Below, in pieces: positions 1-64,000 of a DNA stretch of 64,000 nt. The DNA is taken from positions 1 through 64,000 of the forward strand of contig JBCDCH010000004.1 in NCBI GenBank assembly GCA_039182125.1, in the 5' to 3' direction. Position numbers and translations under genes: made by a program. The notes beneath the pieces are model-generated. The model was not told the origin of the DNA. It ran no database searches and saw nothing but the letters and a program-made list of their open reading frames with translations. Position 1 is the first letter of the stretch; every line of letters begins with the position of its first letter. This stretch comes from Planctomycetota bacterium. Its GTDB lineage: Bacteria > Planctomycetota > Phycisphaerae > Tepidisphaerales > Tepidisphaeraceae.

Positions 1-12
1 CGGCGCATGCCC

Positions 13-45
13 GCGGCCGCGCCGGGAAGTCCCGGTCGCGGCCGC
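13..45. terminator. GC-rich hairpin after the first secreted-protein gene
   Basis: Left arm at 13-26 and right arm at 31-45 pair with one bulged base around a 4-nt loop (aagt). The hairpin lies about 25 nt beyond the stop of the minus-strand gene ending at 69, so it could end that transcript. There is no clear U-tract, so intrinsic termination is inferred from position and stem strength only. Confidence 0.45.
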
Positions 46-68
46 TGGGTGGGTGAGAAGGGGTTCGT

Positions 69-758
69 TTAACGCTTCTTCGCGAAACGCTTGCGGGCTT
101 TGAGGCCGCCGATCAGCAACAGCGGAGCTGCGAACGCCGCGGCCGGGATCGGCACGATCGCCTCGGTGCCCGCGTTCAGGCCGACGCTCTTGAACTGGAT
201 CGCCGCACTGCCCTGACCATCGCTCTCGGCGAACAGGTCGCCGGTGATCTTGACCAGCACGTTCGACCAGCCGTCGGGCAACTCGATGCTATCGCCGAGT
301 TCGAACAGCCCGTCGCCGTTGAAGAAGACGTCCGAATCAGGGTCCGTGGAGAGCGTCACGTTCGTGTCGAGGTTCTCGACGGTCAACACGGCACCGGCGG
401 TCGCGACCGACTCGCCGAGGATCGCGAAGTCGCCGGCCATGGCAAAGGTCAGATCGGAAAACTGCAAACCCTCGTTGGCCGTGAGCGTGAGGCAAACGGT
501 CTCGGTGATCGAATCGGAGCTCTCGTCCGACAGGGCGATGAAGTTATCGGGCGTGAACAGCAGTGCGTCGCCGCTGACGATCGGGTCGTTGAAGAGACCG
601 GTCGAGCTGCTGCCGTCGGTGAACGCGTAGGTGTCGGCGAGGCCGTTGGGATTGTCGAAGGGCACGGAGTCCACGCCAGCCTGTGCGGTGGCAACGGTGC
701 CGAACGAAGCAGTAACGAGAACGAGGGCGCTGGAAACGATCTTGGTGTTGGTAAGCAT
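69..758 (-). CDS. Secreted protein with VPxPA/PEP-CTERM-like C-terminal sorting tail
   Basis: A 229-residue exported protein. The chosen ATG at 758 has a GGGAGA ribosome site just upstream and opens a signal peptide (MLTNTKIVSSALVLVTASFG, then A-rich to AQA). The upstream in-frame start at 830 would place arginine-rich sequence ahead of the signal. The middle is acidic, with no family I recognise. The C-terminus is VPIPAAAFAAPLLLIGGL followed by KARKRFAKKR: a short motif, a membrane helix and a basic tail. This is the layout of exosortase/archaeosortase substrates and closer to the VPLPA-CTERM form than to VPEP. Function is unknown; an extracellular or envelope protein is inferred. No sortase gene is in the window. 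Confidence 0.75.
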   Translation of the reverse strand: MLTNTKIVSSALVLVTASFGTVATAQAGVDSVPFDNPNGLADTYAFTDGSSSTGLFNDPIVSGDALLFTPDNFIALSDESSDSITETVCLTLTANEGLQFSDLTFAMAGDFAILGESVATAGAVLTVENLDTNVTLSTDPDSDVFFNGDGLFELGDSIELPDGWSNVLVKITGDLFAESDGQGSAAIQFKSVGLNAGTEAIVPIPAAAFAAPLLLIGGLKARKRFAKKR

Positions 759-911
759 GTTGGTTTCTCCCGACGGCCAACCTCTGGCGAAGTCGGCCGA
801 CGGCGACAAGAGCGAGGGACGAACCCGCATGCCGCCGTGGTTGGGAGAACCATGCCACGGGGAATCCGAGGCGGTCGGAAAGTGAAAGGTTTTGGTCAGG
901 TCCGATAGGGA

Positions 912-1499
912 TTAGCCGTCCGGATCGTCGAGCAACTGTTGCAACCGCTCCCCAAGCACCGGCGGCAACCTTGCGGGCCAAGTGTCATCGAGCAGGCCGA
1001 CGTCGATCATGTCGATTAGATGAACTTGGTCCTTGCGACGGAATGCCGTGAGCTTGATCGTGACGAGGGCGTGTAGCGAGATCACACGGTAGGTGTCTGC
1101 GAACTCCGACTCGTCGACGTCCGGTGTGGTGGCTAGCTCGCCTTCACGCACTAACTCGCAGGCGAAGACCACATAAACGCCATCGCGTGCTTTGGCATCG
1201 GGGCCATCGAGAAACACATCGACACCCGCCGCTCGACGGTGGACGAAACCCGCAGATTCCATCGCCGTGATCGCCAAAGGCAGGTCGTCACGTCGAAGCA
1301 GAATGTCCACATCACGCGTGTTGCGGACCGCCGCCTCATCGACCCGCGCCACCCACGCCGCCACGGCGTTGCCGCCCACCACCGCATACGGCACCCTCGC
1401 CGACTCCAACGCCGCCGTCGCCCGATACAACCGCTGTTTGACCTTTTCCACGGCACGCACCGCCCTGTCGAATGAGAATGGAAGAAGCTCAATCGCCAC
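912..1499 (-). CDS. Nucleotidyltransferase-fold protein (AbiEii/MNT-like)
   Basis: A 195-residue protein starting at GTG 1499. Near residue 41 it has VVGGNAVAAW and about 18 residues later TRDVDILLRR. This GG...DxD layout is the metal- and nucleotide-binding signature of DNA polymerase beta-like nucleotidyltransferases. Later FRRKDQVHLIDMI resembles the Kx(R/K)xKD-hxDh segment typical of AbiEii/DUF1814-type and related proteins. Many relatives are toxins or orphan transferases; no antitoxin-like partner is visible next to this one. It follows gltD on the same strand, separated by an inverted-repeat element. The substrate is unknown. Confidence 0.7.
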   Translation of the reverse strand: MAIELLPFSFDRAVRAVEKVKQRLYRATAALESARVPYAVVGGNAVAAWVARVDEAAVRNTRDVDILLRRDDLPLAITAMESAGFVHRRAAGVDVFLDGPDAKARDGVYVVFACELVREGELATTPDVDESEFADTYRVISLHALVTIKLTAFRRKDQVHLIDMIDVGLLDDTWPARLPPVLGERLQQLLDDPDG

Positions 1500-1524
1500 G
1501 CTTGAAGTGTATCACACCCCGCAA

Positions 1525-1633
1525 GCCGTTGGCTCCCGACTATTGGGGCAGGTTGCTTAGACAGACATAGGGAGATCTGCCCTCGGGTCCGGCTGCCGGA
1601 GGGAAGTTGCCCCAGTAGCCGGGAGCCAACGGC
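1525..1633. repeat. 109-bp element with 26-bp terminal inverted repeats
   Basis: The left arm 1525-1550 (GCCGTTGGCTCCCGACTATT...) and right arm 1608-1633 match as inverted copies at 24 of 26 positions, with a 57-nt interior and no ORF. Single arms of the same sequence recur near 43091 and 56743, and a diverged copy near 34069. It lies between gltD and the nucleotidyltransferase gene. It looks like a MITE- or REP-type element; no transposase was seen. Confidence 0.75.
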
Positions 1634-1640
1634 CCGCGGG

Positions 1641-3113
1641 TCAAAGCTCCACCGGCAGTTCCGGCAGGTCGCTGTAGCCCATCAGGTACTTGTCGATGCA
1701 ACGCGCCGCCTGGCGACCTTCGCTGATGGCCCAGACAACCAGGCTTTGGCCGCGGCGACTGTCGCCTGCCGCGAAAACGCCTTCGACGTTGGTCATGTAG
1801 TCTTCGCCGACCTTGATCGCGTCGCGTTTGGTGAGGTTGAGGTTCAGGTCCTCGATCGGGCCGTAGGTTTCCGGGCCGCTGAAGCCGATGGCGAGCAGGC
1901 ACAGGTCGCACGGCAGGTCCATCTCGCTGCCTTCGAGCTCGGTGATGTGACGCTTTCCGGTTTCGTCCTTGTAGCTCTCGATCTTCACTGCGCGGAGTTG
2001 GCGGACGTGGCCGGCGTCGTCGCCGATGAACTCCTTGGTGAGGATCGCGTAGTTCCGCAGGTCGGCGTACTTCTGCTCGCCCTCTTCATGGGCGGCACTG
2101 GTACGCAGGACCATCGGCCACTGCGGCCAAGTCTTCTCCGGGCTCCGCTCACTGGGCGGCATCGCGTTGATGTCGAACTGCTTGATGCTCGCAGCCCCCT
2201 GACGCAGGGCGGTGCCGAGGCAGTCGGCGGCGGTGTCACCGCCGCCGATGATGATGACGTGCTTGTCCTTCGCGTCGATGGCCTGCTCGGCAAAAATCTG
2301 GTCGCCGTGGTTGAGCTTGGTCTGCTGCGGAAGATACGTCATCGCGTAGTGGATGCCGGTGAGATCGCGACCGGGGGTGTCGGCGTCGCGGGCCTTGGTC
2401 GCGCCGGTGCAGAGGAGGATCGCGTCGAAGTCGTGGCGGAGTTGCTCAGTGGTGACATCGACGCCGACGTTGACGCCGCAGCGGATTTCGATGCCCTCGT
2501 CTTCCAACAGCTTGCACCGCCGAGCGACGGTGGACTTGTCCATCTTGAAGTCGGGGATGCCGTAGACGAGCAGGCCGCCGGGGCGGTCGTCGCGCTCGAA
2601 GACGACGACGTTGTGGCCGGCGCGGTTGAGCTGTTGGGCGGCGGCGAGACCGGCCGGACCTGAGCCGACGACTGCGATCTTCTTGCCCGTCCGCTTCTCC
2701 GGCGGCTGCGGCTTGATCCACCCCTCGGCCCAGCCCTTATCCGCAATCGCCTGCTCGATCGTCTTGATCGTGACCGGCTGGTCGTTGATCGAAAGCACGC
2801 AGGCTTCCTCACACGGCGCCGGGCAAATGCGACCGGTGAACTCGGGGAAGTTGTTGGTCCGCTCCAAAGCCTGCAGCGCTTCGTACCACCGGTCGCGGTA
2901 GATCAGGTCGTTCCAGTCGGGGATCTGGTTGCCCAGCGGGCAGCCGTCGTTGCAGAACGGCACGCCGCAGTCCATGCAGCGGGCCCCCTGCTGGCGCAAC
3001 TCGCCGGGTTCCATGGGGACGTAGATTTCGTCCCAGTCGAGCACACGAAGCTCCACCGGCCGACGCCGGCGGGTCTGACGGGGAATCTCCTTGAATCCGG
3101 TCGGCTTACCCAT
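1641..3113 (-). CDS. gltD: Glutamate synthase (NADPH) small subunit
   Basis: A 490-residue flavoprotein. The start ATG at 3113 gives [10 protein letters not shown], the usual GltD N-terminus; the longer frame upstream is not conserved-looking. Cys46, Cys49, Cys54 and Cys58 ([14 protein letters not shown]) and Cys97, Cys101 and Cys105 ([10 protein letters not shown]) are the two iron-sulfur cysteine groups. A dinucleotide-binding motif GSGPAG lies near residue 150 (FAD) and [10 protein letters not shown] near 290 (NADPH). It passes electrons from NADPH to the GltB subunit, which makes glutamate from glutamine and 2-oxoglutarate in the cytoplasm. gltB is not in this window, so the large subunit is either unlinked or this is a GltD-like partner of another enzyme. 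Confidence 0.93.
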
Positions 3114-3224
3114 GAGGGGCGGATGATAGCGGGAAGCGTCGGGCCGGCGATGACATCGGCCGTCCGACAAGGTGACCCGACCGGCCATCGGCGGTTACCA
3201 TGGAAAATTTCTGCCGCAACTTCG

Positions 3225-4757
3225 ATGGTCGACGCGCCTACATTTAAACGATTGTTTACACGCATCCTCATCCTCTCTTTCGCCTTCACCGCCGGGTGCG
3301 TGGTCGGCCCCGATCCGCGTCGGCCGGACACGGTGCTGGAGCCGAGCGATCAGTTCATCTATGGCGACGGCTCGACCGAGCCGGCGGAGTTGGCCGGGTG
3401 GTGGCGCGAGTTCAGCGACCCGGTCACCGAAGAGCTCGTGCTCATCGCCCTCGAGAACAACACCGACCTCCGCGCCGCCGCAGCCAGCGTGCTCGAAGCT
3501 CAGGGCATCCTCGCCCAGGCGACCGGTGCACGGCTCCCGGTGGTCAACCTCGGCTTCGACTACAGCCGATCGAAAGGGTCGGTCAACTTCCCGACCGGGC
3601 GCGAGGCGTTCTTCACCACGACGTTCGACCTCGGCTTCGACGTCGCCTGGCAGGCCGATCTGTTTGGCCGGCTTCGGCGGCAAGAGCAGTCGGCGGCCAC
3701 GCTGGTACTCGCCGTCGAGGCCGACCGGATCGCGGCGATGCACTCGATCGTCGCCCAGGTCATCCGGGCACGTGTGACCGTCGCGACCCTCTCGCGACTC
3801 GTCGAACTGTCCGAGGCCAACATAGAAGCACTCGGCCGAACCCTCACGCTGGTCGAAGACCTGTACGAAGCCGGCACGGAAACCAGCTCGGCCCTCGACG
3901 TGCGCCTGGCCCGCCAGAACCTTGCCGCCGCTGAAGCCGAACTGCCGCCGCTGCAACAACAACTGACCCAGGCCGAGTTGGCATTGGACGTGCTGCTCGG
4001 CGTACGGCCCGGCACAGGCCCGAAACTGTCCACGCTCTCGACATTGCCGCCACTGGAGCCGCCGCCGACGGGGCTGCCGGCCCACTTGCTCGACCGCCGT
4101 CCCGACCTCGCCGCGAGCCAGTTCCGCGCGATGGCCGAGCAGGCCGACATCGGTGCGGAAATCGCCGACCTTTACCCCGACGTGACACTCTCCGGATCGG
4201 CCGGGCTGACCAGTTCCACGCTCAACGAACTGCTCAGCGACCTCTCGCAGGTGTACGCCGGTTTCGCGGGACTGGACCAACTGATCTTCGACGGCGGCGT
4301 GCAGCAGGGACAGGTCACCGTCGCCCGTGCCCAAGCCGAACGGGCCGCGGCCCAGTACGCAGGGGCGGTGCTGGTCGCGCTGCAGGAAGTCGAAGGCGCG
4401 CTGATCGCCGAGCGGTTCAATCGCCTTGCCCTGGCCGCGTCGACCCGAGCACTCGACGAAGCGCAGGCCGCCGAAGATTTGGCGCGTGACCGGTACGAGC
4501 GGGGCGTGGAAACACTGCTTAACGTTTTTGAAGCCGAAGGCCGCCGACGAACCGCCGAGGAACAAGTCGCGTCTTTGGAAGAAGCGGTGTGGGATAGCCG
4601 GATCGACCTGCACCTCGCGCTCGGCGGGGACTGGGGGATCGACGTCCCCGAGCCGACGCTCAACGGCGCCGCCGATGAGAAACCCGGGCCACGCGTTCGT
4701 CCCAAGTGGCACCTGAACCGTTTTGAACACGGGCCGTATGGATCGGTCCAGAACTGA
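3225..4757 (+). CDS. RND efflux outer-membrane lipoprotein (NodT/OprM family)
   Basis: About 510 residues, first gene of an efflux operon. A hydrophobic signal ends in the lipobox TAGC, with Cys25 if translation starts at ATG 3225; a TTG at 3252 would give a tighter signal (MFTRILILSFAFTAGC). The opening GPDPRRPD and GWWREFSDPVTEELVLIALE, and the paired TolC-like domains rich in LxxAxA heptads, are typical of the NodT family. The trimer would form the outer-membrane channel of a tripartite pump. Its stop overlaps the next gene's start (TGATG), indicating coupling to the membrane fusion protein. Confidence 0.9.
   Translation: MVDAPTFKRLFTRILILSFAFTAGCVVGPDPRRPDTVLEPSDQFIYGDGSTEPAELAGWWREFSDPVTEELVLIALENNTDLRAAAASVLEAQGILAQATGARLPVVNLGFDYSRSKGSVNFPTGREAFFTTTFDLGFDVAWQADLFGRLRRQEQSAATLVLAVEADRIAAMHSIVAQVIRARVTVATLSRLVELSEANIEALGRTLTLVEDLYEAGTETSSALDVRLARQNLAAAEAELPPLQQQLTQAELALDVLLGVRPGTGPKLSTLSTLPPLEPPPTGLPAHLLDRRPDLAASQFRAMAEQADIGAEIADLYPDVTLSGSAGLTSSTLNELLSDLSQVYAGFAGLDQLIFDGGVQQGQVTVARAQAERAAAQYAGAVLVALQEVEGALIAERFNRLALAASTRALDEAQAAEDLARDRYERGVETLLNVFEAEGRRRTAEEQVASLEEAVWDSRIDLHLALGGDWGIDVPEPTLNGAADEKPGPRVRPKWHLNRFEHGPYGSVQN
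3245..3258. promoter_or_regulatory. AT-rich palindrome at the start of the efflux operon
   Basis: TAAACGATTGTTTA has 5-bp inverted arms in an unusually AT-rich patch of GC-rich DNA. It lies inside the first codons if the ATG at 3225 is used, or just before and over a TTG start at 3252. Regulators of efflux operons often bind such sites, but no repressor gene is adjacent, so this is only a candidate operator. Confidence 0.25.
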
Positions 4758-6271
4758 TGGACAAGCCGATGCTGCAGAACGCCGAACCAACCGCCACGGC
4801 AGAGCCGACCGATGCCGAACCGATCGACGCGGAACTCGTTGAAGCCGTCGGGGCTGATGAATCCGACACGCCCGCCGAGGCCGCTGACAACCCGTCGGTG
4901 GACGAGCCGATCGAGGGCAACGACACGGCGAAGTTGCTCGTCCAGTTCGTTCTGGCGATCGTCATTCTCGCGGCCGGCGTCGGCCTGACGATATTGCTCT
5001 TCTCCCAGAAAACCGCGCCGGCCACGACCAACGGCCTCGACGCGTCTCCGCTGGTCGACACCGTCACGGCACGCGTCGGCAACCTGCCCGTCGCCATCCG
5101 CGGCTTCGGTACGGTGCGTGCCCGCGATCGGGTTCAAATCGTCCCCCAGGTTGGCGGACGTGTCATCTCCACCCACCCGAACTTTGCCGAGGGCGCGACG
5201 CTCAACGGCGGCGAAGTGATCGCCACGCTCGACCCGGCAGACGCCGAACTTGCCATCGCGCGGGCCAACTCCGAGATCGACCGGCTCTCGGCCACGATCA
5301 AACGGCTCGACGCCAGCCGCAAGCGGGCCGAGTCCGCCGTCGCCGCCGCCCAGACCCGCCTCGAAACCCAACGCGCCGAGGCCGAGGTTGCCAAAGCCCA
5401 GTACGAAAAACTCAACCCCGGCAAGGAGATCCCGCCGATGGTCGCGCGGGTGCCGCAGATGCGTGAGGCGGAAGCCAACCTCGCTTCCGCCGAAGCCGGT
5501 CTCGAGGATGTCGGCAGTGAACGTGAACAGATCGAGGCCCAACTCGCCGCGGCCAAGACCGAGCTGCGTCAGGCCCAACTCAACCTCGAACGCACGCAAA
5601 TCACACTCCCCGGCGAACCGACCGACCGTTACCGAGTACTCGAGAAGAACGCGGAGGTCGGCCAGTTCATGTCGCCGGGCGTGACGCTCTCGACACTTTA
5701 CAAAGCCTCGACGCTGGAGGTTCCCGTCCCATTACCGGCCAGGGAGTTGCAGTGGTTCACGGTCGGTCAAGCAACGGCCGAGGTGACCGCGCGTGACATC
5801 GACCGCACCTGGTCCGGCACGATCGTCCGCACCGACGGGCAGATCGACCCGCGGTCCCGGCTGGTCAACGTCGTGGTCGCGCTCGACCCGGCCGGACTCG
5901 ACGGCAAGCTCGTGCCGGGCATGTTCGTCGAGGCCATGATCACCGGCGAGAAAATCCCCAACGTCGCGGCGATCCCCCGGCTCGCCCTCCGGCAGGTCGA
6001 ACGCGTCGACGTCGCCAACGCAGGCGGCAACCAAGCCACCGGCCGCACCGGCGGCTTCGACAACGACGCCACCGCGCAACGCCTTTACGTCATTCGCGAC
6101 GACGTGCTCCGGTTCATCGACGTCGAAGTCGTCCGTCTAACCCGCGAACTTGCCTACGTTAGCGGCCTCGACGATGGCGAAATCATCGTCACCACGGACC
6201 TCGCGGTCGTCACCGATGGCATGATTGTCGACGTCGCCGACACGGACGAACCCAACGGAGGTGAGCAGTGA
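4757..6271 (+). CDS. RND efflux periplasmic adaptor (membrane fusion protein)
   Basis: A 504-residue HlyD/AcrA-type adaptor. It begins with an unusual acidic, proline-rich cytoplasmic tail of about 58 residues (EPTDAEPIDAELVEAVG), followed by one membrane helix (about 60-85). The lipoyl and barrel regions start at VRARDRVQIVPQVGGRV. A long alpha-hairpin covers about residues 170-280. A beta-barrel and membrane-proximal region follow, with PGMFVEAMITGE. It links the inner-membrane pump to the outer-membrane channel. It overlaps the genes on both sides (TGATG and GTGA), so the three subunits should be made in coupled amounts. Confidence 0.92.
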   Translation: MDKPMLQNAEPTATAEPTDAEPIDAELVEAVGADESDTPAEAADNPSVDEPIEGNDTAKLLVQFVLAIVILAAGVGLTILLFSQKTAPATTNGLDASPLVDTVTARVGNLPVAIRGFGTVRARDRVQIVPQVGGRVISTHPNFAEGATLNGGEVIATLDPADAELAIARANSEIDRLSATIKRLDASRKRAESAVAAAQTRLETQRAEAEVAKAQYEKLNPGKEIPPMVARVPQMREAEANLASAEAGLEDVGSEREQIEAQLAAAKTELRQAQLNLERTQITLPGEPTDRYRVLEKNAEVGQFMSPGVTLSTLYKASTLEVPVPLPARELQWFTVGQATAEVTARDIDRTWSGTIVRTDGQIDPRSRLVNVVVALDPAGLDGKLVPGMFVEAMITGEKIPNVAAIPRLALRQVERVDVANAGGNQATGRTGGFDNDATAQRLYVIRDDVLRFIDVEVVRLTRELAYVSGLDDGEIIVTTDLAVVTDGMIVDVADTDEPNGGEQ

Positions 6272-9200
6272 ACAACCCCGAACAAAAGCGTCCGCTACCC
6301 CGCGGGATGCTCTCCTGGTTCGCACGTAACCACGTCGCGGCGAACCTTCTGTTCTTCGTGCTGATTTTGGTCGGCATGATGAGCGTGCTCTCGACGAAGC
6401 TCGAGGTGTTCCCGGAGATCGACACGGGCCTGATCACGGTCGAAGTGCCCTACCCCGGTGCGACGCCGCAGGAGGTCGAGGAAGGCGTGCTGCTGCGGGT
6501 AGAGGAGGCCGTCGCCGAGGTCGAGGGCATCAAGGAAACCCGCGGCACCGCCGCCGAATCCGTCGGTATCGTCTCCCTCGAACTGGAAACCTGGGCTGAC
6601 GAAACGCAGGTCCGCGACGATGTGAAAAACGCCATCGATCGCATCGACACGTTCCCCGAGGACACCGAGGAGCCGGTCGTCTCCGACGTGACCCAACGGA
6701 TGGAAGTGTTGATCGTCGCGTTGCACGGCGAAGTTCCGCGCAAGTCGCTCAAGGAGTTGGGCGAGCGGATCAAGTCCGAGTTCATCGCGACCGGGATCAT
6801 CTCCAGCGTCGAGATCGGCGGTGTCCCCCCGTACGAAGTCGGCATCGAGATCGACGAGGCGACCCTCCGCGCCCACGGGCTGACGTTCGCCGATATCGCC
6901 GACGCGGTGCGGCGGGGAAGTCTGGACCTGCCGGCCGGCTCGGTCGAGACCGACGACGCCGAAGTCCTGATCCGCACGCTCAACCAGGCCAAGGACCGCG
7001 ACGCCTTCGAGCGAATCGTCGTCCGCCAACTAGACGACGGCACCGTGCTCACCGTCGGCGACCTGGCCTTTGTCCGCGACGAGTTCGAGGACAGCGACTA
7101 CGCCGTGCGCTACAAGGGCGACCCGGCGGTACTGCTGAGCGTCTACCGCGTCGGCGACGAAGGCGCACTCAACATCGCATCGACGGTGAAGAAGTACGTC
7201 GAGGAGAATGCCGACAACCTGCCGGCCGGCGTGTCTGCGTCGATCTACAACGATTTTTCGATCATCCTCACCGAACGCATCTCACTGATGCTCAAGAACG
7301 CCGGGCTGGGGCTCATCCTCGTGGTGATCTTCCTCGGGTTGTTCCTCGATCCGAAGCTCGCGTTCTGGTGTGCCGCGGGGCTGTTCATGTCGTTCGTCGC
7401 GGCGATCGCCGTTCTGCCGATCATGGACGTGTCGATCAACATGATCTCCCTGTTCGCGTTCATCCTCGTGCTGGGCATCGTGGTCGACGACGCGATCGTC
7501 GTCGGGGAGAACATTTACGAACACCTCGAACGTGGCGAGTCGGCAGCCCGGGCGGCGGTGCTCGGCGTGCGCGAGGTCGCGCTGCCGGTGACACTGACGA
7601 TCATCTCGACGGTGATCGCGTTCAGCCCGCTACTTTTCGGCGAAGGCGACATCGGGCAGATCCTGCGCGTGATTCCCGTCGTCGTGATCGCCGTGCTGGT
7701 CATCTCGCTGGTCGAAGCGCTGCTGATCCTGCCGGCACACCTCTCGGACGCGACGCCGCCGCACCTTCGCAAGCAAACTTGGTTCGTGCGTTTCCGCGGC
7801 AAGCTCGCCGACGGACTCGCATGGTTCACGAACGTCCCGTACAAGGCCGCGCTCCACACGGCGACCCGATGGCGGTACGTCACCCTCGCGGTGGCGGCGT
7901 TCGTGTTCATGGTCACCATGGGCTATGTCGCCGGCGGGTGGTTGCCGTGGAAGTTCTTCCCCGAGGTCGACGCCGACTTCACCCGCGCCTCACTGGAGAT
8001 GCCGCCCGGTACGACTGCGCAACGCACCGCCGAACTGCTCGACCGCGTAGAGGAAGCCGCCGAGAAGATTCCGACGATCGTCGGCTGGGAAGGCGAGGAG
8101 CCGCTGATCAAATCCATCCAGGTCACCGTCGGCGGCACGCCGATGGCCGCCGCGATGGACCAGGGCAACCTCGCGGCCGGCCTGCAAAACCCGGCGATCG
8201 GCGAGGTCATCGTTCAACTCATCGAACCCAGCAAGCGCGACATCTCCACGTCCGACATCACCCGCGCCTGGCGCGACGAGATCGGCACGCTGCCGGGCGC
8301 GCGGTCATTGAAGTTCGCCGACTCGCTCGTCTCGGCCGGTGACCCGATCAACGTCCAGCTCTCACCCGCCGACGGGTCCGACGAGGCGTTCGATCGGCTG
8401 CTCTCCGCAACCCAGCAACTCAAGCGGGAACTCAATCAGCTCGAAGGCGTTCGGTCCATCTCCGACAGCTTCCAGCAAGGTAAACCCCAGCTCGACATCA
8501 CCGGCCTGACGCCGACCGGCAAATCGCTTGGCCTGACCATCTCCGATGTCGCGGCCCAGGTGCGCGGCGCTTTTTTCGGTGCCGAAGCGCAGCGGTTCCA
8601 GCGTGAGCGCGACGAGGTTCGCGTCTACGTCCGCTACCCCAAGGACCAACGCCGAAGCCTTGCCGATATCGAGGAACTTTACATCCGCCTGCCCGACGGG
8701 ACGGCCGCGCCGCTCTCGACGGTTGCCGAATACGAACTCGGCGAAGGCTTCAGCCAGATCAGCCGCGTCGAACGTCAACGCATCGTCAATGTCACCGCCG
8801 ACGTCGACACCACGCTCGCCAACGCCGCGGAACTCAACACGCTGCTCCGCGAGGAAGTTCTCCCGCAGGTCGTCGCCGACAACCCCGGTACCCGCTGGAG
8901 CATGAAGGGCGAACAGGAAGAACAACGCGAGTCGATGAACTCGCTGCTACTCTCGCTGGGCGTTGCAATGGTCGGGATCTACGGGCTGCTCGCGATCCTG
9001 TTCCGCAGCTACATCCAGCCGGTGATCGTCATGTCGGCGATCCCGTTCGGTCTGGTCGGCGCGATCTGGGGGCACATCCTCTTCGACTTCTTCCGGCCGA
9101 TGCCGCTGAACTTCCTCTCGATGTTCGGCGTCGTCGCGCTCACCGGCGTCGTGGTCAACGACTCGCTCATCCTCATCGACCTGATCAACCGCAAACGAAT

Positions 9201-9525
9201 CCAGGGCGCGGACGCGGTGACCGCCACACTCGAAGGCGGCCTGCGTCGCTGCCGGCCGATCCTGCTCACGACCTTCACCACGTTCTTCGGCCTCGCGCCG
9301 ATGATCCTTGAAACCTCGCTGCAAGCGCAGTTCCTCATTCCGATGGCGCTCTCGCTCGGCTTCGGCGTTTTGGTCGCGACGTTCATCACGCTGCTCTTGG
9401 TGCCGGCGTTGTATCTGACGATCGAAGACATTCGCGAGCTACTCCGCCCCCTGCTGGGCAAGATGGTGCTCTACACGCCGCCGGAGATGGACGAAAAAGA
9501 AACCCGCGAGTTCGCCCCGGCGTAA
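6268..9525 (+). CDS. RND-family inner-membrane efflux pump
   Basis: A 1085-residue pump with the two-repeat RND plan: helix 1 (ARNHVAANLLFFVLIL), a large periplasmic loop, helices 2-6 around ILVLGIVVDDAIVVGENIYE, then helix 7, a second loop, and helices 8-12 with FGVVALTGVVVNDSLILID. The paired Asp residues in VVDDAIVV and the GVVVNDSLIL counterpart match the proton-relay segment of the family. It starts at a GTG overlapping the previous stop, with a strong ACGGAGGTGA ribosome site. The shape and dense VEVEYPGATPQEVEEGV-like opening fit heavy-metal- or multidrug-type pumps; the substrate cannot be told from sequence. Confidence 0.94.
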   Translation: MNNPEQKRPLPRGMLSWFARNHVAANLLFFVLILVGMMSVLSTKLEVFPEIDTGLITVEVPYPGATPQEVEEGVLLRVEEAVAEVEGIKETRGTAAESVGIVSLELETWADETQVRDDVKNAIDRIDTFPEDTEEPVVSDVTQRMEVLIVALHGEVPRKSLKELGERIKSEFIATGIISSVEIGGVPPYEVGIEIDEATLRAHGLTFADIADAVRRGSLDLPAGSVETDDAEVLIRTLNQAKDRDAFERIVVRQLDDGTVLTVGDLAFVRDEFEDSDYAVRYKGDPAVLLSVYRVGDEGALNIASTVKKYVEENADNLPAGVSASIYNDFSIILTERISLMLKNAGLGLILVVIFLGLFLDPKLAFWCAAGLFMSFVAAIAVLPIMDVSINMISLFAFILVLGIVVDDAIVVGENIYEHLERGESAARAAVLGVREVALPVTLTIISTVIAFSPLLFGEGDIGQILRVIPVVVIAVLVISLVEALLILPAHLSDATPPHLRKQTWFVRFRGKLADGLAWFTNVPYKAALHTATRWRYVTLAVAAFVFMVTMGYVAGGWLPWKFFPEVDADFTRASLEMPPGTTAQRTAELLDRVEEAAEKIPTIVGWEGEEPLIKSIQVTVGGTPMAAAMDQGNLAAGLQNPAIGEVIVQLIEPSKRDISTSDITRAWRDEIGTLPGARSLKFADSLVSAGDPINVQLSPADGSDEAFDRLLSATQQLKRELNQLEGVRSISDSFQQGKPQLDITGLTPTGKSLGLTISDVAAQVRGAFFGAEAQRFQRERDEVRVYVRYPKDQRRSLADIEELYIRLPDGTAAPLSTVAEYELGEGFSQISRVERQRIVNVTADVDTTLANAAELNTLLREEVLPQVVADNPGTRWSMKGEQEEQRESMNSLLLSLGVAMVGIYGLLAILFRSYIQPVIVMSAIPFGLVGAIWGHILFDFFRPMPLNFLSMFGVVALTGVVVNDSLILIDLINRKRIQGADAVTATLEGGLRRCRPILLTTFTTFFGLAPMILETSLQAQFLIPMALSLGFGVLVATFITLLLVPALYLTIEDIRELLRPLLGKMVLYTPPEMDEKETREFAPA

Positions 9526-9531
9526 AGGTGG

Positions 9532-10782
9532 CTAGTTGCCGAAATCAAACGTCATGCGGTAACCAGCCCGCCAGACCGGCACCTGCACGTCGCAGCGGTA
9601 GCCGACGAACCGGTCCGGATCGAAGCCACGCCGGGCCGAGAGCGAGCCGATCAGTTCGGGGTAGCGATCCCAAGCGTCGATCCCCGCACGGTTAAAGCCA
9701 ACACCCAAGTGCTGCAACTGCAGCGGATGGGTCATGCGCGTCTGCCAACGTCCGCCGACATTGCTCGCGAAGTCAGGACCCCACAGGTGCAGGTCCAGGT
9801 CCGGGATGCATTGCCGTGCCAGATCCCGATGAAGAAAGACGTCCAACAGCATGCGTCGGACCGGGAAGTTCACCATCGCCCACACCTCGCTCAACTTCGA
9901 AGGCGTGTGGGCCGGATGCGCCTCGTGGCCCGCCATGGCAAACATCACGTCCGCGGGCGCCATCGAGCCATGTGCCCCGCCGCTTGTCTCGACATTCTGC
10001 AAGAGAAACCGGTCAGGCTGACGGGCACGAACCAGCGGCAGCGGTTGGCTGCTGAACTCCGGTAACAACCCTGCGGGTAGGTCAGCCTCACCCGGCACCA
10101 ACGGCGCGAAGTCGGCTTCCTCGTCATCCGTCTTGAACACGTGGAACGACAACGGCACCGCGTCAGGCCGGGCGACATGGCCGAGTAGACCATGCGCGCG
10201 GGTTTCGACCAGCCGTTCCGGGCAGTCGGGGTCTGTCTCGAAGAAATGGGTCGCTAGCCAGAGTTGGGAGTGGCGCCCGGTCAATGCCGTCGCGGCGTCG
10301 GAGAGCGCTTGGCGCTGCTGGAGAAACCACGAGTCGTCCTGGACGGCCGGGTCATGGGCGTCGGCGAGAGCGATTCGCTTGAGCAGGCGTGAGCGATTGC
10401 CGGCAAGACGGCGGGTGGTCGCGTCGTAATCCGCCACGATCTCCGCAAGCTGCGCTGCGGCCGATCGCTGCTCGGCGTCGAAGCGACTGTCCGTGCGGAT
10501 TGCCTCGGTCAGCAGCCGCAAACCCTCCACACCGGGAATCTCTCCCACGAGGGCGAGGCCGGCAAACGGCTTGTTCACCGCGGAAACCGCACGCTGACAG
10601 GTCGTCCGCTCGGTATCCAAGTAGCGGGCCAAGCCGCTGGCCGTCTGAGCCTCGACCGGCATGACCGCGAGGAGCGACCGCAAAGCCGAGTGAAGGCCTT
10701 GAAGCACCCTATCCAGTGCGTTCTGCTCGTCGGTGCTCAGCGGTGCGTGGATCGGCGGGGTCTTGGATTCGGCGGTGGCCAT
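9532..10782 (-). CDS. Hypothetical protein, no family recognised
   Basis: About 416 residues from ATG 10782, or 451 from an upstream start at 10887. I do not recognise a family. The first 100 residues read as helices with an HTH-like stretch (MPVEAQTASGLARYLDTERT, then CQRAVSAV), so a DNA-binding domain is possible. The rest is mixed, with HLWGPDF and GGRWQTRMTHPLQLQHLGVG near the end. No signal peptide or membrane helix is visible. It runs convergently into the RND pump with only 6 nt between stops. Its start faces the divergent PEP-CTERM gene at 10952. Confidence 0.65.
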   Translation of the reverse strand: MATAESKTPPIHAPLSTDEQNALDRVLQGLHSALRSLLAVMPVEAQTASGLARYLDTERTTCQRAVSAVNKPFAGLALVGEIPGVEGLRLLTEAIRTDSRFDAEQRSAAAQLAEIVADYDATTRRLAGNRSRLLKRIALADAHDPAVQDDSWFLQQRQALSDAATALTGRHSQLWLATHFFETDPDCPERLVETRAHGLLGHVARPDAVPLSFHVFKTDDEEADFAPLVPGEADLPAGLLPEFSSQPLPLVRARQPDRFLLQNVETSGGAHGSMAPADVMFAMAGHEAHPAHTPSKLSEVWAMVNFPVRRMLLDVFLHRDLARQCIPDLDLHLWGPDFASNVGGRWQTRMTHPLQLQHLGVGFNRAGIDAWDRYPELIGSLSARRGFDPDRFVGYRCDVQVPVWRAGYRMTFDFGN

Positions 10783-10880
10783 GATCGGCCCTGAAGGTCG
10801 CCGAAGTCGCCGCCGATTGCCACGTTCGGCCCGGTTGCGGACGTCGGCGTGGGCGTTGCCGCGGGGGCTGGAAGAAGGTG

Positions 10881-10922
10881 TTGACACGACCGCAGCATAT
10901 GCTTAGGTTGTGCTCAGCACAA
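10881..10922 (+). promoter_or_regulatory. Candidate promoter with overlapping palindromic operator
   Basis: TTGACA at 10881-10886 is a consensus -35 box. At 17-nt spacing the hexamer 10904-10909 (TAGGTT) is a weak -10. A perfect 15-bp palindrome TTGTGCTCAGCACAA at 10908-10922 covers the expected start point, 29 nt before the PEP-CTERM gene's ATG. A repressor site is the simplest reading, but it is not proven; the weak -10 is the main doubt. Confidence 0.4.
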
Positions 10923-10951
10923 TCTCATTCCTTTTCAGCACAAGGCCTCCA

Positions 10952-11653
10952 ATGCACCCGATCAACTCAAAACTCGCCATCTTCGCCGGCCTGTCCCTCT
11001 CGCTCATCGCCGTCCCGGCCACGCTCGGCCAAGTCACCACCTTCGACGACGGCACCGACGGCTGGAGCGTCAGCGGCCGCAACAACGTCAGCCTCACTGG
11101 CGGCAACCCCGGCGCGAACCTCGATGTCGAGGTCAACGATGTCTTCGGCGCGACCATACGCAACGACGACGGCCTGCTCCCGGACTTCAGCGGGCCGCTC
11201 ACGCTCACCGTCGACATCAACGTCGACTCCATCGACTTTTTCGGCACACCGGTCGCACGCGACCTGGTGGTCGACATCCGTGATTTCAGCGACGAAGGCT
11301 TCGCCAGCGTCTTCTACAACCTGGGCCTGCTGCAGGCCGCGGGCCAGGGCTGGCAGACTTACGCGATCACGATCGACGATCCGACGGCGACCGAGCTGCC
11401 GCGCGGATGGGCGGGCGCGGGTGCCGAGGATCCGGACACGTTCGAGCCGCTGTTGCCCGAAGGGCGGACGTTCGCGGACGTGCTGGCCGGGGCGGACGAG
11501 GTCGTGTTCACGACCTTCGTGCCCGGGTTCTTGTACGGCTTCACAAACTTCGACCTGCAAGTCGACAACGTCGGCTTCGTCGCGATCCCGGAGCCGACGT
11601 CGCTGAGTCTGCTTGCCTTGGGTGGCCTCGCCCTGCGTCGGCGGCGGCGGTAA
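10952..11653 (+). CDS. PEP-CTERM secreted protein
   Basis: A 233-residue exported protein. The signal peptide is MHPINSKLAIFAGLSLSLIA, cleaved near TLGQ. The body is beta-rich: FDDGTDGWSVSGRNN near the start resembles jelly-roll/carbohydrate-binding-like 'DGT-GW' modules, and no catalytic motif is visible. The C-terminus is IPEPTSLSLLALGGLALRRRRR, the PEP motif, helix and arginine tail recognised by exosortase. An upstream ATG at 10910 is in frame but overlaps the candidate operator, and it would put STRPP ahead of the signal. The protein is probably surface- or matrix-associated. Confidence 0.85.
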   Translation: MHPINSKLAIFAGLSLSLIAVPATLGQVTTFDDGTDGWSVSGRNNVSLTGGNPGANLDVEVNDVFGATIRNDDGLLPDFSGPLTLTVDINVDSIDFFGTPVARDLVVDIRDFSDEGFASVFYNLGLLQAAGQGWQTYAITIDDPTATELPRGWAGAGAEDPDTFEPLLPEGRTFADVLAGADEVVFTTFVPGFLYGFTNFDLQVDNVGFVAIPEPTSLSLLALGGLALRRRRR

Positions 11654-11659
11654 ATCCGC

Positions 11660-12445
11660 TTACCAATCGAACTCGTCCGCCTTCTGCAGGAACGCGAAGA
11701 GCAGCATCGCTTCGGCCTCGCGGTGAATGCCGCGCAGGCTGAACAGCTGCATGAACCACGTGCGGTCGGCCTCGGTCGGCTCGGCGGGGAGTTCCGACCC
11801 TTCGCCCAGGAGGGTGTCGACATCGACGCCCATGAGTTGGTCGGTGAGGTAGAGAATGTCGAATTCGCCGACGGTGAGGGTCGTGAGCACATGAACTTTG
11901 TGTTCTTGAACGACCGGACGCAACTGCTGATCGGCGAGCTTGCCGTCGATCGCATCGAGCGCATCGAGATAGGCCAGCGTGTCGTCATCACCCTTCCACT
12001 CCTTGGCGGAGCGTTCCTCTTCGCGGAAATGACCGAGCGCGGCGTCGAAGTGGGCTTGGTACCGTTCGTAAAACGTGTCGACCTCGTCCCCGCGTAGCCA
12101 ACGACCGATGAGCATCTCGCCGACGCCTTGCCGCGTGTGATAGTCGTCGGTGGAGATGCTCTGGGTGTCGGGAATAGCCAAAAGCCGGGCGGCGTCCGCC
12201 ACATGCGTCGGCGTGACCAACGGCCCAAGCTTGGGGTCCTGGCCCTTGTGCATTTTGCCGATGGCTTGCTGAACTTCCTTGAGCACGGCGTCCGCACCGG
12301 GCAACACGTCGGCATCGAACTTACGCGGCGCCTCGAACACGGCCGCCAACTCGGCGTGGATGCGAAACTCCTCGGCCTTCTCCGCCGCCCGCTGCTTCGG
12401 ATCAATCGCCGCCTCGCTGGAACGCTCGTCGGGTTCTTCGTACAT
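11660..12445 (-). CDS. Hypothetical cytoplasmic protein, no family recognised
   Basis: 261 residues, highly charged (Asp, Glu, Arg), with no signal peptide or membrane segment. I see no recognisable motif; the text is mainly helical (HAELAAVFEAPRKFDAD, KMHKGQDPKLGPLVTPTH). Codon use matches its neighbours, and the frame is open over its full length, which supports a real gene. It runs convergently into the PEP-CTERM gene with 6 nt between stops. The next gene upstream is divergent. Confidence 0.65.
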   Translation of the reverse strand: MYEEPDERSSEAAIDPKQRAAEKAEEFRIHAELAAVFEAPRKFDADVLPGADAVLKEVQQAIGKMHKGQDPKLGPLVTPTHVADAARLLAIPDTQSISTDDYHTRQGVGEMLIGRWLRGDEVDTFYERYQAHFDAALGHFREEERSAKEWKGDDDTLAYLDALDAIDGKLADQQLRPVVQEHKVHVLTTLTVGEFDILYLTDQLMGVDVDTLLGEGSELPAEPTEADRTWFMQLFSLRGIHREAEAMLLFAFLQKADEFDW

Positions 12446-12584
12446 ACCGGGTCAACGTAGTGAGTGGTCGATTTACTGTCGTGTCAGGCCGGGTTGATAT
12501 CCCATTTTGCTTAGGCACCGTCGGCCAACTGCGGGCATATTAAGCTACACGAGGACGGGTCAGTTGGTTCAACGAGGCAAATGC

Positions 12585-13676
12585 ATGAAAAACGTTCGTA
12601 CACGCATCGCCGCCGGCGTCATCGTCGGCGGGCTGGGGATCGTGCCCATGGCAGCGGCCCAGTCGTTCGAGATTACGCCGCTTGTCACACTGGAAGAAGC
12701 CAAGGGCGGCGTCGATGACCCGCTGCTGCTCAGCGGGTTCGGACAGCTCGACGGGATGCTCTACGCCAACCTCAATGCATCGATCATCGGCGAGGGCCGT
12801 ATCACCGCCGGCATGCCCGGTACCACGTTCACCACGGAGATCGGACCGACCGACTTCACCGACGCCGGGCTCGAGGAAACCGGCTTCTTCGTCAACGCGC
12901 CGCTGAGCAACGTGGGCGATCGGTTCGCCTTCGGTGGTTCGCTCCAGAACCTTGTCGCGAGTTTCAGCCCGGCAACCGGCGTGAGCTTGCTCGCCAGCGA
13001 AGAGGAGATCGGCACGTTCACGGGCGCGACTTCGGCCATCGGCCTGCCCACCGCCAACCTCAGCGGCGCTCAGGCCGGCGTCGGCGACGAACTTTTCTTC
13101 TTCGACGGATCCAGCGACAGCCTCCTCGCGGTCGACTTGTCCGGCAATCTGCGGACCGTGTTCAGTGACGACGATCTCGCTGGGAGTGTCGTCGGTGCCG
13201 ACGACATCGACCGCCTGCATGTCGTGGGCGACGATTTGATCTTCGGCTCCGGCAACGGCGAGGGCGTGTATCGCGTTCCGCTCAGCGACCTGACGCCGGG
13301 TGCGATCGTGCAGATTCTCGATGCCGACGACTTTGAAGCCGTGTTCGGCGATGACGATGACAACGTCGGCTTCCTCGCACTCACCCTCGGCAACGACGGG
13401 CTGGTCTACACGTACGAGTCCGACGCCGACAGCATCTTCCGGTTCGACGCCGACAACCCCGCGGCGACGCTGGAACTTGTGCTCAGCGACACCGAACTCG
13501 CCGACGGGTCGGCCGGCACCGATGCGGTCACAGGGCTCATCCCTTCCGGCGATTCCGTGGCCTACTTCACCGTCAACGGCACCCAAGGCCTGTTCCAGAT
13601 CACCGAAGTGCCCGAACCGACGACGCTGGCGTGGCTGGCACTGGCCGGATTCGGGTTGCGCCGCCGACGCGCGTGA
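12585..13676 (+). CDS. PEP-CTERM secreted protein, likely beta-propeller-like
   Basis: A 363-residue exported protein. ATG 12585 has GAGG 7 nt upstream and opens a signal peptide (MKNVRTRIAAGVIVGGLGIV, cleaved near AAAQS). The body has repeated units of roughly 45 residues with D/N-G turns (for example VGDELFFFDGSSDSLLAVDL and SGNLRTVFSDDDLAG), which suggests a propeller of blade repeats. The end is VPEPTTLAWLALAGFGLRRRRA, a standard PEP-CTERM tail. Function is unknown. The upstream in-frame ATG at 12507 would add a non-signal leader. Confidence 0.83.
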   Translation: MKNVRTRIAAGVIVGGLGIVPMAAAQSFEITPLVTLEEAKGGVDDPLLLSGFGQLDGMLYANLNASIIGEGRITAGMPGTTFTTEIGPTDFTDAGLEETGFFVNAPLSNVGDRFAFGGSLQNLVASFSPATGVSLLASEEEIGTFTGATSAIGLPTANLSGAQAGVGDELFFFDGSSDSLLAVDLSGNLRTVFSDDDLAGSVVGADDIDRLHVVGDDLIFGSGNGEGVYRVPLSDLTPGAIVQILDADDFEAVFGDDDDNVGFLALTLGNDGLVYTYESDADSIFRFDADNPAATLELVLSDTELADGSAGTDAVTGLIPSGDSVAYFTVNGTQGLFQITEVPEPTTLAWLALAGFGLRRRRA

Positions 13677-13704
13677 CGCACCTCGGCACCGCTACGCTTG
13701 CTGC

Positions 13705-14808
13705 ATGACCGCGACGCTGCTTGCCGGGATTCCCGCGACGAACATGGCGCTGTACCACCGGTGTCGGTTCGTCGCCGGCGACCCGGCGGCGTGGGTGAAG
13801 CTGCCGGGCGAAACGGTGTTCATCTGCCGGAACATCGAAGTGGACCGTGCCCGCAAATCAACCAATGCCGACCGTGTGATTGCGCCTGCGGATGTGGTGG
13901 ATGACCCCAGCGGCGAGCGGGACGTGATGACGGCCCAGGCCGTGGTCGCGCTGTTGCGGGACGCGAACGTTGGCAACGTCGTCGGCGATCGTTCGCTGGG
14001 TCTGGTCTATGTCGACGTGCTGCGCGAGGCGGGCATCGAAGTCCGGCTCGACCGCGATCTCGGTGTCGCCGACCGGCGGAGCAAGGATGCCGACGAACTA
14101 ACTCACCTGCGGCACTGCCAATCGATCACGGAGCGAGCGATGCGAACCGCGTGCGAACACATCGCCCGCGCCGACGCGGACACTGGTGGGCACTTGCACC
14201 ATGACGGCACGCCGGTCACCAGCGACTCGGTGCGGGCGTTGATCGAGCTGCTTCTGATCGACCACGGCATGGCCAGCGAGCACGGCACGATCGTCGCGGG
14301 CCTACCCCACTGTGCCGACTGTCACGACCGCGGCGAGGGGCCGTTGCGGACGGGCGAGCCGGTGATCATCGACATCTTCCCACGCGACCGGCGGTCGCTG
14401 TACTGGGGGGATTGCACGCGGACCGTGGTTCACGGGACGCCAACGCCGGAGCTTGCGGCGATGCACGCGGCGGTGGTCGAGTCGAAGGCCGCGGCGATCG
14501 CGACAATCCAGGCCGGCGTCACCGGGGCCGAGGTGCACGCCGCCGCACAGGGCGTCATCCATGCCCACGGCTTCGACGACATGGTCCACGGCACGGGTCA
14601 CGGCGTCGGTTTAGACGTCCACGAAGCCCCCCTGCTCGATGCCAAGGGCGGCCCGCTCGTCGCCGGGGACGTCCTCACCATCGAACCGGGCCTTTACCAC
14701 GAACAACACGGCGGCGTCCGCGTCGAAGACATGGTCGTGGTCACCGACACCGGGCACGACAACTTCAACACATTGCCCGAATCCCTTGCCTGGAAAAACG
14801 CGTTATGA
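13705..14808 (+). CDS. M24 family metallopeptidase (Xaa-Pro aminopeptidase-like)
   Basis: A 367-residue creatinase/aminopeptidase-fold enzyme. An N-terminal creatinase-like domain (about 1-130) precedes the pita-bread domain. The metal ligands are visible: two Asp in VIIDIFPRDRRSLYWGDCTR, His in HGTGHGVGLDVHE, Glu in LTIEPGLYH and Glu in GGVRVEDMVVV. It would remove residues ahead of proline from peptides in the cytoplasm. The ATG at 13705 was chosen because the upstream part of the frame lies within the preceding gene. It is followed by an ATGA overlap with the next gene. Confidence 0.9.
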   Translation: MTATLLAGIPATNMALYHRCRFVAGDPAAWVKLPGETVFICRNIEVDRARKSTNADRVIAPADVVDDPSGERDVMTAQAVVALLRDANVGNVVGDRSLGLVYVDVLREAGIEVRLDRDLGVADRRSKDADELTHLRHCQSITERAMRTACEHIARADADTGGHLHHDGTPVTSDSVRALIELLLIDHGMASEHGTIVAGLPHCADCHDRGEGPLRTGEPVIIDIFPRDRRSLYWGDCTRTVVHGTPTPELAAMHAAVVESKAAAIATIQAGVTGAEVHAAAQGVIHAHGFDDMVHGTGHGVGLDVHEAPLLDAKGGPLVAGDVLTIEPGLYHEQHGGVRVEDMVVVTDTGHDNFNTLPESLAWKNAL

Positions 14809-15755
14809 TTCACCCCATGCGTCACCTGCTTCTCTTAACCGTACTGCTCTCGCCGCTGCTGGTCGCCGCGCAGGCGTCGGCCCAGTACACGCTCTTCGTC
14901 GCCCGGTACGACGACGCGAGCCATGTGCGCATCGCCAAGGCCGTGCGGGATCAACTGATCGCGGGCACCGAACTCAAGGACTGGTACATCCTCCACAAGT
15001 CCGGCGAGTCGCTGCTGTACCACGGCCGATACGAATCTCAAGCGGACGCCAACACCGACCGTGACGCCATCGGCCGGCTCGTGAACAAGCTCGGCGACCC
15101 GCTGTTCCCGCGAGTGCTGCTTGTCTCGGCCGACGAGCCGGATCCCGAAGCGCCGCCGCAGTGGAACATCGTCAACACCAACGCGAAATGGACGCTGGTC
15201 ATCGCCGACTACACCGGCGACGCACAGCGTAAACAAGCTGCCGTCGAGTCGGTCCGGGCGGCACGCGAGATGGGCATTGAGGCCTATTACTTCCACGGCC
15301 CGACCACCAGCAGCGTGCTCATTGGCGCTTGGCCGATCAACGCGCTTCGGGCCCAGGAGGTCGGCAACCCGGAGGACTTTGCCCGCACCGGCGACCGCAC
15401 GCTGGTCGTCTCGAGCCTCCGCTTGCCGACCTCGGTTCGCCGCGCGGCGGAACAGCTCGATGACGGCCGCGTCGAGATCCTCGAACCGAAGATCGAAATC
15501 ACCGACGCGTCGATGGCCCGCGCCATGCAGGAGTATCCCGAGTACGCGCTCAACGGCGAGTTGGTCGTCGAAGTCATGGCCGAGAACGGCAGGAAAGTCC
15601 GCGCGGTCAAGCCGTCGTTCATCGCCGACATCGACCAAATCCGTGGCATCGTCGGTGCTGACGATCAGGCCCCCGTCCCGACCGCGCCGGAGCAGCCGCT
15701 TTTGATCCGGCCCGAGGACCGCCGAGGTAACAACCCGTTGCAGGGGCTCGAGTGA
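14805..15755 (+). CDS. Secreted protein, no family recognised
   Basis: 316 residues, starting at the ATGA overlap (14805) or 12 nt later at 14817. The signal peptide is MRHLLLLTVLLSPLLVAAQA, ending at SAQ. Two similar units follow: YTLFVARYDDASHVRIAKAV at the start and WTLVIADYTGDAQRKQAAVE near residue 130. They resemble SPOR-like alpha/beta repeats, as does the later segment ending SSVLIGAWPINAL. The C-terminus is proline-rich (APVPTAPEQPLLIRPEDRRG). It overlaps both the M24 peptidase and rdgB genes, so the three are co-translated. The role is unknown; a periplasmic location is inferred. Confidence 0.75.
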   Translation: MIHPMRHLLLLTVLLSPLLVAAQASAQYTLFVARYDDASHVRIAKAVRDQLIAGTELKDWYILHKSGESLLYHGRYESQADANTDRDAIGRLVNKLGDPLFPRVLLVSADEPDPEAPPQWNIVNTNAKWTLVIADYTGDAQRKQAAVESVRAAREMGIEAYYFHGPTTSSVLIGAWPINALRAQEVGNPEDFARTGDRTLVVSSLRLPTSVRRAAEQLDDGRVEILEPKIEITDASMARAMQEYPEYALNGELVVEVMAENGRKVRAVKPSFIADIDQIRGIVGADDQAPVPTAPEQPLLIRPEDRRGNNPLQGLE

Positions 15756-16348
15756 ACACACCCCTTTTGATCGCAACGAAGAATGCCGGCAAGGCTGCGG
15801 AACTCGCGGGGATGTTCGACGGGCTCGGCGTTTCGTGCGAGCCGTTGCCGGCCGATGCCCCCGACGTCGAGGAGACCGCCACGACCTTCCGGGCCAACGC
15901 CCTGCTCAAGGCCACCGCGTACGCCAGGCACTTTGGTACCGCATGCCTCGCCGACGACTCCGGTTTGCAGGTCGCCGCACTCGACGACGCGCCGGGCATC
16001 TACTCCGCCCGGTTCGCCGCCATGCACGATGCCGGGGAGGGTGACGCGGCGAACAACACGCTGCTGCTCGAGAAACTTGCCGATGCCGACGACCGCAGGG
16101 CGCGGTTCGTGTGCGTGTTGGCACTGTGCGATGTGAAGGGCCGACCGATCTTCACGACCGAGGGGCACGTCTCGGGCACGATCGTCCGCGAACCTCGTGG
16201 CGATAGCGGCTTCGGCTACGACCCGCTGTTCGAACACGCCGGCAAGACCATGGCCGAGCGTACCGCAGAGGAAAAAGCGGCGCTGAGCCATCGCGGTGTC
16301 GCGGCGAAACGGCTGTCCGACCTGCTCGCGACGTTTCCGCTGTCATAG
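15752..16348 (+). CDS. rdgB: XTP/dITP diphosphatase (HAM1/RdgB family)
   Basis: 198 residues, the usual family length. Signature motifs: ATKNAGKAAELAGMF at the N-terminus, TACLADDSGLQVAAL, ARFVCVLALCDVKG, GDSGFGYDPLFEHAG and SHRGVAAKRL. It hydrolyses non-canonical purine triphosphates such as ITP, dITP and XTP, keeping them out of DNA and RNA. The GTG start overlaps the previous stop (GTGA). A universal stress protein gene follows 17 nt later on the same strand. Confidence 0.94.
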   Translation: MNTPLLIATKNAGKAAELAGMFDGLGVSCEPLPADAPDVEETATTFRANALLKATAYARHFGTACLADDSGLQVAALDDAPGIYSARFAAMHDAGEGDAANNTLLLEKLADADDRRARFVCVLALCDVKGRPIFTTEGHVSGTIVREPRGDSGFGYDPLFEHAGKTMAERTAEEKAALSHRGVAAKRLSDLLATFPLS

Positions 16349-16365
16349 CCGCGTAGCATGCGACG

Positions 16366-16779
16366 ATGAGTCGTATCCTCGTGGCAGTCAGCAGCCCGCT
16401 CGCATCGCGGCGGTTGGGGGAAGCGGTCGCAGACCTCGCGCACCGGCTCTCGGCCGAGGTGCTCGTCGTCCACGTCTCGCGACCTACCGGCCAATCCGAC
16501 AACACCAGCGCCGGCGAGAAGGCCGAGGAATCAATCCGCACCCTCGCCGACCACATCCGCGTGCGTGACGTTGCGGTGCAAACGCTGCTGCTGTTTGCCG
16601 ATGATGTGCCGCGGGCGATTCTCAACACCGCACGCGACGGCAACTGCACGTTGATCGCGTTGGGCCTCTCGGGTCGCGGCATGCTCAGCAGGCTGATCGC
16701 CGGCAACGTGCCGGTCGAGCTGCTGCGCAGCACCGACCTGCCGGTGATCATGTTCCCCGCCGATGCACCGAAGGTGTGA
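16366..16779 (+). CDS. Universal stress protein (UspA family)
   Basis: 137 residues, a single Usp domain. It starts with ILVAVSSPLASRRL and ends in the nucleotide-binding pattern GLSGRGMLSRLIAGNVPVEL (G-x2-G-x9-G with a following N), so ATP-binding is likely, then LPVIMFP. The strand order beta-alpha-beta fits the family. Such proteins act in stress survival by poorly defined means. It is the last gene of the run starting at 13705, and it converges on the ABC ATPase gene with 3 nt between stops. Confidence 0.88.
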   Translation: MSRILVAVSSPLASRRLGEAVADLAHRLSAEVLVVHVSRPTGQSDNTSAGEKAEESIRTLADHIRVRDVAVQTLLLFADDVPRAILNTARDGNCTLIALGLSGRGMLSRLIAGNVPVELLRSTDLPVIMFPADAPKV

Positions 16780-16782
16780 GGC

Positions 16783-18063
16783 TCACTCCCACGAACTGGC
16801 GAGCACGACCGAACTCTGCTTGCTGCTGGGCACCTTCCCGGTCCCGAGCACGTCGCGGAATGTCACGCTGATCTCGGCGGCACGCTCGACGCGTTCGAGT
16901 TCCTTGAAGCCATCGGCGCAAACGAGCTGCAGGTGGTAGTCGCCCGGCGCGAGGGGCAAGCTCGGGACATGGCACGTCAGCGTCTTGGCGTCGGCACCCT
17001 TGAAGACGATGCCGCTGTGGTACTCGCTGTGAAAGAGCGCAACGCGTTGGTTACGTTCATTGCAGACGGCGAGCGCGGCGGTGAGGTTGCCGCTGTCGTT
17101 GAAGTCGCGCATGTCGATCTCGAACCTCACCGGAGCACCGACGGGGACGACGGTCGTGCGGTTGGCCTCGTCGCCCGCACCAACGAACATGCGGAGGTCG
17201 GTGAAGATCGGCGGACGGGGTTTGTCCTGCGTGCGTGGCCGTTCGATCAACGGCAGCCCGTTGCCCCCGCCCCCACCACCGCCGAGGTAGCGCTCGATGC
17301 CGACCTCGGTCGGGAGCTTCTCGCTGACACGTCCGCCGTCGACGATGATCACACTGCTGCACAGCGACGCCACGGCGTCCATCTGGTGGCTCACGAACAG
17401 GATCGTCCGCCCACCGCCTGTCGAGTCGGTGCCGTGGACGACGTCATTCATCTTGCCCAGGCACTTCTTCTGGAACGCCGCATCGCCGACCGCGAGCACC
17501 TCGTCGACGATCATGATCTGCGGATCAAGGTGCGATGCGACGGCGAAGGCGAGGCGGACGTACATGCCCGAGCTGTAGCGTTTGACCGGCGTGTCGAGGA
17601 ACTTGCCGACCTCGCTGAACTCGACGATCTGGTCGAACTTCTCGTTGATCTCCCGGCGTTTCATGCCGAGGATCGCGCCGTTGAGGTAGACGTTCTCCCG
17701 GCCGGTGAGCTCGGGGTGAAAGCCGGTGCCGACTTCGAGCAGCGACGAGACGCGACCCCGCATGGTCGCTCGGCCGTGCGTCGGCTCGGTGATGCGGGAC
17801 AGCACCTTCAACAGCGTCGACTTGCCGGCACCGTTGCGGCCGATGAGCCCGACGACCTCGCCTTCGCCGACCTCGAACGAGACGTCCCGCAGCGCCCAGT
17901 GCGTGTCCTCGGCCTCCCAGTTCTCACTGAACCGCCGCAGTCGTTTGCCCGGCTCCTTGAGCAGCGATGCGAGGTTGTCCTTGAACGTTCCGGTCGTCTG
18001 CTCCTTGAGTCCGATCCGGTACGCCTTGGACAAACCTTCGACTGTGATGGCTGGCTGAGACAT
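16783..18063 (-). CDS. Polysaccharide-exporter ABC ATPase (Wzt-like, with C-terminal binding domain)
   Basis: 426 residues. The ATPase domain spans about 1-260: Walker A GRNGAGKS at 75-82, signature KRYSSGMYVRLAFA, Walker B IMIVDEVLAVGD, and switch HQMD in FVSHQMDAVASL. From about 280 a beta-sandwich domain follows (PVRFEIDMRDFNDSGNLTAA), as in Wzt ATPases, where it reads the end of the polysaccharide chain. It energises export of a surface glycan by the permease encoded just upstream. ATG at 18063; frame text further upstream is a shadow of that permease. No glycosyltransferase cluster adjoins it, so the exported substrate is unknown. Confidence 0.9.
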   Translation of the reverse strand: MSQPAITVEGLSKAYRIGLKEQTTGTFKDNLASLLKEPGKRLRRFSENWEAEDTHWALRDVSFEVGEGEVVGLIGRNGAGKSTLLKVLSRITEPTHGRATMRGRVSSLLEVGTGFHPELTGRENVYLNGAILGMKRREINEKFDQIVEFSEVGKFLDTPVKRYSSGMYVRLAFAVASHLDPQIMIVDEVLAVGDAAFQKKCLGKMNDVVHGTDSTGGGRTILFVSHQMDAVASLCSSVIIVDGGRVSEKLPTEVGIERYLGGGGGGGNGLPLIERPRTQDKPRPPIFTDLRMFVGAGDEANRTTVVPVGAPVRFEIDMRDFNDSGNLTAALAVCNERNQRVALFHSEYHSGIVFKGADAKTLTCHVPSLPLAPGDYHLQLVCADGFKELERVERAAEISVTFRDVLGTGKVPSSKQSSVVLASSWE

Positions 18064-18086
18064 GGGCTTTGGCCAAAGGCTTGGGT

Positions 18087-18980
18087 TCACGCGATGTCGG
18101 CGAAGCGGCGCTCGACTCGCTTGAAGTAGAATAGTCCAAAAAGCAACAACGCGAACGCACCGACCGTCGCCGTGCCGAAGTGGAGCCAGTGCCATTCCCC
18201 ACCGACCAGCACGCTCCGCCACGCGGCGACGATGCCGGTCACGGGGTTGAGCGCGTACCAATCGCGGATGCCGTCGAAGCGTTCGTCGCTGAGCGGGTAC
18301 GGCACCGCGCTGAGCCAAAGCCCGAACTGCACCGCGAACGGCACGAGAAATCGCAGGTCCCGGTACAACACCGTCAACGCGCTGAACGTCAGCGAGATGC
18401 CCAGTGCCATCACGATCGTTACGGCCAACAGCGGCAGCGCAAAGACGATCTGCCAGGTCGGAGCCCAATCGGTGAAGACCGCGAAGCCGACGGCAAGCAG
18501 GGCGAAGAGGACGAAATTGATGCCGAGGTCGACCAATCCCGAGCCGCAACTCGCGGCTGGCAGGAACACACGCGGCAGATAGATTTTCGTGAGAAGCGGC
18601 TGCTGGTTGACCAGCGCCATGCCGCCGTCCTGCAGGTTGCGTTGGATGAACAACCAAGGCAAAAGCCCGGCGTACATCCAGAGGAAATACGGCGCGGTCA
18701 CCGCGTCGTCGAGTTCGAGCGTGGCACCGACCCCGCCGTAAACGAGCATCGAGACGATCGGCACGAACACGGCCCACGCCATGCCCAGAACCGCCATCTT
18801 GTACTTCACCTTCAGGTCGCGCCAGACGAGGAAGTACAGCAACTCCCGATAACGCCAAAGCTCGCCCCAGTCGATCCCGATCCACCCCTTGCGCGGCTCA
18901 ATGACCGTCACCTGCCGCTCAACCCGGGGCGCAGGCGAAGACTCGGCGGAAGGCGACATGGGCCGGGCAAGCGTGGTCAT
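18087..18980 (-). CDS. ABC-2 type polysaccharide export permease (Wzm-like)
   Basis: 297 residues from ATG 18980; a TTG at 19001 would extend it by seven. After an extended cytoplasmic head come ELWRYRELLYFLVWRDLKVKYKMAVLGM, the classic ABC-2/Wzm entry (quoted here in part: WRDLKVKYKM), and six predicted membrane helices ending with GAFALLLFGLFYFKRVERRF. It pairs with the Wzt-like ATPase 23 nt downstream to export a surface polysaccharide or lipid-linked glycan. The pair forms a small operon facing away from the divergent gene at 19126. Confidence 0.88.
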   Translation of the reverse strand: MTTLARPMSPSAESSPAPRVERQVTVIEPRKGWIGIDWGELWRYRELLYFLVWRDLKVKYKMAVLGMAWAVFVPIVSMLVYGGVGATLELDDAVTAPYFLWMYAGLLPWLFIQRNLQDGGMALVNQQPLLTKIYLPRVFLPAASCGSGLVDLGINFVLFALLAVGFAVFTDWAPTWQIVFALPLLAVTIVMALGISLTFSALTVLYRDLRFLVPFAVQFGLWLSAVPYPLSDERFDGIRDWYALNPVTGIVAAWRSVLVGGEWHWLHFGTATVGAFALLLFGLFYFKRVERRFADIA

Positions 18981-19045
18981 ACATCGGGACACGGCACCCA
19001 AACGATAGCGCCGCTACCGTGTGCATCGGCCCATCACCCCCGCCA

Positions 19046-19113
19046 CTTTGAACGGCGACCCACGGGAGCTTTCCGGGGCCGCGAGAAAAGCTCCCGTGGG
19101 TCGCCGCTCAAAG
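19046..19113. repeat. Inverted-repeat element with 27-bp arms
   Basis: Arms 19046-19072 and 19087-19113 (core GGCGACCCACGGGAGCTTT) match at 26 of 27 positions around a 14-nt loop. A second copy lies at 38098-38153. This copy lies between divergent genes, 13 nt before the ATG at 19126 and in the leader of the exporter operon, so termination is not its obvious role here. Confidence 0.8.
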
Positions 19114-19125
19114 TAGGATGGGGGC

Positions 19126-19998
19126 ATGCTCGCTCTGCTGCTCACGTTATTGCTGACGCCAACGACCGCACCCGCGTTCGACATTGTTGATCTGTTGGGC
19201 CGATCAGACGATTCGGCAGAGGTCACGGCCTTCGTCGAACGGCACATGCCGACAACCGAGATTTCGCGGTTTGGCGAAGACTACTACCTGCTGTCGCCGG
19301 AGGCGGGCGTCAACCTGTTCTTCGCCAATGTGAACCGCACTCTCACGAACGTCGAGCTGAGCAATGGTTACGCGGGCCCCATGCCCAACGGCGTGCGCTG
19401 GGAAATGACCCGGCGTGAGGTCGAACGCGCGTTCGGCCCGCCGCCGATGATCGACGTCGGCGTGGACGACGTCGCACTGATCTACCCGAACCGCAAACTG
19501 CACCTGAACTTCCCTACCGACGCCCTGACCGATGGCGAGGCCACACTTGAGTGGATTCTGCTCTTCGATCACGAACCGATGGCCCTCGGCGAGCCGACGA
19601 AGCCCAGATTGCAGTTTCGGCTCGTGCAGCCTGAGGACGACGACGCCGAACCGATGACTGATCCCGGTACCGGACTCAACCTGGCAGTGGGGCGAAACGT
19701 TCATCTGGACGAGCGGGACCTCGCGTCGGTGCAGGTCATGCTTTCGCCGCACGACGATCGACCGTTGATCGCCGTGCGGCTCACGCCCGAGGCTGGCGAG
19801 AAGTTCAAGGTACTCACGGCTGAACACGTCGACCGACAGCTTGCCCTCGTGCTGGACGGAGAGATCATTTTCGCCCCAACGATTCGTAGCCCCCTCGGCG
19901 ACACGTTCGTGATTGAGTCCGGCGGTGAGCCCGACGTCTCCGACGTGCGACGTTTGGCAGGTCAGATCAACGCCGCACGGTTTGCGTTGCCGGAATGA
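19126..19998 (+). CDS. Secreted protein with SecD-P1-like C-terminal domain
   Basis: 290 residues. A short signal (MLALLLTLLLTPTTAPAFD) precedes a domain of about 150 residues with no family I recognise. From about 185 the text matches the head of the SecDF P1 domain: SVQVMLSPHDDRPLIAVRLT, then EHVDRQLALVLDGEIIFAP with the LVLDG and P pattern, then a VIESGG and Gln-rich end. SecD itself has six membrane helices, none of which are here, so this is not SecD. A periplasmic or lumenal protein using the same fold is inferred. The function is unknown. Confidence 0.7.
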   Translation: MLALLLTLLLTPTTAPAFDIVDLLGRSDDSAEVTAFVERHMPTTEISRFGEDYYLLSPEAGVNLFFANVNRTLTNVELSNGYAGPMPNGVRWEMTRREVERAFGPPPMIDVGVDDVALIYPNRKLHLNFPTDALTDGEATLEWILLFDHEPMALGEPTKPRLQFRLVQPEDDDAEPMTDPGTGLNLAVGRNVHLDERDLASVQVMLSPHDDRPLIAVRLTPEAGEKFKVLTAEHVDRQLALVLDGEIIFAPTIRSPLGDTFVIESGGEPDVSDVRRLAGQINAARFALPE

Positions 19999-20067
19999 GC
20001 GGCGGTTGTGCCGCCGACGCTGAACGCCTGACCTGCGTAGCGGCCGCGGCGAAGCCGCCCATGGCGC

Positions 20068-21684
20068 TCACCGCACCCCGACCGTGATCCCGCTACGGGC
20101 GACGTAGGTTTCCCATGCCAAGCGTTCGTTTGACTCGGTGGTTTCATTTACGTCCGCATACACGTTCCCGCCGAAGTCGAGGCCGTCGGGCATCCAGTCG
20201 TCGTTGCGTCGGGCGACGCCGGCGGGGTCGTGGCGGATCACGCCGATGACGTTGTTCCATGCGGCGTTATCGGCCCAGGTGTCGTCGCCGTAGCTGTTCC
20301 AGACGTACACGCCCACGTCGTTGTCCTGCAGCACCTTGGTGCCGTCGGGCGTGCGGCCGTCGCTGAAGACGCGGTTGTCGTAGACGCGGTGATGCGCACC
20401 GCCGGCAATCGCGATGCCGTGGTTGGTCGTGTTGAGCACGACGTTGCGAAAGACCTCGGCGTGAGCGGCGTCGCGGGAGTGGCCGCCGACGTCCGGGTTG
20501 TCGCCGACGAGGATGCCCCCGCCGAAGAACTCCTCGCCTTCGATCGGCCAGGCACCGTCGATGAGGTTGCGATGGATGCGGATCGGATCGCCAGCGGTGC
20601 CGCCGGAGCGAAACAGGTTGATGTTGTCCTCGACGCGCGACTCGCCGGGCAGGTTGGTGACGCGGTTCCACGCGATCTCGGCCCCGGGCGCGACGACCTT
20701 GTCGAGCTGCACGAACGACCGCCGCTCGAACCCGTCGTAGCCGCCATTGCCGTCGGACACGCGGCCGTCGATGTTCAGCACGTCGTTGGCCACAACGCGG
20801 AACTCCATGTTGTCCGACGACGCGGCCCAGATGCCCGACGTGCTGATCAGCGTGTTCTGCTCGATGTTCAGCCGGGCGGCGTTGGTGGCGTAAACGAAGC
20901 GTCCGGCGGTCTGGCCGCGAACGTTGGGGTTGAGCCCGACGCCGGTGTTGTCGCGGACTTCCAGGTCGACGTCGGCGGTGAAGTCGGCGTTCGAGAACGG
21001 ATTGCCGGTCGCGATCAGATGGCTGTGGCTCGTGATCGTCGACCGCTCGATACGCACGGGACGGTCGGTGTTGATCAGCACCGCCGGCGTGAACGGATCA
21101 TTGGAGAAGTAGCTACCGACGTAGATCCCCGCGCGGTCGATGACGCTCGGCATCCGATCGACGGTGAGCAAATCCTCGGCGAGCGGCTCCCAGTCGCCGC
21201 CGGGCTGTTTCCACTCCAGAGCAACCGAGCGCTCGCCGTCGCCGCCGCCGTCAGCGTCGTGGTAGTCGAGCCGAAGGTCGTGCCGGCCGGCCGCGACCTG
21301 CAAGCTGACCCCGCCGAGCCGGCCGGTCCGGTCGGCGTCCCAGTCGTCATAGATCAGCTCGTTGTCCAGCCACAGCCGAACGCCGTCATCGCCGCGCACC
21401 CGAAAGCTATGCGTCCCGCTCGTCGGTGCGATCAGCGACCCGCCGAACCGCACGGCAACCTCGCCGCTTCCCCAGCGTGGATCTTCGTTCGCCGCCGGCA
21501 GGTCGGCGTACGTCGCGGTCGGCAGTGCGCCGACGGCGTCGTTCTCGTCATTGAAGACATCGGCCGCGTCGGCGAATCCCCCGGTATAGACGTCCACCCG
21601 CAGACCGGCTACAAGCGACACCGCCGCCAACAACCGTCTCGGCTCGAGTACTTCGCAAAAGATCACCCCAGTGCATCGGCGCAA
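20068..21684 (-). CDS. PA14-domain, right-handed beta-helix surface protein
   Basis: 538 residues from a TTG at 21684; a GTG at 21666 is an alternative. The N-terminus holds VLEPRRLLAAV, the LEPR-XLL-type sequence found at the start of many planctomycete surface proteins. A PA14 domain spans about 25-165 (GTHSFRVRGDDGVRLWLDNE, LYHD-type turn in LRLDYHDADGGGD). The rest is parallel beta-helix with repeated short strands (EVFRNVVLNTTNHGIAIAGG, HHRVYDNRVF), like polysaccharide-binding or lyase scaffolds. No clear catalytic set is visible. Binding or degradation of carbohydrate outside the cell is inferred. Confidence 0.8.
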   Translation of the reverse strand: MRRCTGVIFCEVLEPRRLLAAVSLVAGLRVDVYTGGFADAADVFNDENDAVGALPTATYADLPAANEDPRWGSGEVAVRFGGSLIAPTSGTHSFRVRGDDGVRLWLDNELIYDDWDADRTGRLGGVSLQVAAGRHDLRLDYHDADGGGDGERSVALEWKQPGGDWEPLAEDLLTVDRMPSVIDRAGIYVGSYFSNDPFTPAVLINTDRPVRIERSTITSHSHLIATGNPFSNADFTADVDLEVRDNTGVGLNPNVRGQTAGRFVYATNAARLNIEQNTLISTSGIWAASSDNMEFRVVANDVLNIDGRVSDGNGGYDGFERRSFVQLDKVVAPGAEIAWNRVTNLPGESRVEDNINLFRSGGTAGDPIRIHRNLIDGAWPIEGEEFFGGGILVGDNPDVGGHSRDAAHAEVFRNVVLNTTNHGIAIAGGAHHRVYDNRVFSDGRTPDGTKVLQDNDVGVYVWNSYGDDTWADNAAWNNVIGVIRHDPAGVARRNDDWMPDGLDFGGNVYADVNETTESNERLAWETYVARSGITVGVR

Positions 21685-21760
21685 ACCCGAACGACACCCA
21701 GCACCCCCCGCTTATCGGACGCCCTTCCGGACCCGCGTCCGCTGACTACCATCGCGACCC

Positions 21761-22675
21761 ATGAGCATTCTCGTCGACAGCAACACCAAGGTCATCTGCC
21801 AAGGCATCACCGGAGCCAGCGGCGCGTTCCACACCAAGATGTGCAAGGAGTACGGCACGCAGATGGTCGGCGGCGTCACCCCCGGCAAGGGCGGACAGAC
21901 CGACGACAACGGCCTGCCGATCTTCAACACCGTCGACGAAGCGGTACGCAAGACGGGTGCTGAGGCGAGCATGATCTTCGTCCCGCCGCCGTTCGCGGGC
22001 GATGCGATCATGGAAGCGGCCGACGCGGGCATCAAGGTCATCGCGGCCATCACCGAGGGCATCCCCGTGGCCGACATGATGAAAGCCAAGGCGTTCATCG
22101 AAGGCGTCGACACCACGCTCATCGGCCCCAACTGCCCGGGCATCATCACGCCCGGCGGCGACGCGACCAGCGGCGGCTGCAAGATCGGCATCATGCCCGG
22201 TTACATCCACCTCCCCGCCGACCAAGCCCCCACCGGCAAGAAGGTCGGCATCATCTCCCGCTCGGGCACCCTCACCTACGAGGCCGTCTTCCAGTGCACC
22301 AATGCCGGCATCGGCCAGACCACCTGCGTCGGCATCGGCGGTGACCCGGTCAAGGGAATCAACTACATCGAGCTGCTCGGCATGTTCGAGGCCGACCCGG
22401 ACACCGACGGCATCGTCATGATCGGTGAGATCGGCGGCGACGACGAAGAGAACGCCGCCGCGTGGAGCAAGGACAACGTCACCAAGCCGATCGTGAGCTT
22501 CATCGCCGGCCGCACCGCCCCCCCCGGCAAGCGCATGGGCCACGCCGGCGCGATCATCAGCGGCGGCAAAGGCGACGCCGCCAGCAAGATCGCCGCCCTC
22601 GAAGCCGCCGGCATCAAGGTCGCCCAAACGCCAACCACCATCGGCAGCGCCATGGCGGAGGCGCTGGGGGTGTAA
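21761..22675 (+). CDS. sucD: Succinyl-CoA synthetase alpha subunit
   Basis: 304 residues, normal for the family. Motifs: [16 protein letters not shown] for CoA and substrate binding, [32 protein letters not shown]-type text as [18 protein letters not shown], and the phospho-histidine in [12 protein letters not shown]. With SucC it makes ATP or GTP from succinyl-CoA in the citric acid cycle. The partner gene sucC lies 19 kb away at 41907 and not next to it, which is unusual. A NERD-domain gene follows 3 nt after the stop. Confidence 0.96.
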
Positions 22676-22678
22676 CTC

Positions 22679-23548
22679 ATGGCGAGATTAACCGCTCACA
22701 CCAAGCTTGCAGGGCGTTATCCGAAACAGAGAATTGTACGGGTAGCCGACAAGCAGATATTGCTTGTACTTACACTTGCACTAGTTGTCGGCGGTTTCGT
22801 CGGTGTGACATCAACCTTGGGCTTTGTATGGCGCAGCCTCGGTTTCGGCATTTTGGGCCTGATAGCCGTTTTGTCGGCAACGATCTGCGTCTGGCTGGTG
22901 CGCCGCCCGCTTGTGCAACGAATAGAAAGGGAAATGACAAGCCTTGCGCGCCAACGTACGGCGATGGAGCTGGGAGGTCGCGGCGAGGCACTCGTGTCAA
23001 CCCAACTTCGCCGACTCAGTTCGCAATGGCATCTGTTTGATGGTGTTCCCTTGAAAACTGGGGGCGACGTCGATCACGTACTAGTGGGGCCACGGGGCAT
23101 TTTTGCGATCAGTACAAAAGCACAACGTGGCCTTGTGCAAATCCGAGACAACAGCACATGTACGATCAATGGGCATACTGAGCAGCATCCGAACGAGGTG
23201 ATCCGGCAGGCACTTTCGCTGCACCAAGAACTACTCATTGGTGCTGATGTTCGACTCTTTGTCCATCCGGTCCTGTGTTTCGCGTTCGCACATGTCGACG
23301 ATCAAAGAACTGAAACGCCGCCGCTCGTGGTTGGAGACGTCGATGGCGTTGCTGCACTGTTCACGGCAATTGAGGACACGGACAGTCGCAAAAAAACCCG
23401 GTTCGCCAAGGACAAGAAACTCGACAGAAAAACGCTCATGCTGATCATCACCCGACTTCGAGCGATGGTTGGCGAGGATCACCTCACCGAGAAAGATTTC
23501 GTTCTTAAAGATGACAAACCTGGCTCGGATGAGACACTCGTCGGTTGA
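22679..23548 (+). CDS. NERD-domain membrane protein, low-GC insertion candidate
   Basis: 289 residues. Two membrane helices lie near 26-49 and 52-75, then a NERD (nuclease-related) domain from about 98: [46 protein letters not shown]. The pattern with Asp in GDVDHVLVG and Lys in STKA is the core of this endonuclease-like fold. The acidic C-terminal tail is unremarkable. The gene is visibly richer in A and T than both neighbours. It begins 3 nt after sucD. Function in this organism is unknown; DNA processing or defence is possible but not shown. Confidence 0.82.
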
Positions 23549-23579
23549 CACCACCGCCGCGATTCGCTGACATGCACGC

Positions 23580-24605
23580 ATGCCACGCACCGTTACCTTG
23601 TTCACCGGCCAGTGGGCCGATCTGCCGCTCGATATCCTTGCCGCGAAGACCAAATCCTTCGGCTACGACGGGCTCGAACTTGCTTGCTGGGGTGACCACT
23701 TCAACGTGCAGAAGTGTTTGCAGGAAGCCGGCTACGCGGCGAAGAAGTGGGAGACGCTGCAGAAGCACGGGCTGACCTCGATCACGATATCGGCCCACCT
23801 CGTCGGGCAGGCGATCTGCGACCACATCGACGAGCGTCACGCCGCGATCCTGCCGCCGGAAGTTTACGGCGACGGCGACCCCGAGGGCGTGCGGCAGCGG
23901 GCGCAGCAGCGCATGATCGACACCGGCGCGGCCGCGCGGATCTTCCGCGACGCCGCCCCGCACGCGATCGACTTCCCCATGGCCGTCAACGGCTTCACCG
24001 GCAGCTCCATCTGGCACAGCACCTACGCCTTCCCGCCGACGACGCAGGAATACTGGCAGAAGGGCTTCGACGACTTCGCCAACCGTTTCACGCCGATCCT
24101 CGACGCGTTCGAGGAAAGTGACGTGAACTTCGCGCTCGAGGTGCATCCGACCGAGATCGCCTTCGACATCGCCACCGCCCAGCGTGCGATCGACGCGGTC
24201 AAGGGACACAAACGCTTCGGCTTCAACTACGACCCGTCGCACCTCGGCTATCAAGGCGTCGACTACGTGAAGTTCATCCGCACCTTCGCCGAGCGGATTT
24301 ACCACGTGCACATGAAGGACGTCTGGTGGGGCCACGGCAACGGCGATGTCGGCGTCTTCGGCGGGCACACCGACTTCGCCGACCCGCGCCGCTTCTGGGA
24401 CTTCCGCAGTCTCGGCCACGGCGACATCAACTTCGAAGAGATCATCGTCGCCCTCAACGACATCAACTACACGGGGCCGCTCAGCGTGGAGTGGGAAGAC
24501 AGCCGCATGGACCGCGAGCACGGCGCTACTGAGGCCGCCGCGTTCGTCCGCAAGAGCGACTTCAAACGCAGCGACATCGCGTTCGACGCACAGTTTGACA
24601 ACTGA
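23580..24605 (+). CDS. Sugar phosphate isomerase/epimerase, TIM-barrel (xylose isomerase-like)
   Basis: 341 residues, AP-endonuclease-2/xylose-isomerase-type barrel. It starts [20 protein letters not shown] with the [15 protein letters not shown] metal-site strand. Likely metal ligands occur in [13 protein letters not shown] (Glu), [14 protein letters not shown] (Asp/His), [13 protein letters not shown] (His), and [12 protein letters not shown] and [13 protein letters not shown] (Asp/Glu). The substrate is not clear; relatives isomerise or epimerise sugars such as inosose or keto-sugars. It converges on the RNase PH gene with 7 nt between stops. Confidence 0.86.
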
Positions 24606-24612
24606 CGTTTCA

Positions 24613-25296
24613 CTACCGGTGCTTGCGTTGGATTTCGATCAGTTCGTTGCAGCCGAGCACGGCGAGGTCGAGCATGGCGGTGAGGTGCTCACTGCCAAAC
24701 CCTGCGGCTGCTTCGGCGCTGCCTTGGATTTCCACATATTGCCCCGCGGCGTTGCGAACGATGTTCATGTCGACATCGGCGTTGCTGTCGAGCGGGTAGT
24801 CCAGATCGAGCACCGGTTTGCCTTCGACGACGCCGACCGAGACGGCGGCGAGCTCACCGCGAATCGCACTGTCGGTGCCGACGGCTTTGAGCGCGTCGGA
24901 GAGGGCGAGGAATCCGCCGCAGATCGCGGCGGTGCGCGTGCCGCCGTCGGCGCGGAGGACCTGGCAGTCGATCGTGATCGTGTGCGGGCCGATCTGGTCC
25001 ATGTTGACGGCTGCTCGGAGGCTGCGGCCGATGAGGCGTTCGATCTCGGTGCCACGCGAGTCGGTGTGACCGGTGCGGGGCCAGCGTTTTCGACCGGGCG
25101 TCGAGCCGGGCATCATGAGATAGTTGGCGGTGACCCAGCCGCCGGGTTTGTCCTCCGGAAACCACGGGGGCACGACCTTCTCGATCGTCGCCGTCGCGAG
25201 GATCGCCGTCTCGCCCTGCTCCCAAAGCACGGCAGGTGCCACGGACGGCACATCGCGGCGGACGGTCACGGGACGAAGTTCGTTGGCGGGTCGCAT
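24613..25296 (-). CDS. rph: Ribonuclease PH
   Basis: 227 residues, close to the usual 238. It opens with NELRPVTVRRDVPSVAPAVL, then GETAILATATIEKVVPPW, the region around GTEIERLIGRSLRAAVN (arginine-rich binding face), LRADGGTRTAAICGG (catalytic loop) and DLDYPLDSNADVDMNIV. It is a phosphate-dependent 3'-5' exonuclease that trims tRNA 3' ends. Interestingly the next gene upstream is a tRNA-Gln. The start at 25296 is the only reasonable methionine. Confidence 0.94.
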   Translation of the reverse strand: MRPANELRPVTVRRDVPSVAPAVLWEQGETAILATATIEKVVPPWFPEDKPGGWVTANYLMMPGSTPGRKRWPRTGHTDSRGTEIERLIGRSLRAAVNMDQIGPHTITIDCQVLRADGGTRTAAICGGFLALSDALKAVGTDSAIRGELAAVSVGVVEGKPVLDLDYPLDSNADVDMNIVRNAAGQYVEIQGSAEAAAGFGSEHLTAMLDLAVLGCNELIEIQRKHR

Positions 25297-25310
25297 GGAC
25301 CGGAGCTTAG

Positions 25311-25387
25311 GAAATGTCGAATGACGAGTTCCTGAATGACGAATGAATGACCAAATCCGAAATCCGAAGTTTCGTCATTCGGATTTC
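25311..25387. repeat. Dispersed GAATGACGA-type repeat, copy 1
   Basis: Contains GAATGACGAGTTCCTGAATG and GAATGACGAATGA on the left and TTCGTCATTCGGATTT on the right, as partial inverted arms. It resembles copies at 31293-31385 and 58932-59033. It lies between the rph start and the tRNA-Gln gene; no gene is seen in it. Confidence 0.7.
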
Positions 25388-25498
25388 CATGCCTAGCATA
25401 GCTAGACGTCGAGAGGCCCGGCAACGGGAGGGTAGACGTCCCCAACTGACCGCCCACGCCCGGCGTTCTGCCGGTCGCCTCTTTGGCTATCCCACCAC

Positions 25499-25570
25499 TG
25501 GCCCGTGGTGTAATCGGTAACACACCTGTTTTTGGTACAGGCATTCGGGGTTCGAGTCCCTGCGGGCCAA
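25499..25570 (+). tRNA. tRNA-Gln (anticodon TTG)
   Basis: Cloverleaf at 25499-25570: acceptor stem TGGCCCG with CGGGCCA (7 bp), anticodon stem CCTGT/ACAGG with a 7-nt loop TTTTGGT giving TTG, T-arm loop TTCGAGT between GGGG and CCCT, and discriminator A. CCA is not encoded. It decodes CAA (and CAG by wobble). The glmU-type gene begins 58 nt downstream. Confidence 0.96.
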
Positions 25571-25627
25571 TCGACGAAAATGCGGGACGCCGGAAGGTGC
25601 CGTGCACTTTTCCAGCCAACATTTCTC

Positions 25628-26617
25628 ATGTCTTCCCTTGCGATCATTCTCGCGGCCGGCCGGTCGACCCGGATGAAGTCCGACCTGCCCAAGCCGCTGC
25701 ACGAGGTGGCCGGCAAGCCGATGCTCGGACACATCCTCGACGCGTGCTGGGCCGGCGGGATCGACCGCGCGATCGTCGTCGTCGGTCACGGCAAGGAACA
25801 CGTCATCCAGCGCTTCGGCTCCGACGAACGCATCACCTTCGTCGAGCAGACCGAGCAGCTCGGCACCGGACACGCGGTCATGGTTTGCCGCGACGCCCTC
25901 GACGGAGAGGCCGACGACAGCGACGTGCTGATCCTCGCGGGCGACCTGCCGATGATCACCGGCGACATCGTCCACGCCATCCGCAACGCCCACGCCGAGG
26001 ACGACGCGGACGCCACGCTCGGCACCGGCGTCCTCGACGACCCGACCGGCTACGGCCGCGTCGTCCGCGACGAGGCCGGCAACTTCGACGCCATCGTCGA
26101 ACAGCTCGACGCCACCCCGGAGCAACGCGAAGTCCGAGAGGTTTTCCCGTCGCTCTACTGCGTCAAGTGCGGCGTCCTGCTCGACACGCTCGCCAAGCTC
26201 ACCAACGACAACGCCAAGGGCGAGTACTACCTCACCGACATCTACGCGATCGCCAAGCGGGACGGCCGGCGTGTGCTTGCGGTGGAAGCCGTCACGGCCG
26301 ACGACATCATCGCGCCCAACAGCCGCGACCAGCTCGCCGACGCCGACGCCGCGATGCAGGACCGCATCCACGCCGCCCTGCGTGACAACGGCGTCACGAT
26401 CGTCAGTAGCGCCAACACCTACATCGAGGCGGACGTCGAGGTGGGCCGCAACACGATCATCCGGCCGTTCACATACATCGGCCACGGCAGTTGCATCGGC
26501 TGCGACTGCGTCGTGGGGCCGTTCGCGATGCTTCCCCGCCAGGGCATGCTCGGCGACGGGCAATCGCTCGCCGGGAATCTCTCCCCCGAAACCTGCAACG
26601 TCAACGAGGGTGCCTGA
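25628..26617 (+). CDS. GlmU-type uridylyltransferase with truncated acetyltransferase end
   Basis: 329 residues from ATG 25628; longer frames would run back into the tRNA gene. The N-terminal nucleotidyltransferase domain is intact: LAIILAAGRSTRMKSDLPKP, then TEQLGTGHAVMVCRDAL, VLILAGDLPMITGDIV, and the NDNAKGEYYLTDIYAIA segment. After residue 275 there is only the opening hexapeptide-repeat coil (EVGRNTIIRPFTYIGHGSCI), and the protein stops about 120 residues short of usual GlmU (about 450). It should make UDP-GlcNAc from GlcNAc-1-P and UTP but is unlikely to acetylate glucosamine-1-P. prs follows 2 nt after its stop. Confidence 0.87.
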   Translation: MSSLAIILAAGRSTRMKSDLPKPLHEVAGKPMLGHILDACWAGGIDRAIVVVGHGKEHVIQRFGSDERITFVEQTEQLGTGHAVMVCRDALDGEADDSDVLILAGDLPMITGDIVHAIRNAHAEDDADATLGTGVLDDPTGYGRVVRDEAGNFDAIVEQLDATPEQREVREVFPSLYCVKCGVLLDTLAKLTNDNAKGEYYLTDIYAIAKRDGRRVLAVEAVTADDIIAPNSRDQLADADAAMQDRIHAALRDNGVTIVSSANTYIEADVEVGRNTIIRPFTYIGHGSCIGCDCVVGPFAMLPRQGMLGDGQSLAGNLSPETCNVNEGA

Positions 26618-26619
26618 CC

Positions 26620-27624
<1,005 letters not shown>

Positions 27625-27639
27625 TCGGCTGCGCCGGGC

Positions 27640-27689
27640 TTCGCGAAGTTCGCTCATCTCAAATCTGAAATCTCCAATCTCAAATTACC
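27640..27689. repeat. AT-rich repeat-like spacer before rplY
   Basis: Around 27655-27689 the sequence CTCAAATCTGAAATCTCCAA is followed by TCTCAAATTACC: two imperfect direct copies of an AAATCTnnAATCTC-like unit directly before the rplY ATG. It may be another short dispersed repeat. No second copy was found in this window. Confidence 0.35.
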
Positions 27690-28334
27690 ATGTCAGACAC
27701 CATCACTCTCGAAGCAGAAAAGCGTGACAAGCTCGGCACCCGCGAGTGCCGCCGTATTCGCAAGGCGGGCAAGATTCCCGGCGTCGTTTACGGCCACGGC
27801 GAAGGCAACACCTCCGTCGCCTTGCCCACCAAGCTCACCACCGAGTCCATCCACAAGGGCGCGCATCTGTTCAACCTCGACATCGCCGGCAAGACCGAAT
27901 CGGTCCTGCTCAAGGACATCCAGTTCGATCCGTTCGGCGTCGAGATTCTCCACCTCGACTTTGCCCGCATCAGCCTCGACGAGATCGTGACCGTGCTGGT
28001 CCCGGTCCACTTCGTCGGCGAAGCCAAGGGCGAAAAAGAAGGCGGCATCGTCGAGCACGAGCACACCGAAGTCGAAGTCGAGTGCCGCGCCGACAGCATC
28101 CCCGACGAGATCAAGGTCAACGTCGAAGCCTTGGGCCTCAACGACAACCTGCACGTCTCGGACATCACCTTCCCCGAAGGCGTGACGCCGACGATGGAGC
28201 CGGACACGGTCATCGCCCACGTCGCCGCCCCGCGTGTCACCGCCGTGGCCGACGAACCGGCCGAAGCGTCCACCGAGCCGGAAGTCCTCGGCGAGAAAAA
28301 GGACGATGAAGGCGACGACGCCAAGAGCGAGTAA
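27690..28334 (+). CDS. rplY: 50S ribosomal protein L25 (general stress protein Ctc type)
   Basis: 214 residues, the long Ctc form: an N-terminal L25 domain (ITLEAEKRDKLGTRECRRIR, then GKIPGVVYGHGEGNTSVALP) and a C-terminal beta domain (HEHTEVEVECRADSIPDEIK, then VEALGLNDNLHVSDITFPEG). The tail is acidic and Lys-rich (EKKDDEGDDAKSE). It binds 5S rRNA in the large subunit. It ends just before a strong hairpin terminator at 28353-28391. Confidence 0.94.
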   Translation: MSDTITLEAEKRDKLGTRECRRIRKAGKIPGVVYGHGEGNTSVALPTKLTTESIHKGAHLFNLDIAGKTESVLLKDIQFDPFGVEILHLDFARISLDEIVTVLVPVHFVGEAKGEKEGGIVEHEHTEVEVECRADSIPDEIKVNVEALGLNDNLHVSDITFPEGVTPTMEPDTVIAHVAAPRVTAVADEPAEASTEPEVLGEKKDDEGDDAKSE

Positions 28335-28352
28335 CGCCCATGTCTCCACCGA

Positions 28353-28391
28353 CGCGAAACGCCCCGGCCAACTCGGCCGGGGCGTTTCGCG
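28353..28391. terminator. Bidirectional hairpin terminator after rplY
   Basis: Arms 28353-28369 and 28375-28391 form a perfect 17-bp stem (CGCGAAACGCCCCGGCC) with a 5-nt loop, followed by TTTC. It lies between the convergent stops of rplY (28334) and the vWA gene (28410) and can terminate both. Confidence 0.85.
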
Positions 28392-28409
28392 TTTCAAGCC
28401 GTTCCGTGT

Positions 28410-30737
28410 TCACTCCAACGCTTTGGCTTTTGCCGCGAGTTCTTTGAGCTCGGCGTCGGTCGTCATTTCGATCACCCAGTCGAGCGTCGCCGTGCCGGCA
28501 TGCGGGCTCTCCCGCAGGAGCATCGCAAACGCGGCGGCGCTGGCGGCTTGCTTGAAGTCCTTGTCCGCCTCGGCGAACGGAACTTCGGCATCTTCCAGCG
28601 GGAAGCTCATCAACTTGCTCGTCCCCTGTTCCTTCGGCGCGTCGGGTTGCTTGTAACGCAGCTTCACGGTGAGCAGTTCCGGGCTGTCGACGACGGCCGG
28701 CTTCTCCTGATACTTCAACTCATCCACCATCGGCCCGGCGAGCATCTTGTCGAGGCTGGCGATCTTGTTCTCGATCAATGCGATGTCGGCATTGAGCGCG
28801 GCGACCGCTTCCTGCGTGAGTCGTGCTCGGTTCATCAGGTCGCGGATCGCGTCGATCTGTTCCTGCAGGTCGCCCTTCTGCTTGGCGAGGGCTTCCTCGT
28901 CGAGCTCGGCTGGCACGATCTCGTAGAGCGCGGTGACGGTGTGGCCGACGCCGATGTCGCCGGCGTCCTTGGTGTCATCGTTGAAGTCGCGGTCGGCGAG
29001 TTTGCGGTTTTCGTAGCCGATGAGGCGGTAGCTCGCGACGGTGGCGGGGTTGAACTCGACCTGAATCTTCACGTCCTTGGCGATAGCTTGGAGCGTGCCG
29101 CCGGCGCCGTCGACGAGGACACGCTGGGCCTCGGCTTCGGAATCGATGTAGGCGTAGTTGCCCTCGCCCTTGTTGGAGATCTGCTCCATCATGGCGTCGT
29201 TGAGGTTGCCGCTGCCGAAGCCGAGGACGGTGAGGTAGACGCCGGCCTTGGCTTTGTCTTCGACGAGCCGGACGAGACCGCCGGTGTCGGAGGTGCCGAC
29301 GTTGAAGTCGCCATCGGTGGCGAGGATGACACGGTTGACGCCATCCTCGATGAAGTGTTTCTCGGCGGTGGCGTAGGCGAGTTCGATGCCGGCCCCGCCC
29401 GCGGTCGAGCCGCCGGCACCCAAGCCAGCCAGTGCGCTGACGACCTGCTCGGCATCCGTCGTCGAGTCCAGCACCAGCCCCGCCGCTCCGGCGTACACCA
29501 CGATCGCGACGCGATCGTTATCACGCATCGTCCCGGCGAGCTTGGTCATCGCCGACTTCACCAGCGGGAGCTTCTTCGGGTTGTTCATCGAGCCGGAGAC
29601 GTCGAGGAGGAATACGAGGTTCATGTCCGGCCGCTGCTCGGCGGGGATCTCCTTGCCCTTGAGCCCGATGCGGACGAGCTTGGTCGACGGGTTCCAAGGC
29701 GTTTGTGCGACGGCAAGGTGGGCCGCGAACGGATGCTCATCGTCGAGGCTCGGCGCGGCGTAGCCGTAATCGAAGTAGTTCACGAACTCCTCGACCCGCA
29801 CCGCGTCGGCCGGCGGCAGCTGGCCGGCCATCAGCATGCGGCGAACGTTGGTGAAGCTGGCCGTGTCGACGTCGATGGAGAACGTCGAAAGCGGCGCGTC
29901 ACCGACGGCGATGAAGTCGTTCTCAGGGGTGTGGTCGTACGCTTCGCGATCGGTGGGAGCCGCGTCGAGGCCGTGTTGGCGATGGTCATCGAGGCCGCCA
30001 CCTCCGCCGTATGCACCAGACTCACGACCTCCCGCGTCACGCCTGACATAGAAGCGAAATTGTTGGGGCCGAGGCTCGGACGGGGGACTGGCCGGCATCA
30101 CCGCGAGGGAGTCGGACATCTCGGCTTCGGCAAGCCGACCTTCCGCTGCCTCGTTTCGCAAGCCGCGGCCCCTGGCACCGGGCATCGCATCCGCGACCTC
30201 TTCGCTCGGCACCGGACCCACCACGCCGTCGATCTCTGAAGATTCGTCGAGATCAGCGTAGCCGTCAGTAGCTCCGAGGTAAGACTCGATCGCGTCGGCC
30301 TTCTTCATCGCCTCGGGTGTTCCTTGACGTCGTAACGATTCGAGTTGGTCCTGATAATCGTCGAGCAACGCTTCGCGGGCGGATGACGGCGTTGCCGTTT
30401 CGTTGAGCGCGATTGCAGTTACGTTGACCCCTCCTTCGCGCACCGCGAGGAAACCGACCACCATTAAGGCAACCGCGGCGGCGATCGCGAGGGCGCTGAC
30501 GTTGAAGTGTTTTTCTCTCTTGGGTTCCATGACGTACTCCTGCATCCGGTAGGTTTCGTTCGCCGCCGGTAGGTCCGGCTCGGCTTGCAGGGCACTCGTG
30601 AGCAACGCGGCGTCGGCGCGCACTTCCTCCACGAACTCGGCCGCGTCAGGATGGTCGGCGAGGTACGCCTCGATCTCGGTGGACTGCTCGGCGGTCGTTT
30701 CGCTAAGGGCATATTGGGTCAGTAGGTCTTCACGCAT
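28410..30737 (-). CDS. Anti-sigma-like membrane protein fused to YfbK-type vWA domain
   Basis: 775 residues. The first 60 residues are an anti-sigma-like helical head (LLTQYALSETTAEQSTEIEA), lacking a zinc-binding HxxxCxxC set. One membrane helix lies at about 79-99 (AIAAAVALMVVGFLAV). A YfbK-type N-domain follows at about 268-360 (NDFIAVGDAPLSTFSIDVDT). A vWA domain has MIDAS DVSGS at 379-383, GGSTAGG and TDGDFNVG. The C-terminal domain of the same family ends the protein. The start lies 8 nt inside the ECF sigma gene's end, so the two are coupled. Inferred: a membrane anti-sigma that uses the vWA head to sense a surface or periplasmic state. The output of the sigma factor is unknown. Confidence 0.85.
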   Translation of the reverse strand: MREDLLTQYALSETTAEQSTEIEAYLADHPDAAEFVEEVRADAALLTSALQAEPDLPAANETYRMQEYVMEPKREKHFNVSALAIAAAVALMVVGFLAVREGGVNVTAIALNETATPSSAREALLDDYQDQLESLRRQGTPEAMKKADAIESYLGATDGYADLDESSEIDGVVGPVPSEEVADAMPGARGRGLRNEAAEGRLAEAEMSDSLAVMPASPPSEPRPQQFRFYVRRDAGGRESGAYGGGGGLDDHRQHGLDAAPTDREAYDHTPENDFIAVGDAPLSTFSIDVDTASFTNVRRMLMAGQLPPADAVRVEEFVNYFDYGYAAPSLDDEHPFAAHLAVAQTPWNPSTKLVRIGLKGKEIPAEQRPDMNLVFLLDVSGSMNNPKKLPLVKSAMTKLAGTMRDNDRVAIVVYAGAAGLVLDSTTDAEQVVSALAGLGAGGSTAGGAGIELAYATAEKHFIEDGVNRVILATDGDFNVGTSDTGGLVRLVEDKAKAGVYLTVLGFGSGNLNDAMMEQISNKGEGNYAYIDSEAEAQRVLVDGAGGTLQAIAKDVKIQVEFNPATVASYRLIGYENRKLADRDFNDDTKDAGDIGVGHTVTALYEIVPAELDEEALAKQKGDLQEQIDAIRDLMNRARLTQEAVAALNADIALIENKIASLDKMLAGPMVDELKYQEKPAVVDSPELLTVKLRYKQPDAPKEQGTSKLMSFPLEDAEVPFAEADKDFKQAASAAAFAMLLRESPHAGTATLDWVIEMTTDAELKELAAKAKALE

Positions 30738-31248
30738 GATCGACTCCTAGCGCCGTGAGCTGGCCGCGGAGGGTTTTCAATCCCGTGTGGATCAGGACGC
30801 CGACGTTGTTGGCGGTCTTGCCGGTGACGTCGGCGATCTCGGCGTAGCTCATGCCGGCGGCGAACTTCAGCCGCAGCACCTCACGCTGTGCCGTCGGCAA
30901 CTTCTCGAGCGCCGCCAACGCCAGCGCGCCGCTCTCGGCACCCTCGGCGTCGTCGGCCGGCGTGCGTTCGGTCCGCAGCGTTGCGGTTCGTTCTTCGGTC
31001 AACACGTGCATCCGACTTTCCTTTCGTAACACGTCCACGCACCGCCGACGCACCGCGGTGAACAGGAACGCCTTGGCGTTGGTCACGGGTGCGCCGTTGC
31101 GGGACATGCAGCGCAGGACCACGTCCTGCACCACGTCCCGCGCGGCCTCGGCATCACCGATCAACGAGTGGGCGTACCGCCGCAACACCGGACCGAGTTC
31201 CTCGGCCACGGCCAGCAAGTCGGCGGGCTGCTGTGTCGTGATCGTCAT
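30730..31248 (-). CDS. ECF-type RNA polymerase sigma factor
   Basis: 172 residues from ATG 31248; frame text upstream of it is repeat DNA. Region 2 is about 17-85 (GPVLRRYAHSLIGDAEAARD, then NAKAFLFTAVRRRCVDVLRK). Region 4 is about 115-165 (EKLPTAQREVLRLKFAAGMS, YAEIADVTGKTANNVGVLIH), with the helix-turn-helix for the -35 box. It overlaps the downstream anti-sigma-vWA gene by 8 nt. The targets are unknown. Transcription may come from the region just before 31248, which holds a dispersed repeat at 31293-31385. Confidence 0.92.
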   Translation of the reverse strand: MTITTQQPADLLAVAEELGPVLRRYAHSLIGDAEAARDVVQDVVLRCMSRNGAPVTNAKAFLFTAVRRRCVDVLRKESRMHVLTEERTATLRTERTPADDAEGAESGALALAALEKLPTAQREVLRLKFAAGMSYAEIADVTGKTANNVGVLIHTGLKTLRGQLTALGVDHA

Positions 31249-31292
31249 GCCCTGCGAGTGGAGGGACGGTTCAACCGCGAACAACTTAGTGG

Positions 31293-31385
31293 GGAAAATT
31301 CGAAATCCGAGTTCCCGAATGACGAATGAATGACCAAATCCGAATGACGAAACGCCGTTTGGGGTTTCGTCATTCGGATTTCCCG
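31293..31385. repeat. Dispersed GAATGACGA-type repeat, copy 2
   Basis: Left AAATCCGAGTTCCCGAATGA with GAATGACGAATGA, right TTTCGTCATTCGGATTTCCC. It is the same family as 25311-25387 and 58932-59033. Its right arm supplies the final codons KSE and the stop (31370-31372) of the vWA lipoprotein gene. Confidence 0.75.
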
Positions 31386-33130
31386 AGCGACTTCGCGTCC
31401 CGCACGAGGTCGACGAAGTCGCCGCAGTACTTGCCGCCGCTGCCGGAGCGTTTGGCGGTTTGCAGGACCCAGTCGTAGTCGAGGTCGCCGACGTGCTCGG
31501 ACTCGCGCAGGAGCATGCCGAAGGCGGCGGCGCTGACCGCGAGGCCAAAGTCGTCGTCGGCCTTCTCGAACGGCGTATCACCGTCGGCGATGCTCCAGGT
31601 TTTGAGGCGACTCGTGCCCGGCTCTTTCGCGGCGTCGGGCTCCTTGTAGCGCAGCTTCACGCGGAGCAGCTCGCCCGACTTGGCCCGGTCAGTCAGATCG
31701 CGGTCGGTCTGGAAGACCAGCGGGTCCACGCCCGGCTCGCCGGCGTTCTCACGCAGGGCGGCACGCTTGGCCTGCAACTCGGCGATCTGCTCGGCAACCG
31801 CCGCCGTCGCGTCGGGCGTCATGTCCACCGTCGCCAGCACGTTCTGCAGCTTCTCGATCGATGCGTTGAGGCGGGCGATCTCGGCGTCGCTGCCGGCGCT
31901 GGTCCCGCCGACCGGCACGATCTCGTACAACGCCGTGACCGTGTGGCCCGCGCCGACATCGCCGGCGTCCTTGCGGTCGTCGTTGAACTCCTCGTCCTTG
32001 AGCGCGCGGTTCTCGTAACCGATCAGGCGATACGCGGCGACCTCGGCGGGGTTGAACTCGACCTGAATCTTCGCGTCCTTGGCGACGGTCACGAGCGTGC
32101 CCATGAGCTGGTCGCCGAGGACCTTCTCGGCTTCGTCCTTGGTGTCGATGTAGGCGTAGTTGCCGTCGCCTTTGTTGGAGAGGTACTCGAGAGTGCCATC
32201 GCGGTAGTTGCCCATGCCGAAGCCGAGGATGGTGAGGTACGTCCCCTTGGCGGCGTGGTCTTCGAGCATGCGGGTCAGCGAGTCGCGGTCGGTGACGCCG
32301 ACGTTGAAGTCGCCGTCGGTGCAGAGCATGACGCGGTTGATGCCGTGGGGTTTGTGGTACTCGGCGGCGAGTTGGTAAGCGGTGTTGATTCCGGCGGCAC
32401 CGTTGGTCGAGCCGCCGGAGGTCAGGCGTTTGATGGCGTTCTTGATGGTGCGTGTTTCGTGGCCGCAGGTCGGGGCCAGGGCGACGCCGGAGCTGCCGGC
32501 ATAGGTCACGATCGACACGGTGTCGTCGGGGCCGAGCTCGGGGAGCATGTTCAGGAGAGCCTGCTGGACAAGCGGGAGTTTGTTGGCCGAGCCCATTGAG
32601 CCGGAGACGTCGACGAGGAACACGAGGTTGGCCGGCGGGCGCTTGCCGGGGTCGATGGACTTGGCCCGCAGGCCGATGCGGATCAGCTTGTTCGCCGAGT
32701 TCCACGGGCAATCGGCGACGGCGAGGCTCGCGGCGAAGGTCTCACCGCTGGCCGGCTCGACGTAGTCGTACGGGAAGTAGTTGACGAACTCCTCGATCCG
32801 CACCGCACCGGCCGGCGGCAGGTTGCCGCTGCTGATCATGCGACGCGCGTTGGCGTAGCTGGCGGTGTCGACGTCGAGGCTGAAGGTCGACAGCGGCGCG
32901 TCCGCGACGGCGCGGAAGTCGGCCTCGGGCAGGTGGTCGTACTCCTCGCGACTGGTCGGCGGCGGCTCGTAGCTACCGATAGCCGCACCGATCGCGGGTC
33001 CGCCGGCATGATGCCCGAGGAGGCCACCGATCACGGCCCCGCCCGTCGCCCCACCCGTCGCTCCGGAGGGTGCGTCGTTGCAGCCGAAGCCGATGAGCAG
33101 AAGAAGAGCGATCAAAAGGCGTACGTGCAT
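31370..33130 (-). CDS. vWA-domain lipoprotein with glycine-zipper segment (YfbK family)
   Basis: 586 residues from ATG 33130, with AAGGAA upstream. The lipobox LIGFGC puts the lipid Cys at 17, followed by a glycine-zipper stretch (GGATGGAVIGGLLGHHAG at about 26-43). A YfbK-type N-domain (about 60-155) precedes the vWA domain with MIDAS DVSGS at 174-178, SGGSTNGAAG, and TDGDFNVGVTD. The C-terminal domain closes the protein. It is a paralogue of the vWA protein at 28410, without the anti-sigma head or the transmembrane helix. The tail is trimmed by a repeat that supplies the stop codon. An envelope anchor for protein binding is inferred. Confidence 0.88.
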   Translation of the reverse strand: MHVRLLIALLLLIGFGCNDAPSGATGGATGGAVIGGLLGHHAGGPAIGAAIGSYEPPPTSREEYDHLPEADFRAVADAPLSTFSLDVDTASYANARRMISSGNLPPAGAVRIEEFVNYFPYDYVEPASGETFAASLAVADCPWNSANKLIRIGLRAKSIDPGKRPPANLVFLVDVSGSMGSANKLPLVQQALLNMLPELGPDDTVSIVTYAGSSGVALAPTCGHETRTIKNAIKRLTSGGSTNGAAGINTAYQLAAEYHKPHGINRVMLCTDGDFNVGVTDRDSLTRMLEDHAAKGTYLTILGFGMGNYRDGTLEYLSNKGDGNYAYIDTKDEAEKVLGDQLMGTLVTVAKDAKIQVEFNPAEVAAYRLIGYENRALKDEEFNDDRKDAGDVGAGHTVTALYEIVPVGGTSAGSDAEIARLNASIEKLQNVLATVDMTPDATAAVAEQIAELQAKRAALRENAGEPGVDPLVFQTDRDLTDRAKSGELLRVKLRYKEPDAAKEPGTSRLKTWSIADGDTPFEKADDDFGLAVSAAAFGMLLRESEHVGDLDYDWVLQTAKRSGSGGKYCGDFVDLVRDAKSLGKSE

Positions 33131-33202
33131 GGCGAGGTTCCTTTCGCGGTTGGACCCGAATGATCCACGGAAGTTCTCGCTTGTTGCAAGCAAAAACAAC
33201 AA

Positions 33203-33267
33203 CGCCCACGCCTTGAGGCGTGGGCGTGCGTGGACGTCCGCGGACCCACGACTCAAGCCGTGGGCGT
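33203..33267. repeat. REP-like pair CCCACGCC/GGCGTGGG, copy 1
   Basis: Hairpin CGCCCACGCC-TTGA-GGCGTGGGCG at 33203-33226, then CCCACGACTCAAGCCGTGGG at 33245-33264 with opposed orientation. It lies between the vWA lipoprotein start and the peroxiredoxin stop. Further copies: 43446-43518, 45281-45344 and 52103-52122. Confidence 0.85.
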
Positions 33268-33284
33268 TTGGTGCAAAACCTGGA

Positions 33285-33734
33285 TCAGTTCGCCGCGGCG
33301 ACGAGGTCGCTGAACTCGCGTTTGGTGCCGAGCTCGACTTCGGACCAGTGGGCGATGTTGCCGTCGGGGTCGATCACGACGGTGCCGCGCTTGGTGCAGT
33401 TGAACGGCTCGAGCCCTGCCCACATGTCGTACGCCTTGGCCATCTCCCGCGTCGGATCCGCCAGCAAATCGAACTCGATGTTGTGCGCTTTCTTGAACGC
33501 CGCGTGGGTGAACGGCGAGTCGCACGAGACGCCCAGCATCACGCCGTCGTCGCCGGCCAACTCCGACTTCTTGGGCCCGAACTCACACGCCTCGTCCGTA
33601 CACACCGGCGAGAAGTCCATCGGATAGAACAACAGCACGACCTTCTTGCCCTTGAGCGAACTGAGCGACACGTCGTTCATGTCCTGGTCCTTGAGCGTGA
33701 AGTCGGGGGCGGGGGTACCGGTTTGAAGGGGCAT
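33285..33734 (-). CDS. Peroxiredoxin (AhpC/TSA family)
   Basis: 149 residues. Opening GTPAPDFTLKDQDMNDVSLS, catalytic strand KVVLLFYPMDFSPVCTDEAC with the peroxidatic Cys in the PxxxTxxC-type position, and VSCDSPFTHAAFKK. It reduces peroxides using thiol donors; a Cys later in NCTKRGTVVIDPDG could act as resolving residue. Whether it is a 1-Cys or 2-Cys type is not settled. Its ATG at 33734 touches that of the divergent gene, so their 5' ends overlap. Confidence 0.92.
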   Translation of the reverse strand: MPLQTGTPAPDFTLKDQDMNDVSLSSLKGKKVVLLFYPMDFSPVCTDEACEFGPKKSELAGDDGVMLGVSCDSPFTHAAFKKAHNIEFDLLADPTREMAKAYDMWAGLEPFNCTKRGTVVIDPDGNIAHWSEVELGTKREFSDLVAAAN

Positions 33735-34053
33735 GTCGGCAGCGTATGCGATCGGCCCCTACCGTCCATCCTTGAAATTCGGCAAGGTCAAACGTGAACA
33801 CGGCCGCGTCCGCGGCCTCGACGAGGTCTGCGACCGGATCGTGCGCGACTGCCCCCACGTCGACCGCATCGTCCCCGGCCGCATCTCCCGCAAACGCGGC
33901 GGCGGCCCGGCGAAGTTCAAAGTCCAATACCCCACCGACGCCGGCCTCAAGTGCCAATACAGCATCGAACGGAGCGTGCAGGAGGTGTTCCTGATCTGCA
34001 ACGACGAGCAAGCGGCCCAGGCGTGGTTGACGGAGAACGGCATCGCGACGTAG
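33733..34053 (+). CDS. DUF2103-like small protein
   Basis: 106 residues. From residue 17: KVKREHGRVRGLDEVCDRIV, then DRIVPGRISRKRGGGPAKFK and QYPTDAGLKCQYSIERSVQE. This Arg-rich layout resembles DUF2103, a small family of unknown function, possibly RNA- or metal-binding; the match is from memory. The ATG at 33733 overlaps the peroxiredoxin ATG, so a TTG at 33772 just before the conserved part is a plausible alternative. There is no signal peptide. Confidence 0.65.
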   Translation: MSAAYAIGPYRPSLKFGKVKREHGRVRGLDEVCDRIVRDCPHVDRIVPGRISRKRGGGPAKFKVQYPTDAGLKCQYSIERSVQEVFLICNDEQAAQAWLTENGIAT

Positions 34054-34068
34054 GGCACGCAACCCAAC

Positions 34069-34096
34069 AGCTACGGGCCAATGGCCTGCGGGTCTG
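34069..34096. repeat. Diverged copy of the GAGCCGTTGGCTC-type repeat
   Basis: AGCTACGGGCCAATGGCCTG followed by CGGGTC resembles the right arm at 1616-1641 with several substitutions. It lies in the spacer before the restriction island. Confidence 0.4.
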
Positions 34097-34183
34097 GCGT
34101 GTCCACCCCATGCGGCGAGCACACCGTCGATGTCGCCGCGCGAACTCGCGTCCCGGGCCACCCGTTACCCGAGACAGGTTATT

Positions 34184-34210
34184 TTGACGGTTGGCCTGCC
34201 GAGATATGAT
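34184..34210 (+). promoter_or_regulatory. Candidate leaderless promoter of the methyltransferase gene
   Basis: TTGACG at 34184-34189 and TATGAT at 34205-34210 are close to the -35 and -10 boxes, with 15-nt spacing. The ATG at 34217 lies 6 nt after the -10, about where transcription should start, so the mRNA would have no leader. The short spacing is the main weakness. Confidence 0.4.
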
Positions 34211-34216
34211 CTTGGC

Positions 34217-35473
34217 ATGTCAGACGGGAAGGCACCAACTTGCATCGAGCTTTTTGCAGGAGCGGGCGGCCTCGCGTTGGGAATGGCCTGCTCGGGCTTC
34301 GAGCATCTGCTCGTTCAGGATTGGAACGCCGATGCGTGCCGGACACTGCGGCACAACCGAGGCGAAAACACGGCGAAGCCTTGGAACATTCACGAATCGG
34401 ACGTTCGGAGCGAGCGTTACGACGCGTTGCGTGGCAAAGTCGACGTCGTGGCTGGCGGACCACCTTGCCAGCCCTTCTCCATCGGAGGCAAGCATCGCGG
34501 CTTCAATGACCAACGAGACATGTTTCCCGAGGCGGTTCGCGCCGTGCGTGAGCTAAAGCCGAAGGCCTTTGTTTTCGAGAACGTCAAGGGCCTTCTCCGC
34601 GAGAACTTCGCCAACTACTTCCAGTACATCGTTCAACGGTTGCGGTTCCCCACGCAGGTCAGCCAAGGCGACGAGGAATGGCCTGACCATCTCACGCGAC
34701 TCGAAAAACTACATACCGGCGGCCGATTTCGCGGCCTGCGATACAACGTCGTGTGGCAACTGCTCAACGCTGCGGACTACGGCGTCCCGCAGCAACGGTG
34801 GCGCGTGGTCATCGTCGGTGTTCGCGCTGACCTCGGCATCCGTTTCAGCTTTCCGCATGCGACCCATGGCGCGGACGCGCTCCTGCACAGCCAGTGGGTG
34901 AGTGGCGAGTACTGGGATCGACACCGCGTGCCAATGCGCGAGCGGCCCGAGATACCCAAGCGACTACGGAAGCGTGTCGAATCCCTCAGGAGCCAGCTTC
35001 CGGAGTTCATGCCACGACCTTGGTCCACCGTGCGCGATGCCACGGCCGACTTGCCGGCAATCGGAGTGGGTGAGACATGCCTCGAAACACCCAACCATCA
35101 GCTCCGCGCCGGTGCGAAGTCTTACCCGGGGCATACCGGCAGCCCGCTGGATGAACCCGCGAAGGCGCTCAAAGCCGGCGACCATGGCGTGCCGGGCGGC
35201 GAGAACATGCTTCGGCTTCCCGATGGGTCCGTGCGTTACTTCTCCGTTAGGGAAGCCGCGCGCATTCAGACCTTCCCCGACGATTGGGTACTGCAAGGAT
35301 CATGGACGGAGTCCATGCGGCAATTGGGTAACGCGGTGCCAGTTCGTTTGGCGAGCGCTGTCGCCGACAGGCTTCACGGGGTGCTTGAACCATCGGGCAT
35401 AACGCAAGCCTTTCAGCGAAACATCGTGGCCGCTGAAGCAAAAGCCCGGCTGCATCAACAGCTGGAAACGTGA
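34217..35473 (+). CDS. DNA (cytosine-5) methyltransferase
   Basis: 418 residues. Motif I is CIELFAGAGGLALGM at about 9-23. Motif IV GGPPCQPFSIGG has catalytic Cys84, then FVFENVKGLL (motif VI), GVPQQRWRVVIVGV (motif VIII) and QLGNAVPV (motif X). It transfers a methyl group from SAM to C5 of cytosine. It converges with the Eco29kI-like restriction gene (8 nt between stops), and a Vsr gene lies next to that. Together these make a type II restriction-modification and repair cassette. The Eco29kI kinship suggests CCGCGG as the target. ATG 34217 follows a promoter closely. Confidence 0.95.
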   Translation: MSDGKAPTCIELFAGAGGLALGMACSGFEHLLVQDWNADACRTLRHNRGENTAKPWNIHESDVRSERYDALRGKVDVVAGGPPCQPFSIGGKHRGFNDQRDMFPEAVRAVRELKPKAFVFENVKGLLRENFANYFQYIVQRLRFPTQVSQGDEEWPDHLTRLEKLHTGGRFRGLRYNVVWQLLNAADYGVPQQRWRVVIVGVRADLGIRFSFPHATHGADALLHSQWVSGEYWDRHRVPMRERPEIPKRLRKRVESLRSQLPEFMPRPWSTVRDATADLPAIGVGETCLETPNHQLRAGAKSYPGHTGSPLDEPAKALKAGDHGVPGGENMLRLPDGSVRYFSVREAARIQTFPDDWVLQGSWTESMRQLGNAVPVRLASAVADRLHGVLEPSGITQAFQRNIVAAEAKARLHQQLET

Positions 35474-35481
35474 ATGCCGCA

Positions 35482-36183
35482 TCAACGCTCATGCCGTCCG
35501 ACGAAGCCCGGACGCAGATCATCGGTCAAGGACGAATAGCGCCCCACGAAGAACTCGTCGAGCATCTCTCGAACTCGCTTTAAAATGGCGGGTCGACGTT
35601 CCAGCGCTTCGGCGACCCTTGGCCCTTGCGTTTGCCGACCCGGATGAAGTGCATCCCAGTCGGAGAACGCCGAGCCTCGATTTCTGCCCGGCGCGTTCCC
35701 GCCGATGCCTTGTACCGCCACATTCCACACCGGGCGGAAGTTCGAGATGAGATAAGTCTCTGCCAGAACAGCCCAAGCATCCCGCATCGTCAAAAAGACG
35801 ACGTGAAAGTCGCGCGAATGCAGGTCGACCTTTTCGATCTTGCCTCGATATCCAGTGATTCGTGATCTCAGTCGATTGCTACTGACGGGTTCGACACCCT
35901 TGTTGCTCCGCGTGATACCCATTCCAACATAAATCGGGACCTTGAGTATCTCACTCTCGCTGAACCAGTTCTGCCGGAGTCTGGCGTAGGCATCGTGCTC
36001 ACCGTGGTAGTACAAGGCATAAACGCCACTGCTCGCTCCACCAACAAAACTCTCTAGCGGCTGGCGCGGCTGCCGGATGAACGCCGACGCAATCGCGTCG
36101 CCCAATCCGCTGTAGCTTAATGGGTCGAACTCGCGCTCGATCACTGACGACTCTTGGGGGCCGAACTCTTGTTCGTTACTCAC
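35482..36183 (-). CDS. Eco29kI-family GIY-YIG restriction endonuclease
   Basis: 233 residues from a GTG. The GIY-YIG signature: SGVYALYYHG (Tyr55), PIYVGMGI (Tyr85), RLRSRITGY (Arg104, Arg108), AETYLISNF (Glu142) and RPVWNVAV (Asn154), with the gap pattern of Eco29kI. In Eco29kI the residue four after the Arg is a His; here it is Arg108, which should be checked. Characterised relatives (Eco29kI, NgoMIII) cut CCGCGG; the specificity here is inferred. The gene is convergent with its methyltransferase and divergent from vsr. Confidence 0.88.
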   Translation of the reverse strand: MSNEQEFGPQESSVIEREFDPLSYSGLGDAIASAFIRQPRQPLESFVGGASSGVYALYYHGEHDAYARLRQNWFSESEILKVPIYVGMGITRSNKGVEPVSSNRLRSRITGYRGKIEKVDLHSRDFHVVFLTMRDAWAVLAETYLISNFRPVWNVAVQGIGGNAPGRNRGSAFSDWDALHPGRQTQGPRVAEALERRPAILKRVREMLDEFFVGRYSSLTDDLRPGFVGRHER

Positions 36184-36245
36184 CGTATTGCTCCAAAACG
36201 ATGGTGAGCGAGAGTTCGCTCATTGGCAAGCACCCGAGCGTTGGC

Positions 36246-36659
36246 ATGTCGCTGGACCCCTTATCCTCAGCACAACGTAGTGAGCGAATGTCGCTCGTAC
36301 GGGGCAAGGACACGAAACCGGAAATGGTCGTCCGCAGGCTCATCCATCGGATGGGCTTCCGCTACCGTCTCCACCGCCGCGATTTGCCGGGGAAACCTGA
36401 CCTGGTTTTTCCAAGCCGACGAAAAGTCGTTTTTGTTCACGGCTGCTTCTGGCATCGGCACGCTTGTCCGGCAGGGCGACGCACGCCGAAGTCACGCCGT
36501 GAGTTCTGGCTCAACAAGCTCGAATCCAACCGACGTCGGGACCAACGCAATCGAAGACGGCTCAACAGACTTGGCTGGTCGGCCATGGTCATCTGGGAAT
36601 GCCAGCTCCGCGACCTGGATCGTGTCAGGCGACGAGTTGCCAGCTTCCTGGATGGCTGA
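36246..36659 (+). CDS. vsr: Very-short-patch-repair endonuclease (Vsr)
   Basis: 137 residues from ATG 36246; ATG 36201 would add 15 more. Family text: RMSLVRGKDTKPEMVVRRLI, GFRYRLHRRDLPGKPDLVFP (catalytic Asp51), KVVFVHGCFWHRHACPAG with the His-Cys zinc site, WLNKLESNRRRDQRNRRRL and WSAMVIWECQL. It nicks next to T in T:G mismatches made by deamination of 5-methylcytosine, protecting sites modified by the neighbouring methyltransferase. It is divergent from the nuclease gene. Confidence 0.95.
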   Translation: MSLDPLSSAQRSERMSLVRGKDTKPEMVVRRLIHRMGFRYRLHRRDLPGKPDLVFPSRRKVVFVHGCFWHRHACPAGRRTPKSRREFWLNKLESNRRRDQRNRRRLNRLGWSAMVIWECQLRDLDRVRRRVASFLDG

Positions 36660-36717
36660 ACCCTTGCCCGACGCCACCGGCTTTGGCACGATGCCGGTTT
36701 CACACCAAGGAGACTCC

Positions 36718-37248
36718 ATGCGTTGCTACACCACCCTGCTTGCTTTGCCGTTGCTCTTGCTCGTCGCGTTCGTTGCCGCCGACGAGCCGATGGATTTCAG
36801 GGAGCTCAAGAAGATACTTCCCGCCGAGTTGGGCGGACTGGCGTTGGTGAACTCCGAGGGGCAGAAGATCAACGCCAACGGCCAGAAGTTCACTCAAGCG
36901 ATGGGCGAGTACGAGCAGGCCGACGGTGAGGCCGACGCGACGATGAACATCGTCGACTACTCCGCGATGCCGCAGATGGCGATGGCGATGACCGCGTGGC
37001 AGAACATGGAGTTCGAGCAGGAGTCCGACGACGGCTACCAGAAGAGCACCAAGGTCCGCGACTGCCCGGCGATGGTCTCCTGGGAAAACAGCGGCACCGG
37101 CTCGATCACGATGCTGGTGGCCGAGAAGTTCATCGTCGTCCTCGAGATCTCGCAAGTGACGCACGATCAGTTCGAGGCCGCGATCGACGGCCTGCCGATC
37201 GACGCACTCATGGGCGGCGCACCGGCGACGACCGCGCCGGCCGAATGA
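36718..37248 (+). CDS. Secreted protein, no family recognised
   Basis: 176 residues from ATG 36718, which follows a strong AAGGAGA ribosome site. Signal peptide [20 protein letters not shown], cleaved near AADEP. The mature part ([20 protein letters not shown]...) is Met-, Gln- and Asp-rich, with several [18 protein letters not shown] turns and no membrane helix or motif I recognise. It may be periplasmic. It lies between vsr and a phosphoesterase gene, with no evident link to either. Confidence 0.7.
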
Positions 37249-37267
37249 GCGGCGCTACCGTGGTCGC

Positions 37268-38095
37268 GTGGCGACGACGCTGGCACACCTCTCCGATATC
37301 CACTTCGGCAAGCTCGAGCCGGGCGTGACCGACGCGGTGTCGGCCGATCTGCACGCGGACCCGCCGGACGTGCTGATCGTCAGCGGCGACTTCACGCAAC
37401 GCGCCACGGCCACGCAGTTCCGCGAAGCGGTTGCGTGGGTGGAGACACTGCCGGGCGAAAAGCTGTTCGTGCCGGGCAATCACGACGTGCCGCTGTGGGC
37501 GTTTTGGGAGCGTTTTCTCACGCCCATGCGGCGGTACAGGAAACACGTGACCGACGACCTGTTGCCGACGGTGCGCTGCGGTGAGGTGTTGGTCGCCGGC
37601 GTGAACTCGGCCCGGCCGATCAGCCCGACCTGGCGCGGCTTCTGGAAAGACGGCAAGCTCGGCCGCGAACAGCTCGCCGCACTGCACGACACACTCACGG
37701 CCAGCGACGCGGCGGTGAAGATCGTCGTGACGCACCACCCCTTCCTCCCGCCACCGGGCCATCGCCCCCACGGGATCATCCGCCGTGCCCGGCGGGCGCT
37801 GCGCGCGCTCGAAACCGCCGGCTGCGACGTGTTGCTCGCGGGGCACCTGCACATGAACTACGGCGGCGACGTGCGCAGCCACCACCAAACCATCGCCCGC
37901 GGCATGCTTAGCATCCAGGCCGGCACCGCCACCAGCAGTCGCCGCCGCGGCGAGCCCAATGCCTACAACCGACTCACCGTCGACGGCAACACGCTCACGC
38001 TCCAAGTCCGCGCCCACGACGGTCGACAGTTTGGCATGCGCGAACAACGACGGTTCGCGCGCGACGGCGAGGGCAACTGGTGTGAGTACGCATGA
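37268..38095 (+). CDS. Calcineurin-like metallophosphoesterase (CpdA-like)
   Basis: 275 residues from a GTG. The five-block phosphoesterase signature is present: LSDIHFGK (DxH), VSGDFTQR (GD), VPGNHDVP (GNHD), VTHHPFLPP (His) and LLAGHLHMN (GHxH). These ligands hold two metals and hydrolyse phosphodiesters; relatives cut cAMP or DNA, and the substrate here is unknown. No signal peptide is visible, so it is cytoplasmic. It runs convergently towards the SDR39U1 gene, with an inverted-repeat element between them. Confidence 0.88.
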
Positions 38096-38097
38096 CT

Positions 38098-38153
38098 TTT
38101 GAGCGGCGACCGGCGGGAGCTTTCGGAATAGCTCCCGTTGGTCGCCGCTCAAA
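38098..38153. repeat. GGCGACC...CTC inverted repeat, copy 2, at convergent gene ends
   Basis: Arms 38098-38121 and 38130-38153 (TTTGAGCGGCGACCGGCGGG and its complement) match at 22 of 24 positions with an 8-nt loop. The same family as 19046-19113. It supplies the stop of the minus-strand SDR gene (38149-38151) and can terminate both genes. Confidence 0.8.
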
Positions 38154-39090
38154 CGGGATGCCGCCTCACCAAATCGCGCACTGCGTCTTCCCAAGCACAA
38201 AACTCGAACTCGAAACCCGCCTCGCGTAGTCGGCCCGGCACGACGTTGCGACTCTTGAGGATCAGCTCGCTCTCGGTTCGCAGGACGATCGCGCCCAGCT
38301 CGACCATCCACTTCGTCGCCGGCAAGCCGAGCTTCACGCCCGCCGCTTCCCGTAGCGCCGCCATGAACTCGGCATTGGGCAGCGGGTTCGGCGCGGCCAA
38401 GTTCACCGGCCCCGACAGGTCGCCCTCGATCAGGAACTCGATCGCCCGGATGAAATCGCGGTCGTGAATCCAGCTCACGTACTGCCGGCCGTCACCCGCG
38501 CGACCGCCGAGCTGTTTGCGGACTAATCCCAACAGCACGTCGAACACGCCGCCGCGATCGGGCGACATCATCATCGCCGTCCGCAAAAGCACCGTCCGCG
38601 TCAACGGCAGGTCGAACGCATTGGCCGCCGCTTCCCACTGGGTTGCGACGTCGAACGAAAAGTGCCAGGTGTCCGGCTCCTCGGGCCGCACGCCGAGCGT
38701 GCCGGTCGCTTCGTCCTGCGGCCGATCGAGGCTGTGCTGGTAGATCGTCGCGGTCGACATCTGAAGCCACACCGCGGGCGGTTGCCGTGCCAGCGCGATT
38801 GCATCGCCGACGGCGCGGGTCGAGTCGACGCGGCTGCCGGTGATGAGCTTGCGGTTGGCTGCGTTGTAGCGGCAGTCGACGCTTCGGCCGGCAAGGTTGA
38901 TCACCACGTCCGCCCCGTCGATCTGCTCGCACCAATCACCTGCCGACTTCGCGTCCCATCCGACCACCCGCCACGGACGCGACGCATCGGCACTGCGCGA
39001 GAGCACGACCACGTCATGTCCGTTGGACTGAAGGTTACGAGCGAGCACGGTGCCGATCTGTCCGGTGCCGCCGGGGATGACGATCTTCAT
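38149..39090 (-). CDS. SDR39U1/YfcH-type NAD(P)-dependent epimerase
   Basis: 313 residues of the TIGR01777 epimerase family. The Rossmann start MKIVIPGGTGQIGTVLARNL (TGxxGxxG-like as GGTGQIG), then ADVVINLAGRSVDCRYNAAN, LQMSTATIYQH (catalytic Ser-Tyr region) and a C-terminal DUF1731-type tail ending FCAWEDAVRDLVRRHP. The true reaction is unknown; in bacteria this family is linked to cell division or envelope upkeep in some cases. The last residues come from the neighbouring inverted repeat. Confidence 0.86.
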   Translation of the reverse strand: MKIVIPGGTGQIGTVLARNLQSNGHDVVVLSRSADASRPWRVVGWDAKSAGDWCEQIDGADVVINLAGRSVDCRYNAANRKLITGSRVDSTRAVGDAIALARQPPAVWLQMSTATIYQHSLDRPQDEATGTLGVRPEEPDTWHFSFDVATQWEAAANAFDLPLTRTVLLRTAMMMSPDRGGVFDVLLGLVRKQLGGRAGDGRQYVSWIHDRDFIRAIEFLIEGDLSGPVNLAAPNPLPNAEFMAALREAAGVKLGLPATKWMVELGAIVLRTESELILKSRNVVPGRLREAGFEFEFCAWEDAVRDLVRRHPV

Positions 39091-39109
39091 GGGCGATGGT
39101 ACAGCACAG

Positions 39110-40645
39110 TTACATCACGCCGTCGAAGTCACGGGCCCGCTCCATCAGTGGCTTGCGGTTGATCGCATGGACCGCCGCGAGCAGACGCATGACCGCCGAC
39201 CGGTACACCGGGTCATCGGCTTCGGTGTAACGGTGATCGACCTGTGCGACTTTGTGGTTAATTGTGAGCTGCGTGAGTTGGGCGTGTGCGTCGGGCTTGG
39301 CTTCGAGGGTGCGATGGAAGCGGGTGCCGGTCATGATCTGGAACCGGTTGAGCGAGACACGCTCGATGCTGTGGCTGTGGCGTTCGAGGAACTCGGCGGT
39401 GGCGACGACATCGGCGACGGTCTCGCCCGGATAGCCGAGGATCATCGTGCAGCGCATCGAGATGCCGACCGCGTGGGCGTCGTCGAGGAACCGGCCGGTG
39501 TGTTCGACGTCGGCCCCCTTCTTCATCAGGTCGAGCACGCGCTGGCTCCCGCTTTCGAGGCCAGTCGTGAGGCGGACACAACCGCTGACGGCGGCGCGCT
39601 TGAGATCATCGGCGGTGAGCCCGTTGGCATGCCCGCGAGGCCCGTTGGCATCAACGTGTACCGCGGCAATCCAGCGGCTGCCAGGCGCGACGCGTTGCAT
39701 GTTGTCGAGCACCGCGTTCCAGACGTCGAGGTCGCTGTTGAGCTTGAGATCGGTGAACGTGTAGAGCGATGCGCCGTGACGTTCGTGGTGATACGCCAAC
39801 TCGTCGAGCACGTTCCTCGGCGAGCGACTGCGATAGGTTCGGCCTGCCGTGCTGGTCACATCGCTGCAAAACGAACACGCGCCCCAACCACAACCGCGAC
39901 CGGTTATCACCGGCACGATCCGGTTCGGATACTTCTCCCATGGAAAATCCACGTAATCCGGGAACGGCACGTCGTCGAGGTCCTTCAACGGCGTACGGGC
40001 ACCGCCGAGCAGCGTTCCTTCGGGGCCACGCAGCCAAAGCCCGGTGTGCCGCGTGAGGTCATCGCCGGCAACGATCGATTCGAGGATGGCGGGCAACTCC
40101 AACTCGACCTCGCCGCCAACGATCGCGACCGCCCCGGGAATGTCGACCCACTCGGCGACGACCTCCGGCTGGGCAAAGTACGGACCGCCGACCAGCGCCG
40201 GCACGCCAGCTTCCTTGCACGCCGCGCAGATCTCGGCGGTGTGGTCGCGGTACATCAGGTAACTGCTGACGAGCACCACGTCGGGCTTTTGCTCGACGAG
40301 CAACTGCTCGAACTTCGTGACGACGGCCGCCTGCTCCTTACCAAGGTCCGGCGCGCGGAGCTTGGCGACCTGCTCGCGGGCCCGACGCAACAACGATGAC
40401 CTGCTCGTCGCCGCGCGGTAGTTGAGCTTCTCGACGGCCAGGCCGTACCACTTGGCCGGCCGCTCACGAACCACGCCGCCGACACCCAACATCAACGGAC
40501 TGAACACCGACACCTCATGCCCGGCTTCTCGACAAACCGCGGCGAGATAGCCGACGGGAACGCTCGGATAGCGAGCGAAGTTGTTCAGGTCGACGATGAG
40601 TACCCGTCGGACGGTGACTTCTGGTTTTTGGTCTAGGTTGGGCAC
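39110..40645 (-). CDS. B12-binding-domain radical SAM protein
   Basis: 511 residues from a GTG. A cobalamin-binding-like Rossmann domain occupies about 15-150 (VLIVDLNNFARYPSVPVGYL). A radical SAM core follows with GRGCGWGACSFCSDVT: the three Cys are spaced C-x4-C-x2-C and not the usual C-x3-C-x2-C. The segment MRCTMILGYPGETVADVVA is the typical barrel text. It could carry out methyl or carbon-skeleton transfer; the substrate is unknown. The divergent gene at 40717 is a glycosyltransferase. Confidence 0.87.
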   Translation of the reverse strand: MPNLDQKPEVTVRRVLIVDLNNFARYPSVPVGYLAAVCREAGHEVSVFSPLMLGVGGVVRERPAKWYGLAVEKLNYRAATSRSSLLRRAREQVAKLRAPDLGKEQAAVVTKFEQLLVEQKPDVVLVSSYLMYRDHTAEICAACKEAGVPALVGGPYFAQPEVVAEWVDIPGAVAIVGGEVELELPAILESIVAGDDLTRHTGLWLRGPEGTLLGGARTPLKDLDDVPFPDYVDFPWEKYPNRIVPVITGRGCGWGACSFCSDVTSTAGRTYRSRSPRNVLDELAYHHERHGASLYTFTDLKLNSDLDVWNAVLDNMQRVAPGSRWIAAVHVDANGPRGHANGLTADDLKRAAVSGCVRLTTGLESGSQRVLDLMKKGADVEHTGRFLDDAHAVGISMRCTMILGYPGETVADVVATAEFLERHSHSIERVSLNRFQIMTGTRFHRTLEAKPDAHAQLTQLTINHKVAQVDHRYTEADDPVYRSAVMRLLAAVHAINRKPLMERARDFDGVM

Positions 40646-40716
40646 TTCTTGTTTTCCCCCGAATCCTGTTACTTCATCATGGCATCCCTGTGACGCCCGG
40701 CAAACTAAATCCTCCG

Positions 40717-41895
40717 ATGAACCTGACGCCGCCGAGTGGCCGACGTTGCGTGGCGTATGTGGTTAATCCGTATCCGGCACCGAGCCACACGTTCGTGCGG
40801 CGGGAGATCGCCGGGCTCGAGTCGGCGGGCTGGTCGGTACATCGGTTCACGCATCGCTGGCATGACGGCGAACTCATCGAGCCGGCGGATATCGCCGAGC
40901 GGGCGAGGACGACACGACTGACCCCTCGGCCGACGTGGACCACCGGCACGCACGGCCGGCGCGTCGGACGCGGCACGGCCAAAGGCATCGCCGCCGCCGC
41001 CCTCGCGGCCGACCTGCGCCTGCACATGGCCCGGCTCAACATCCGGCATGTCCACGCCCACTTCGACACCGCCACCGACACCGCCCTGCTCGCGACCGCC
41101 GACAGCACGCGAACGTTCAGCTTCACCGTGCATGGGCCCGAGGAGTTCGAGCAGCCCGAAGCACTACGGGTCCGCGTGGGCGCGGCGGCGTTCGTGGCAT
41201 GTATCAGCGAATACACACGCCAACGCGTCGCTGGGCTTTGCCCAGATCACGCGGCGAAGCTCTACGTTATCCGCTGCGGCATCGACGTCGATCAGTACGA
41301 GCCGACACCGACGCCGGACACCGACGAGATCGTCTGCGTCGGTCGACTCGTCAGCAGGAAGGGCCAGGGCGATCTGATCCACAACCTCGCCGTGGTGCCT
41401 GGGTGGCGGCTGCGGCTGGTGGGCGATGGGCCGGACCGGGGCCGGCTCGAAGCGCTTGCCAAGAAACTCGGCGTCACAGACCGTGTCAGGTTTGTCGGCT
41501 GGGCGAACGAATCGGCCGTCCGCCGCCACATCGCCGAGTGCCGGGCGTTGGTATTGTTGAGCAACGCGGAAGGTTTGCCCGTCGTGCTGATGGAAGCGCT
41601 GGCCTTGGGGCGCGTGGCGCTGGCCTACAACGTCGGCGCGATCGGCGCGCTGTTGCGCCCGCCGATGCTTCTGGACCCGGGGTTCGACATCATCGCAACG
41701 GCCAACGACGACGAGGAAGAACATGCCTTGCGCTGGGTGCTCGACACCTCGCCTCGCGAGCTCGACGAACGTGCGGTCGATGCAAGACGGCACGTGCTCG
41801 AACGGCACGACGCGGCCCGCAACGCCGCGGCACTGGCAAAGCTGCTCGAGTCGGCTGTCGAGTCGGCGGTGGCCCCTGCGGCTCGGTCGGTGTAA
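40717..41895 (+). CDS. Glycosyltransferase family 4 (GT-B)
   Basis: 392 residues from ATG 40717; a GTG at 40690 is also in frame. N-domain text is RCVAYVVNPYPAPSHTFVRR. The sugar-nucleotide domain starts near IVCVGRLVSRKGQGDLIHNL, then RFVGWANESAVRRHIAECRA and the donor-binding signature LLSNAEGLPVVLMEALALG (the E-x7-E pattern). It adds a hexose, likely from a nucleotide donor, to an unknown acceptor such as a glycolipid. It sits 11 nt before sucC, probably without a functional link. Confidence 0.9.
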   Translation: MNLTPPSGRRCVAYVVNPYPAPSHTFVRREIAGLESAGWSVHRFTHRWHDGELIEPADIAERARTTRLTPRPTWTTGTHGRRVGRGTAKGIAAAALAADLRLHMARLNIRHVHAHFDTATDTALLATADSTRTFSFTVHGPEEFEQPEALRVRVGAAAFVACISEYTRQRVAGLCPDHAAKLYVIRCGIDVDQYEPTPTPDTDEIVCVGRLVSRKGQGDLIHNLAVVPGWRLRLVGDGPDRGRLEALAKKLGVTDRVRFVGWANESAVRRHIAECRALVLLSNAEGLPVVLMEALALGRVALAYNVGAIGALLRPPMLLDPGFDIIATANDDEEEHALRWVLDTSPRELDERAVDARRHVLERHDAARNAAALAKLLESAVESAVAPAARSV

Positions 41896-41906
41896 CGTCG
41901 GCTCCG

Positions 41907-43082
41907 ATGAAGATTCACGAGTACCAAGCCCGACAAATACTCCGCGACCATGGCGTTCCCGTCCCCGAGGCCGAGGTCGCCAAAACGGTTGACAAGGCTG
42001 TCGCGGCCTATGAAAAGTTCGGCGGCATGTGCGTGGTGAAGGCTCAGGTCTACGCCGGCGGTCGCGGCAAGGCCGGGTTCGTGAAGCTCGTGAACTCGGC
42101 CGATGAAGCACGCGAGGCCGCCACGTTCATGCTCGGCAACCGTATGATCTCCAACCAGACCGGCCCCGACGGCGTGCCCGTCTCGGTGCTGCTGGTCGCG
42201 CCCGGCGTCGACATCGCCAAGGAGTACTACGTCTCGATCACCAACGACCGCGCCAGCGGCAGTGCCGTACTCATCGCGTCGGCCGAGGGTGGCGTCGAGA
42301 TCGAGGAGGTCGCCGAGAAGAACCCCGACGCGATCCTCAAGGAGCCGCTCCATCCGTTGCTGGGCTTGCAGCCGTTCCAGGCGACGAAGGTGGCTTACGC
42401 ACTGGGCTTCGAGGGCAAGCTCGCCAAGGCCGCGGGCAAACTGCTCATGGGTCTGAGCAAGGCGTACAAGGCGACCGACGCGGAGCTGGCCGAGATCAAT
42501 CCGCTCGTGGTAACCAAGGAAGGCGAGCTCCTCGCCATCGACGCGAAGTTCAACTTCGACGACAACGCCCTGTTCCGCCAGCCGGCGATCAAGGAGATGG
42601 CCGACGATTCGCAGGAGAACCCGCTGGACGTCAAGGCCCGCGATGCCGACCTGAACTACATCGCCCTCGAAGGCAACATCGGCTGCCTCGTGAACGGCGC
42701 GGGCCTGGCGATGGCGACGATGGACGGGGTGAAGCTCGCGGGCGGTGAGCCGGCCAACTTCCTCGATGTCGGCGGCGGCGTCACCGCCGAGGGCGCGACC
42801 ACCGCCTTCGAGATCATTCTCTCGGACGACAAGGTCGAAGGCATCCTCGTGAACATCTTCGGCGGCATCGCCAAGTGCGACCTCGTCGCCCAGGCCCTCG
42901 TCGAGGCAGGCGAGAAGATCGGCTTCAAGGTACCGGTCGTCGTCCGCCTCGAAGGCACCAACGTCGAGCCGGCCAAGAAGATCCTCGAAGAAGCCAAGGG
43001 CAAGCTCCCCACGCTCATCCCCGCCGACAACCTCGACGACGCGGCCCGCAAGGTCGTGGATGCGGTCAAGGGGGCGGCGTGA
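41907..43082 (+). CDS. sucC: Succinyl-CoA synthetase beta subunit
   Basis: 391 residues, standard size. ATP-grasp N-domain: [20 protein letters not shown], then [20 protein letters not shown], the [12 protein letters not shown] metal loop, [20 protein letters not shown], and a C-domain with [20 protein letters not shown] and [18 protein letters not shown]. It binds ATP or GTP and pairs with SucD. The sucD gene is 19 kb upstream, on the same strand. The start ATG 41907 lies 9 nt after the glycosyltransferase stop. The downstream lipoprotein overlaps it by GTGA. Confidence 0.96.
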
Positions 43083-43432
43083 AGGGTGCTCGGCCCGCGA
43101 GCCGTTGGCTCGCGGCGATTGGGGTGATGTGTGTCGTGAGCGGGTGCGCGGCCGATGTGTCTCGCACGGAGGTGGCCGACCCTGTCACGCGCGTCCCGCT
43201 CGACACCGACCTTCGACTCGGCTCGGCGAGCGCGGTGCATCTGCGGCGCGACATGCTCGGCGCGTCGGTCAATGGCGTACTCGGTCTCGACAACGGCAAG
43301 CACAGCGACGCGGCGGTGGTCCGCGGCCAACTCGTCGCAGTCCGCAACGACTTCATCACCGTGCGTGATGGCGGTCGCGTGCTCCACATCCGTCGCGAAG
43401 CGATCATCGCGATCGAGCAGTTAGTCGATTAG
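43079..43432 (+). CDS. Small lipoprotein whose signal peptide is encoded by a repeat element
   Basis: 117 residues from a GTG overlapping the sucC stop (GTGA). Signal with lipobox VSGC, Cys near residue 23, and beta-rich remainder ([20 protein letters not shown]). No family recognised. The residues of the signal ([14 protein letters not shown]) are written by a copy of the dispersed GAGCCGTTGGCTC-type repeat at 43091-43131. Co-translation with sucC is likely, but no functional link is clear. Confidence 0.72.
43091..43131. repeat. GAGCCGTTGGCTC-type repeat inside the lipoprotein signal peptide
   Basis: Contains the perfect hairpin CGCGAGCCGTTGGCTCGCG (8-bp arms, 43096-43114) and the flank GCGATTGGGGTGATGTG. 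The 41-bp unit is near-identical to 56743-56784 and similar to the arms at 1525-1550. It is fully coding here. Confidence 0.8.
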
Positions 43433-43445
43433 TTCACCCCGCAGA

Positions 43446-43518
43446 CCCACGGCTGAAGCCGTGGGCGTTCCCTCATAACGTACGATTCTCCCCAAAAGCC
43501 CACGCCTTCAGGCGTGGG
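43446..43518. repeat. REP-like pair, copy 2, between convergent genes
   Basis: CCCACGGCTGAAGCCGTGGG at 43446-43465 and CCCACGCCTTCAGGCGTGGG at 43499-43518, with a 33-nt spacer. It stands between the lipoprotein stop (43432) and the next minus-strand gene's stop (43530), so it may terminate both. Confidence 0.85.
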
Positions 43519-43529
43519 TCGGCGGGGAC

Positions 43530-44270
43530 TCACTCGTCCCGAATCTCCCACTCGGCCTGGTCGGGGGCTTCGATGTTGAAGTTCTCGCCGGCAATGTCCT
43601 GATTGATCACGACGTTGTCGAGCACCAGCGTCTGGATGTCATCGACGCCGACGACGATCACCTGGCGTGGCATCTTCAACGCCGGGTCGATCCACAGCTC
43701 CACGGCGACGAACCGCTTGGACAGCTCCTGCTCCGGCTTGGGCTCCAGTGCGAGCGTCGGCAAGCCCTCGGGTCCCTCGGCCGGGTCGGCGACGTCGGCG
43801 ATCGTGAAGACCTTCTTGACCTCCACCGGGTCCTGGCCGATCGGCAACGGCAGCGGGCCGGTGCCGAGCGCGAAGAGGTCGACCGTCTCGCCCTCCTCGG
43901 CGAGCTTCCGGTAGATGATCCGCTTGGCCCCATGGTCACGCTCTTCGAGAACGTTGCCGCGGAGGATGAAATCGGTCGCGGTGCCGGGGAAGGTGTTGCC
44001 CTCCTCGACCTTGTCGCCCAGCGACACGCGGAACAGGGCCGTGTCGCCGCGCTCGTCGAGGTAGAGCTTGCCGGAGCGTGTCGTCTCCAGGCCGCTGAGC
44101 ATGTCGATGCGCGTGAGCGTCACATCGGCGGTGAGCGTTTCGAGTTCATCGCCGCGCTCGTCGAGCATGGCGAGCAGCGCATCGGTGTCATGCACGCCCG
44201 CCGGCGGCGGAGGCTCGACGGTGGCACATGCGGTCAACGCGAGGACGACGGTGATAACCCATTGCATCAT
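43530..44270 (-). CDS. LolA-like outer-membrane lipoprotein-carrier-type protein
   Basis: 246 residues. The signal MMQWVITVVLALTAC ends in a lipobox (LTAC, Cys15). The body has the half-barrel pattern of LolA/LolB-like proteins (LETLTADVTLTRIDMLSGLE, then GKLYLDERGDTALFRVSLGD, KRFVAVELWIDPALKMPRQV, then MDNVVINQDI-like end). Related proteins carry lipids or lipoproteins across the periplasm. The assignment is by pattern, so moderately sure. It is the last gene of the tmk-holB run on this strand (43 nt after holB). Confidence 0.72.
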   Translation of the reverse strand: MMQWVITVVLALTACATVEPPPPAGVHDTDALLAMLDERGDELETLTADVTLTRIDMLSGLETTRSGKLYLDERGDTALFRVSLGDKVEEGNTFPGTATDFILRGNVLEERDHGAKRIIYRKLAEEGETVDLFALGTGPLPLPIGQDPVEVKKVFTIADVADPAEGPEGLPTLALEPKPEQELSKRFVAVELWIDPALKMPRQVIVVGVDDIQTLVLDNVVINQDIAGENFNIEAPDQAEWEIRDE

Positions 44271-44312
44271 GGCATGACGTTAGACCCGCGACCCAGCGAT
44301 CGGTTGCACGGG

Positions 44313-45254
44313 TCACAAACTCGCCGCGAGTTGCTGATACACCAACGAGGTGTTCACGTTGCCGTTGAGGTACGTCTCGGCACGGGCCAACGCGTCGATT
44401 GCGTCGGCGGCGTGCTCGGGGTCGTCGGCCAATCGGCCACGGTAGTAACGACCGGCGAGCGTGAGATACGTCGCGACGCCTTCGCGGTTGGCCGCGTCCT
44501 TGCTGCCCAGCGGATCACGCTTGAGCGCGGCGTCGGCGTAGGCACTGCCGGCGTCGGCGAGGAACTTCGGCAAGTCCGACACGTCCCCTTCCAGCATCTT
44601 GAACAGCCGCACCGCGCGGGCGACCACGCCGTCCTCGTGCCAGCGCAGCGCCTGACCTGGCGAGCCGTCGGCGAGTTTCGCCGCGGCGGCGGCTTCGTTC
44701 GCGGGGACGCCGAGCTTCTCGAGGATCGCCGTCGCGTCCGCCAACGGCAGCGTGCCGAAACGAAACGTCTGACACCGACTGCGGATCGTCGGCAACAGTG
44801 CCTCGGGCGCGTCGGTTAGCAACACGATCAACGCCCGCCCCGCCGGCTCTTCCAGTGTCTTGAGCAAGCCGTTCTGCGCCGCGACGGTCATCTTGTGCGC
44901 CTCTTCGATGAGGAACACCTTGCCGTTGCCGTCCACCGTCTTGCGACTCGCCGGCTCGACGATCTCGGCCCGCACGACATCGATGCCCAGCTGGATCGCC
45001 TTGCTCTTGCCGGTCTTGTCGTGGTAGCGCGTCAGCTCGCGCGTGACGACGTGCAGGTCCGGGTGCGTGTTGGCGGCGATGAGGTTCGGGTCGGCGTCGA
45101 GGAAGATCGACGCAAGTGCCCTGGCCGTGGTGAACTTCCCAACCCCCACCGGCCCGGCGAAGATCACCCCGTGCGGCAACCGGTCCGCCCCCCGCGCCGC
45201 CTCGATCACGGCGATCGTGTCGTCGTGGCCGAGGATGTGGGCGTAGGGGGACAT
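44313..45254 (-). CDS. holB: DNA polymerase III delta' subunit
   Basis: 313 residues, clamp-loader AAA+ fold. Walker A GPVGVGKFTTARALASIF, a sensor region NGLLKTLEEPAGRALIVLLT and SRCQTFRF, and a C-terminal collar domain. It forms the clamp loader with other subunits and opens the beta clamp. Between Walker A and the HPDLHVVTREL segment the usual four-Cys zinc module is absent (DADPNLIAANTH stands there). It follows tmk on this strand, as commonly seen. Confidence 0.9.
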   Translation of the reverse strand: MSPYAHILGHDDTIAVIEAARGADRLPHGVIFAGPVGVGKFTTARALASIFLDADPNLIAANTHPDLHVVTRELTRYHDKTGKSKAIQLGIDVVRAEIVEPASRKTVDGNGKVFLIEEAHKMTVAAQNGLLKTLEEPAGRALIVLLTDAPEALLPTIRSRCQTFRFGTLPLADATAILEKLGVPANEAAAAAKLADGSPGQALRWHEDGVVARAVRLFKMLEGDVSDLPKFLADAGSAYADAALKRDPLGSKDAANREGVATYLTLAGRYYRGRLADDPEHAADAIDALARAETYLNGNVNTSLVYQQLAASL

Positions 45255-45280
45255 GGGTCAAAAGCATATGCGATCGAACG

Positions 45281-45344
45281 CCCACGCCTTTAGGCGTGGG
45301 TCTGCGATCGGCCACGCACGCCGACCCACGGCTGAAGCCGTGGG
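45281..45344. repeat. REP-like pair, copy 3, between tmk and holB
   Basis: CCCACGCCTTTAGGCGTGGG at 45281-45300 and CCCACGGCTGAAGCCGTGGG at 45325-45344. It separates the tmk stop (45355) from the holB start (45254) on the minus strand. It could attenuate transcription between them. Confidence 0.85.
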
Positions 45345-45354
45345 CGTTCATTCG

Positions 45355-46008
45355 CTATTCGAACAACGGGGCCGCGTTGATGCCCAGTGCTTGCTGAATC
45401 TCGTGCTCGACGTCGTCCTCGGGTTGGTCGGCGTTGATGATCTTGAACTTCGGATTGTCCTCGGCTTGAGCGCGGAAACGGGCACGGACTTGTTGGTGAT
45501 ACGCCAAAGGCCGTTGCTCGATGCGGTCCTTGGGACGGGTGACGCGAGCAATGCCCACGGCGGGGTCGAGGTCGAGCAGCAACGTCAGGTCCGGCACGCA
45601 GTCGCCGATCGCCACGTCGGCCGCGGCCCGGATGTCGTCGGCACCAAGGTCGTCGCCGACCTGGTACGCCAGCGTGCTGCTCACGTAACGGTCGCAGATC
45701 ACCAGTTTACCTTCGTCGAGCGCGGGCCGAATCTGCTCGGCGACCATCTGCGCCCGCGCCGCCATGTAGAGCATGCACTCGCAACGCCGGGTCATCTCGA
45801 CGTGGTCGCTGTTGAGCAGGATGTCGCGGACTTTCTCGCCGATGCGTGTGGAGCCGGGGTCGCGGAGCAGCTCGACGGGCCGGCCTTCGCGCTCGAAGAA
45901 CGCCTTGAGCCGGGCGGCCTGCGTGGATTTGCCACAGCCCTCGCCGCCGTCGAGGACGAGGAATCGGATGGCGTGGGGATCGGGGTGGGGGTCGGCCACG
46001 GCCGGCAT
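45355..46008 (-). CDS. tmk: Thymidylate kinase
   Basis: 217 residues, standard length. P-loop FLVLDGGEGCGKSTQAARLK, LLRDPGSTRIGEKVRDIL, substrate loop CDRYVSSTLAYQVGDDLGAD, and LID segment RVTRPKDRIEQRPLAYH. It makes dTDP from dTMP for DNA synthesis. ATG 46008 is 57 nt from the divergent galK start. holB follows after a REP-like pair. Confidence 0.95.
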   Translation of the reverse strand: MPAVADPHPDPHAIRFLVLDGGEGCGKSTQAARLKAFFEREGRPVELLRDPGSTRIGEKVRDILLNSDHVEMTRRCECMLYMAARAQMVAEQIRPALDEGKLVICDRYVSSTLAYQVGDDLGADDIRAAADVAIGDCVPDLTLLLDLDPAVGIARVTRPKDRIEQRPLAYHQQVRARFRAQAEDNPKFKIINADQPEDDVEHEIQQALGINAAPLFE

Positions 46009-46065
46009 GGTAGCGGGACGCGCCCGTTCGGGAAGATGACCGCCCGTTCGCTACCATCACGGCCC

Positions 46066-47205
46066 ATGCTCGATCGACTCCGTGAACAGTTTGCCGACGC
46101 CTTCGACCGCCCCGCCGCTTCGATCGTCCGTTCGCCCGGCCGCGTCAACCTCATCGGCGAGCACACGGATTACAACGACGGGTTCGTGTGCCCGATGGCG
46201 ATCGAGCCGAGCATCTGGTTCGCGGTCAGCGGGCGGGACGACTTCACCGTCAACGTCCGCAGCACGCTGTTCCCCGAGCAGGTCGTGACGTTCGACCTGA
46301 TGGAAACGATCACCAAAGACGAGCCGGCGTGGGGCGACTATGTCCGCGGCATGGCGGCGATGCTCAAGGGGGCGGGCATCCCGCTCTCCGGCGCCGACAT
46401 CCTCATCGACAACGACCTACCCAAGGGCGGCGGGCTTTCGAGCAGCGCCGCGCTCGAGGTCGGCACGGCGTGCTGCCTTCTCAAGGTCGCGGGACAGGAA
46501 ATCGACGCGGACCGGCTGGCGTTGCTTGCGCAGAAGGCCGAGCACGAGTTCGCCGGCGTGCCGTGCGGGATCATGGACCAGATGATCGTCGCCGACGGCC
46601 GCCAGGGCCACGCGATGCTCATGGACTGCCGCGACCTGGCCAAGACCCACGTGCCCATCGGCTCCGAGGTGTCGGTGCTGGTGATCAACACGATGGAGAG
46701 CCACAGCCTCGCCGACGGCGAGTACGCCAAGCGCCGCGCCGAATGCGAGGAAGGCGCGAAGATCCTCGGCGTCAAAGCGCTGCGTGACGCGACGATCGAG
46801 CAGGTCCAGGAGGCCGAGGGCGCGATGTCGCCCGTGGTGTTCAAACGGTGCAGGCACGTCGTCGGCGAGAACACGCGGACGGTCGAGTTCGCGGGCCTAC
46901 TGAACCAAAAGAAGTACGCCGAGGCCGGCGAGTTGATGGTCGCAAGCCACGGGAGTTTGTCGGGCGACTACGAGGTGAGCACCGATCGCCTGGACTACCT
47001 CGCCGCCAAAGCGGTCAAGCTCGACGGCGTGTACGGCGCCCGCATGACCGGCGGCGGCTTCGGCGGCTGTGTGATCGCCCTCGTCGACGCCGAACACGCC
47101 GGGCGGACGCAGACGGCGTTGACCGGGTCATTCGAGAAGCAGTTCGGCGTGAAGCCCGAGGCGTTCACGACGCGACCGGCCGGCGGCGCGGAGGTGGTGG
47201 GGTGA
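46066..47205 (+). CDS. galK: Galactokinase
   Basis: 379 residues, GHMP kinase. Substrate signature GRVNLIGEHTDYNDGFVCPM, ATP motif PKGGGLSSSAALEV, VGENTRTVEFAG, and the C-terminal MTGGGFGGCVIALVDAEH. It phosphorylates galactose at C1 in the Leloir pathway. No galT or galE adjoins it. ATG 46066 was chosen; the in-frame start upstream lies within tmk. Its stop overlaps the next GTG. Confidence 0.93.
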   Translation: MLDRLREQFADAFDRPAASIVRSPGRVNLIGEHTDYNDGFVCPMAIEPSIWFAVSGRDDFTVNVRSTLFPEQVVTFDLMETITKDEPAWGDYVRGMAAMLKGAGIPLSGADILIDNDLPKGGGLSSSAALEVGTACCLLKVAGQEIDADRLALLAQKAEHEFAGVPCGIMDQMIVADGRQGHAMLMDCRDLAKTHVPIGSEVSVLVINTMESHSLADGEYAKRRAECEEGAKILGVKALRDATIEQVQEAEGAMSPVVFKRCRHVVGENTRTVEFAGLLNQKKYAEAGELMVASHGSLSGDYEVSTDRLDYLAAKAVKLDGVYGARMTGGGFGGCVIALVDAEHAGRTQTALTGSFEKQFGVKPEAFTTRPAGGAEVVG

Positions 47206-47825
47206 GGCTTTGGTATGGCTGGCGATGGGCGATCTGGATCGCAAGTATCGGGCTGGGGTTGCTGACCACACTTTCTTTTGTAAGACCTTTCGCGGCACCG
47301 CTACTCGTCACCATCAATGCCTCTGGCGATTCGCGTTCCAGCTACCAAGTCGTCGCAAGACACGGCGTTGCGTGGTGGATAGCCGAGCATCACGAGCGGA
47401 CCGTGATCGCACCCGACACAATCCCGCCTCTCCGGCGCTCGATTGCCAAGCGAAATCCGGTTACCACCGCACTAACCGACCCGGTTCACCTGACCCGGGC
47501 GGGCTTTGGAGTGGACACTTGGAAGTCGACCGGCAAGACGACTGTCGCAAGCTCGGTCGTCGGCATCGAGAACGACATTGATGGCGACGGCCACATTCGA
47601 TTCACCCAACTTGAGCAATCAACGACGATCCGCGTTCCACTGACACTGCTGCTGCTCGTCAGTCTTTCGTCGAACGTGTTATTGGCGGCGATGGCCTCCC
47701 GCGGAAGACCCCAGCCAGGAAACTGCCCCGCCTGCGGTTACGACCTGCGGGCGACGCCGGGGCGGTGTTCGGAGTGTGGGTGGGGGCGAAAAGGCGAGGC
47801 GGCAGCGCACGAGACCCGACCGTGA
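47202..47825 (+). CDS. Membrane protein with C-terminal CPxCGYDL zinc ribbon
   Basis: 207 residues from a GTG overlapping the galK stop. Two membrane helices: about 7-26 (WAIWIASIGLGLLTTLSFV) and about 148-168 (LTLLLLVSLSSNVLLAAMAS). The end is CPACGYDLRATPGRCSECGW, the 4-Cys zinc ribbon seen in very many planctomycete proteins of unknown function. The region between the helices is probably outside the membrane. The role is unknown; it is translationally coupled to galK. Confidence 0.8.
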   Translation: MRLWYGWRWAIWIASIGLGLLTTLSFVRPFAAPLLVTINASGDSRSSYQVVARHGVAWWIAEHHERTVIAPDTIPPLRRSIAKRNPVTTALTDPVHLTRAGFGVDTWKSTGKTTVASSVVGIENDIDGDGHIRFTQLEQSTTIRVPLTLLLLVSLSSNVLLAAMASRGRPQPGNCPACGYDLRATPGRCSECGWGRKGEAAAHETRP

Positions 47826-47920
47826 GGGAGGGTGGCGGGCGGCAGCCAGCGTCTCCGTGCGTGCGTGACCAATCGACCTGAAACGGCAGCTGCCGCCACC
47901 CGCCCTTCATTACGGTCGGG
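47815..47920. repeat. Inverted repeat with 32-bp imperfect arms at gene end
   Basis: Left arm 47815-47846 (CCCGACCGTGAGGGAGGGTG...) and right arm 47889-47920 match at about 25 of 32 positions. The left arm includes the last codons and stop of the zinc-ribbon gene (47823-47825). No other copy was seen in the window. Confidence 0.55.
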
Positions 47921-47953
47921 CCTCTTGTGGAACGGGATTCCGAAGCGTCGCGG

Positions 47954-48754
47954 CTACTTCTCGACGAGATCCAACAGCTTCTGATCCACGAGCAGCGCTG
48001 GCTTTTCGTCGCGTTCCCAAGAGGGCAGGACGAAGACGCAGTGGGTGGTTGTTTGGCCGTCTGCGGTGAGGGCGAGGGTGAAGGGGCTGGGCAGGTCGTA
48101 GGTGCCGCGCTGGGTGGATTGGTTGGTACCGGTGCCTTGACCGCGGGCGTCGCCGCGTTCGTTGAGGTCGCTGAAGTTGGCACCGGCGAAGCTGCCGGCG
48201 ACGAACTGACCGTCGCCACCGAAGGCGATCTTGCTGGACGTGTAAACGTCGGTGATCATGGTTCCGGGCGCGCGAACGCCGGTGGAGGCGAAGCTCTCGC
48301 GCGTCCATGCGGTGTCGGCGAGCATCTGCTTCGTCGGCTGGACGGCAGGCCGGAACACGTCCGCCGGCTTGGTCTGGCTCCAGCGCCGCTCCAGCACGCC
48401 GGTCTCGACGCCGCCGATCTGCTTGTTGGCCTTGAACAGGTCGGTGCGTTTTCCGGCAATCTCGACGACGAGCCGGTCGGCTTCCTCGCGCCACGTCCCC
48501 GTCGGCACCGTGTCCGGATCGAACCCCGCCGGCCCGCCGATCGGCAGCCCCGCGAACACCCGCCCGTCCGTGAGAAACGTGTAGAACGCGACCTTGCGCT
48601 TAAACGTCGTGCCCCGCCACCGGTAGACCTTCGCGGCATAAATCTTGTAGCCGATCTCGCCGACGGTCTTCCGCTCGGCCTTACTCGCGGTGCTCGGAGA
48701 GACACACAGCGCGAGAAGCATGAACGCGGCAAGAGCGCTGGCCAGGAGTCGCAT
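47954..48754 (-). CDS. Chalcone-isomerase-like secreted protein
   Basis: 266 residues from ATG 48754, with a signal peptide (MRLLASALAAFMLLALCVSP). The text GEIGYKIYAAKVYRWRGTTF and KVAFYTFLTDGRVFAGLPIG is typical of bacterial chalcone-isomerase-fold proteins. From there LADTAWTRESFASTGVRAPG and FGGDGQFVAGSFAGANFSDL are less known. The protein ends with a short Lys-Leu tail (LLVDQKLLDLVEK). Its enzymatic role is not established in bacteria. An ATG 11 codons further upstream is possible. Confidence 0.65.
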   Translation of the reverse strand: MRLLASALAAFMLLALCVSPSTASKAERKTVGEIGYKIYAAKVYRWRGTTFKRKVAFYTFLTDGRVFAGLPIGGPAGFDPDTVPTGTWREEADRLVVEIAGKRTDLFKANKQIGGVETGVLERRWSQTKPADVFRPAVQPTKQMLADTAWTRESFASTGVRAPGTMITDVYTSSKIAFGGDGQFVAGSFAGANFSDLNERGDARGQGTGTNQSTQRGTYDLPSPFTLALTADGQTTTHCVFVLPSWERDEKPALLVDQKLLDLVEK

Positions 48755-48951
48755 GCCGGATGGTAAGTATTTTGCCGACCCGCACACAACGGCCTTCGCA
48801 CGACTGGCCGAAACGAAAAGTTGGCATATCGGACATGTCGGGTGTAATCCGCGGCGCCGTTTGGCCGATAGGGAGATGGAATGGATGCTTCGCTCGGCGG
48901 GTAGCGCCGATGGAGGCGGGGAATGCGACCTTGTTGATGGAGACGACCGAT

Positions 48952-49119
48952 ATGCCGGTTCAACTGATTTGTCCGAATCTTCGCTGCCGGCGTGTGCTGA
49001 ACGTGCCGGACGCCGTGCGTGGCCGGATCGTGAAGTGCCAGCACTGCTCCACGCATCTGCGCGTGCCCAAGCCGAAGATCGAAACCGTCCCGCCCGAGCC
49101 GGCCAAGAGCAACGACTGA
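48952..49119 (+). CDS. Small zinc-ribbon-like protein (55 aa)
   Basis: 55 residues from ATG 48952: MPVQLICPNLRCRRVLNVPD, then GRIVKCQHCSTHLRVPKPK. It has two pairs of Cys (CPNLRC and CQHC) as a treble-clef or ribbon zinc site, like the MJ0042-type zinc-finger heads in many Planctomycetes. A GGAG lies about 10 nt upstream. The function is unknown; standalone forms are common in this phylum. A longer in-frame start further up is possible, but it lies in text without conserved features. Confidence 0.65.
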   Translation: MPVQLICPNLRCRRVLNVPDAVRGRIVKCQHCSTHLRVPKPKIETVPPEPAKSND

Positions 49120-49125
49120 GAACCG

Positions 49126-49899
49126 TTACCTCAGCCCCATCGCTTGCAAGTTCTCAAGGCTGGTCGCTAACGAGTCGAACGGATCGCGATAACAGTGGTC
49201 CTGCTCGACGGCGTACCACTGGACGTCGGCCTCCCGTGCCGCCTCGAAGATGGCGGGCCAGTTCAGATTGCCCTGGCCGATCTCCATGTCGTAGTGGGTT
49301 TTGTCCGGGCGAATGCCCAGGTCCTTGACGTGGATCACCGGCACGCGGCCGGCGTGATCACGTAGCCACTGAGCGGGATCGCCACCGGCGTGGGCGATCC
49401 AATAGGTGTCCCACTCGAAGCAGAACCGCATGTCCAGTCGGTCGACGAGCATGTCGATCGCCCGGTCGCCGTCGAGCGCGTCATCGACCTTGGCCCACTC
49501 GTGGCTGTGGTTGTGGTAGCCAACGCGGATGCCGGCGTCAGCGTACTGACCGACGACGGCGTTGATGCTCTGGATGAACGCATCCCAATGGGCCTCGTCG
49601 AACTCGGCGGGGCTCGGGAAGTAACCACCGATCGCGGTGTAGTCGCTGCCGAGCGTTTTTTGTTTCTCGATAACCGTGTCGACATTTTCGTGGATCATCT
49701 CATGAGTCGCGCAGCAGTGCAGGCCGTGCGTGTCGAGGATGTTCCTGATCTCCTTCGGCTCGATCGGCCCGACGGCGCTGACCTGCACTGCTTTCCAACC
49801 CTGATCGGCGAGCTTCTTACACGTCGCGTCGAAGTCGGCGGCGTTCTTCGTGTAATCACGGAGCGTGTAGAGTTGGACAGCGAGTTGCGTGTCGGGCAT
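49126..49899 (-). CDS. Sugar phosphate isomerase/epimerase, TIM-barrel
   Basis: 257 residues, xylose-isomerase-like AP2Ec barrel. It starts MPDTQLAVQLYTLRDYTKNA, then HGLHCCATHEMIHE, IRVGYHNHSHEWAKVDD (metal-site His), CFEWDTYWIAHAGGDPAQWL, VPVIHVKDLGIRPDKTHYDM, and GQGNLNWPAIFEAA ending WYAVEQDHCYRDP. This is a second barrel of this type, distinct from the one at 23580. The substrate is unknown. Confidence 0.88.
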   Translation of the reverse strand: MPDTQLAVQLYTLRDYTKNAADFDATCKKLADQGWKAVQVSAVGPIEPKEIRNILDTHGLHCCATHEMIHENVDTVIEKQKTLGSDYTAIGGYFPSPAEFDEAHWDAFIQSINAVVGQYADAGIRVGYHNHSHEWAKVDDALDGDRAIDMLVDRLDMRFCFEWDTYWIAHAGGDPAQWLRDHAGRVPVIHVKDLGIRPDKTHYDMEIGQGNLNWPAIFEAAREADVQWYAVEQDHCYRDPFDSLATSLENLQAMGLR

Positions 49900-49909
49900 G
49901 CGAGCGAAA

Positions 49910-51064
49910 CTACGCCAACCCGGGCCGGCTCACAACCGTCTGACCGCTGCCTTGACCAAGCCGTTTCATCCAGGCGTTGCGGGTGTAAATCTGCCGCATG
50001 CCGTGGCGTTGGTAGAGGCGGATGGCCGGGGTGTTGGCGGCATCGACGGCGAGCGTCAGACCGTCGCAGCCCTGCGTACGCGCGGCCGATAGCGCCGCCT
50101 GCATCATCGGACCGCTCAGACCCTGCCCGCGCGCCTGGGGGACGAGACCCAGATACACGACCTCCGCCAACGGCCGATTGGGCACCCGGGCGAGCAACAC
50201 CACGCCCAACGGCTCGTCGCTACGAACAACCAACTGCCAAAACGCCGGCACGAAATCGCCCGCCGCCCGATGTCCGGCCATCACGTCATCCATCGACCGC
50301 ACGCCGGCCAACGCGGGGCAGTCGAGGCTTCCGACATACGTCTCGGCGACCGTGTCGCGAAACCTCGCGTATGCCGACTCGTCGAACGTTTCCAAGCGAA
50401 CACCGGCGGGCAGGTTCGGCGTCGGCGGGCGCGGCGGAACCTCGCGGAGCATGTAGACAAGCTCAGCGATCGGACCGAAGCCGGCCGACTTCACGATCGC
50501 GTCCAGGGCTTGGTCCTTCGGATCGGTTAGAACCTGGGCCAGTTTGTGTCCCGCATCGGCAAGACCGTCACACGCTCGGGAAAGGGCCGCCGAAGCCGCG
50601 TCGGCGATCTGGGCCGGCGGCGCGGCGGTGCAGGAGACGATCGCCGACCCGCCGGGAACGGCAATTGGCGTGGCCACGAACTTCAACCCCTCGGCCCCAC
50701 CACGATCCCCCGCCACGACTTGCATCTGCCCCAGGTCGATCTTCCGGGCCACGGCAAACCGCAAAAAATCCAGCACGGCCGCGTCCTCGGCCAACTCACC
50801 GAGACGGCCGAGCATCAGCCGAACGGCGGCGTGGATTTCGGACCGGTCGACAGGTCGGACCTGCCAATCCCCCACCGTTTCCGATTGCCGCCAGGCCAAA
50901 CCCGAGACGCGCACACCACCGTCGGTGTCGCGCGGCGGCGTTTGCGAGGCGCTGCGCTGAGCGGCAGTGGGGTTTGACAGGTCGGCCACGTCCCGAACAA
51001 TAAGGGACCCCCGCCCCCGAGCGGTAACACCATTTCGCCACGGTGGACTGTTTTTCGCCGGCAT
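49910..51064 (-). CDS. GNAT-family N-acetyltransferase (mycothiol-synthase-like form)
   Basis: 384 residues from ATG 51064. A GNAT-like N-half spans about 50-200. The C-half has the acetyl-CoA loop GLVPQARGQGLSGPMMQAAL (about 325-344) and DAANTPAIRLYQRHGMRQIY. Two GNAT domains in one chain are typical of MshD-type proteins, but no mycothiol pathway is implied here. The substrate is unknown. The gene is divergent from the signal-peptide gene at 51097, with 32 nt between the starts. Confidence 0.85.
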   Translation of the reverse strand: MPAKNSPPWRNGVTARGRGSLIVRDVADLSNPTAAQRSASQTPPRDTDGGVRVSGLAWRQSETVGDWQVRPVDRSEIHAAVRLMLGRLGELAEDAAVLDFLRFAVARKIDLGQMQVVAGDRGGAEGLKFVATPIAVPGGSAIVSCTAAPPAQIADAASAALSRACDGLADAGHKLAQVLTDPKDQALDAIVKSAGFGPIAELVYMLREVPPRPPTPNLPAGVRLETFDESAYARFRDTVAETYVGSLDCPALAGVRSMDDVMAGHRAAGDFVPAFWQLVVRSDEPLGVVLLARVPNRPLAEVVYLGLVPQARGQGLSGPMMQAALSAARTQGCDGLTLAVDAANTPAIRLYQRHGMRQIYTRNAWMKRLGQGSGQTVVSRPGLA

Positions 51065-51096
51065 GGTGGGTCCGCCCGCATGAATCAGGAGCCCGT

Positions 51097-51774
51097 ATGT
51101 CCCGCCGATCCGTCTTTGCCCGCCTGTTGCCCAACGCCCTGCTCGCCGCCGCTGTCGGAACGCTCTCGATCGCGACCCTGCTCCCGGCCGAGCCGGCACA
51201 GGCGTTCCCGACGCCCAGCAACTACCCGATCAGTTGGGAACTCGAGTTCGATTACGAGGATCCCCGTCGCATCGTCGTCGAAGTCCCCGGCGAGTCCGAG
51301 CCCAAGGCGTTTTGGTACATGACTTACCGCGTCACCAACAACACCGACGAGGAACAGCTTTTCCTGCCGGTGTTCGAGATGCTCACCAGCAGCGGCGAGG
51401 TCATCCGCTCGGATCGCGGCATCCACCCCGACGTCTTCGCCAACATCAAAGCCCGCGCCGGCGACGCCTTCCTCAAGGAGTCGCTCGACCTCAGCGGTTC
51501 GACCTTGCTCATCGGCGACGATCAGGTCCAACATGGCGTGGCGATCTGGGAAGAGCCCAACCCCGAACTCGGCAAATTCACGATCTTCATCGGCGGCCTC
51601 AGCGGCGAAGCGGCCCCGATCACCAAGCCCGACGGCGATCCCCTCCTCGACGATCAAGGCCGCCAGATCCTGCTGTTCAAGACTAAGCAGATCGACTATC
51701 GCCTGCTCGGCGACGAGATCCGCCCCGGGAACGACCCACTCGAAAAAGAGGGCGAGTCCTGGGTGATGCGGTAG
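51097..51774 (+). CDS. Secreted protein, no family recognised
   Basis: 225 residues, ATG 51097 with GGAG 7 nt before it. The signal spans RSVFARLLPNALLAAAVGTL to AQAF, cleaved near AEPAQA. The mature part is beta-rich and acidic (WELEFDYEDPRRIVVEVPGE, then FWYMTYRVTNNTDEEQLFLP), and the NNTxEEQLFLP form resembles Ig-like folds. A periplasmic role is inferred. The gene lies 48 nt before rpmA on the same strand and may be read with it. Confidence 0.72.
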   Translation: MSRRSVFARLLPNALLAAAVGTLSIATLLPAEPAQAFPTPSNYPISWELEFDYEDPRRIVVEVPGESEPKAFWYMTYRVTNNTDEEQLFLPVFEMLTSSGEVIRSDRGIHPDVFANIKARAGDAFLKESLDLSGSTLLIGDDQVQHGVAIWEEPNPELGKFTIFIGGLSGEAAPITKPDGDPLLDDQGRQILLFKTKQIDYRLLGDEIRPGNDPLEKEGESWVMR

Positions 51775-51822
51775 CCCGCCCGCCCGGCGCGCCTAACATG
51801 CCGGCCCAGCACGGAGAACCCA

Positions 51823-52071
51823 ATGGCACATAAAAAAGGTCAAGGCAGCACCAAGAACGGTCGGGATTCCAACCCGCAGTACCTCGGCGTCAAGGCATAC
51901 GGCGGCGAAGTCGTCAAGGCCGGCTCCATCATCATCCGCCAACGCGGCACCAAGTGGCACCCCGGCTACAACGTCGGCCAGGGCAAGGACGACACGCTCT
52001 TCGCCCTCATCCCCGGCCGCGTCGAGTTCGCCGGCAAGAAAATCCACGTCCGCGAACTCGAAACCGCCTAA
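51823..52071 (+). CDS. rpmA: 50S ribosomal protein L27
   Basis: 82 residues, normal for L27: [20 protein letters not shown], then [20 protein letters not shown] and [18 protein letters not shown]. The N-terminal tail reaches the peptidyl transferase centre. Its L21 partner gene (rplU) is not next to it. The terminator at 52103-52127 closes it. The next gene on this strand is obg, but tspO on the opposite strand lies between. Confidence 0.96.
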
Positions 52072-52102
52072 CCGCCCGACCGAGTCAACGACCTAAGCAA
52101 AG

Positions 52103-52127
52103 CCCACGCCTTCAGGCGTGGGTTTTT
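52103..52127. terminator. REP-like hairpin with T-tract: rpmA terminator
   Basis: CCCACGCCTTCAGGCGTGGG (52103-52122) directly followed by TTTTT (52123-52127). It lies 32 nt after the rpmA stop, so it is an intrinsic terminator made of one unit of the dispersed REP-like family. The convergent tspO stop is only 9 nt away. Confidence 0.88.
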
Positions 52128-52135
52128 CGCTGAGC

Positions 52136-52597
52136 TCAACGATTCAGCCACCAGATACCCGTCGCCACACTCGTCGCGTAGACGATCCATGCGAGGTACG
52201 GGACAAGCAGCCAGCCAGCGATGGCGTCTTTCCGGAAGAACGCCGCGATGGTCGCGATGAGCGTCACCGACGCAAGCCACATGATCACCAGCCCGCCGAC
52301 AACGGATTCACCCGCGAAGAACACCGGCGTGAACGCCCCGGCCACGGCAAGGTGAATCACGAACAACCAAGTCGGCACGCCAAAGCCGACCTTCCGCCAG
52401 ACCCGCCACGCGGCCACGCTCATCAGCACGACGTTGAGCGTCCACGCCGGGCCGAACACCCAACCCGGCGGTGCCCAGCTCGGTTGAGTAAGTTGCTGAT
52501 ACCACGAACCGTCGCCGGTGACCGTCAGCAACGTGCCGCTGAAGATCACCGCAGCGACAAGGAGAAACCAGCCGAGCAGCGCGAGCCACGATCGCAT
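52136..52597 (-). CDS. TspO/MBR-family membrane protein
   Basis: 153 residues, five predicted membrane helices. TspO text: YQQLTQPSWAPPGWVFGPAW, TLNVVLMSVAAWRVWRKVGF, LFVIHLAVAGAFTPVFFAG and WLLVPYLAWIVYATSVAT. The conserved W-x2-P-x2-W/F turn and the later Trp and Tyr residues for tetrapyrrole binding are visible. Relatives bind porphyrins or cholesterol; the bacterial roles vary. It sits on the opposite strand between rpmA and obg. Confidence 0.88.
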   Translation of the reverse strand: MRSWLALLGWFLLVAAVIFSGTLLTVTGDGSWYQQLTQPSWAPPGWVFGPAWTLNVVLMSVAAWRVWRKVGFGVPTWLFVIHLAVAGAFTPVFFAGESVVGGLVIMWLASVTLIATIAAFFRKDAIAGWLLVPYLAWIVYATSVATGIWWLNR

Positions 52598-52618
52598 GGG
52601 CCGACCATACACTTCTGT

Positions 52619-53623
52619 ATGCTCGTCGACGAAGCGGAGATTTACGTGAAGGCCGGCGACGGCGGAGACGGGGCGGTCTCGTTCCGGCGAGAAAAGTTCG
52701 TTCCCTACGGCGGGCCCGATGGCGGAGATGGTGGCGATGGCGGGTCGATCATCTTCGTCGCCGACCCCAACCGCAACACGCTCACCGAGTTCGCCGGCAA
52801 GCACCACTGGCGGGCCGACAACGGCAAGCCCGGCAGCGGCAAGAAGTGCTACGGCCGATCCGGCGAAGACATGATCTTGCGCGTCCCGCCGGGGACGCTC
52901 GTCCGTGACCTCGACCTCGGCCTCGACATCGCCGATCTCGACGAAGTCGGCAAACAGGTCACCATCGCCCAGGGCGGCAAGGGCGGACAGGGCAACTACC
53001 ACTTCAAGTCCAGCACCAACCAGGCCCCGCGCCAGTTCGGCCCCGGCGAGAAAGGCGTCGAACGCAACCTCCGCCTCGTACTCAAGCTCATCGCCGACGT
53101 CGGCCTCGTCGGGTTACCAAACGCCGGCAAGTCGACCTTCCTCGGGGCCGTGAGCCACGCCAAGCCGCGGGCTGCGGACTACCCCTTCACCACGCTCGAA
53201 CCCAGCCTCGGCATCGTCGAACTCGACACCGAACGCACCCTCACCCTCGCCGACATCCCCGGCCTGATCGAAGGTGCCGCCGGCGGTGCGGGCCTCGGCC
53301 ACGACTTCCTCAAGCACATCGACCGCTGCAAGGTCATCCTCCACCTGGTCGACCTCTACCCCCTCGACCAGTCCGACCCGATCAAGGCCTACCACACCAT
53401 CCGCACAGAGCTCGAGGATTTCTCCACCGACCTCGCCGCCAAGCCCGAGATCGTCGCCGCCAACAAGATGGACCTGGGCATCGAAGAAGACGACACCCTC
53501 GACCAACTCCGAGCCGCCCTGCCCAACACGAAAGTCTTCCCCATCAGCGGCGCGACAGGCGAAGGCATCCGCCCGGTGCTGGAAGAACTCTGGAAACGCG
53601 TGCACGGCGACGAGGAGGGGTGA
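52619..53623 (+). CDS. obg: GTPase Obg/CgtA
   Basis: 334 residues. The glycine-rich Obg domain is YVKAGDGGDGAVSFRREKFV with GGPDGGDGGDGG (1-155), then the G domain: G1 GLPNAGKST, DYPFTTLEP (G2), DIPGLIEGA (G3), ANKMDLG (G4), SGATGEG (G5). It is a ribosome-associated GTPase. Long Obg variants carry a C-terminal domain; here none is present. ATG 52619 was chosen; upstream frame text overlaps tspO. Confidence 0.94.
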   Translation: MLVDEAEIYVKAGDGGDGAVSFRREKFVPYGGPDGGDGGDGGSIIFVADPNRNTLTEFAGKHHWRADNGKPGSGKKCYGRSGEDMILRVPPGTLVRDLDLGLDIADLDEVGKQVTIAQGGKGGQGNYHFKSSTNQAPRQFGPGEKGVERNLRLVLKLIADVGLVGLPNAGKSTFLGAVSHAKPRAADYPFTTLEPSLGIVELDTERTLTLADIPGLIEGAAGGAGLGHDFLKHIDRCKVILHLVDLYPLDQSDPIKAYHTIRTELEDFSTDLAAKPEIVAANKMDLGIEEDDTLDQLRAALPNTKVFPISGATGEGIRPVLEELWKRVHGDEEG

Positions 53624-53664
53624 GATGACCCCACACCGGTCGTGGCTCGCGCATCAGCCGCAAT

Positions 53665-54033
53665 ATGATCTATACGATGCCCGACGAATATCCCACTGAC
53701 GCGGACGGCGAATCACTGCGTCGGCTAGCCGAGACAGGATCGGACATGTCCAAGCCGATGTATATCAACTTTCAAGTGGCGATGCCCGACGAAGCATCGG
53801 CCGACAAGCTTGCCGACGCAGCTCGGAAGCTCGGCTATCACGTGGCGGTTTACGACAGTCCGGAGTGCAGTCTTCCGTGGACGACAGAATGCTCATGCCG
53901 CATGCTCGCGACCTACGACGGGGTCGGTGCGGTCCAGGACGAACTCGCCGAGTTGAGTCGACCTCATGGCGGCCACCCTGACGGATGGGGAACCTATGGC
54001 AACGGACCAAACGGACAACCAAACGTGAAGTGA
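53665..54033 (+). CDS. RraB-like (ribonuclease E inhibitor) domain protein
   Basis: 122 residues. The end is ECSCRMLATYDGVGAVQDEL followed by AELSRPHGGHPDGWGTYGN: the DGWG-type ending of RraB domains, and the N-half alpha/beta text MYINFQVAMPDEASADKLAD. In E. coli RraB inhibits RNase E. Whether it does so here is unknown; the domain is also found in unrelated small proteins, some next to toxins. The start may be one of two near ATGs (53665 or 53677). Confidence 0.72.
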   Translation: MIYTMPDEYPTDADGESLRRLAETGSDMSKPMYINFQVAMPDEASADKLADAARKLGYHVAVYDSPECSLPWTTECSCRMLATYDGVGAVQDELAELSRPHGGHPDGWGTYGNGPNGQPNVK

Positions 54034-54063
54034 TGGACATCCGGCCCTCGTTAGACTGTCCCC

Positions 54064-55323
54064 ATGAATGACGCGAAGCAACGTTTGCTCGATGCGACTC
54101 ACGCCCGGGACGCCGAGGCACTTGCGGCATTACTCGATAGCGACGTGGACGTCGCGACGCTCATCAACGAACCGATCAGCTACTTCGGCGGACGGGCGCT
54201 GCACGCGGCGGTGGGTCATCGGCCGACGCTGGATGTGCTGCTGGATCGTGGGGCGGATCCGAACTTGCCCAGTGCGTGGAGCGAAGGGCCGTTCACGGTG
54301 CTGGACTCGGCAGACGAGGCGACGGCGCGACACTTGATGGAGCGTGGGGCGACGTTGACGCCGCATGTCGCGGCGCGGCTCGGGTGGATCAACGAGCTGA
54401 CGGCGCTGCTCGACGCCGACCCGAGGCGCGTCAACGAACGCGGTGGCGATGGCAAACGGCCGCTGCACTGGGCGGGCACGATCGCGGTAGCCTACCTGCT
54501 GCTGGATCGCCTCGCCGACATCGACGCCCGCTGCACCGACCACGTTTCGACGCCGGTGCAGTACCTCGTGAAGGATCACCCCGATGTCGCCCGGCACCTA
54601 CTGGAGCGCGGGGCGACGCCGGACATTTTCGCCACGGCCCACCTCGGCGACCTCGACCGCACACGGCAACAGCTCAAGGAAAACCCGAACGTGGCCAACC
54701 ACCGCGTCGGCCACGACGGCTACAACCGCGTGCCAAGCTGCACGATGTACCAGTGGATCTTCGCGTACGGCCAATCGCCGTTGGACCTCGCGGCGCAGCA
54801 GCCGGAGATGCTGGCGTTGCTGAGCGAACACGCGAATGAGAAGACGCGGTTCCTCGCAGCGGTGTGCCGGGGCGATCGGGAAGCCACCGCCGTGGCGGAC
54901 GCGCCCCCGCTCGAACCCGCCGATCACGCCCTACTCGGCGACGCGATCCGCCGGGGCGACACAGACGCAGTCCGCCTGATGCTCAAACTCGGCTTCGACC
55001 CGACCCGGAACTATCGCGGCCTCGACGACGGCACCGCCCTGCACGTCGCCGCGTGGTGCGGACAGCCCGAGATCCTGCGGCTGCTGCTTAATGACGGCCG
55101 AGGCGACCTGGAACTCCGCGACCCCACCCACGGGGCAACCGTCCTGAGCTGGGCCTGCCACGGCAGCGTCTTCTGCCGCCGCGACGATCCGGTTTATGTC
55201 GAAGTCGTGAAGATGCTCATCGACGCGGGTGCAAAAATCGACATCCCCGCCCACGCCGGCGGTAGCACCCTCCACGACCAAGCCGCCGGCCGACCCGACG
55301 TGCAGGCAGCGCTCAAGGCCTGA
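54064..55323 (+). CDS. Ankyrin-repeat protein
   Basis: 419 residues, cytoplasmic, mostly ankyrin repeats. Clear units include GGRALHAAVGHRPTLDVLLD (about 39), DGKRPLHWAGTIAVAYLLLD, TPVQYLVKDHPDVARHLLER, LDDGTALHVAAWCGQPEILR and a final VEVVKMLIDAGAKIDIPAHA. This solenoid binds partner proteins; the partner is unknown. It follows the RraB-like gene by 30 nt and is not linked to DAHP synthase by sequence. Confidence 0.88.
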   Translation: MNDAKQRLLDATHARDAEALAALLDSDVDVATLINEPISYFGGRALHAAVGHRPTLDVLLDRGADPNLPSAWSEGPFTVLDSADEATARHLMERGATLTPHVAARLGWINELTALLDADPRRVNERGGDGKRPLHWAGTIAVAYLLLDRLADIDARCTDHVSTPVQYLVKDHPDVARHLLERGATPDIFATAHLGDLDRTRQQLKENPNVANHRVGHDGYNRVPSCTMYQWIFAYGQSPLDLAAQQPEMLALLSEHANEKTRFLAAVCRGDREATAVADAPPLEPADHALLGDAIRRGDTDAVRLMLKLGFDPTRNYRGLDDGTALHVAAWCGQPEILRLLLNDGRGDLELRDPTHGATVLSWACHGSVFCRRDDPVYVEVVKMLIDAGAKIDIPAHAGGSTLHDQAAGRPDVQAALKA

Positions 55324-55352
55324 GCTGGGCGACAGTCCTACCCTCTCGGCCC

Positions 55353-56369
55353 ATGATCGTCGTGATGCAAACCGGGGCGGAGCAGGCCGCCGTTGATGCG
55401 GTGGTGGAGCAGATCACCAAGCAGGGGCTCACGCCCCATCTCTCCGCAGGGGAATTCCGCACGATCATCGGGGCCATGGGCGAGGAGGGGAAGCTCGACG
55501 AGCGGCACCTGCTCGCGATGGACGGCGTCGACAAGGTGCTGCCGGTGATGAAGCCGTACAAGCTGGCGTCACGGGAGTTTTCCGAGCATGACACCGTTGT
55601 CGAAGTCGGTGGCGTCAAGCTGGGCGGTGAGCATGCGACGGTGCTGGCCGGGCCGTGCACGGTCGAGGATCGGGAGATGCTCTGGACGATCGCCGGGCAC
55701 GTGAAGAAGGCCGGGGCGACGATCCTGCGTGGCGGTGCGTTCAAGCCGCGGACTTCGCCGTACTCCTTCCAGGGTCACGGCAAGCAGGCGCTCGAATGGC
55801 TGCGCGAGTGCGGCGACGAGCACGGGATGCCCACCTGCACCGAGGTCATGGACCCGCGTCAGGTCGAGCTTGTCGCCGAGTGGGCAGACGTGCTGCAGAT
55901 CGGCGCGCGGAACATGCAGAACTTCGACCTGCTCAAGGAGGTCGGCCAGACCAAGCGCCCCGTCGTGCTCAAGCGCGGCCTCGCCGCGACCGTCAAGGAC
56001 TGGCTCCTCTCCGCCGAGTACGTGCTTTCCCAAGGCAACCGCGACGTCATCCTCTGCGAGCGTGGCATCAAGACGTTCGAGGACAGCATCCGCTTCTCTC
56101 TCGACATCACGAGCATCCCCGTCGCCCTCAAGAACACACACCTGCCGATCGTGATCGACCCGAGCCACGCGGCTGGCAAGCGTGACTTCGTCCCCGCCAT
56201 CGCGTTGGCCGGCATGGCCGCCGGCGCCCACGGCATCCTCATCGAAGTCCACCACGACCCCGCCAGCGCCCAATGCGACGGCCCTCAGGCGCTACTGCCC
56301 GCAACCTTCGAGACACTGATGGGCCAACTCGGCGGACTGGCGCAGCTGCACGGACGGACGCTGGCGTAA
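55353..56369 (+). CDS. 3-deoxy-7-phosphoheptulonate synthase (DAHP synthase, type I-beta)
   Basis: 338 residues. A ferredoxin-like regulatory domain at 1-70 (MIVVMQTGAEQAAVDAVVEQ) precedes the TIM barrel: HATVLAGPCTVEDREMLWTI, ILRGGAFKPRTSPYSFQGHG, VLQIGARNMQNFDLL, VVLKRGLAATVKDWLLSAEY, and DPSHAAGKRDFVP with the metal ligands. It joins PEP and erythrose-4-phosphate, the first step of aromatic amino acid synthesis. The regulatory domain suggests feedback control. No other aro gene is near. Confidence 0.94.
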   Translation: MIVVMQTGAEQAAVDAVVEQITKQGLTPHLSAGEFRTIIGAMGEEGKLDERHLLAMDGVDKVLPVMKPYKLASREFSEHDTVVEVGGVKLGGEHATVLAGPCTVEDREMLWTIAGHVKKAGATILRGGAFKPRTSPYSFQGHGKQALEWLRECGDEHGMPTCTEVMDPRQVELVAEWADVLQIGARNMQNFDLLKEVGQTKRPVVLKRGLAATVKDWLLSAEYVLSQGNRDVILCERGIKTFEDSIRFSLDITSIPVALKNTHLPIVIDPSHAAGKRDFVPAIALAGMAAGAHGILIEVHHDPASAQCDGPQALLPATFETLMGQLGGLAQLHGRTLA

Positions 56370-56379
56370 CGCGGGACCG

Positions 56380-56691
56380 TCAAACATTTCTGGCTGCGAT
56401 GTACCGAGCCAACCGATTTGTCAGTTCGTAAACTTCGTTGCGAAGCGTTTCGAGTCTGAGCTGTGCCGGCGACTCACGTCCACCGATCAAGACGTCGGTG
56501 AGGCTTCCCATTCCTCCGAAGCTCGATCTCGTATCTGTGACGCCCCGAGCATCCCGGGCTTTGATGAGGTGCGACCACTCAGCTGCACGTCTCGACCAAA
56601 ACGCTGCATCATGCCGGGCCAGCAAATCCGCGAGGTCATCAAGTGCCTTGTACAAGGCTTCGCGGTCTCGCTCTGCCTGTTGGTCGGTCAT
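56380..56691 (-). CDS. Hypothetical protein, no family recognised
   Basis: 103 residues: helical ends (ALYKALDDLADLLARHDAAF, then LRNEVYELTNRLARYIAARN) with a core SSFGGMGSLTDVLIGGRESP. I do not know the family. No signal or membrane segment. It is convergent with the DAHP synthase gene, with 10 nt between stops. Codon use looks like its neighbours, and the frame is fully open, so I take it as real. Confidence 0.6.
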   Translation of the reverse strand: MTDQQAERDREALYKALDDLADLLARHDAAFWSRRAAEWSHLIKARDARGVTDTRSSFGGMGSLTDVLIGGRESPAQLRLETLRNEVYELTNRLARYIAARNV

Positions 56692-56742
56692 GCCTCAAAG
56701 CGTAGCTCAACCAAGATGAACTAGCCGGCCGCCAACGGCGGG

Positions 56743-56784
56743 CGGGCCGCGAGCCGTTGGCTCCCGGCTATTGCTGGTGATGTG
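56743..56784. repeat. GAGCCGTTGGCTC-type repeat, intergenic copy
   Basis: CGAGCCGTTGGCTCCCGGCT then ATTGCTGGTGATGTG. The unit closely matches 43091-43131 and the arms at 1525-1550. It lies in the spacer before tpiA, on which no ORF was found (56692-56837). Confidence 0.75.
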
Positions 56785-56837
56785 ACATTGCGCGGTTCGC
56801 TTGCCTCCTGCCGCAACCCCGCCACAATCCCGGCATC

Positions 56838-57584
<747 letters not shown>

Positions 57585-57616
57585 CCGCCCGGGAGCGGGC
57601 TATCATCCCCGCTCCC

Positions 57617-58024
57617 ATGACCGCCCTTTTCTACACCCTTGGCGTGATCTTCGCACTCATGTGCGTGTTCCTCATGCTGCTGATCCTGATCCAGAAGGGT
57701 CGCGGCGGCGGGCTTTCCAGCGCGTTCGGCGGGGCCGGCGGCAACACCGCCTTCGGCACCAAGACCGGCGACGTGCTCACCTGGGCCACATCAGTCGTGT
57801 TCGTGCTGTTCCTTCTTCTGGGCATGGGCTTGGTCTGGACCGGTAAATCGCTCAAGGCCAACGTCGGTGGACCGGCTCCGATCGCCGCGCCCGACGAAGA
57901 TGGAGAAGTGGACGACGCACCGACCGGCCTGGGCGACATGACAGACACCGAGCCCACCGACACCGGCGAGTCCACCGGAGACGTCCCCGCCGAGGTGGAG
58001 AACATTCCCGCCGAATCCGAGTAA
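57617..58024 (+). CDS. secG: Preprotein translocase subunit SecG
   Basis: 135 residues. Two membrane helices: about 1-22 ([20 protein letters not shown]) and about 53-74 ([20 protein letters not shown]), with the conserved loop [20 protein letters not shown] and [13 protein letters not shown] between. An acidic tail of about 60 residues follows, longer than in enterobacteria. It is a non-essential SecYEG channel subunit. The order tpiA-secG is common in bacteria. Confidence 0.94.
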
Positions 58025-58035
58025 GCTCACCGGCG

Positions 58036-58917
58036 ATGATCTACAGCATGACCGGCTTCGGCGACGCTTCCGCGCACGTCGGAAGTACGCACTACGCCGT
58101 CGAAGCCCGCTCCGTCAACAACCGCTACCTCAAGCCGACCATCCGTCTGCCCGACGCGCTGGCCGGTCTCGAACCCAAGCTCGAAGCGATGCTCCGCAAG
58201 GCGCTGGGCCGCGGATCGGTCACGCTGACGCTGCACCTCAAAACCGAAGCCGCCGACGCCGCGCTCGAGGTCAACACCGCGGCGCTGCGGAGCTACGTCG
58301 AGGCCCTCAAGCCCTTCGCCGATTCCGACAAGCCGATCAATCTCGCTGACCTGCTCACGCTGCCCGGCGTACTCGCAGACCCCGCCGCCGAGCCGACCGA
58401 CCAACTCAAGGAGCACGAGCAGCACGTCATGGAACTGGCCGACCGGGCCATCGCCGCACTGGTCGGACACCGCCGGGCCGAGGGGCACTCACTTCAGGCC
58501 GAGCTCGACAAGCACCTCGACGTGATCGCCGCCAACGTGACCAAGGTCGCCGAGCACGCCCCGAAGATCGTCAAGGACTACCACCGCCGGCTCACGGCAC
58601 GGGTCAACGAACTGTTGGCCGAGGGCGCGCTCAAGGTCGAGGAGTCAGAGCTGATCCGCGAGGTGGCCGTCTTCGCCGAAAAGGCCGACGTCGCCGAGGA
58701 GATTCAACGGCTCGGCCACCACGTCGAGCACTTCCGCAAGACCTGCAAGAAGGACGGCGAGCAGGCCGGCCGGAAGCTCGACTTCCTCACCCAGGAAATG
58801 CTCCGCGAGGCCAACACGATCGGCTCCAAAGCCAACGACGCCCAGATCGCCGGCCACGTCGTGGAGATCAAAGGCGCGATCGACCGGCTCAAGGAACAAG
58901 TGCAAAATGTGGAATGA
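58036..58917 (+). CDS. YicC-family protein (endoribonuclease-like)
   Basis: 293 residues. N-terminal YicC domain: MIYSMTGFGDASAHVGSTHY, EARSVNNRYLKPTIRLPDAL and RKALGRGSVTLTLHL. C-terminal DUF1732 part: RLGHHVEHFRKTCKKDGEQA, GRKLDFLTQEMLREANTIGS and KANDAQIAGHVVEIKGAIDR. YicC in E. coli has been linked to RNA decay. The family usually stands before gmk, as here. Its stop lies at the edge of a repeat element. Confidence 0.93.
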   Translation: MIYSMTGFGDASAHVGSTHYAVEARSVNNRYLKPTIRLPDALAGLEPKLEAMLRKALGRGSVTLTLHLKTEAADAALEVNTAALRSYVEALKPFADSDKPINLADLLTLPGVLADPAAEPTDQLKEHEQHVMELADRAIAALVGHRRAEGHSLQAELDKHLDVIAANVTKVAEHAPKIVKDYHRRLTARVNELLAEGALKVEESELIREVAVFAEKADVAEEIQRLGHHVEHFRKTCKKDGEQAGRKLDFLTQEMLREANTIGSKANDAQIAGHVVEIKGAIDRLKEQVQNVE

Positions 58918-58931
58918 CGCTGGGAAATGAC

Positions 58932-59033
58932 GAATGACGAGTTCCCGAATGACGAATGAATGACGAAGCCCGAAATCCGAAGGTGGGTCATTCTGCATTC
59001 GGACTTCCTTCGTCATTCGGGAACTCGTCATTC
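58932..59033. repeat. Dispersed GAATGACGA-type repeat, copy 3 (perfect 24-bp arms)
   Basis: Arms 58932-58955 and 59010-59033 (GAATGACGAGTTCCCGAATG then ACGA) are perfect inverted copies, with 54 nt between them. It fills the spacer between yicC and gmk, with extra partial units on both sides, including one at the yicC stop. Confidence 0.88.
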
Positions 59034-59060
59034 GGATTTCTCACGCGCTACCCTGCTCGC

Positions 59061-59648
59061 ATGTCCGCCTCCCACCCCGGCCTACTGCTCGTCCTCTGCG
59101 GCCCCTCGGGCGTGGGCAAGTCCACCATCTCCCGCGCCCTCTCTGATCGCACCGGCGTCCGCTATGCCACCTCCGTCACCACCCGCGAGAAGCGCCCCGG
59201 CGACGACAAGGGCAAGACCTACGACTATGTCGAAAAGCCGGAGTTCTACCGCCGGCTCGATAACGACGAGTACCTCGAATACGCCCAGGTCTACGGCCAG
59301 TACTACGCCACGCCGAAGACCCCCGCGATGGACTGGCTACGCGAGGGGCATGACGTGCTGCTGGAGATCGACGTGCAGGGGGCATTGCAGGTCCGCCACC
59401 ACTATCCGGCCGCCGTGCTCACGTTCATCCTTCCGCCCGACGAGGCGACGCTGCTCCAGCGTCTCAACGACCGCGGCCGGGACGACGCCGCCGAGGTCGA
59501 CAAACGCTTCCGCGCCGCCAAGCGCGAGATCCAGATGGCCAAGGGCAGCAGAGCGTTCGACTACATGGTGATCAACGACGACCTCGAAGACGCCGTGCAG
59601 GAGATCGAGAAGGTCCTGCGGCACAAGCGGAGCTTGGGCGAGATTTGA
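59061..59648 (+). CDS. gmk: Guanylate kinase
   Basis: 195 residues. P-loop LLVLCGPSGVGKSTISRALS, GMP site RYATSVTTREKRPGDDKGKT, YDYVEKPEFYRRLDNDEYLE, EIDVQGALQVRHHYPAAV and the SRAFDYMVINDDLEDA end. It makes GDP from GMP. ATG 59061; longer frames would run through the repeat. The yicC-gmk-rpoZ order is widely conserved. Confidence 0.95.
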   Translation: MSASHPGLLLVLCGPSGVGKSTISRALSDRTGVRYATSVTTREKRPGDDKGKTYDYVEKPEFYRRLDNDEYLEYAQVYGQYYATPKTPAMDWLREGHDVLLEIDVQGALQVRHHYPAAVLTFILPPDEATLLQRLNDRGRDDAAEVDKRFRAAKREIQMAKGSRAFDYMVINDDLEDAVQEIEKVLRHKRSLGEI

Positions 59649-59649
59649 G

Positions 59650-59760
59650 CGAAGCTGCTAGCTGCTAGAGCCTAGTTGGGAGAGAAAACGCCCGAGCTTG
59701 GTCCTAGCATCGCGGCCAGACTCTAACAGCTAAGCCCTAGGCTCTAACAACTACCTCCCC
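59650..59760. repeat. CTAGAGCCTAG-type imperfect inverted repeat between gmk and rpoZ
   Basis: Left GCTAGCTGCTAGAGCCTAG (near 59660-59675) and right CCCTAGGCTCTAACAACTA (near 59735-59753) are imperfect inverted units. No second copy was found in the window. No gene is seen in this 114-nt spacer. Confidence 0.5.
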
Positions 59761-59762
59761 CC

Positions 59763-59999
59763 ATGATCGAAGCCCTTAAATCCGACGACATCGTGAAAAA
59801 GGTCGGCGGCCGGTTCAAGCTCACCGCCCTGCTGCAGCGTCGTCTCGTCGAACTCATGGACGGGGCACGTCCGCTGGTCGAGGTCCGTGACGGCATGACC
59901 GACATGGAAGTCGCCATCGAGGAAATCCTGCAAGACAAGATTGCCATCGACTACGAAGCCAGCGGCCTGCCGACGCCCGAGTCGATCATCACACAGTGA
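59763..59999 (+). CDS. rpoZ: DNA-directed RNA polymerase omega subunit
   Basis: 78 residues. VGGRFKLTALLQRRLVELMD and the following GARPLVE are the omega signature, then AIEEILQDKIAIDY. It helps assemble the beta' subunit into the polymerase core. coaC starts 10 nt after its stop. Confidence 0.9.
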   Translation: MIEALKSDDIVKKVGGRFKLTALLQRRLVELMDGARPLVEVRDGMTDMEVAIEEILQDKIAIDYEASGLPTPESIITQ

Positions 60000-60009
60000 T
60001 TCTCCCGCA

Positions 60010-60585
60010 ATGACCGACGCCGCGACCAAGTCGCTCCCGGACTCGTCACTGTGTGACCGCCGGATCATCCTCGGCGTCGGGGGTGGCATCGCCTGTTACA
60101 AATCCGCCGACCTGTGCTCCAAGCTGGTTCAAGCCGGGGTGCGGGTTGATGTATGCATGACCGAGGCGGCGACCAAGTTCGTGACGCCGCTGACGTTCGA
60201 AGCGCTCTCCGGCAACGCCGTCCGCACCAACCTGTGGACCCAGACCAACCCCGGCGACACCCAGCACATCGGCCTGACCGAGCAAGCTGATCTGCTCCTG
60301 ATCGCCCCGGCGACGATGCACCTTTTGTGCAAGGCGGCCGCGGGTCTGTGCGACGACATCGTGAGCCTGCTCGTTGCCGCGTCGGCGTGCCCGGTCATGT
60401 GGTGCCCGAGCATGAACACCCGCATGTGGGACAACCCCGCCACGCAAAACGCCGTCGAGCAGTTGCGCCAACGCGGCCACCATTTCGTCGGCCCCGAAGA
60501 CGGCTGGCTCGCCTGCCGCAACGTCGGCAAGGGGCGGATGAGCGAGGTGAGTGCGATTGTGGAGGCGGCCATCACGCTGCGTTGA
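60010..60585 (+). CDS. coaC: Phosphopantothenoylcysteine decarboxylase (CoaC half of CoaBC)
   Basis: 191 residues from ATG 60010. HFCD-type flavoprotein: IILGVGGGIACYKSADLCSK, the catalytic-His region GDTQHIGLTEQADLLLIAPA and the substrate clamp MWCPSMNTRMWDNPATQNAV. It decarboxylates the cysteine adduct to 4'-phosphopantetheine in coenzyme A synthesis. In most bacteria CoaC and CoaB are one protein; here coaB is separate, with a toxin-antitoxin pair between. It follows rpoZ by 10 nt, as dfp does elsewhere. Confidence 0.92.
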   Translation: MTDAATKSLPDSSLCDRRIILGVGGGIACYKSADLCSKLVQAGVRVDVCMTEAATKFVTPLTFEALSGNAVRTNLWTQTNPGDTQHIGLTEQADLLLIAPATMHLLCKAAAGLCDDIVSLLVAASACPVMWCPSMNTRMWDNPATQNAVEQLRQRGHHFVGPEDGWLACRNVGKGRMSEVSAIVEAAITLR

Positions 60586-60607
60586 GATTTTTCGTATCAT
60601 GCCGGGC

Positions 60608-60877
60608 ATGAGCCGTTCAACATCATCATCCAGACCTCAGAGTTGGATTCGCAAGGTCGTTCTTGGCGAAGATGGTGTCGCGTATGTTCCGTTGCCGGAA
60701 GCTGAACCGGGCACGACGGTTGAGGTAACGTCTGTGCCGGTGCCAACCTCGTCGGATGCTCAGATCGGAGCAGCCTACGGCGGGTTGATGAGGTCAATGC
60801 ACGGCGTTGAGCGGACTCCAGAGCAATGGCGTGAACGAGAGGCCGAGATCGAAGCGGAGAAGGCATCGTGGGACTAG
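60608..60877 (+). CDS. Antitoxin candidate of a PIN-domain module
   Basis: 89 residues from ATG 60608 (ATG 60599 also possible). The N-terminus reads WIRKVVLGEDGVAYVPLPEA and EPGTTVEVTSVPVP, and the end is a charged helix (EQWREREAEIEAEKASWD). It overlaps the PIN toxin start by 10 nt, as VapB antitoxins do, but the DNA-binding fold is not clear. The role as antitoxin is inferred from position and size. Confidence 0.62.
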   Translation: MSRSTSSSRPQSWIRKVVLGEDGVAYVPLPEAEPGTTVEVTSVPVPTSSDAQIGAAYGGLMRSMHGVERTPEQWREREAEIEAEKASWD

Positions 60878-61305
60878 ACGATTTCGATCTGTCAGGCCGA
60901 GTCTACTTCGACGCCTGCGCGATCATCTACATCGTTGAGAAGCACCCCAAGTTCGCCGATCCTTTGCAGTTGATACTCGACAAGATCGATTCGAGCGGGG
61001 GACGATTGTGTACGAGCGCGTTGAGTTGGCTCGAAGTGACCGTGAAGCCGATCCGCGACGGCAACAAGCGGCTCGAGGCCGACTTCCAGCAGTTTCTCGC
61101 CGCAGCGGAAATCAATCCGGTGACAAAGCCGGTGTTGCTCCAAGCTGCGAGATTTCGGGCCAATGCCCGCAGCATGAAAACGCCAGACGCGATCCACCTA
61201 GCGATCGCCGCCGGCTTCGGGTGTGACCTGTTCGTCACGAGCGACAAGCGGCTGGCCTCCCGCATCCTGATTCCAGCGCTGCTGCTGAGTGAGGTAAAGC
61301 CGTGA
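60868..61305 (+). CDS. PIN-domain toxin (VapC-like ribonuclease)
   Basis: 145 residues from a GTG. The PIN active site: VYFDACAIIYIVEK (Asp15), SALSWLEVTVKP (Glu56), SMKTPDAIHLAIAAG (Asp107) and FVTSDKRLASR (Asp126). VapC enzymes cut tRNA or rRNA. It overlaps the antitoxin-like gene at the front and the coaB start (GTGA) at the back, so it is read and translated with coenzyme A genes. Confidence 0.88.
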   Translation: MGLDDFDLSGRVYFDACAIIYIVEKHPKFADPLQLILDKIDSSGGRLCTSALSWLEVTVKPIRDGNKRLEADFQQFLAAAEINPVTKPVLLQAARFRANARSMKTPDAIHLAIAAGFGCDLFVTSDKRLASRILIPALLLSEVKP

Positions 61306-61907
61306 CGCGATTTCTCATTTCCGCCGGGGCGACGCGGGAGCCGATTGATGCGGTGCGGTTCGTTGGCAACCGGTCGTCGGGGAAGTTGGGGGTGGCGCTG
61401 GCCGACGCAGTGCGGGAGGCGGGGCATGAGGCGACGTTGGTGATGGCGGCGTGCGAGGTGCCGGTGCCGAGCGGGGCCGAGCGGGTGGAGACGACGCAGC
61501 AGTTGCTCGAAGCGCTCATGGCGGAGTGGCCAACGCACGACGTGCTGATCATGGCGGCGGCGGTCGCGGACTTTCGTCCGGTAAAAACCACTACCGGCAA
61601 GCTGAAACGTGGCGATCAGCTCACGATCGAGTTGGAGCCAACGGTGGACGTGCTGGCGACGCTGTGTGAAATGAAGCGGCCGGATCAGGCGGTCGTCGGC
61701 TTCAAGCTGGAGGACGACATCACGCGGGCGCGGGAGAAGTTCGAGCAGCTCGACCTGGACCTGCTGGTGTTCAATCCGCTGGACACGATGGGGGCGCCGG
61801 GGATCGATGCAACGTTGATCGATCGGGAGGGGGAGACGGGGTTGGGGGCGATGGAGAAAGGGACGTTTGCGAGGGTGTTGGTGCGTCGTGCATGTTCACT
61901 GAAGTGA
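61302..61907 (+). CDS. coaB: Phosphopantothenate-cysteine ligase (CoaB half of CoaBC)
   Basis: 201 residues from a GTG. RFLISAGATREPIDAVRFVG and NRSSGKLGVALADAV are the nucleotide-binding start of CoaB, HDVLIMAAAVADFRPVKT and the Lys of TGKLKRGD follow, then VVGFKLEDDITRAREKFEQ and VFNPLDTMGAPGIDATLIDR. It couples 4'-phosphopantothenate to cysteine in coenzyme A synthesis. In bacteria it is usually fused behind CoaC. Its start overlaps the PIN toxin stop. A palindrome lies over its end at 61890-61913. Confidence 0.9.
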   Translation: MTRFLISAGATREPIDAVRFVGNRSSGKLGVALADAVREAGHEATLVMAACEVPVPSGAERVETTQQLLEALMAEWPTHDVLIMAAAVADFRPVKTTTGKLKRGDQLTIELEPTVDVLATLCEMKRPDQAVVGFKLEDDITRAREKFEQLDLDLLVFNPLDTMGAPGIDATLIDREGETGLGAMEKGTFARVLVRRACSLK

Positions 61908-61909
61908 AC

Positions 61910-61913
<4 letters not shown>
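61890..61913. promoter_or_regulatory. Perfect 24-bp palindrome between coaB and dut
   Basis: GCATGTTCACT-GA-AGTGAACATGC, with 11-bp arms around a 2-nt centre. It covers the coaB stop (61905-61907) and the first ATGs proposed for dut. It may be an operator or a hairpin. This also suggests the true dut start could be further downstream. Confidence 0.5.
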
Positions 61914-62394
<481 letters not shown>

Positions 62395-62395
<1 letters not shown>

Positions 62396-62483
62396 GGTGG
62401 TGAGGGGCGAGATGGTGAGGTGGTGAAAGCCACGTTGCCGTCTCTGACATCTCACCACTTCACCATCTCATATCTCACCACCT
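62395..62483. repeat. Inverted repeat with 32-bp arms between dut and ftsK
   Basis: Left arm 62395-62426 and right arm 62452-62483 (AGGTGGTGAG...AGATGGTGAG...) match at about 27 of 32 positions with a 25-nt centre. It starts at the last base of the dut stop codon and ends 5 nt before the ftsK ATG. It is a different sequence from the other repeats. Confidence 0.8.
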
Positions 62484-62488
62484 ATCAC

Positions 62489-64000
62489 ATGCAACGCAAC
62501 ACGCTCAACCGCGTCATCCCGCTCGCCCTGCTGCTTGGCACCTGGGTGTTTCTCGTGCTTTCGCTCGGGAGTTTTTCGCCGAACGATTGGCCGAGCCATG
62601 CGGTAACGCCGCACCCGCCGACGGCGAACCTCTGCGGGCCGGTCGGGGCGTTCGTCGCGTACCACGGCTTCGCGATGCTCGGGGCGGGCGTGTGGGTGCT
62701 CATGGGGCTGGGCACCGTGCTGCTGGGCCTGCGACTCTGGGGCACCAAACTCACCGACCCGTGGCTGCGCGTCGCGGGGATCATGCTGCTGGCCGTCGGC
62801 GTCGCGGCGATCAGCGCACACGTCACCGGCTTTTCACCAGCCGGCTTCCCCGAGGGCAGCGGCGGCGTCGTCGGCATCTACGCCAATGCCGAGCTGACCG
62901 AGCGCTTCGCCGGCGTCGGCACCAAGCTCATCCTCGCGGTCGTCGTGTTCATCGCCCTGCTGCTGGCCGCTGACGAGATCTTCACGCGCGGCCCGATCCC
63001 CGCGCTGGTCACCGCCGTCACCGGTAAGAAGCTGCGCGTCCCGACGTTGCCGAAGCTGTCGCTCCCCAAGTTCCGCATGCCGGCGCTGCCGAGCCTGCCC
63101 AAGCGTGAGAAGAAGGTCCGCCAACCCAAGGTGCTCGAAGTCGAGGACGGCGAGGACCTCGTGGACGAATACGAGGAGGAAGAAGACGACGAGCAATACG
63201 AGGAGGAGTGGGAAGAGGATGACGAAGAAGCCGTCGATGAGATCGACGAGGCCGACATCGAGGACGCCGAGGACGAGATCGCCGAGGCCAACGCCGAAGC
63301 CGCCAAGGCCAACTTCGACGAGGAAGAACCCGAGCAGCGCAAGGACATCGTCGTCCGCTTGGCCAACCGCCCAAAGAAGAACACCGCCCCGCCGCCGCCC
63401 AAGGAACTTGGCGATTACGACCTGCCGCCGTGGGACGTGCTCGAGGAGGCCGAGACCGGCTTCGCCGAGCAACAGGAGGAGTTCGTCCGCGCCAAGGCCG
63501 CCAGCCTCGAAGCCGCGCTCGACGAGTTCGGCGTCGACGCCCGCGTATGTGCCATCGACACCGGCCCGGTCATCACGATGTACGAGCTCGAACTCACCCG
63601 CGGCACCAAGGTCAGCGCCATCACCGGCCTGCAGAACGACATCGCCCGCGCCCTCGCCGCCGAGAGCATCCGCATCGTCGCGCCCATCCCCGGCAAGCAC
63701 ACCGTCGGCATCGAAGTGCCCAACGCCGAGAAGGAGAAGGTCCGCCTCAAGGATCTCATGCAAACCGCACCGGCCAAGGTGCAGAAGATGCAGATCCCGC
63801 TCTTCCTCGGCAAGGACGCGAGCGGCGAGCCGCTGATCACCGACCTGGCGTCGATGCCCCACTGCCTCATCGCCGGCACGACCGGCTCGGGTAAGTCGGT
63901 CTGCATCAACACCATCATCATGTCGATCATGTACACCCAGCGGCCCGACCTGGTGAAGCTCATCCTCGTCGACCCCAAGGTCGTCGAGATGGCACCCTTC
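62489..64000 (+). CDS. ftsK: DNA translocase FtsK (partial, cut by the window edge)
   Basis: The first 504 residues, running off the right edge. Membrane part: helices about 8-28 (IPLALLLGTWVFLVLSLGSF), 56-80, 90-112 and 145-165. Then a very acidic linker, about 220-280 (EYEEEEDDEQYEEEWEEDDE), the alpha/beta domains (GVDARVCAIDTGPVITMYEL), and the motor with Walker A GTTGSGKSV at 463-471. It moves DNA at the septum during chromosome segregation. ATG 62489 lies 5 nt after the repeat element. Confidence 0.95.
   Translation, partial: MQRNTLNRVIPLALLLGTWVFLVLSLGSFSPNDWPSHAVTPHPPTANLCGPVGAFVAYHGFAMLGAGVWVLMGLGTVLLGLRLWGTKLTDPWLRVAGIMLLAVGVAAISAHVTGFSPAGFPEGSGGVVGIYANAELTERFAGVGTKLILAVVVFIALLLAADEIFTRGPIPALVTAVTGKKLRVPTLPKLSLPKFRMPALPSLPKREKKVRQPKVLEVEDGEDLVDEYEEEEDDEQYEEEWEEDDEEAVDEIDEADIEDAEDEIAEANAEAAKANFDEEEPEQRKDIVVRLANRPKKNTAPPPPKELGDYDLPPWDVLEEAETGFAEQQEEFVRAKAASLEAALDEFGVDARVCAIDTGPVITMYELELTRGTKVSAITGLQNDIARALAAESIRIVAPIPGKHTVGIEVPNAEKEKVRLKDLMQTAPAKVQKMQIPLFLGKDASGEPLITDLASMPHCLIAGTTGSGKSVCINTIIMSIMYTQRPDLVKLILVDPKVVEMAPF

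What the first reader, a model, noticed from the sequence alone, without database searches (positions are those of the whole stretch)
34217..36659. Compact type II restriction-modification-Vsr island with probable CCGCGG specificity
m5C methyltransferase (motifs I, IV, VI, VIII, X), an Eco29kI-like GIY-YIG nuclease and Vsr are packed into 2.4 kb, with convergent M and R genes and R divergent from vsr. Vsr next to an m5C system is expected for repair of deaminated sites. The position that is His in Eco29kI is Arg108 here, which may affect activity.
Basis: partly seen in the sequence, partly recalled or inferred. Interest (0 to 1): 0.55.

Follow-up and report, generated by a model that had tools for sequence, protein, structure and literature searches.

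The report
Bacterial DNA-cutting defence with mismatch repair
A bacterium carries a three-gene defence set, probably imported, that should mark its own DNA, cut unmarked DNA and repair the mutations the mark causes; this is a known kind of system, with one unusual residue in the cutting enzyme.

Summary
In detail: window 34217-36659 carries an m5C methyltransferase (M), a convergent Eco29kI-type GIY-YIG nuclease (R) and a divergent vsr (V), each over curated cut-offs. M and V are the only loci of their Pfam families found in the genome. GC3 is 0.65-0.70 against 0.81-0.91 in seven neighbouring genes, so the island looks foreign. CCGCGG is the best guess: M aligns end to end with M.Eco29kI (46%; 44% between motifs VIII and IX). 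Avoidance of CCGCGG in the genome does not confirm it.

One claim is wrong. Window Arg108 is the conserved catalytic Arg (Eco29kI Arg104). At the His108 position stands Tyr112, and the YVGK lysine is Met88. His stands there in all 145 other distinct near-complete rows. Window R is the most isolated of the 146 and departs most at conserved sites. Tyr occupies this place in Hpy188I and UvrC, so R may be active; decay is the main rival.

M, R and V together are common (41 of the 80 loci kept), and the M><R<>V order recurs in the same class. New member of a known kind, with an odd nuclease.

The parts
34217..35473 (+). M: m5C DNA methyltransferase, 418 aa, Eco29kI-methylase group
   Evidence: same-class clade of 13 rows, SH-aLRT 98
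35474..35481 (.). 8-base gap between the convergent M and R stop codons
35482..36183 (-). R: Eco29kI-type GIY-YIG nuclease, 233 aa; Tyr55, Tyr85, Arg108, Glu142, Asn154 kept; Tyr112 in place of His, Met88 in place of Lys
   Evidence: AlphaFold model mean pLDDT 78.2, pTM 0.75; Eco29kI chains on top with Foldseek E 5.4e-12 and VIA Z about 20
36184..36245 (.). intergenic stretch between the divergent R and vsr starts, presumed (not shown) to hold promoters
   Evidence: no sigma-70-like site reported in 34050-36750
36246..36659 (+). V: Vsr mismatch endonuclease, 137 aa (in-frame ATG also at 36120 and 36201)

Best explanation
A horizontally acquired type II restriction-modification set of the Eco29kI kind. 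M puts m5C into (most likely) CCGCGG, on the second C if it acts like M.Eco29kI. R, a GIY-YIG nuclease, cuts unmethylated CCGCGG in incoming DNA, with Tyr112 taking the place of the usual His that assists the general-base Tyr. V nicks T:G mismatches left when the m5C deaminates, so that the mark does not erode its own sites. Shown: gene content, order, families, predicted fold of R, codon-use contrast with the neighbours. Inferred: foreign origin, specificity, methylated base, activity of all three proteins, coupling of V to M.
For: Family and PDB matches. M aligns end to end with M.Eco29kI of pECO29: 46% overall, 44% between motifs VIII and IX against 50% in motifs I-VIII; most other m5C methylase matches in relatives cover only motif blocks. 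M.Eco29kI methylates the second C of CCGCGG (PMC3039593, passages). R keeps Tyr55, Tyr85, Arg108, Glu142 and Asn154 and its model matches Eco29kI. Tyr occupies the His place in the Hpy188I model (Y88, PMC2630997, passages); Thermotoga UvrC has Tyr43 four after Arg39 and a Y43F mutant was solved (title of 1yd3). V within 3 kb of R, with M: 41 of 80 genome loci. Only PF00145 and PF03852 loci found in the genome. GC3 contrast. G407, which holds a related M, shows CCGCGG at 0.40 of expectation in 69.6 kb (rank 9 of 48).
Against: His108 is present in 145 of 145 other distinct near-complete rows, and Eco29kI H108F shows 0% cleavage. R departs at 5 of 32 conserved positions (next worst 3, median 0) and has a very long branch (2.13 against a median of 0.27). 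In the own genome CCGCGG is not specially avoided and the deamination products are at expectation. R does not group with the R genes of the M clade (AU p 0.002; long branch in play), so R and M may have different histories. Eco29kI-type nucleases can work with m4C marks instead: R.DraR1 cuts m5C-marked CCGCGG and is blocked by m4C (PMC10855626, passages), and gonococcal NgoAIII CCGCGG was called 4mC by PacBio (PMC6789123, passages); whether window R is blocked by m5C is untested.
Confidence: 0.6

Rival explanations
1. R is a dead or dying nuclease: M and V are kept as a methylation mark plus its repair, while R has lost the His-Tyr proton relay and drifts.
For: Tyr for His and Met for Lys at conserved positions, most deviations and lowest nearest-neighbour identity of 146 rows; long branch; H108F is inactive in Eco29kI; one clade member keeps M and V without any match to window R at E 1 or better (G421).
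Against: The 233-codon frame is intact and five of the six active-site residues named for Eco29kI are kept; Trp176, Asp177, His180, Gly182 and Arg183 are also kept; Tyr stands at this place in other GIY-YIG enzymes.
Confidence: 0.25
2. R is active but on a different or narrower site than Eco29kI: it came from another lineage, replaced the resident nuclease, and is protected by M at an overlapping site.
For: R tree not congruent with M tree; the nuclease slot beside this M clade holds several nuclease types.
Against: Long-branch artefact may explain the incongruence (treekit warnings); the Eco29kI-type enzymes whose specificity stands in the passages I read (Eco29kI, Cfr42I, R.DraR1) all cut CCGCGG.
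Confidence: 0.12
3. M methylates another motif, so the set is not a CCGCGG system.
For: No avoidance signal specific to CCGCGG in the own genome; nothing I saw reports a measured specificity for this clade.
Against: Recognition region nearly as conserved with M.Eco29kI (44%) as motifs I-VIII (50%); partner nuclease is of the Eco29kI family; CCGCGG is at 0.40 of expectation in the sampled part of G407.
Confidence: 0.15

Closest known systems
Eco29kI restriction-modification system (pECO29, CCGC^GG)
   Same: m5C methylase 46% identical; GIY-YIG nuclease with the same predicted fold and five of six named active-site residues.
   Different: Eco29kI is tandem R then M with overlapping stop and start (PMC3039593, passages), and the 3.9 kb plasmid record lists no vsr (the tblastn found none either); here M and R converge, V is present, and His is Tyr.
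V-M-R(Eco29kI) loci, e.g. Paraburkholderia aromaticivorans plasmid
   Same: Same three protein kinds side by side; PMC10855626 (its section 2.1 read) says some predicted CCGCGG m5C systems carry V elements.
   Different: Among loci with all three, tandem V>M>R> is the commonest order (29 of 41).
M><R<>V loci of the same class (G519, G428, G587, G697, G655, G475)
   Same: Same gene order and M 61-64% identical.
   Different: Their R keeps His and Lys and is 31-35% identical to window R.
R.Hpy188I and UvrC GIY-YIG domain
   Same: Tyr rather than His at the helix position four after the catalytic Arg (Hpy188I R84/Y88; UvrC R39/Y43).
   Different: Different families; UvrC aligns only over the core (Z 6.4).

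Membership tests
Type II restriction-modification system | separate methylase and endonuclease genes side by side | tested here: met
Type II restriction-modification system | both enzymes act on the same site | not testable with these tools
   no methylome or cleavage data
Eco29kI endonuclease family (PF09517) | profile score over the curated cut-off | tested here: met
   111.6 bits against 30.8
Eco29kI endonuclease family (PF09517) | Eco29kI fold (on a predicted model) | tested here: met
   11 chains of 3mx4, 3nic and 3mx1, Foldseek E 5.4e-12 to 2.3e-10; VIA Z 19.8-20.1, rmsd 9.0-10.2 over 197 residues
Eco29kI endonuclease family (PF09517) | active-site Tyr49, Tyr76, Arg104, Glu142, Asn154 | tested here: met
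   window Tyr55, Tyr85, Arg108, Glu142, Asn154
Eco29kI endonuclease family (PF09517) | His108, present in 145 of 145 other distinct near-complete rows | tested here: not met
   Tyr112; hence family kin by profile and fold, but I do not claim a standard Eco29kI active site
CCGCGG specificity | methylation and cleavage at CCGCGG | not testable with these tools
   homology only; avoidance test inconclusive
m5C methyltransferase (PF00145) | motifs I, IV with the PPC loop, VI, VIII, X in order | tested here: met
   211.2 bits against 22
Vsr endonuclease (TIGR00632) | profile cut-off and conservation of the catalytic Asp/His and Cys/His metal-site residues (roles recalled) | tested here: met
   147 bits against 97.85; residues read off the alignment with 1cw0

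The most novel reading that the evidence does not exclude
An Eco29kI-family restriction enzyme that has switched from a Tyr-His to a Tyr-Tyr general-base pair (and lost the YVGK lysine) yet still cuts: a natural active-site conversion within one GIY-YIG restriction family, sitting in an M-V chassis whose nuclease slot is repeatedly refilled by different GIY-YIG nucleases.
Probability: 0.3. Interest if true: 0.5.

Novelty: new member of a known kind. Interest (0 to 1): 0.3.

Why it matters
As a defence set it is ordinary. R offers a natural test of how GIY-YIG nucleases activate water: for ANKLE1, Eco29kI and SLX1 the active Tyr is said to lie beside a His that assists it (PMC10287932, passages), and here that His is Tyr in a family where it was otherwise invariant in the rows examined. 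Its M clade also shows one methylase type, mostly with V, beside several kinds of nuclease, a hint that the cutting half of such sets is exchanged more freely than the marking half.

Tried and rejected
Arg108 as the His equivalent: rejected by the family profile; the shifted UvrC match is the only support I saw. CCGCGG avoidance as proof of specificity: inconclusive (464 kb of 4.13 Mb of the own genome at O/E 0.69; G407 69.6 kb 0.40; G404 100 kb 0.87; G400 100 kb 1.05; G408 93 kb 0.66; G421 12 kb 0.58). Loss by deamination (CTGCGG/CCGCAG): at expectation, 0.99, in the own genome. Flanking direct repeats: the script looked for exact repeats of 9-20 bases shared by 33901-34260 and 36501-36800 and printed none. 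Empty insertion site: the downstream phosphoesterase gene matches in 21 of 41 genomes, the own one included, but none of the other four neighbour genes tested matched in the nine short relatives' loci read, so this is untested. Promoters: no sigma-70-like site reported in 34050-36750; terminator-like sites at chance level. R tree: window R placed beside long-branched actinobacterial rows, not trusted; a first AU test on 118 rows did not finish in time and was run on 36 rows instead, with a simpler model. Structure: the plant 2lwf row (Z 7.1) and UvrC rows (Z 6.1-6.4) lie below the Z 8 that the tool warns about; Hpy188I is not among the rows shown, which shows nothing.

In one search the His column read 164 His, 1 Tyr (window), 1 Cys (L216, cut short) and 5 gaps. 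The nuclease of G575 was not in that set, so its residues are unread. In G614 the profile match runs over one TGA, and in G407 the V match covers only 78 residues, so those two may be broken.

Full report
What is there. Window 34217-36659 holds three genes: M (34217-35473, +), R (35482-36183, -) and V (36246-36659, +). M scores 211.2 bits to PF00145 and 186.1 to TIGR00675, R 111.6 bits to PF09517 (Eco29kI endonuclease) and V 147 bits to TIGR00632, all over curated cut-offs. The closest solved structures by sequence are the HaeIII and HhaI methylases for M, Eco29kI for R and Vsr (1cw0) for V. M and R converge with 8 bases between their stops, and R and V diverge with 62 bases between their starts. 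In the genome M is the only PF00145 locus and V the only PF03852 locus found.

Origin. GC at third codon positions is 0.70, 0.65 and 0.65 for M, R and V, against 0.81-0.91 in seven neighbouring genes, which points to foreign origin. No flanking exact repeat was printed and the empty site could not be tested.

Methylase and specificity. M is 46% identical to M.Eco29kI of pECO29 and 48-54% to seven methylases paired with Eco29kI-type nucleases on plasmids. The stretch between motifs VIII and IX, which carries target recognition in m5C methylases (recalled), is 44% identical to M.Eco29kI, close to the 50% of motifs I-VIII, and 34 of its positions are invariant in nine proteins. In relatives' genomes most other methylase matches cover only motif blocks; one in G407 reaches over residues 175-397 at 30%. 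This argues for CCGCGG; M.Eco29kI methylates the second C there (PMC3039593, passages). Site avoidance is inconclusive: CCGCGG is at 0.69 of expectation in 464 kb of this genome (rank 23 of 56 palindromes) and at 0.66-1.05 in three relatives without a match to M (G404, G400, G408); it is at 0.40 in 69.6 kb of G407, which holds a related M (rank 9 of 48), which leans towards CCGCGG for that clade.

Nuclease. A profile built from 162 other rows (not freed of duplicates) without the window aligns window Arg108 with the catalytic Arg and Tyr112 with the His, with top posterior marks; MAFFT alignments of 10 and of 171 rows agree. Window R thus keeps Tyr55, Tyr85, Arg108, Glu142 and Asn154 but has Tyr112 for His and Met88 for the YVGK lysine. 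Among 146 distinct near-complete rows, the His is found in 145 of the 145 others and the Lys in 139 of 145; window R departs at 5 of 32 positions conserved in at least 93%, the next worst at 3, the median at 0; its nearest relative in the set is 36% identical, the lowest of the 146. Its end branch is 2.13 against a median of 0.27 (1.9 against 0.44 in the smaller tree), while that of M is 0.6 against 0.27. The model (mean pLDDT 78.2, pTM 0.75) matches Eco29kI chains far above everything else shown.

Does R cut? In Eco29kI, H108F has no cleavage and weaker binding (PMC1952068, passages), and a Tyr assisted by His is proposed as the base in this fold (PMC10287932, passages). But the Hpy188I active-site model has Tyr88 four residues after Arg84 (PMC2630997, passages), and Thermotoga UvrC has Tyr43 four after Arg39, the subject of a solved Y43F mutant (title of 1yd3). 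Tyr therefore seems a workable residue in this fold. I put an active R at somewhat better than even, decay at about one in four.

Relatives and order. Of the 80 loci kept from the genome scan, 41 have M and, within 3 kb of R, V; 35 have M without V, and 4 neither; of the 41, 29 run V>M>R>, and none shows the window's order. In the same class, PF09517 matches in 24 of 397 genomes sampled, the window's own included. The window's M falls in a clade of 13 rows, all from this class (SH-aLRT 98). In this clade, 12 of 13, window included, have a PF09517-type nuclease gene convergent with M, and 9 of 13 have the full M><R<>V order (G519, G428, G587, G697, G655, G475, G407, G575 and the window). Caveats: the V match of G407 covers 78 residues only, that of G428 is cut by the contig end, and the nuclease of G575 is a weak match (33.8 bits). 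The exceptions: G498 and G614 show no V in the 9 and 11 kb held, G458 has V on the other side of M, and G421 has M and V but no match to window R. The nuclease differs: long Eco29kI-type in most, a shorter PF09517 protein in G407 (171 aa) and G614, both kinds at once in G428, the divergent Tyr form in the window. The long R of the eight clade members read and the short R of G407, G614 and G428 all have His and Lys. Holding window R together with the eight long R of this clade is rejected (AU p 0.002, 36 rows), with the caveat of a long branch. This suggests exchange of the nuclease beside a more stable M and V, which I state as inference.

Known or new. PMC10855626 (section 2.1 read) counts 310 predicted CCGCGG m5C systems in REBASE, some with V elements, so the combination is already recognised. 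The two gonococcal Vsr enzymes act on T:G in several contexts, unlike the E. coli one (PMC6116569, passages), so V need not be limited to this site. Against a simple m5C reading, R.DraR1, an Eco29kI relative, cuts m5C-marked sites and pairs with an m4C methylase (PMC10855626, passages), and gonococcal NgoAIII CCGCGG was called 4mC by PacBio (PMC6789123, passages); window M is m5C-type by its motifs. I file the set as a new member of a known kind, with an unusual nuclease active site.

Noticed in passing
L220 (G428:C685), long R 386-883, M 1038-2174, short R 2299-2745: One methylase gene flanked by two different GIY-YIG nucleases, a long Eco29kI-type one convergent with M and a short one upstream of M, with vsr (cut by the contig end) beyond the long one.
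   Followed up: partly
L153 (G421:C36), 4981-11299 and 1375-4905: A methylase and vsr of the same clade beside SNF2-type helicase, Mrr-helicase and HSP90-like ATPase genes, without a match to window R.
   Followed up: partly
L152:5612-6127: A short (171 aa) PF09517 protein with little sequence between the GIY and YIG strands, in the same place and orientation as window R.
   Followed up: partly
L234 (G381:C1), 5049-5453 and 5537-6190: Two Eco29kI-type nuclease genes facing each other beside one V-M pair.
   Followed up: no
window 34184-34219: TTGACG, 15 bases, TATGAT, ending six bases before the M start codon, which would suit a leaderless transcript; the spacing is outside the 16-18 of the scan.
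   Followed up: no
L017 (Sphingomonas paucimobilis pKira_2), 1256-3727: Vsr, M and Eco29kI-type genes in which M and the nuclease are split over different reading frames.
   Followed up: no
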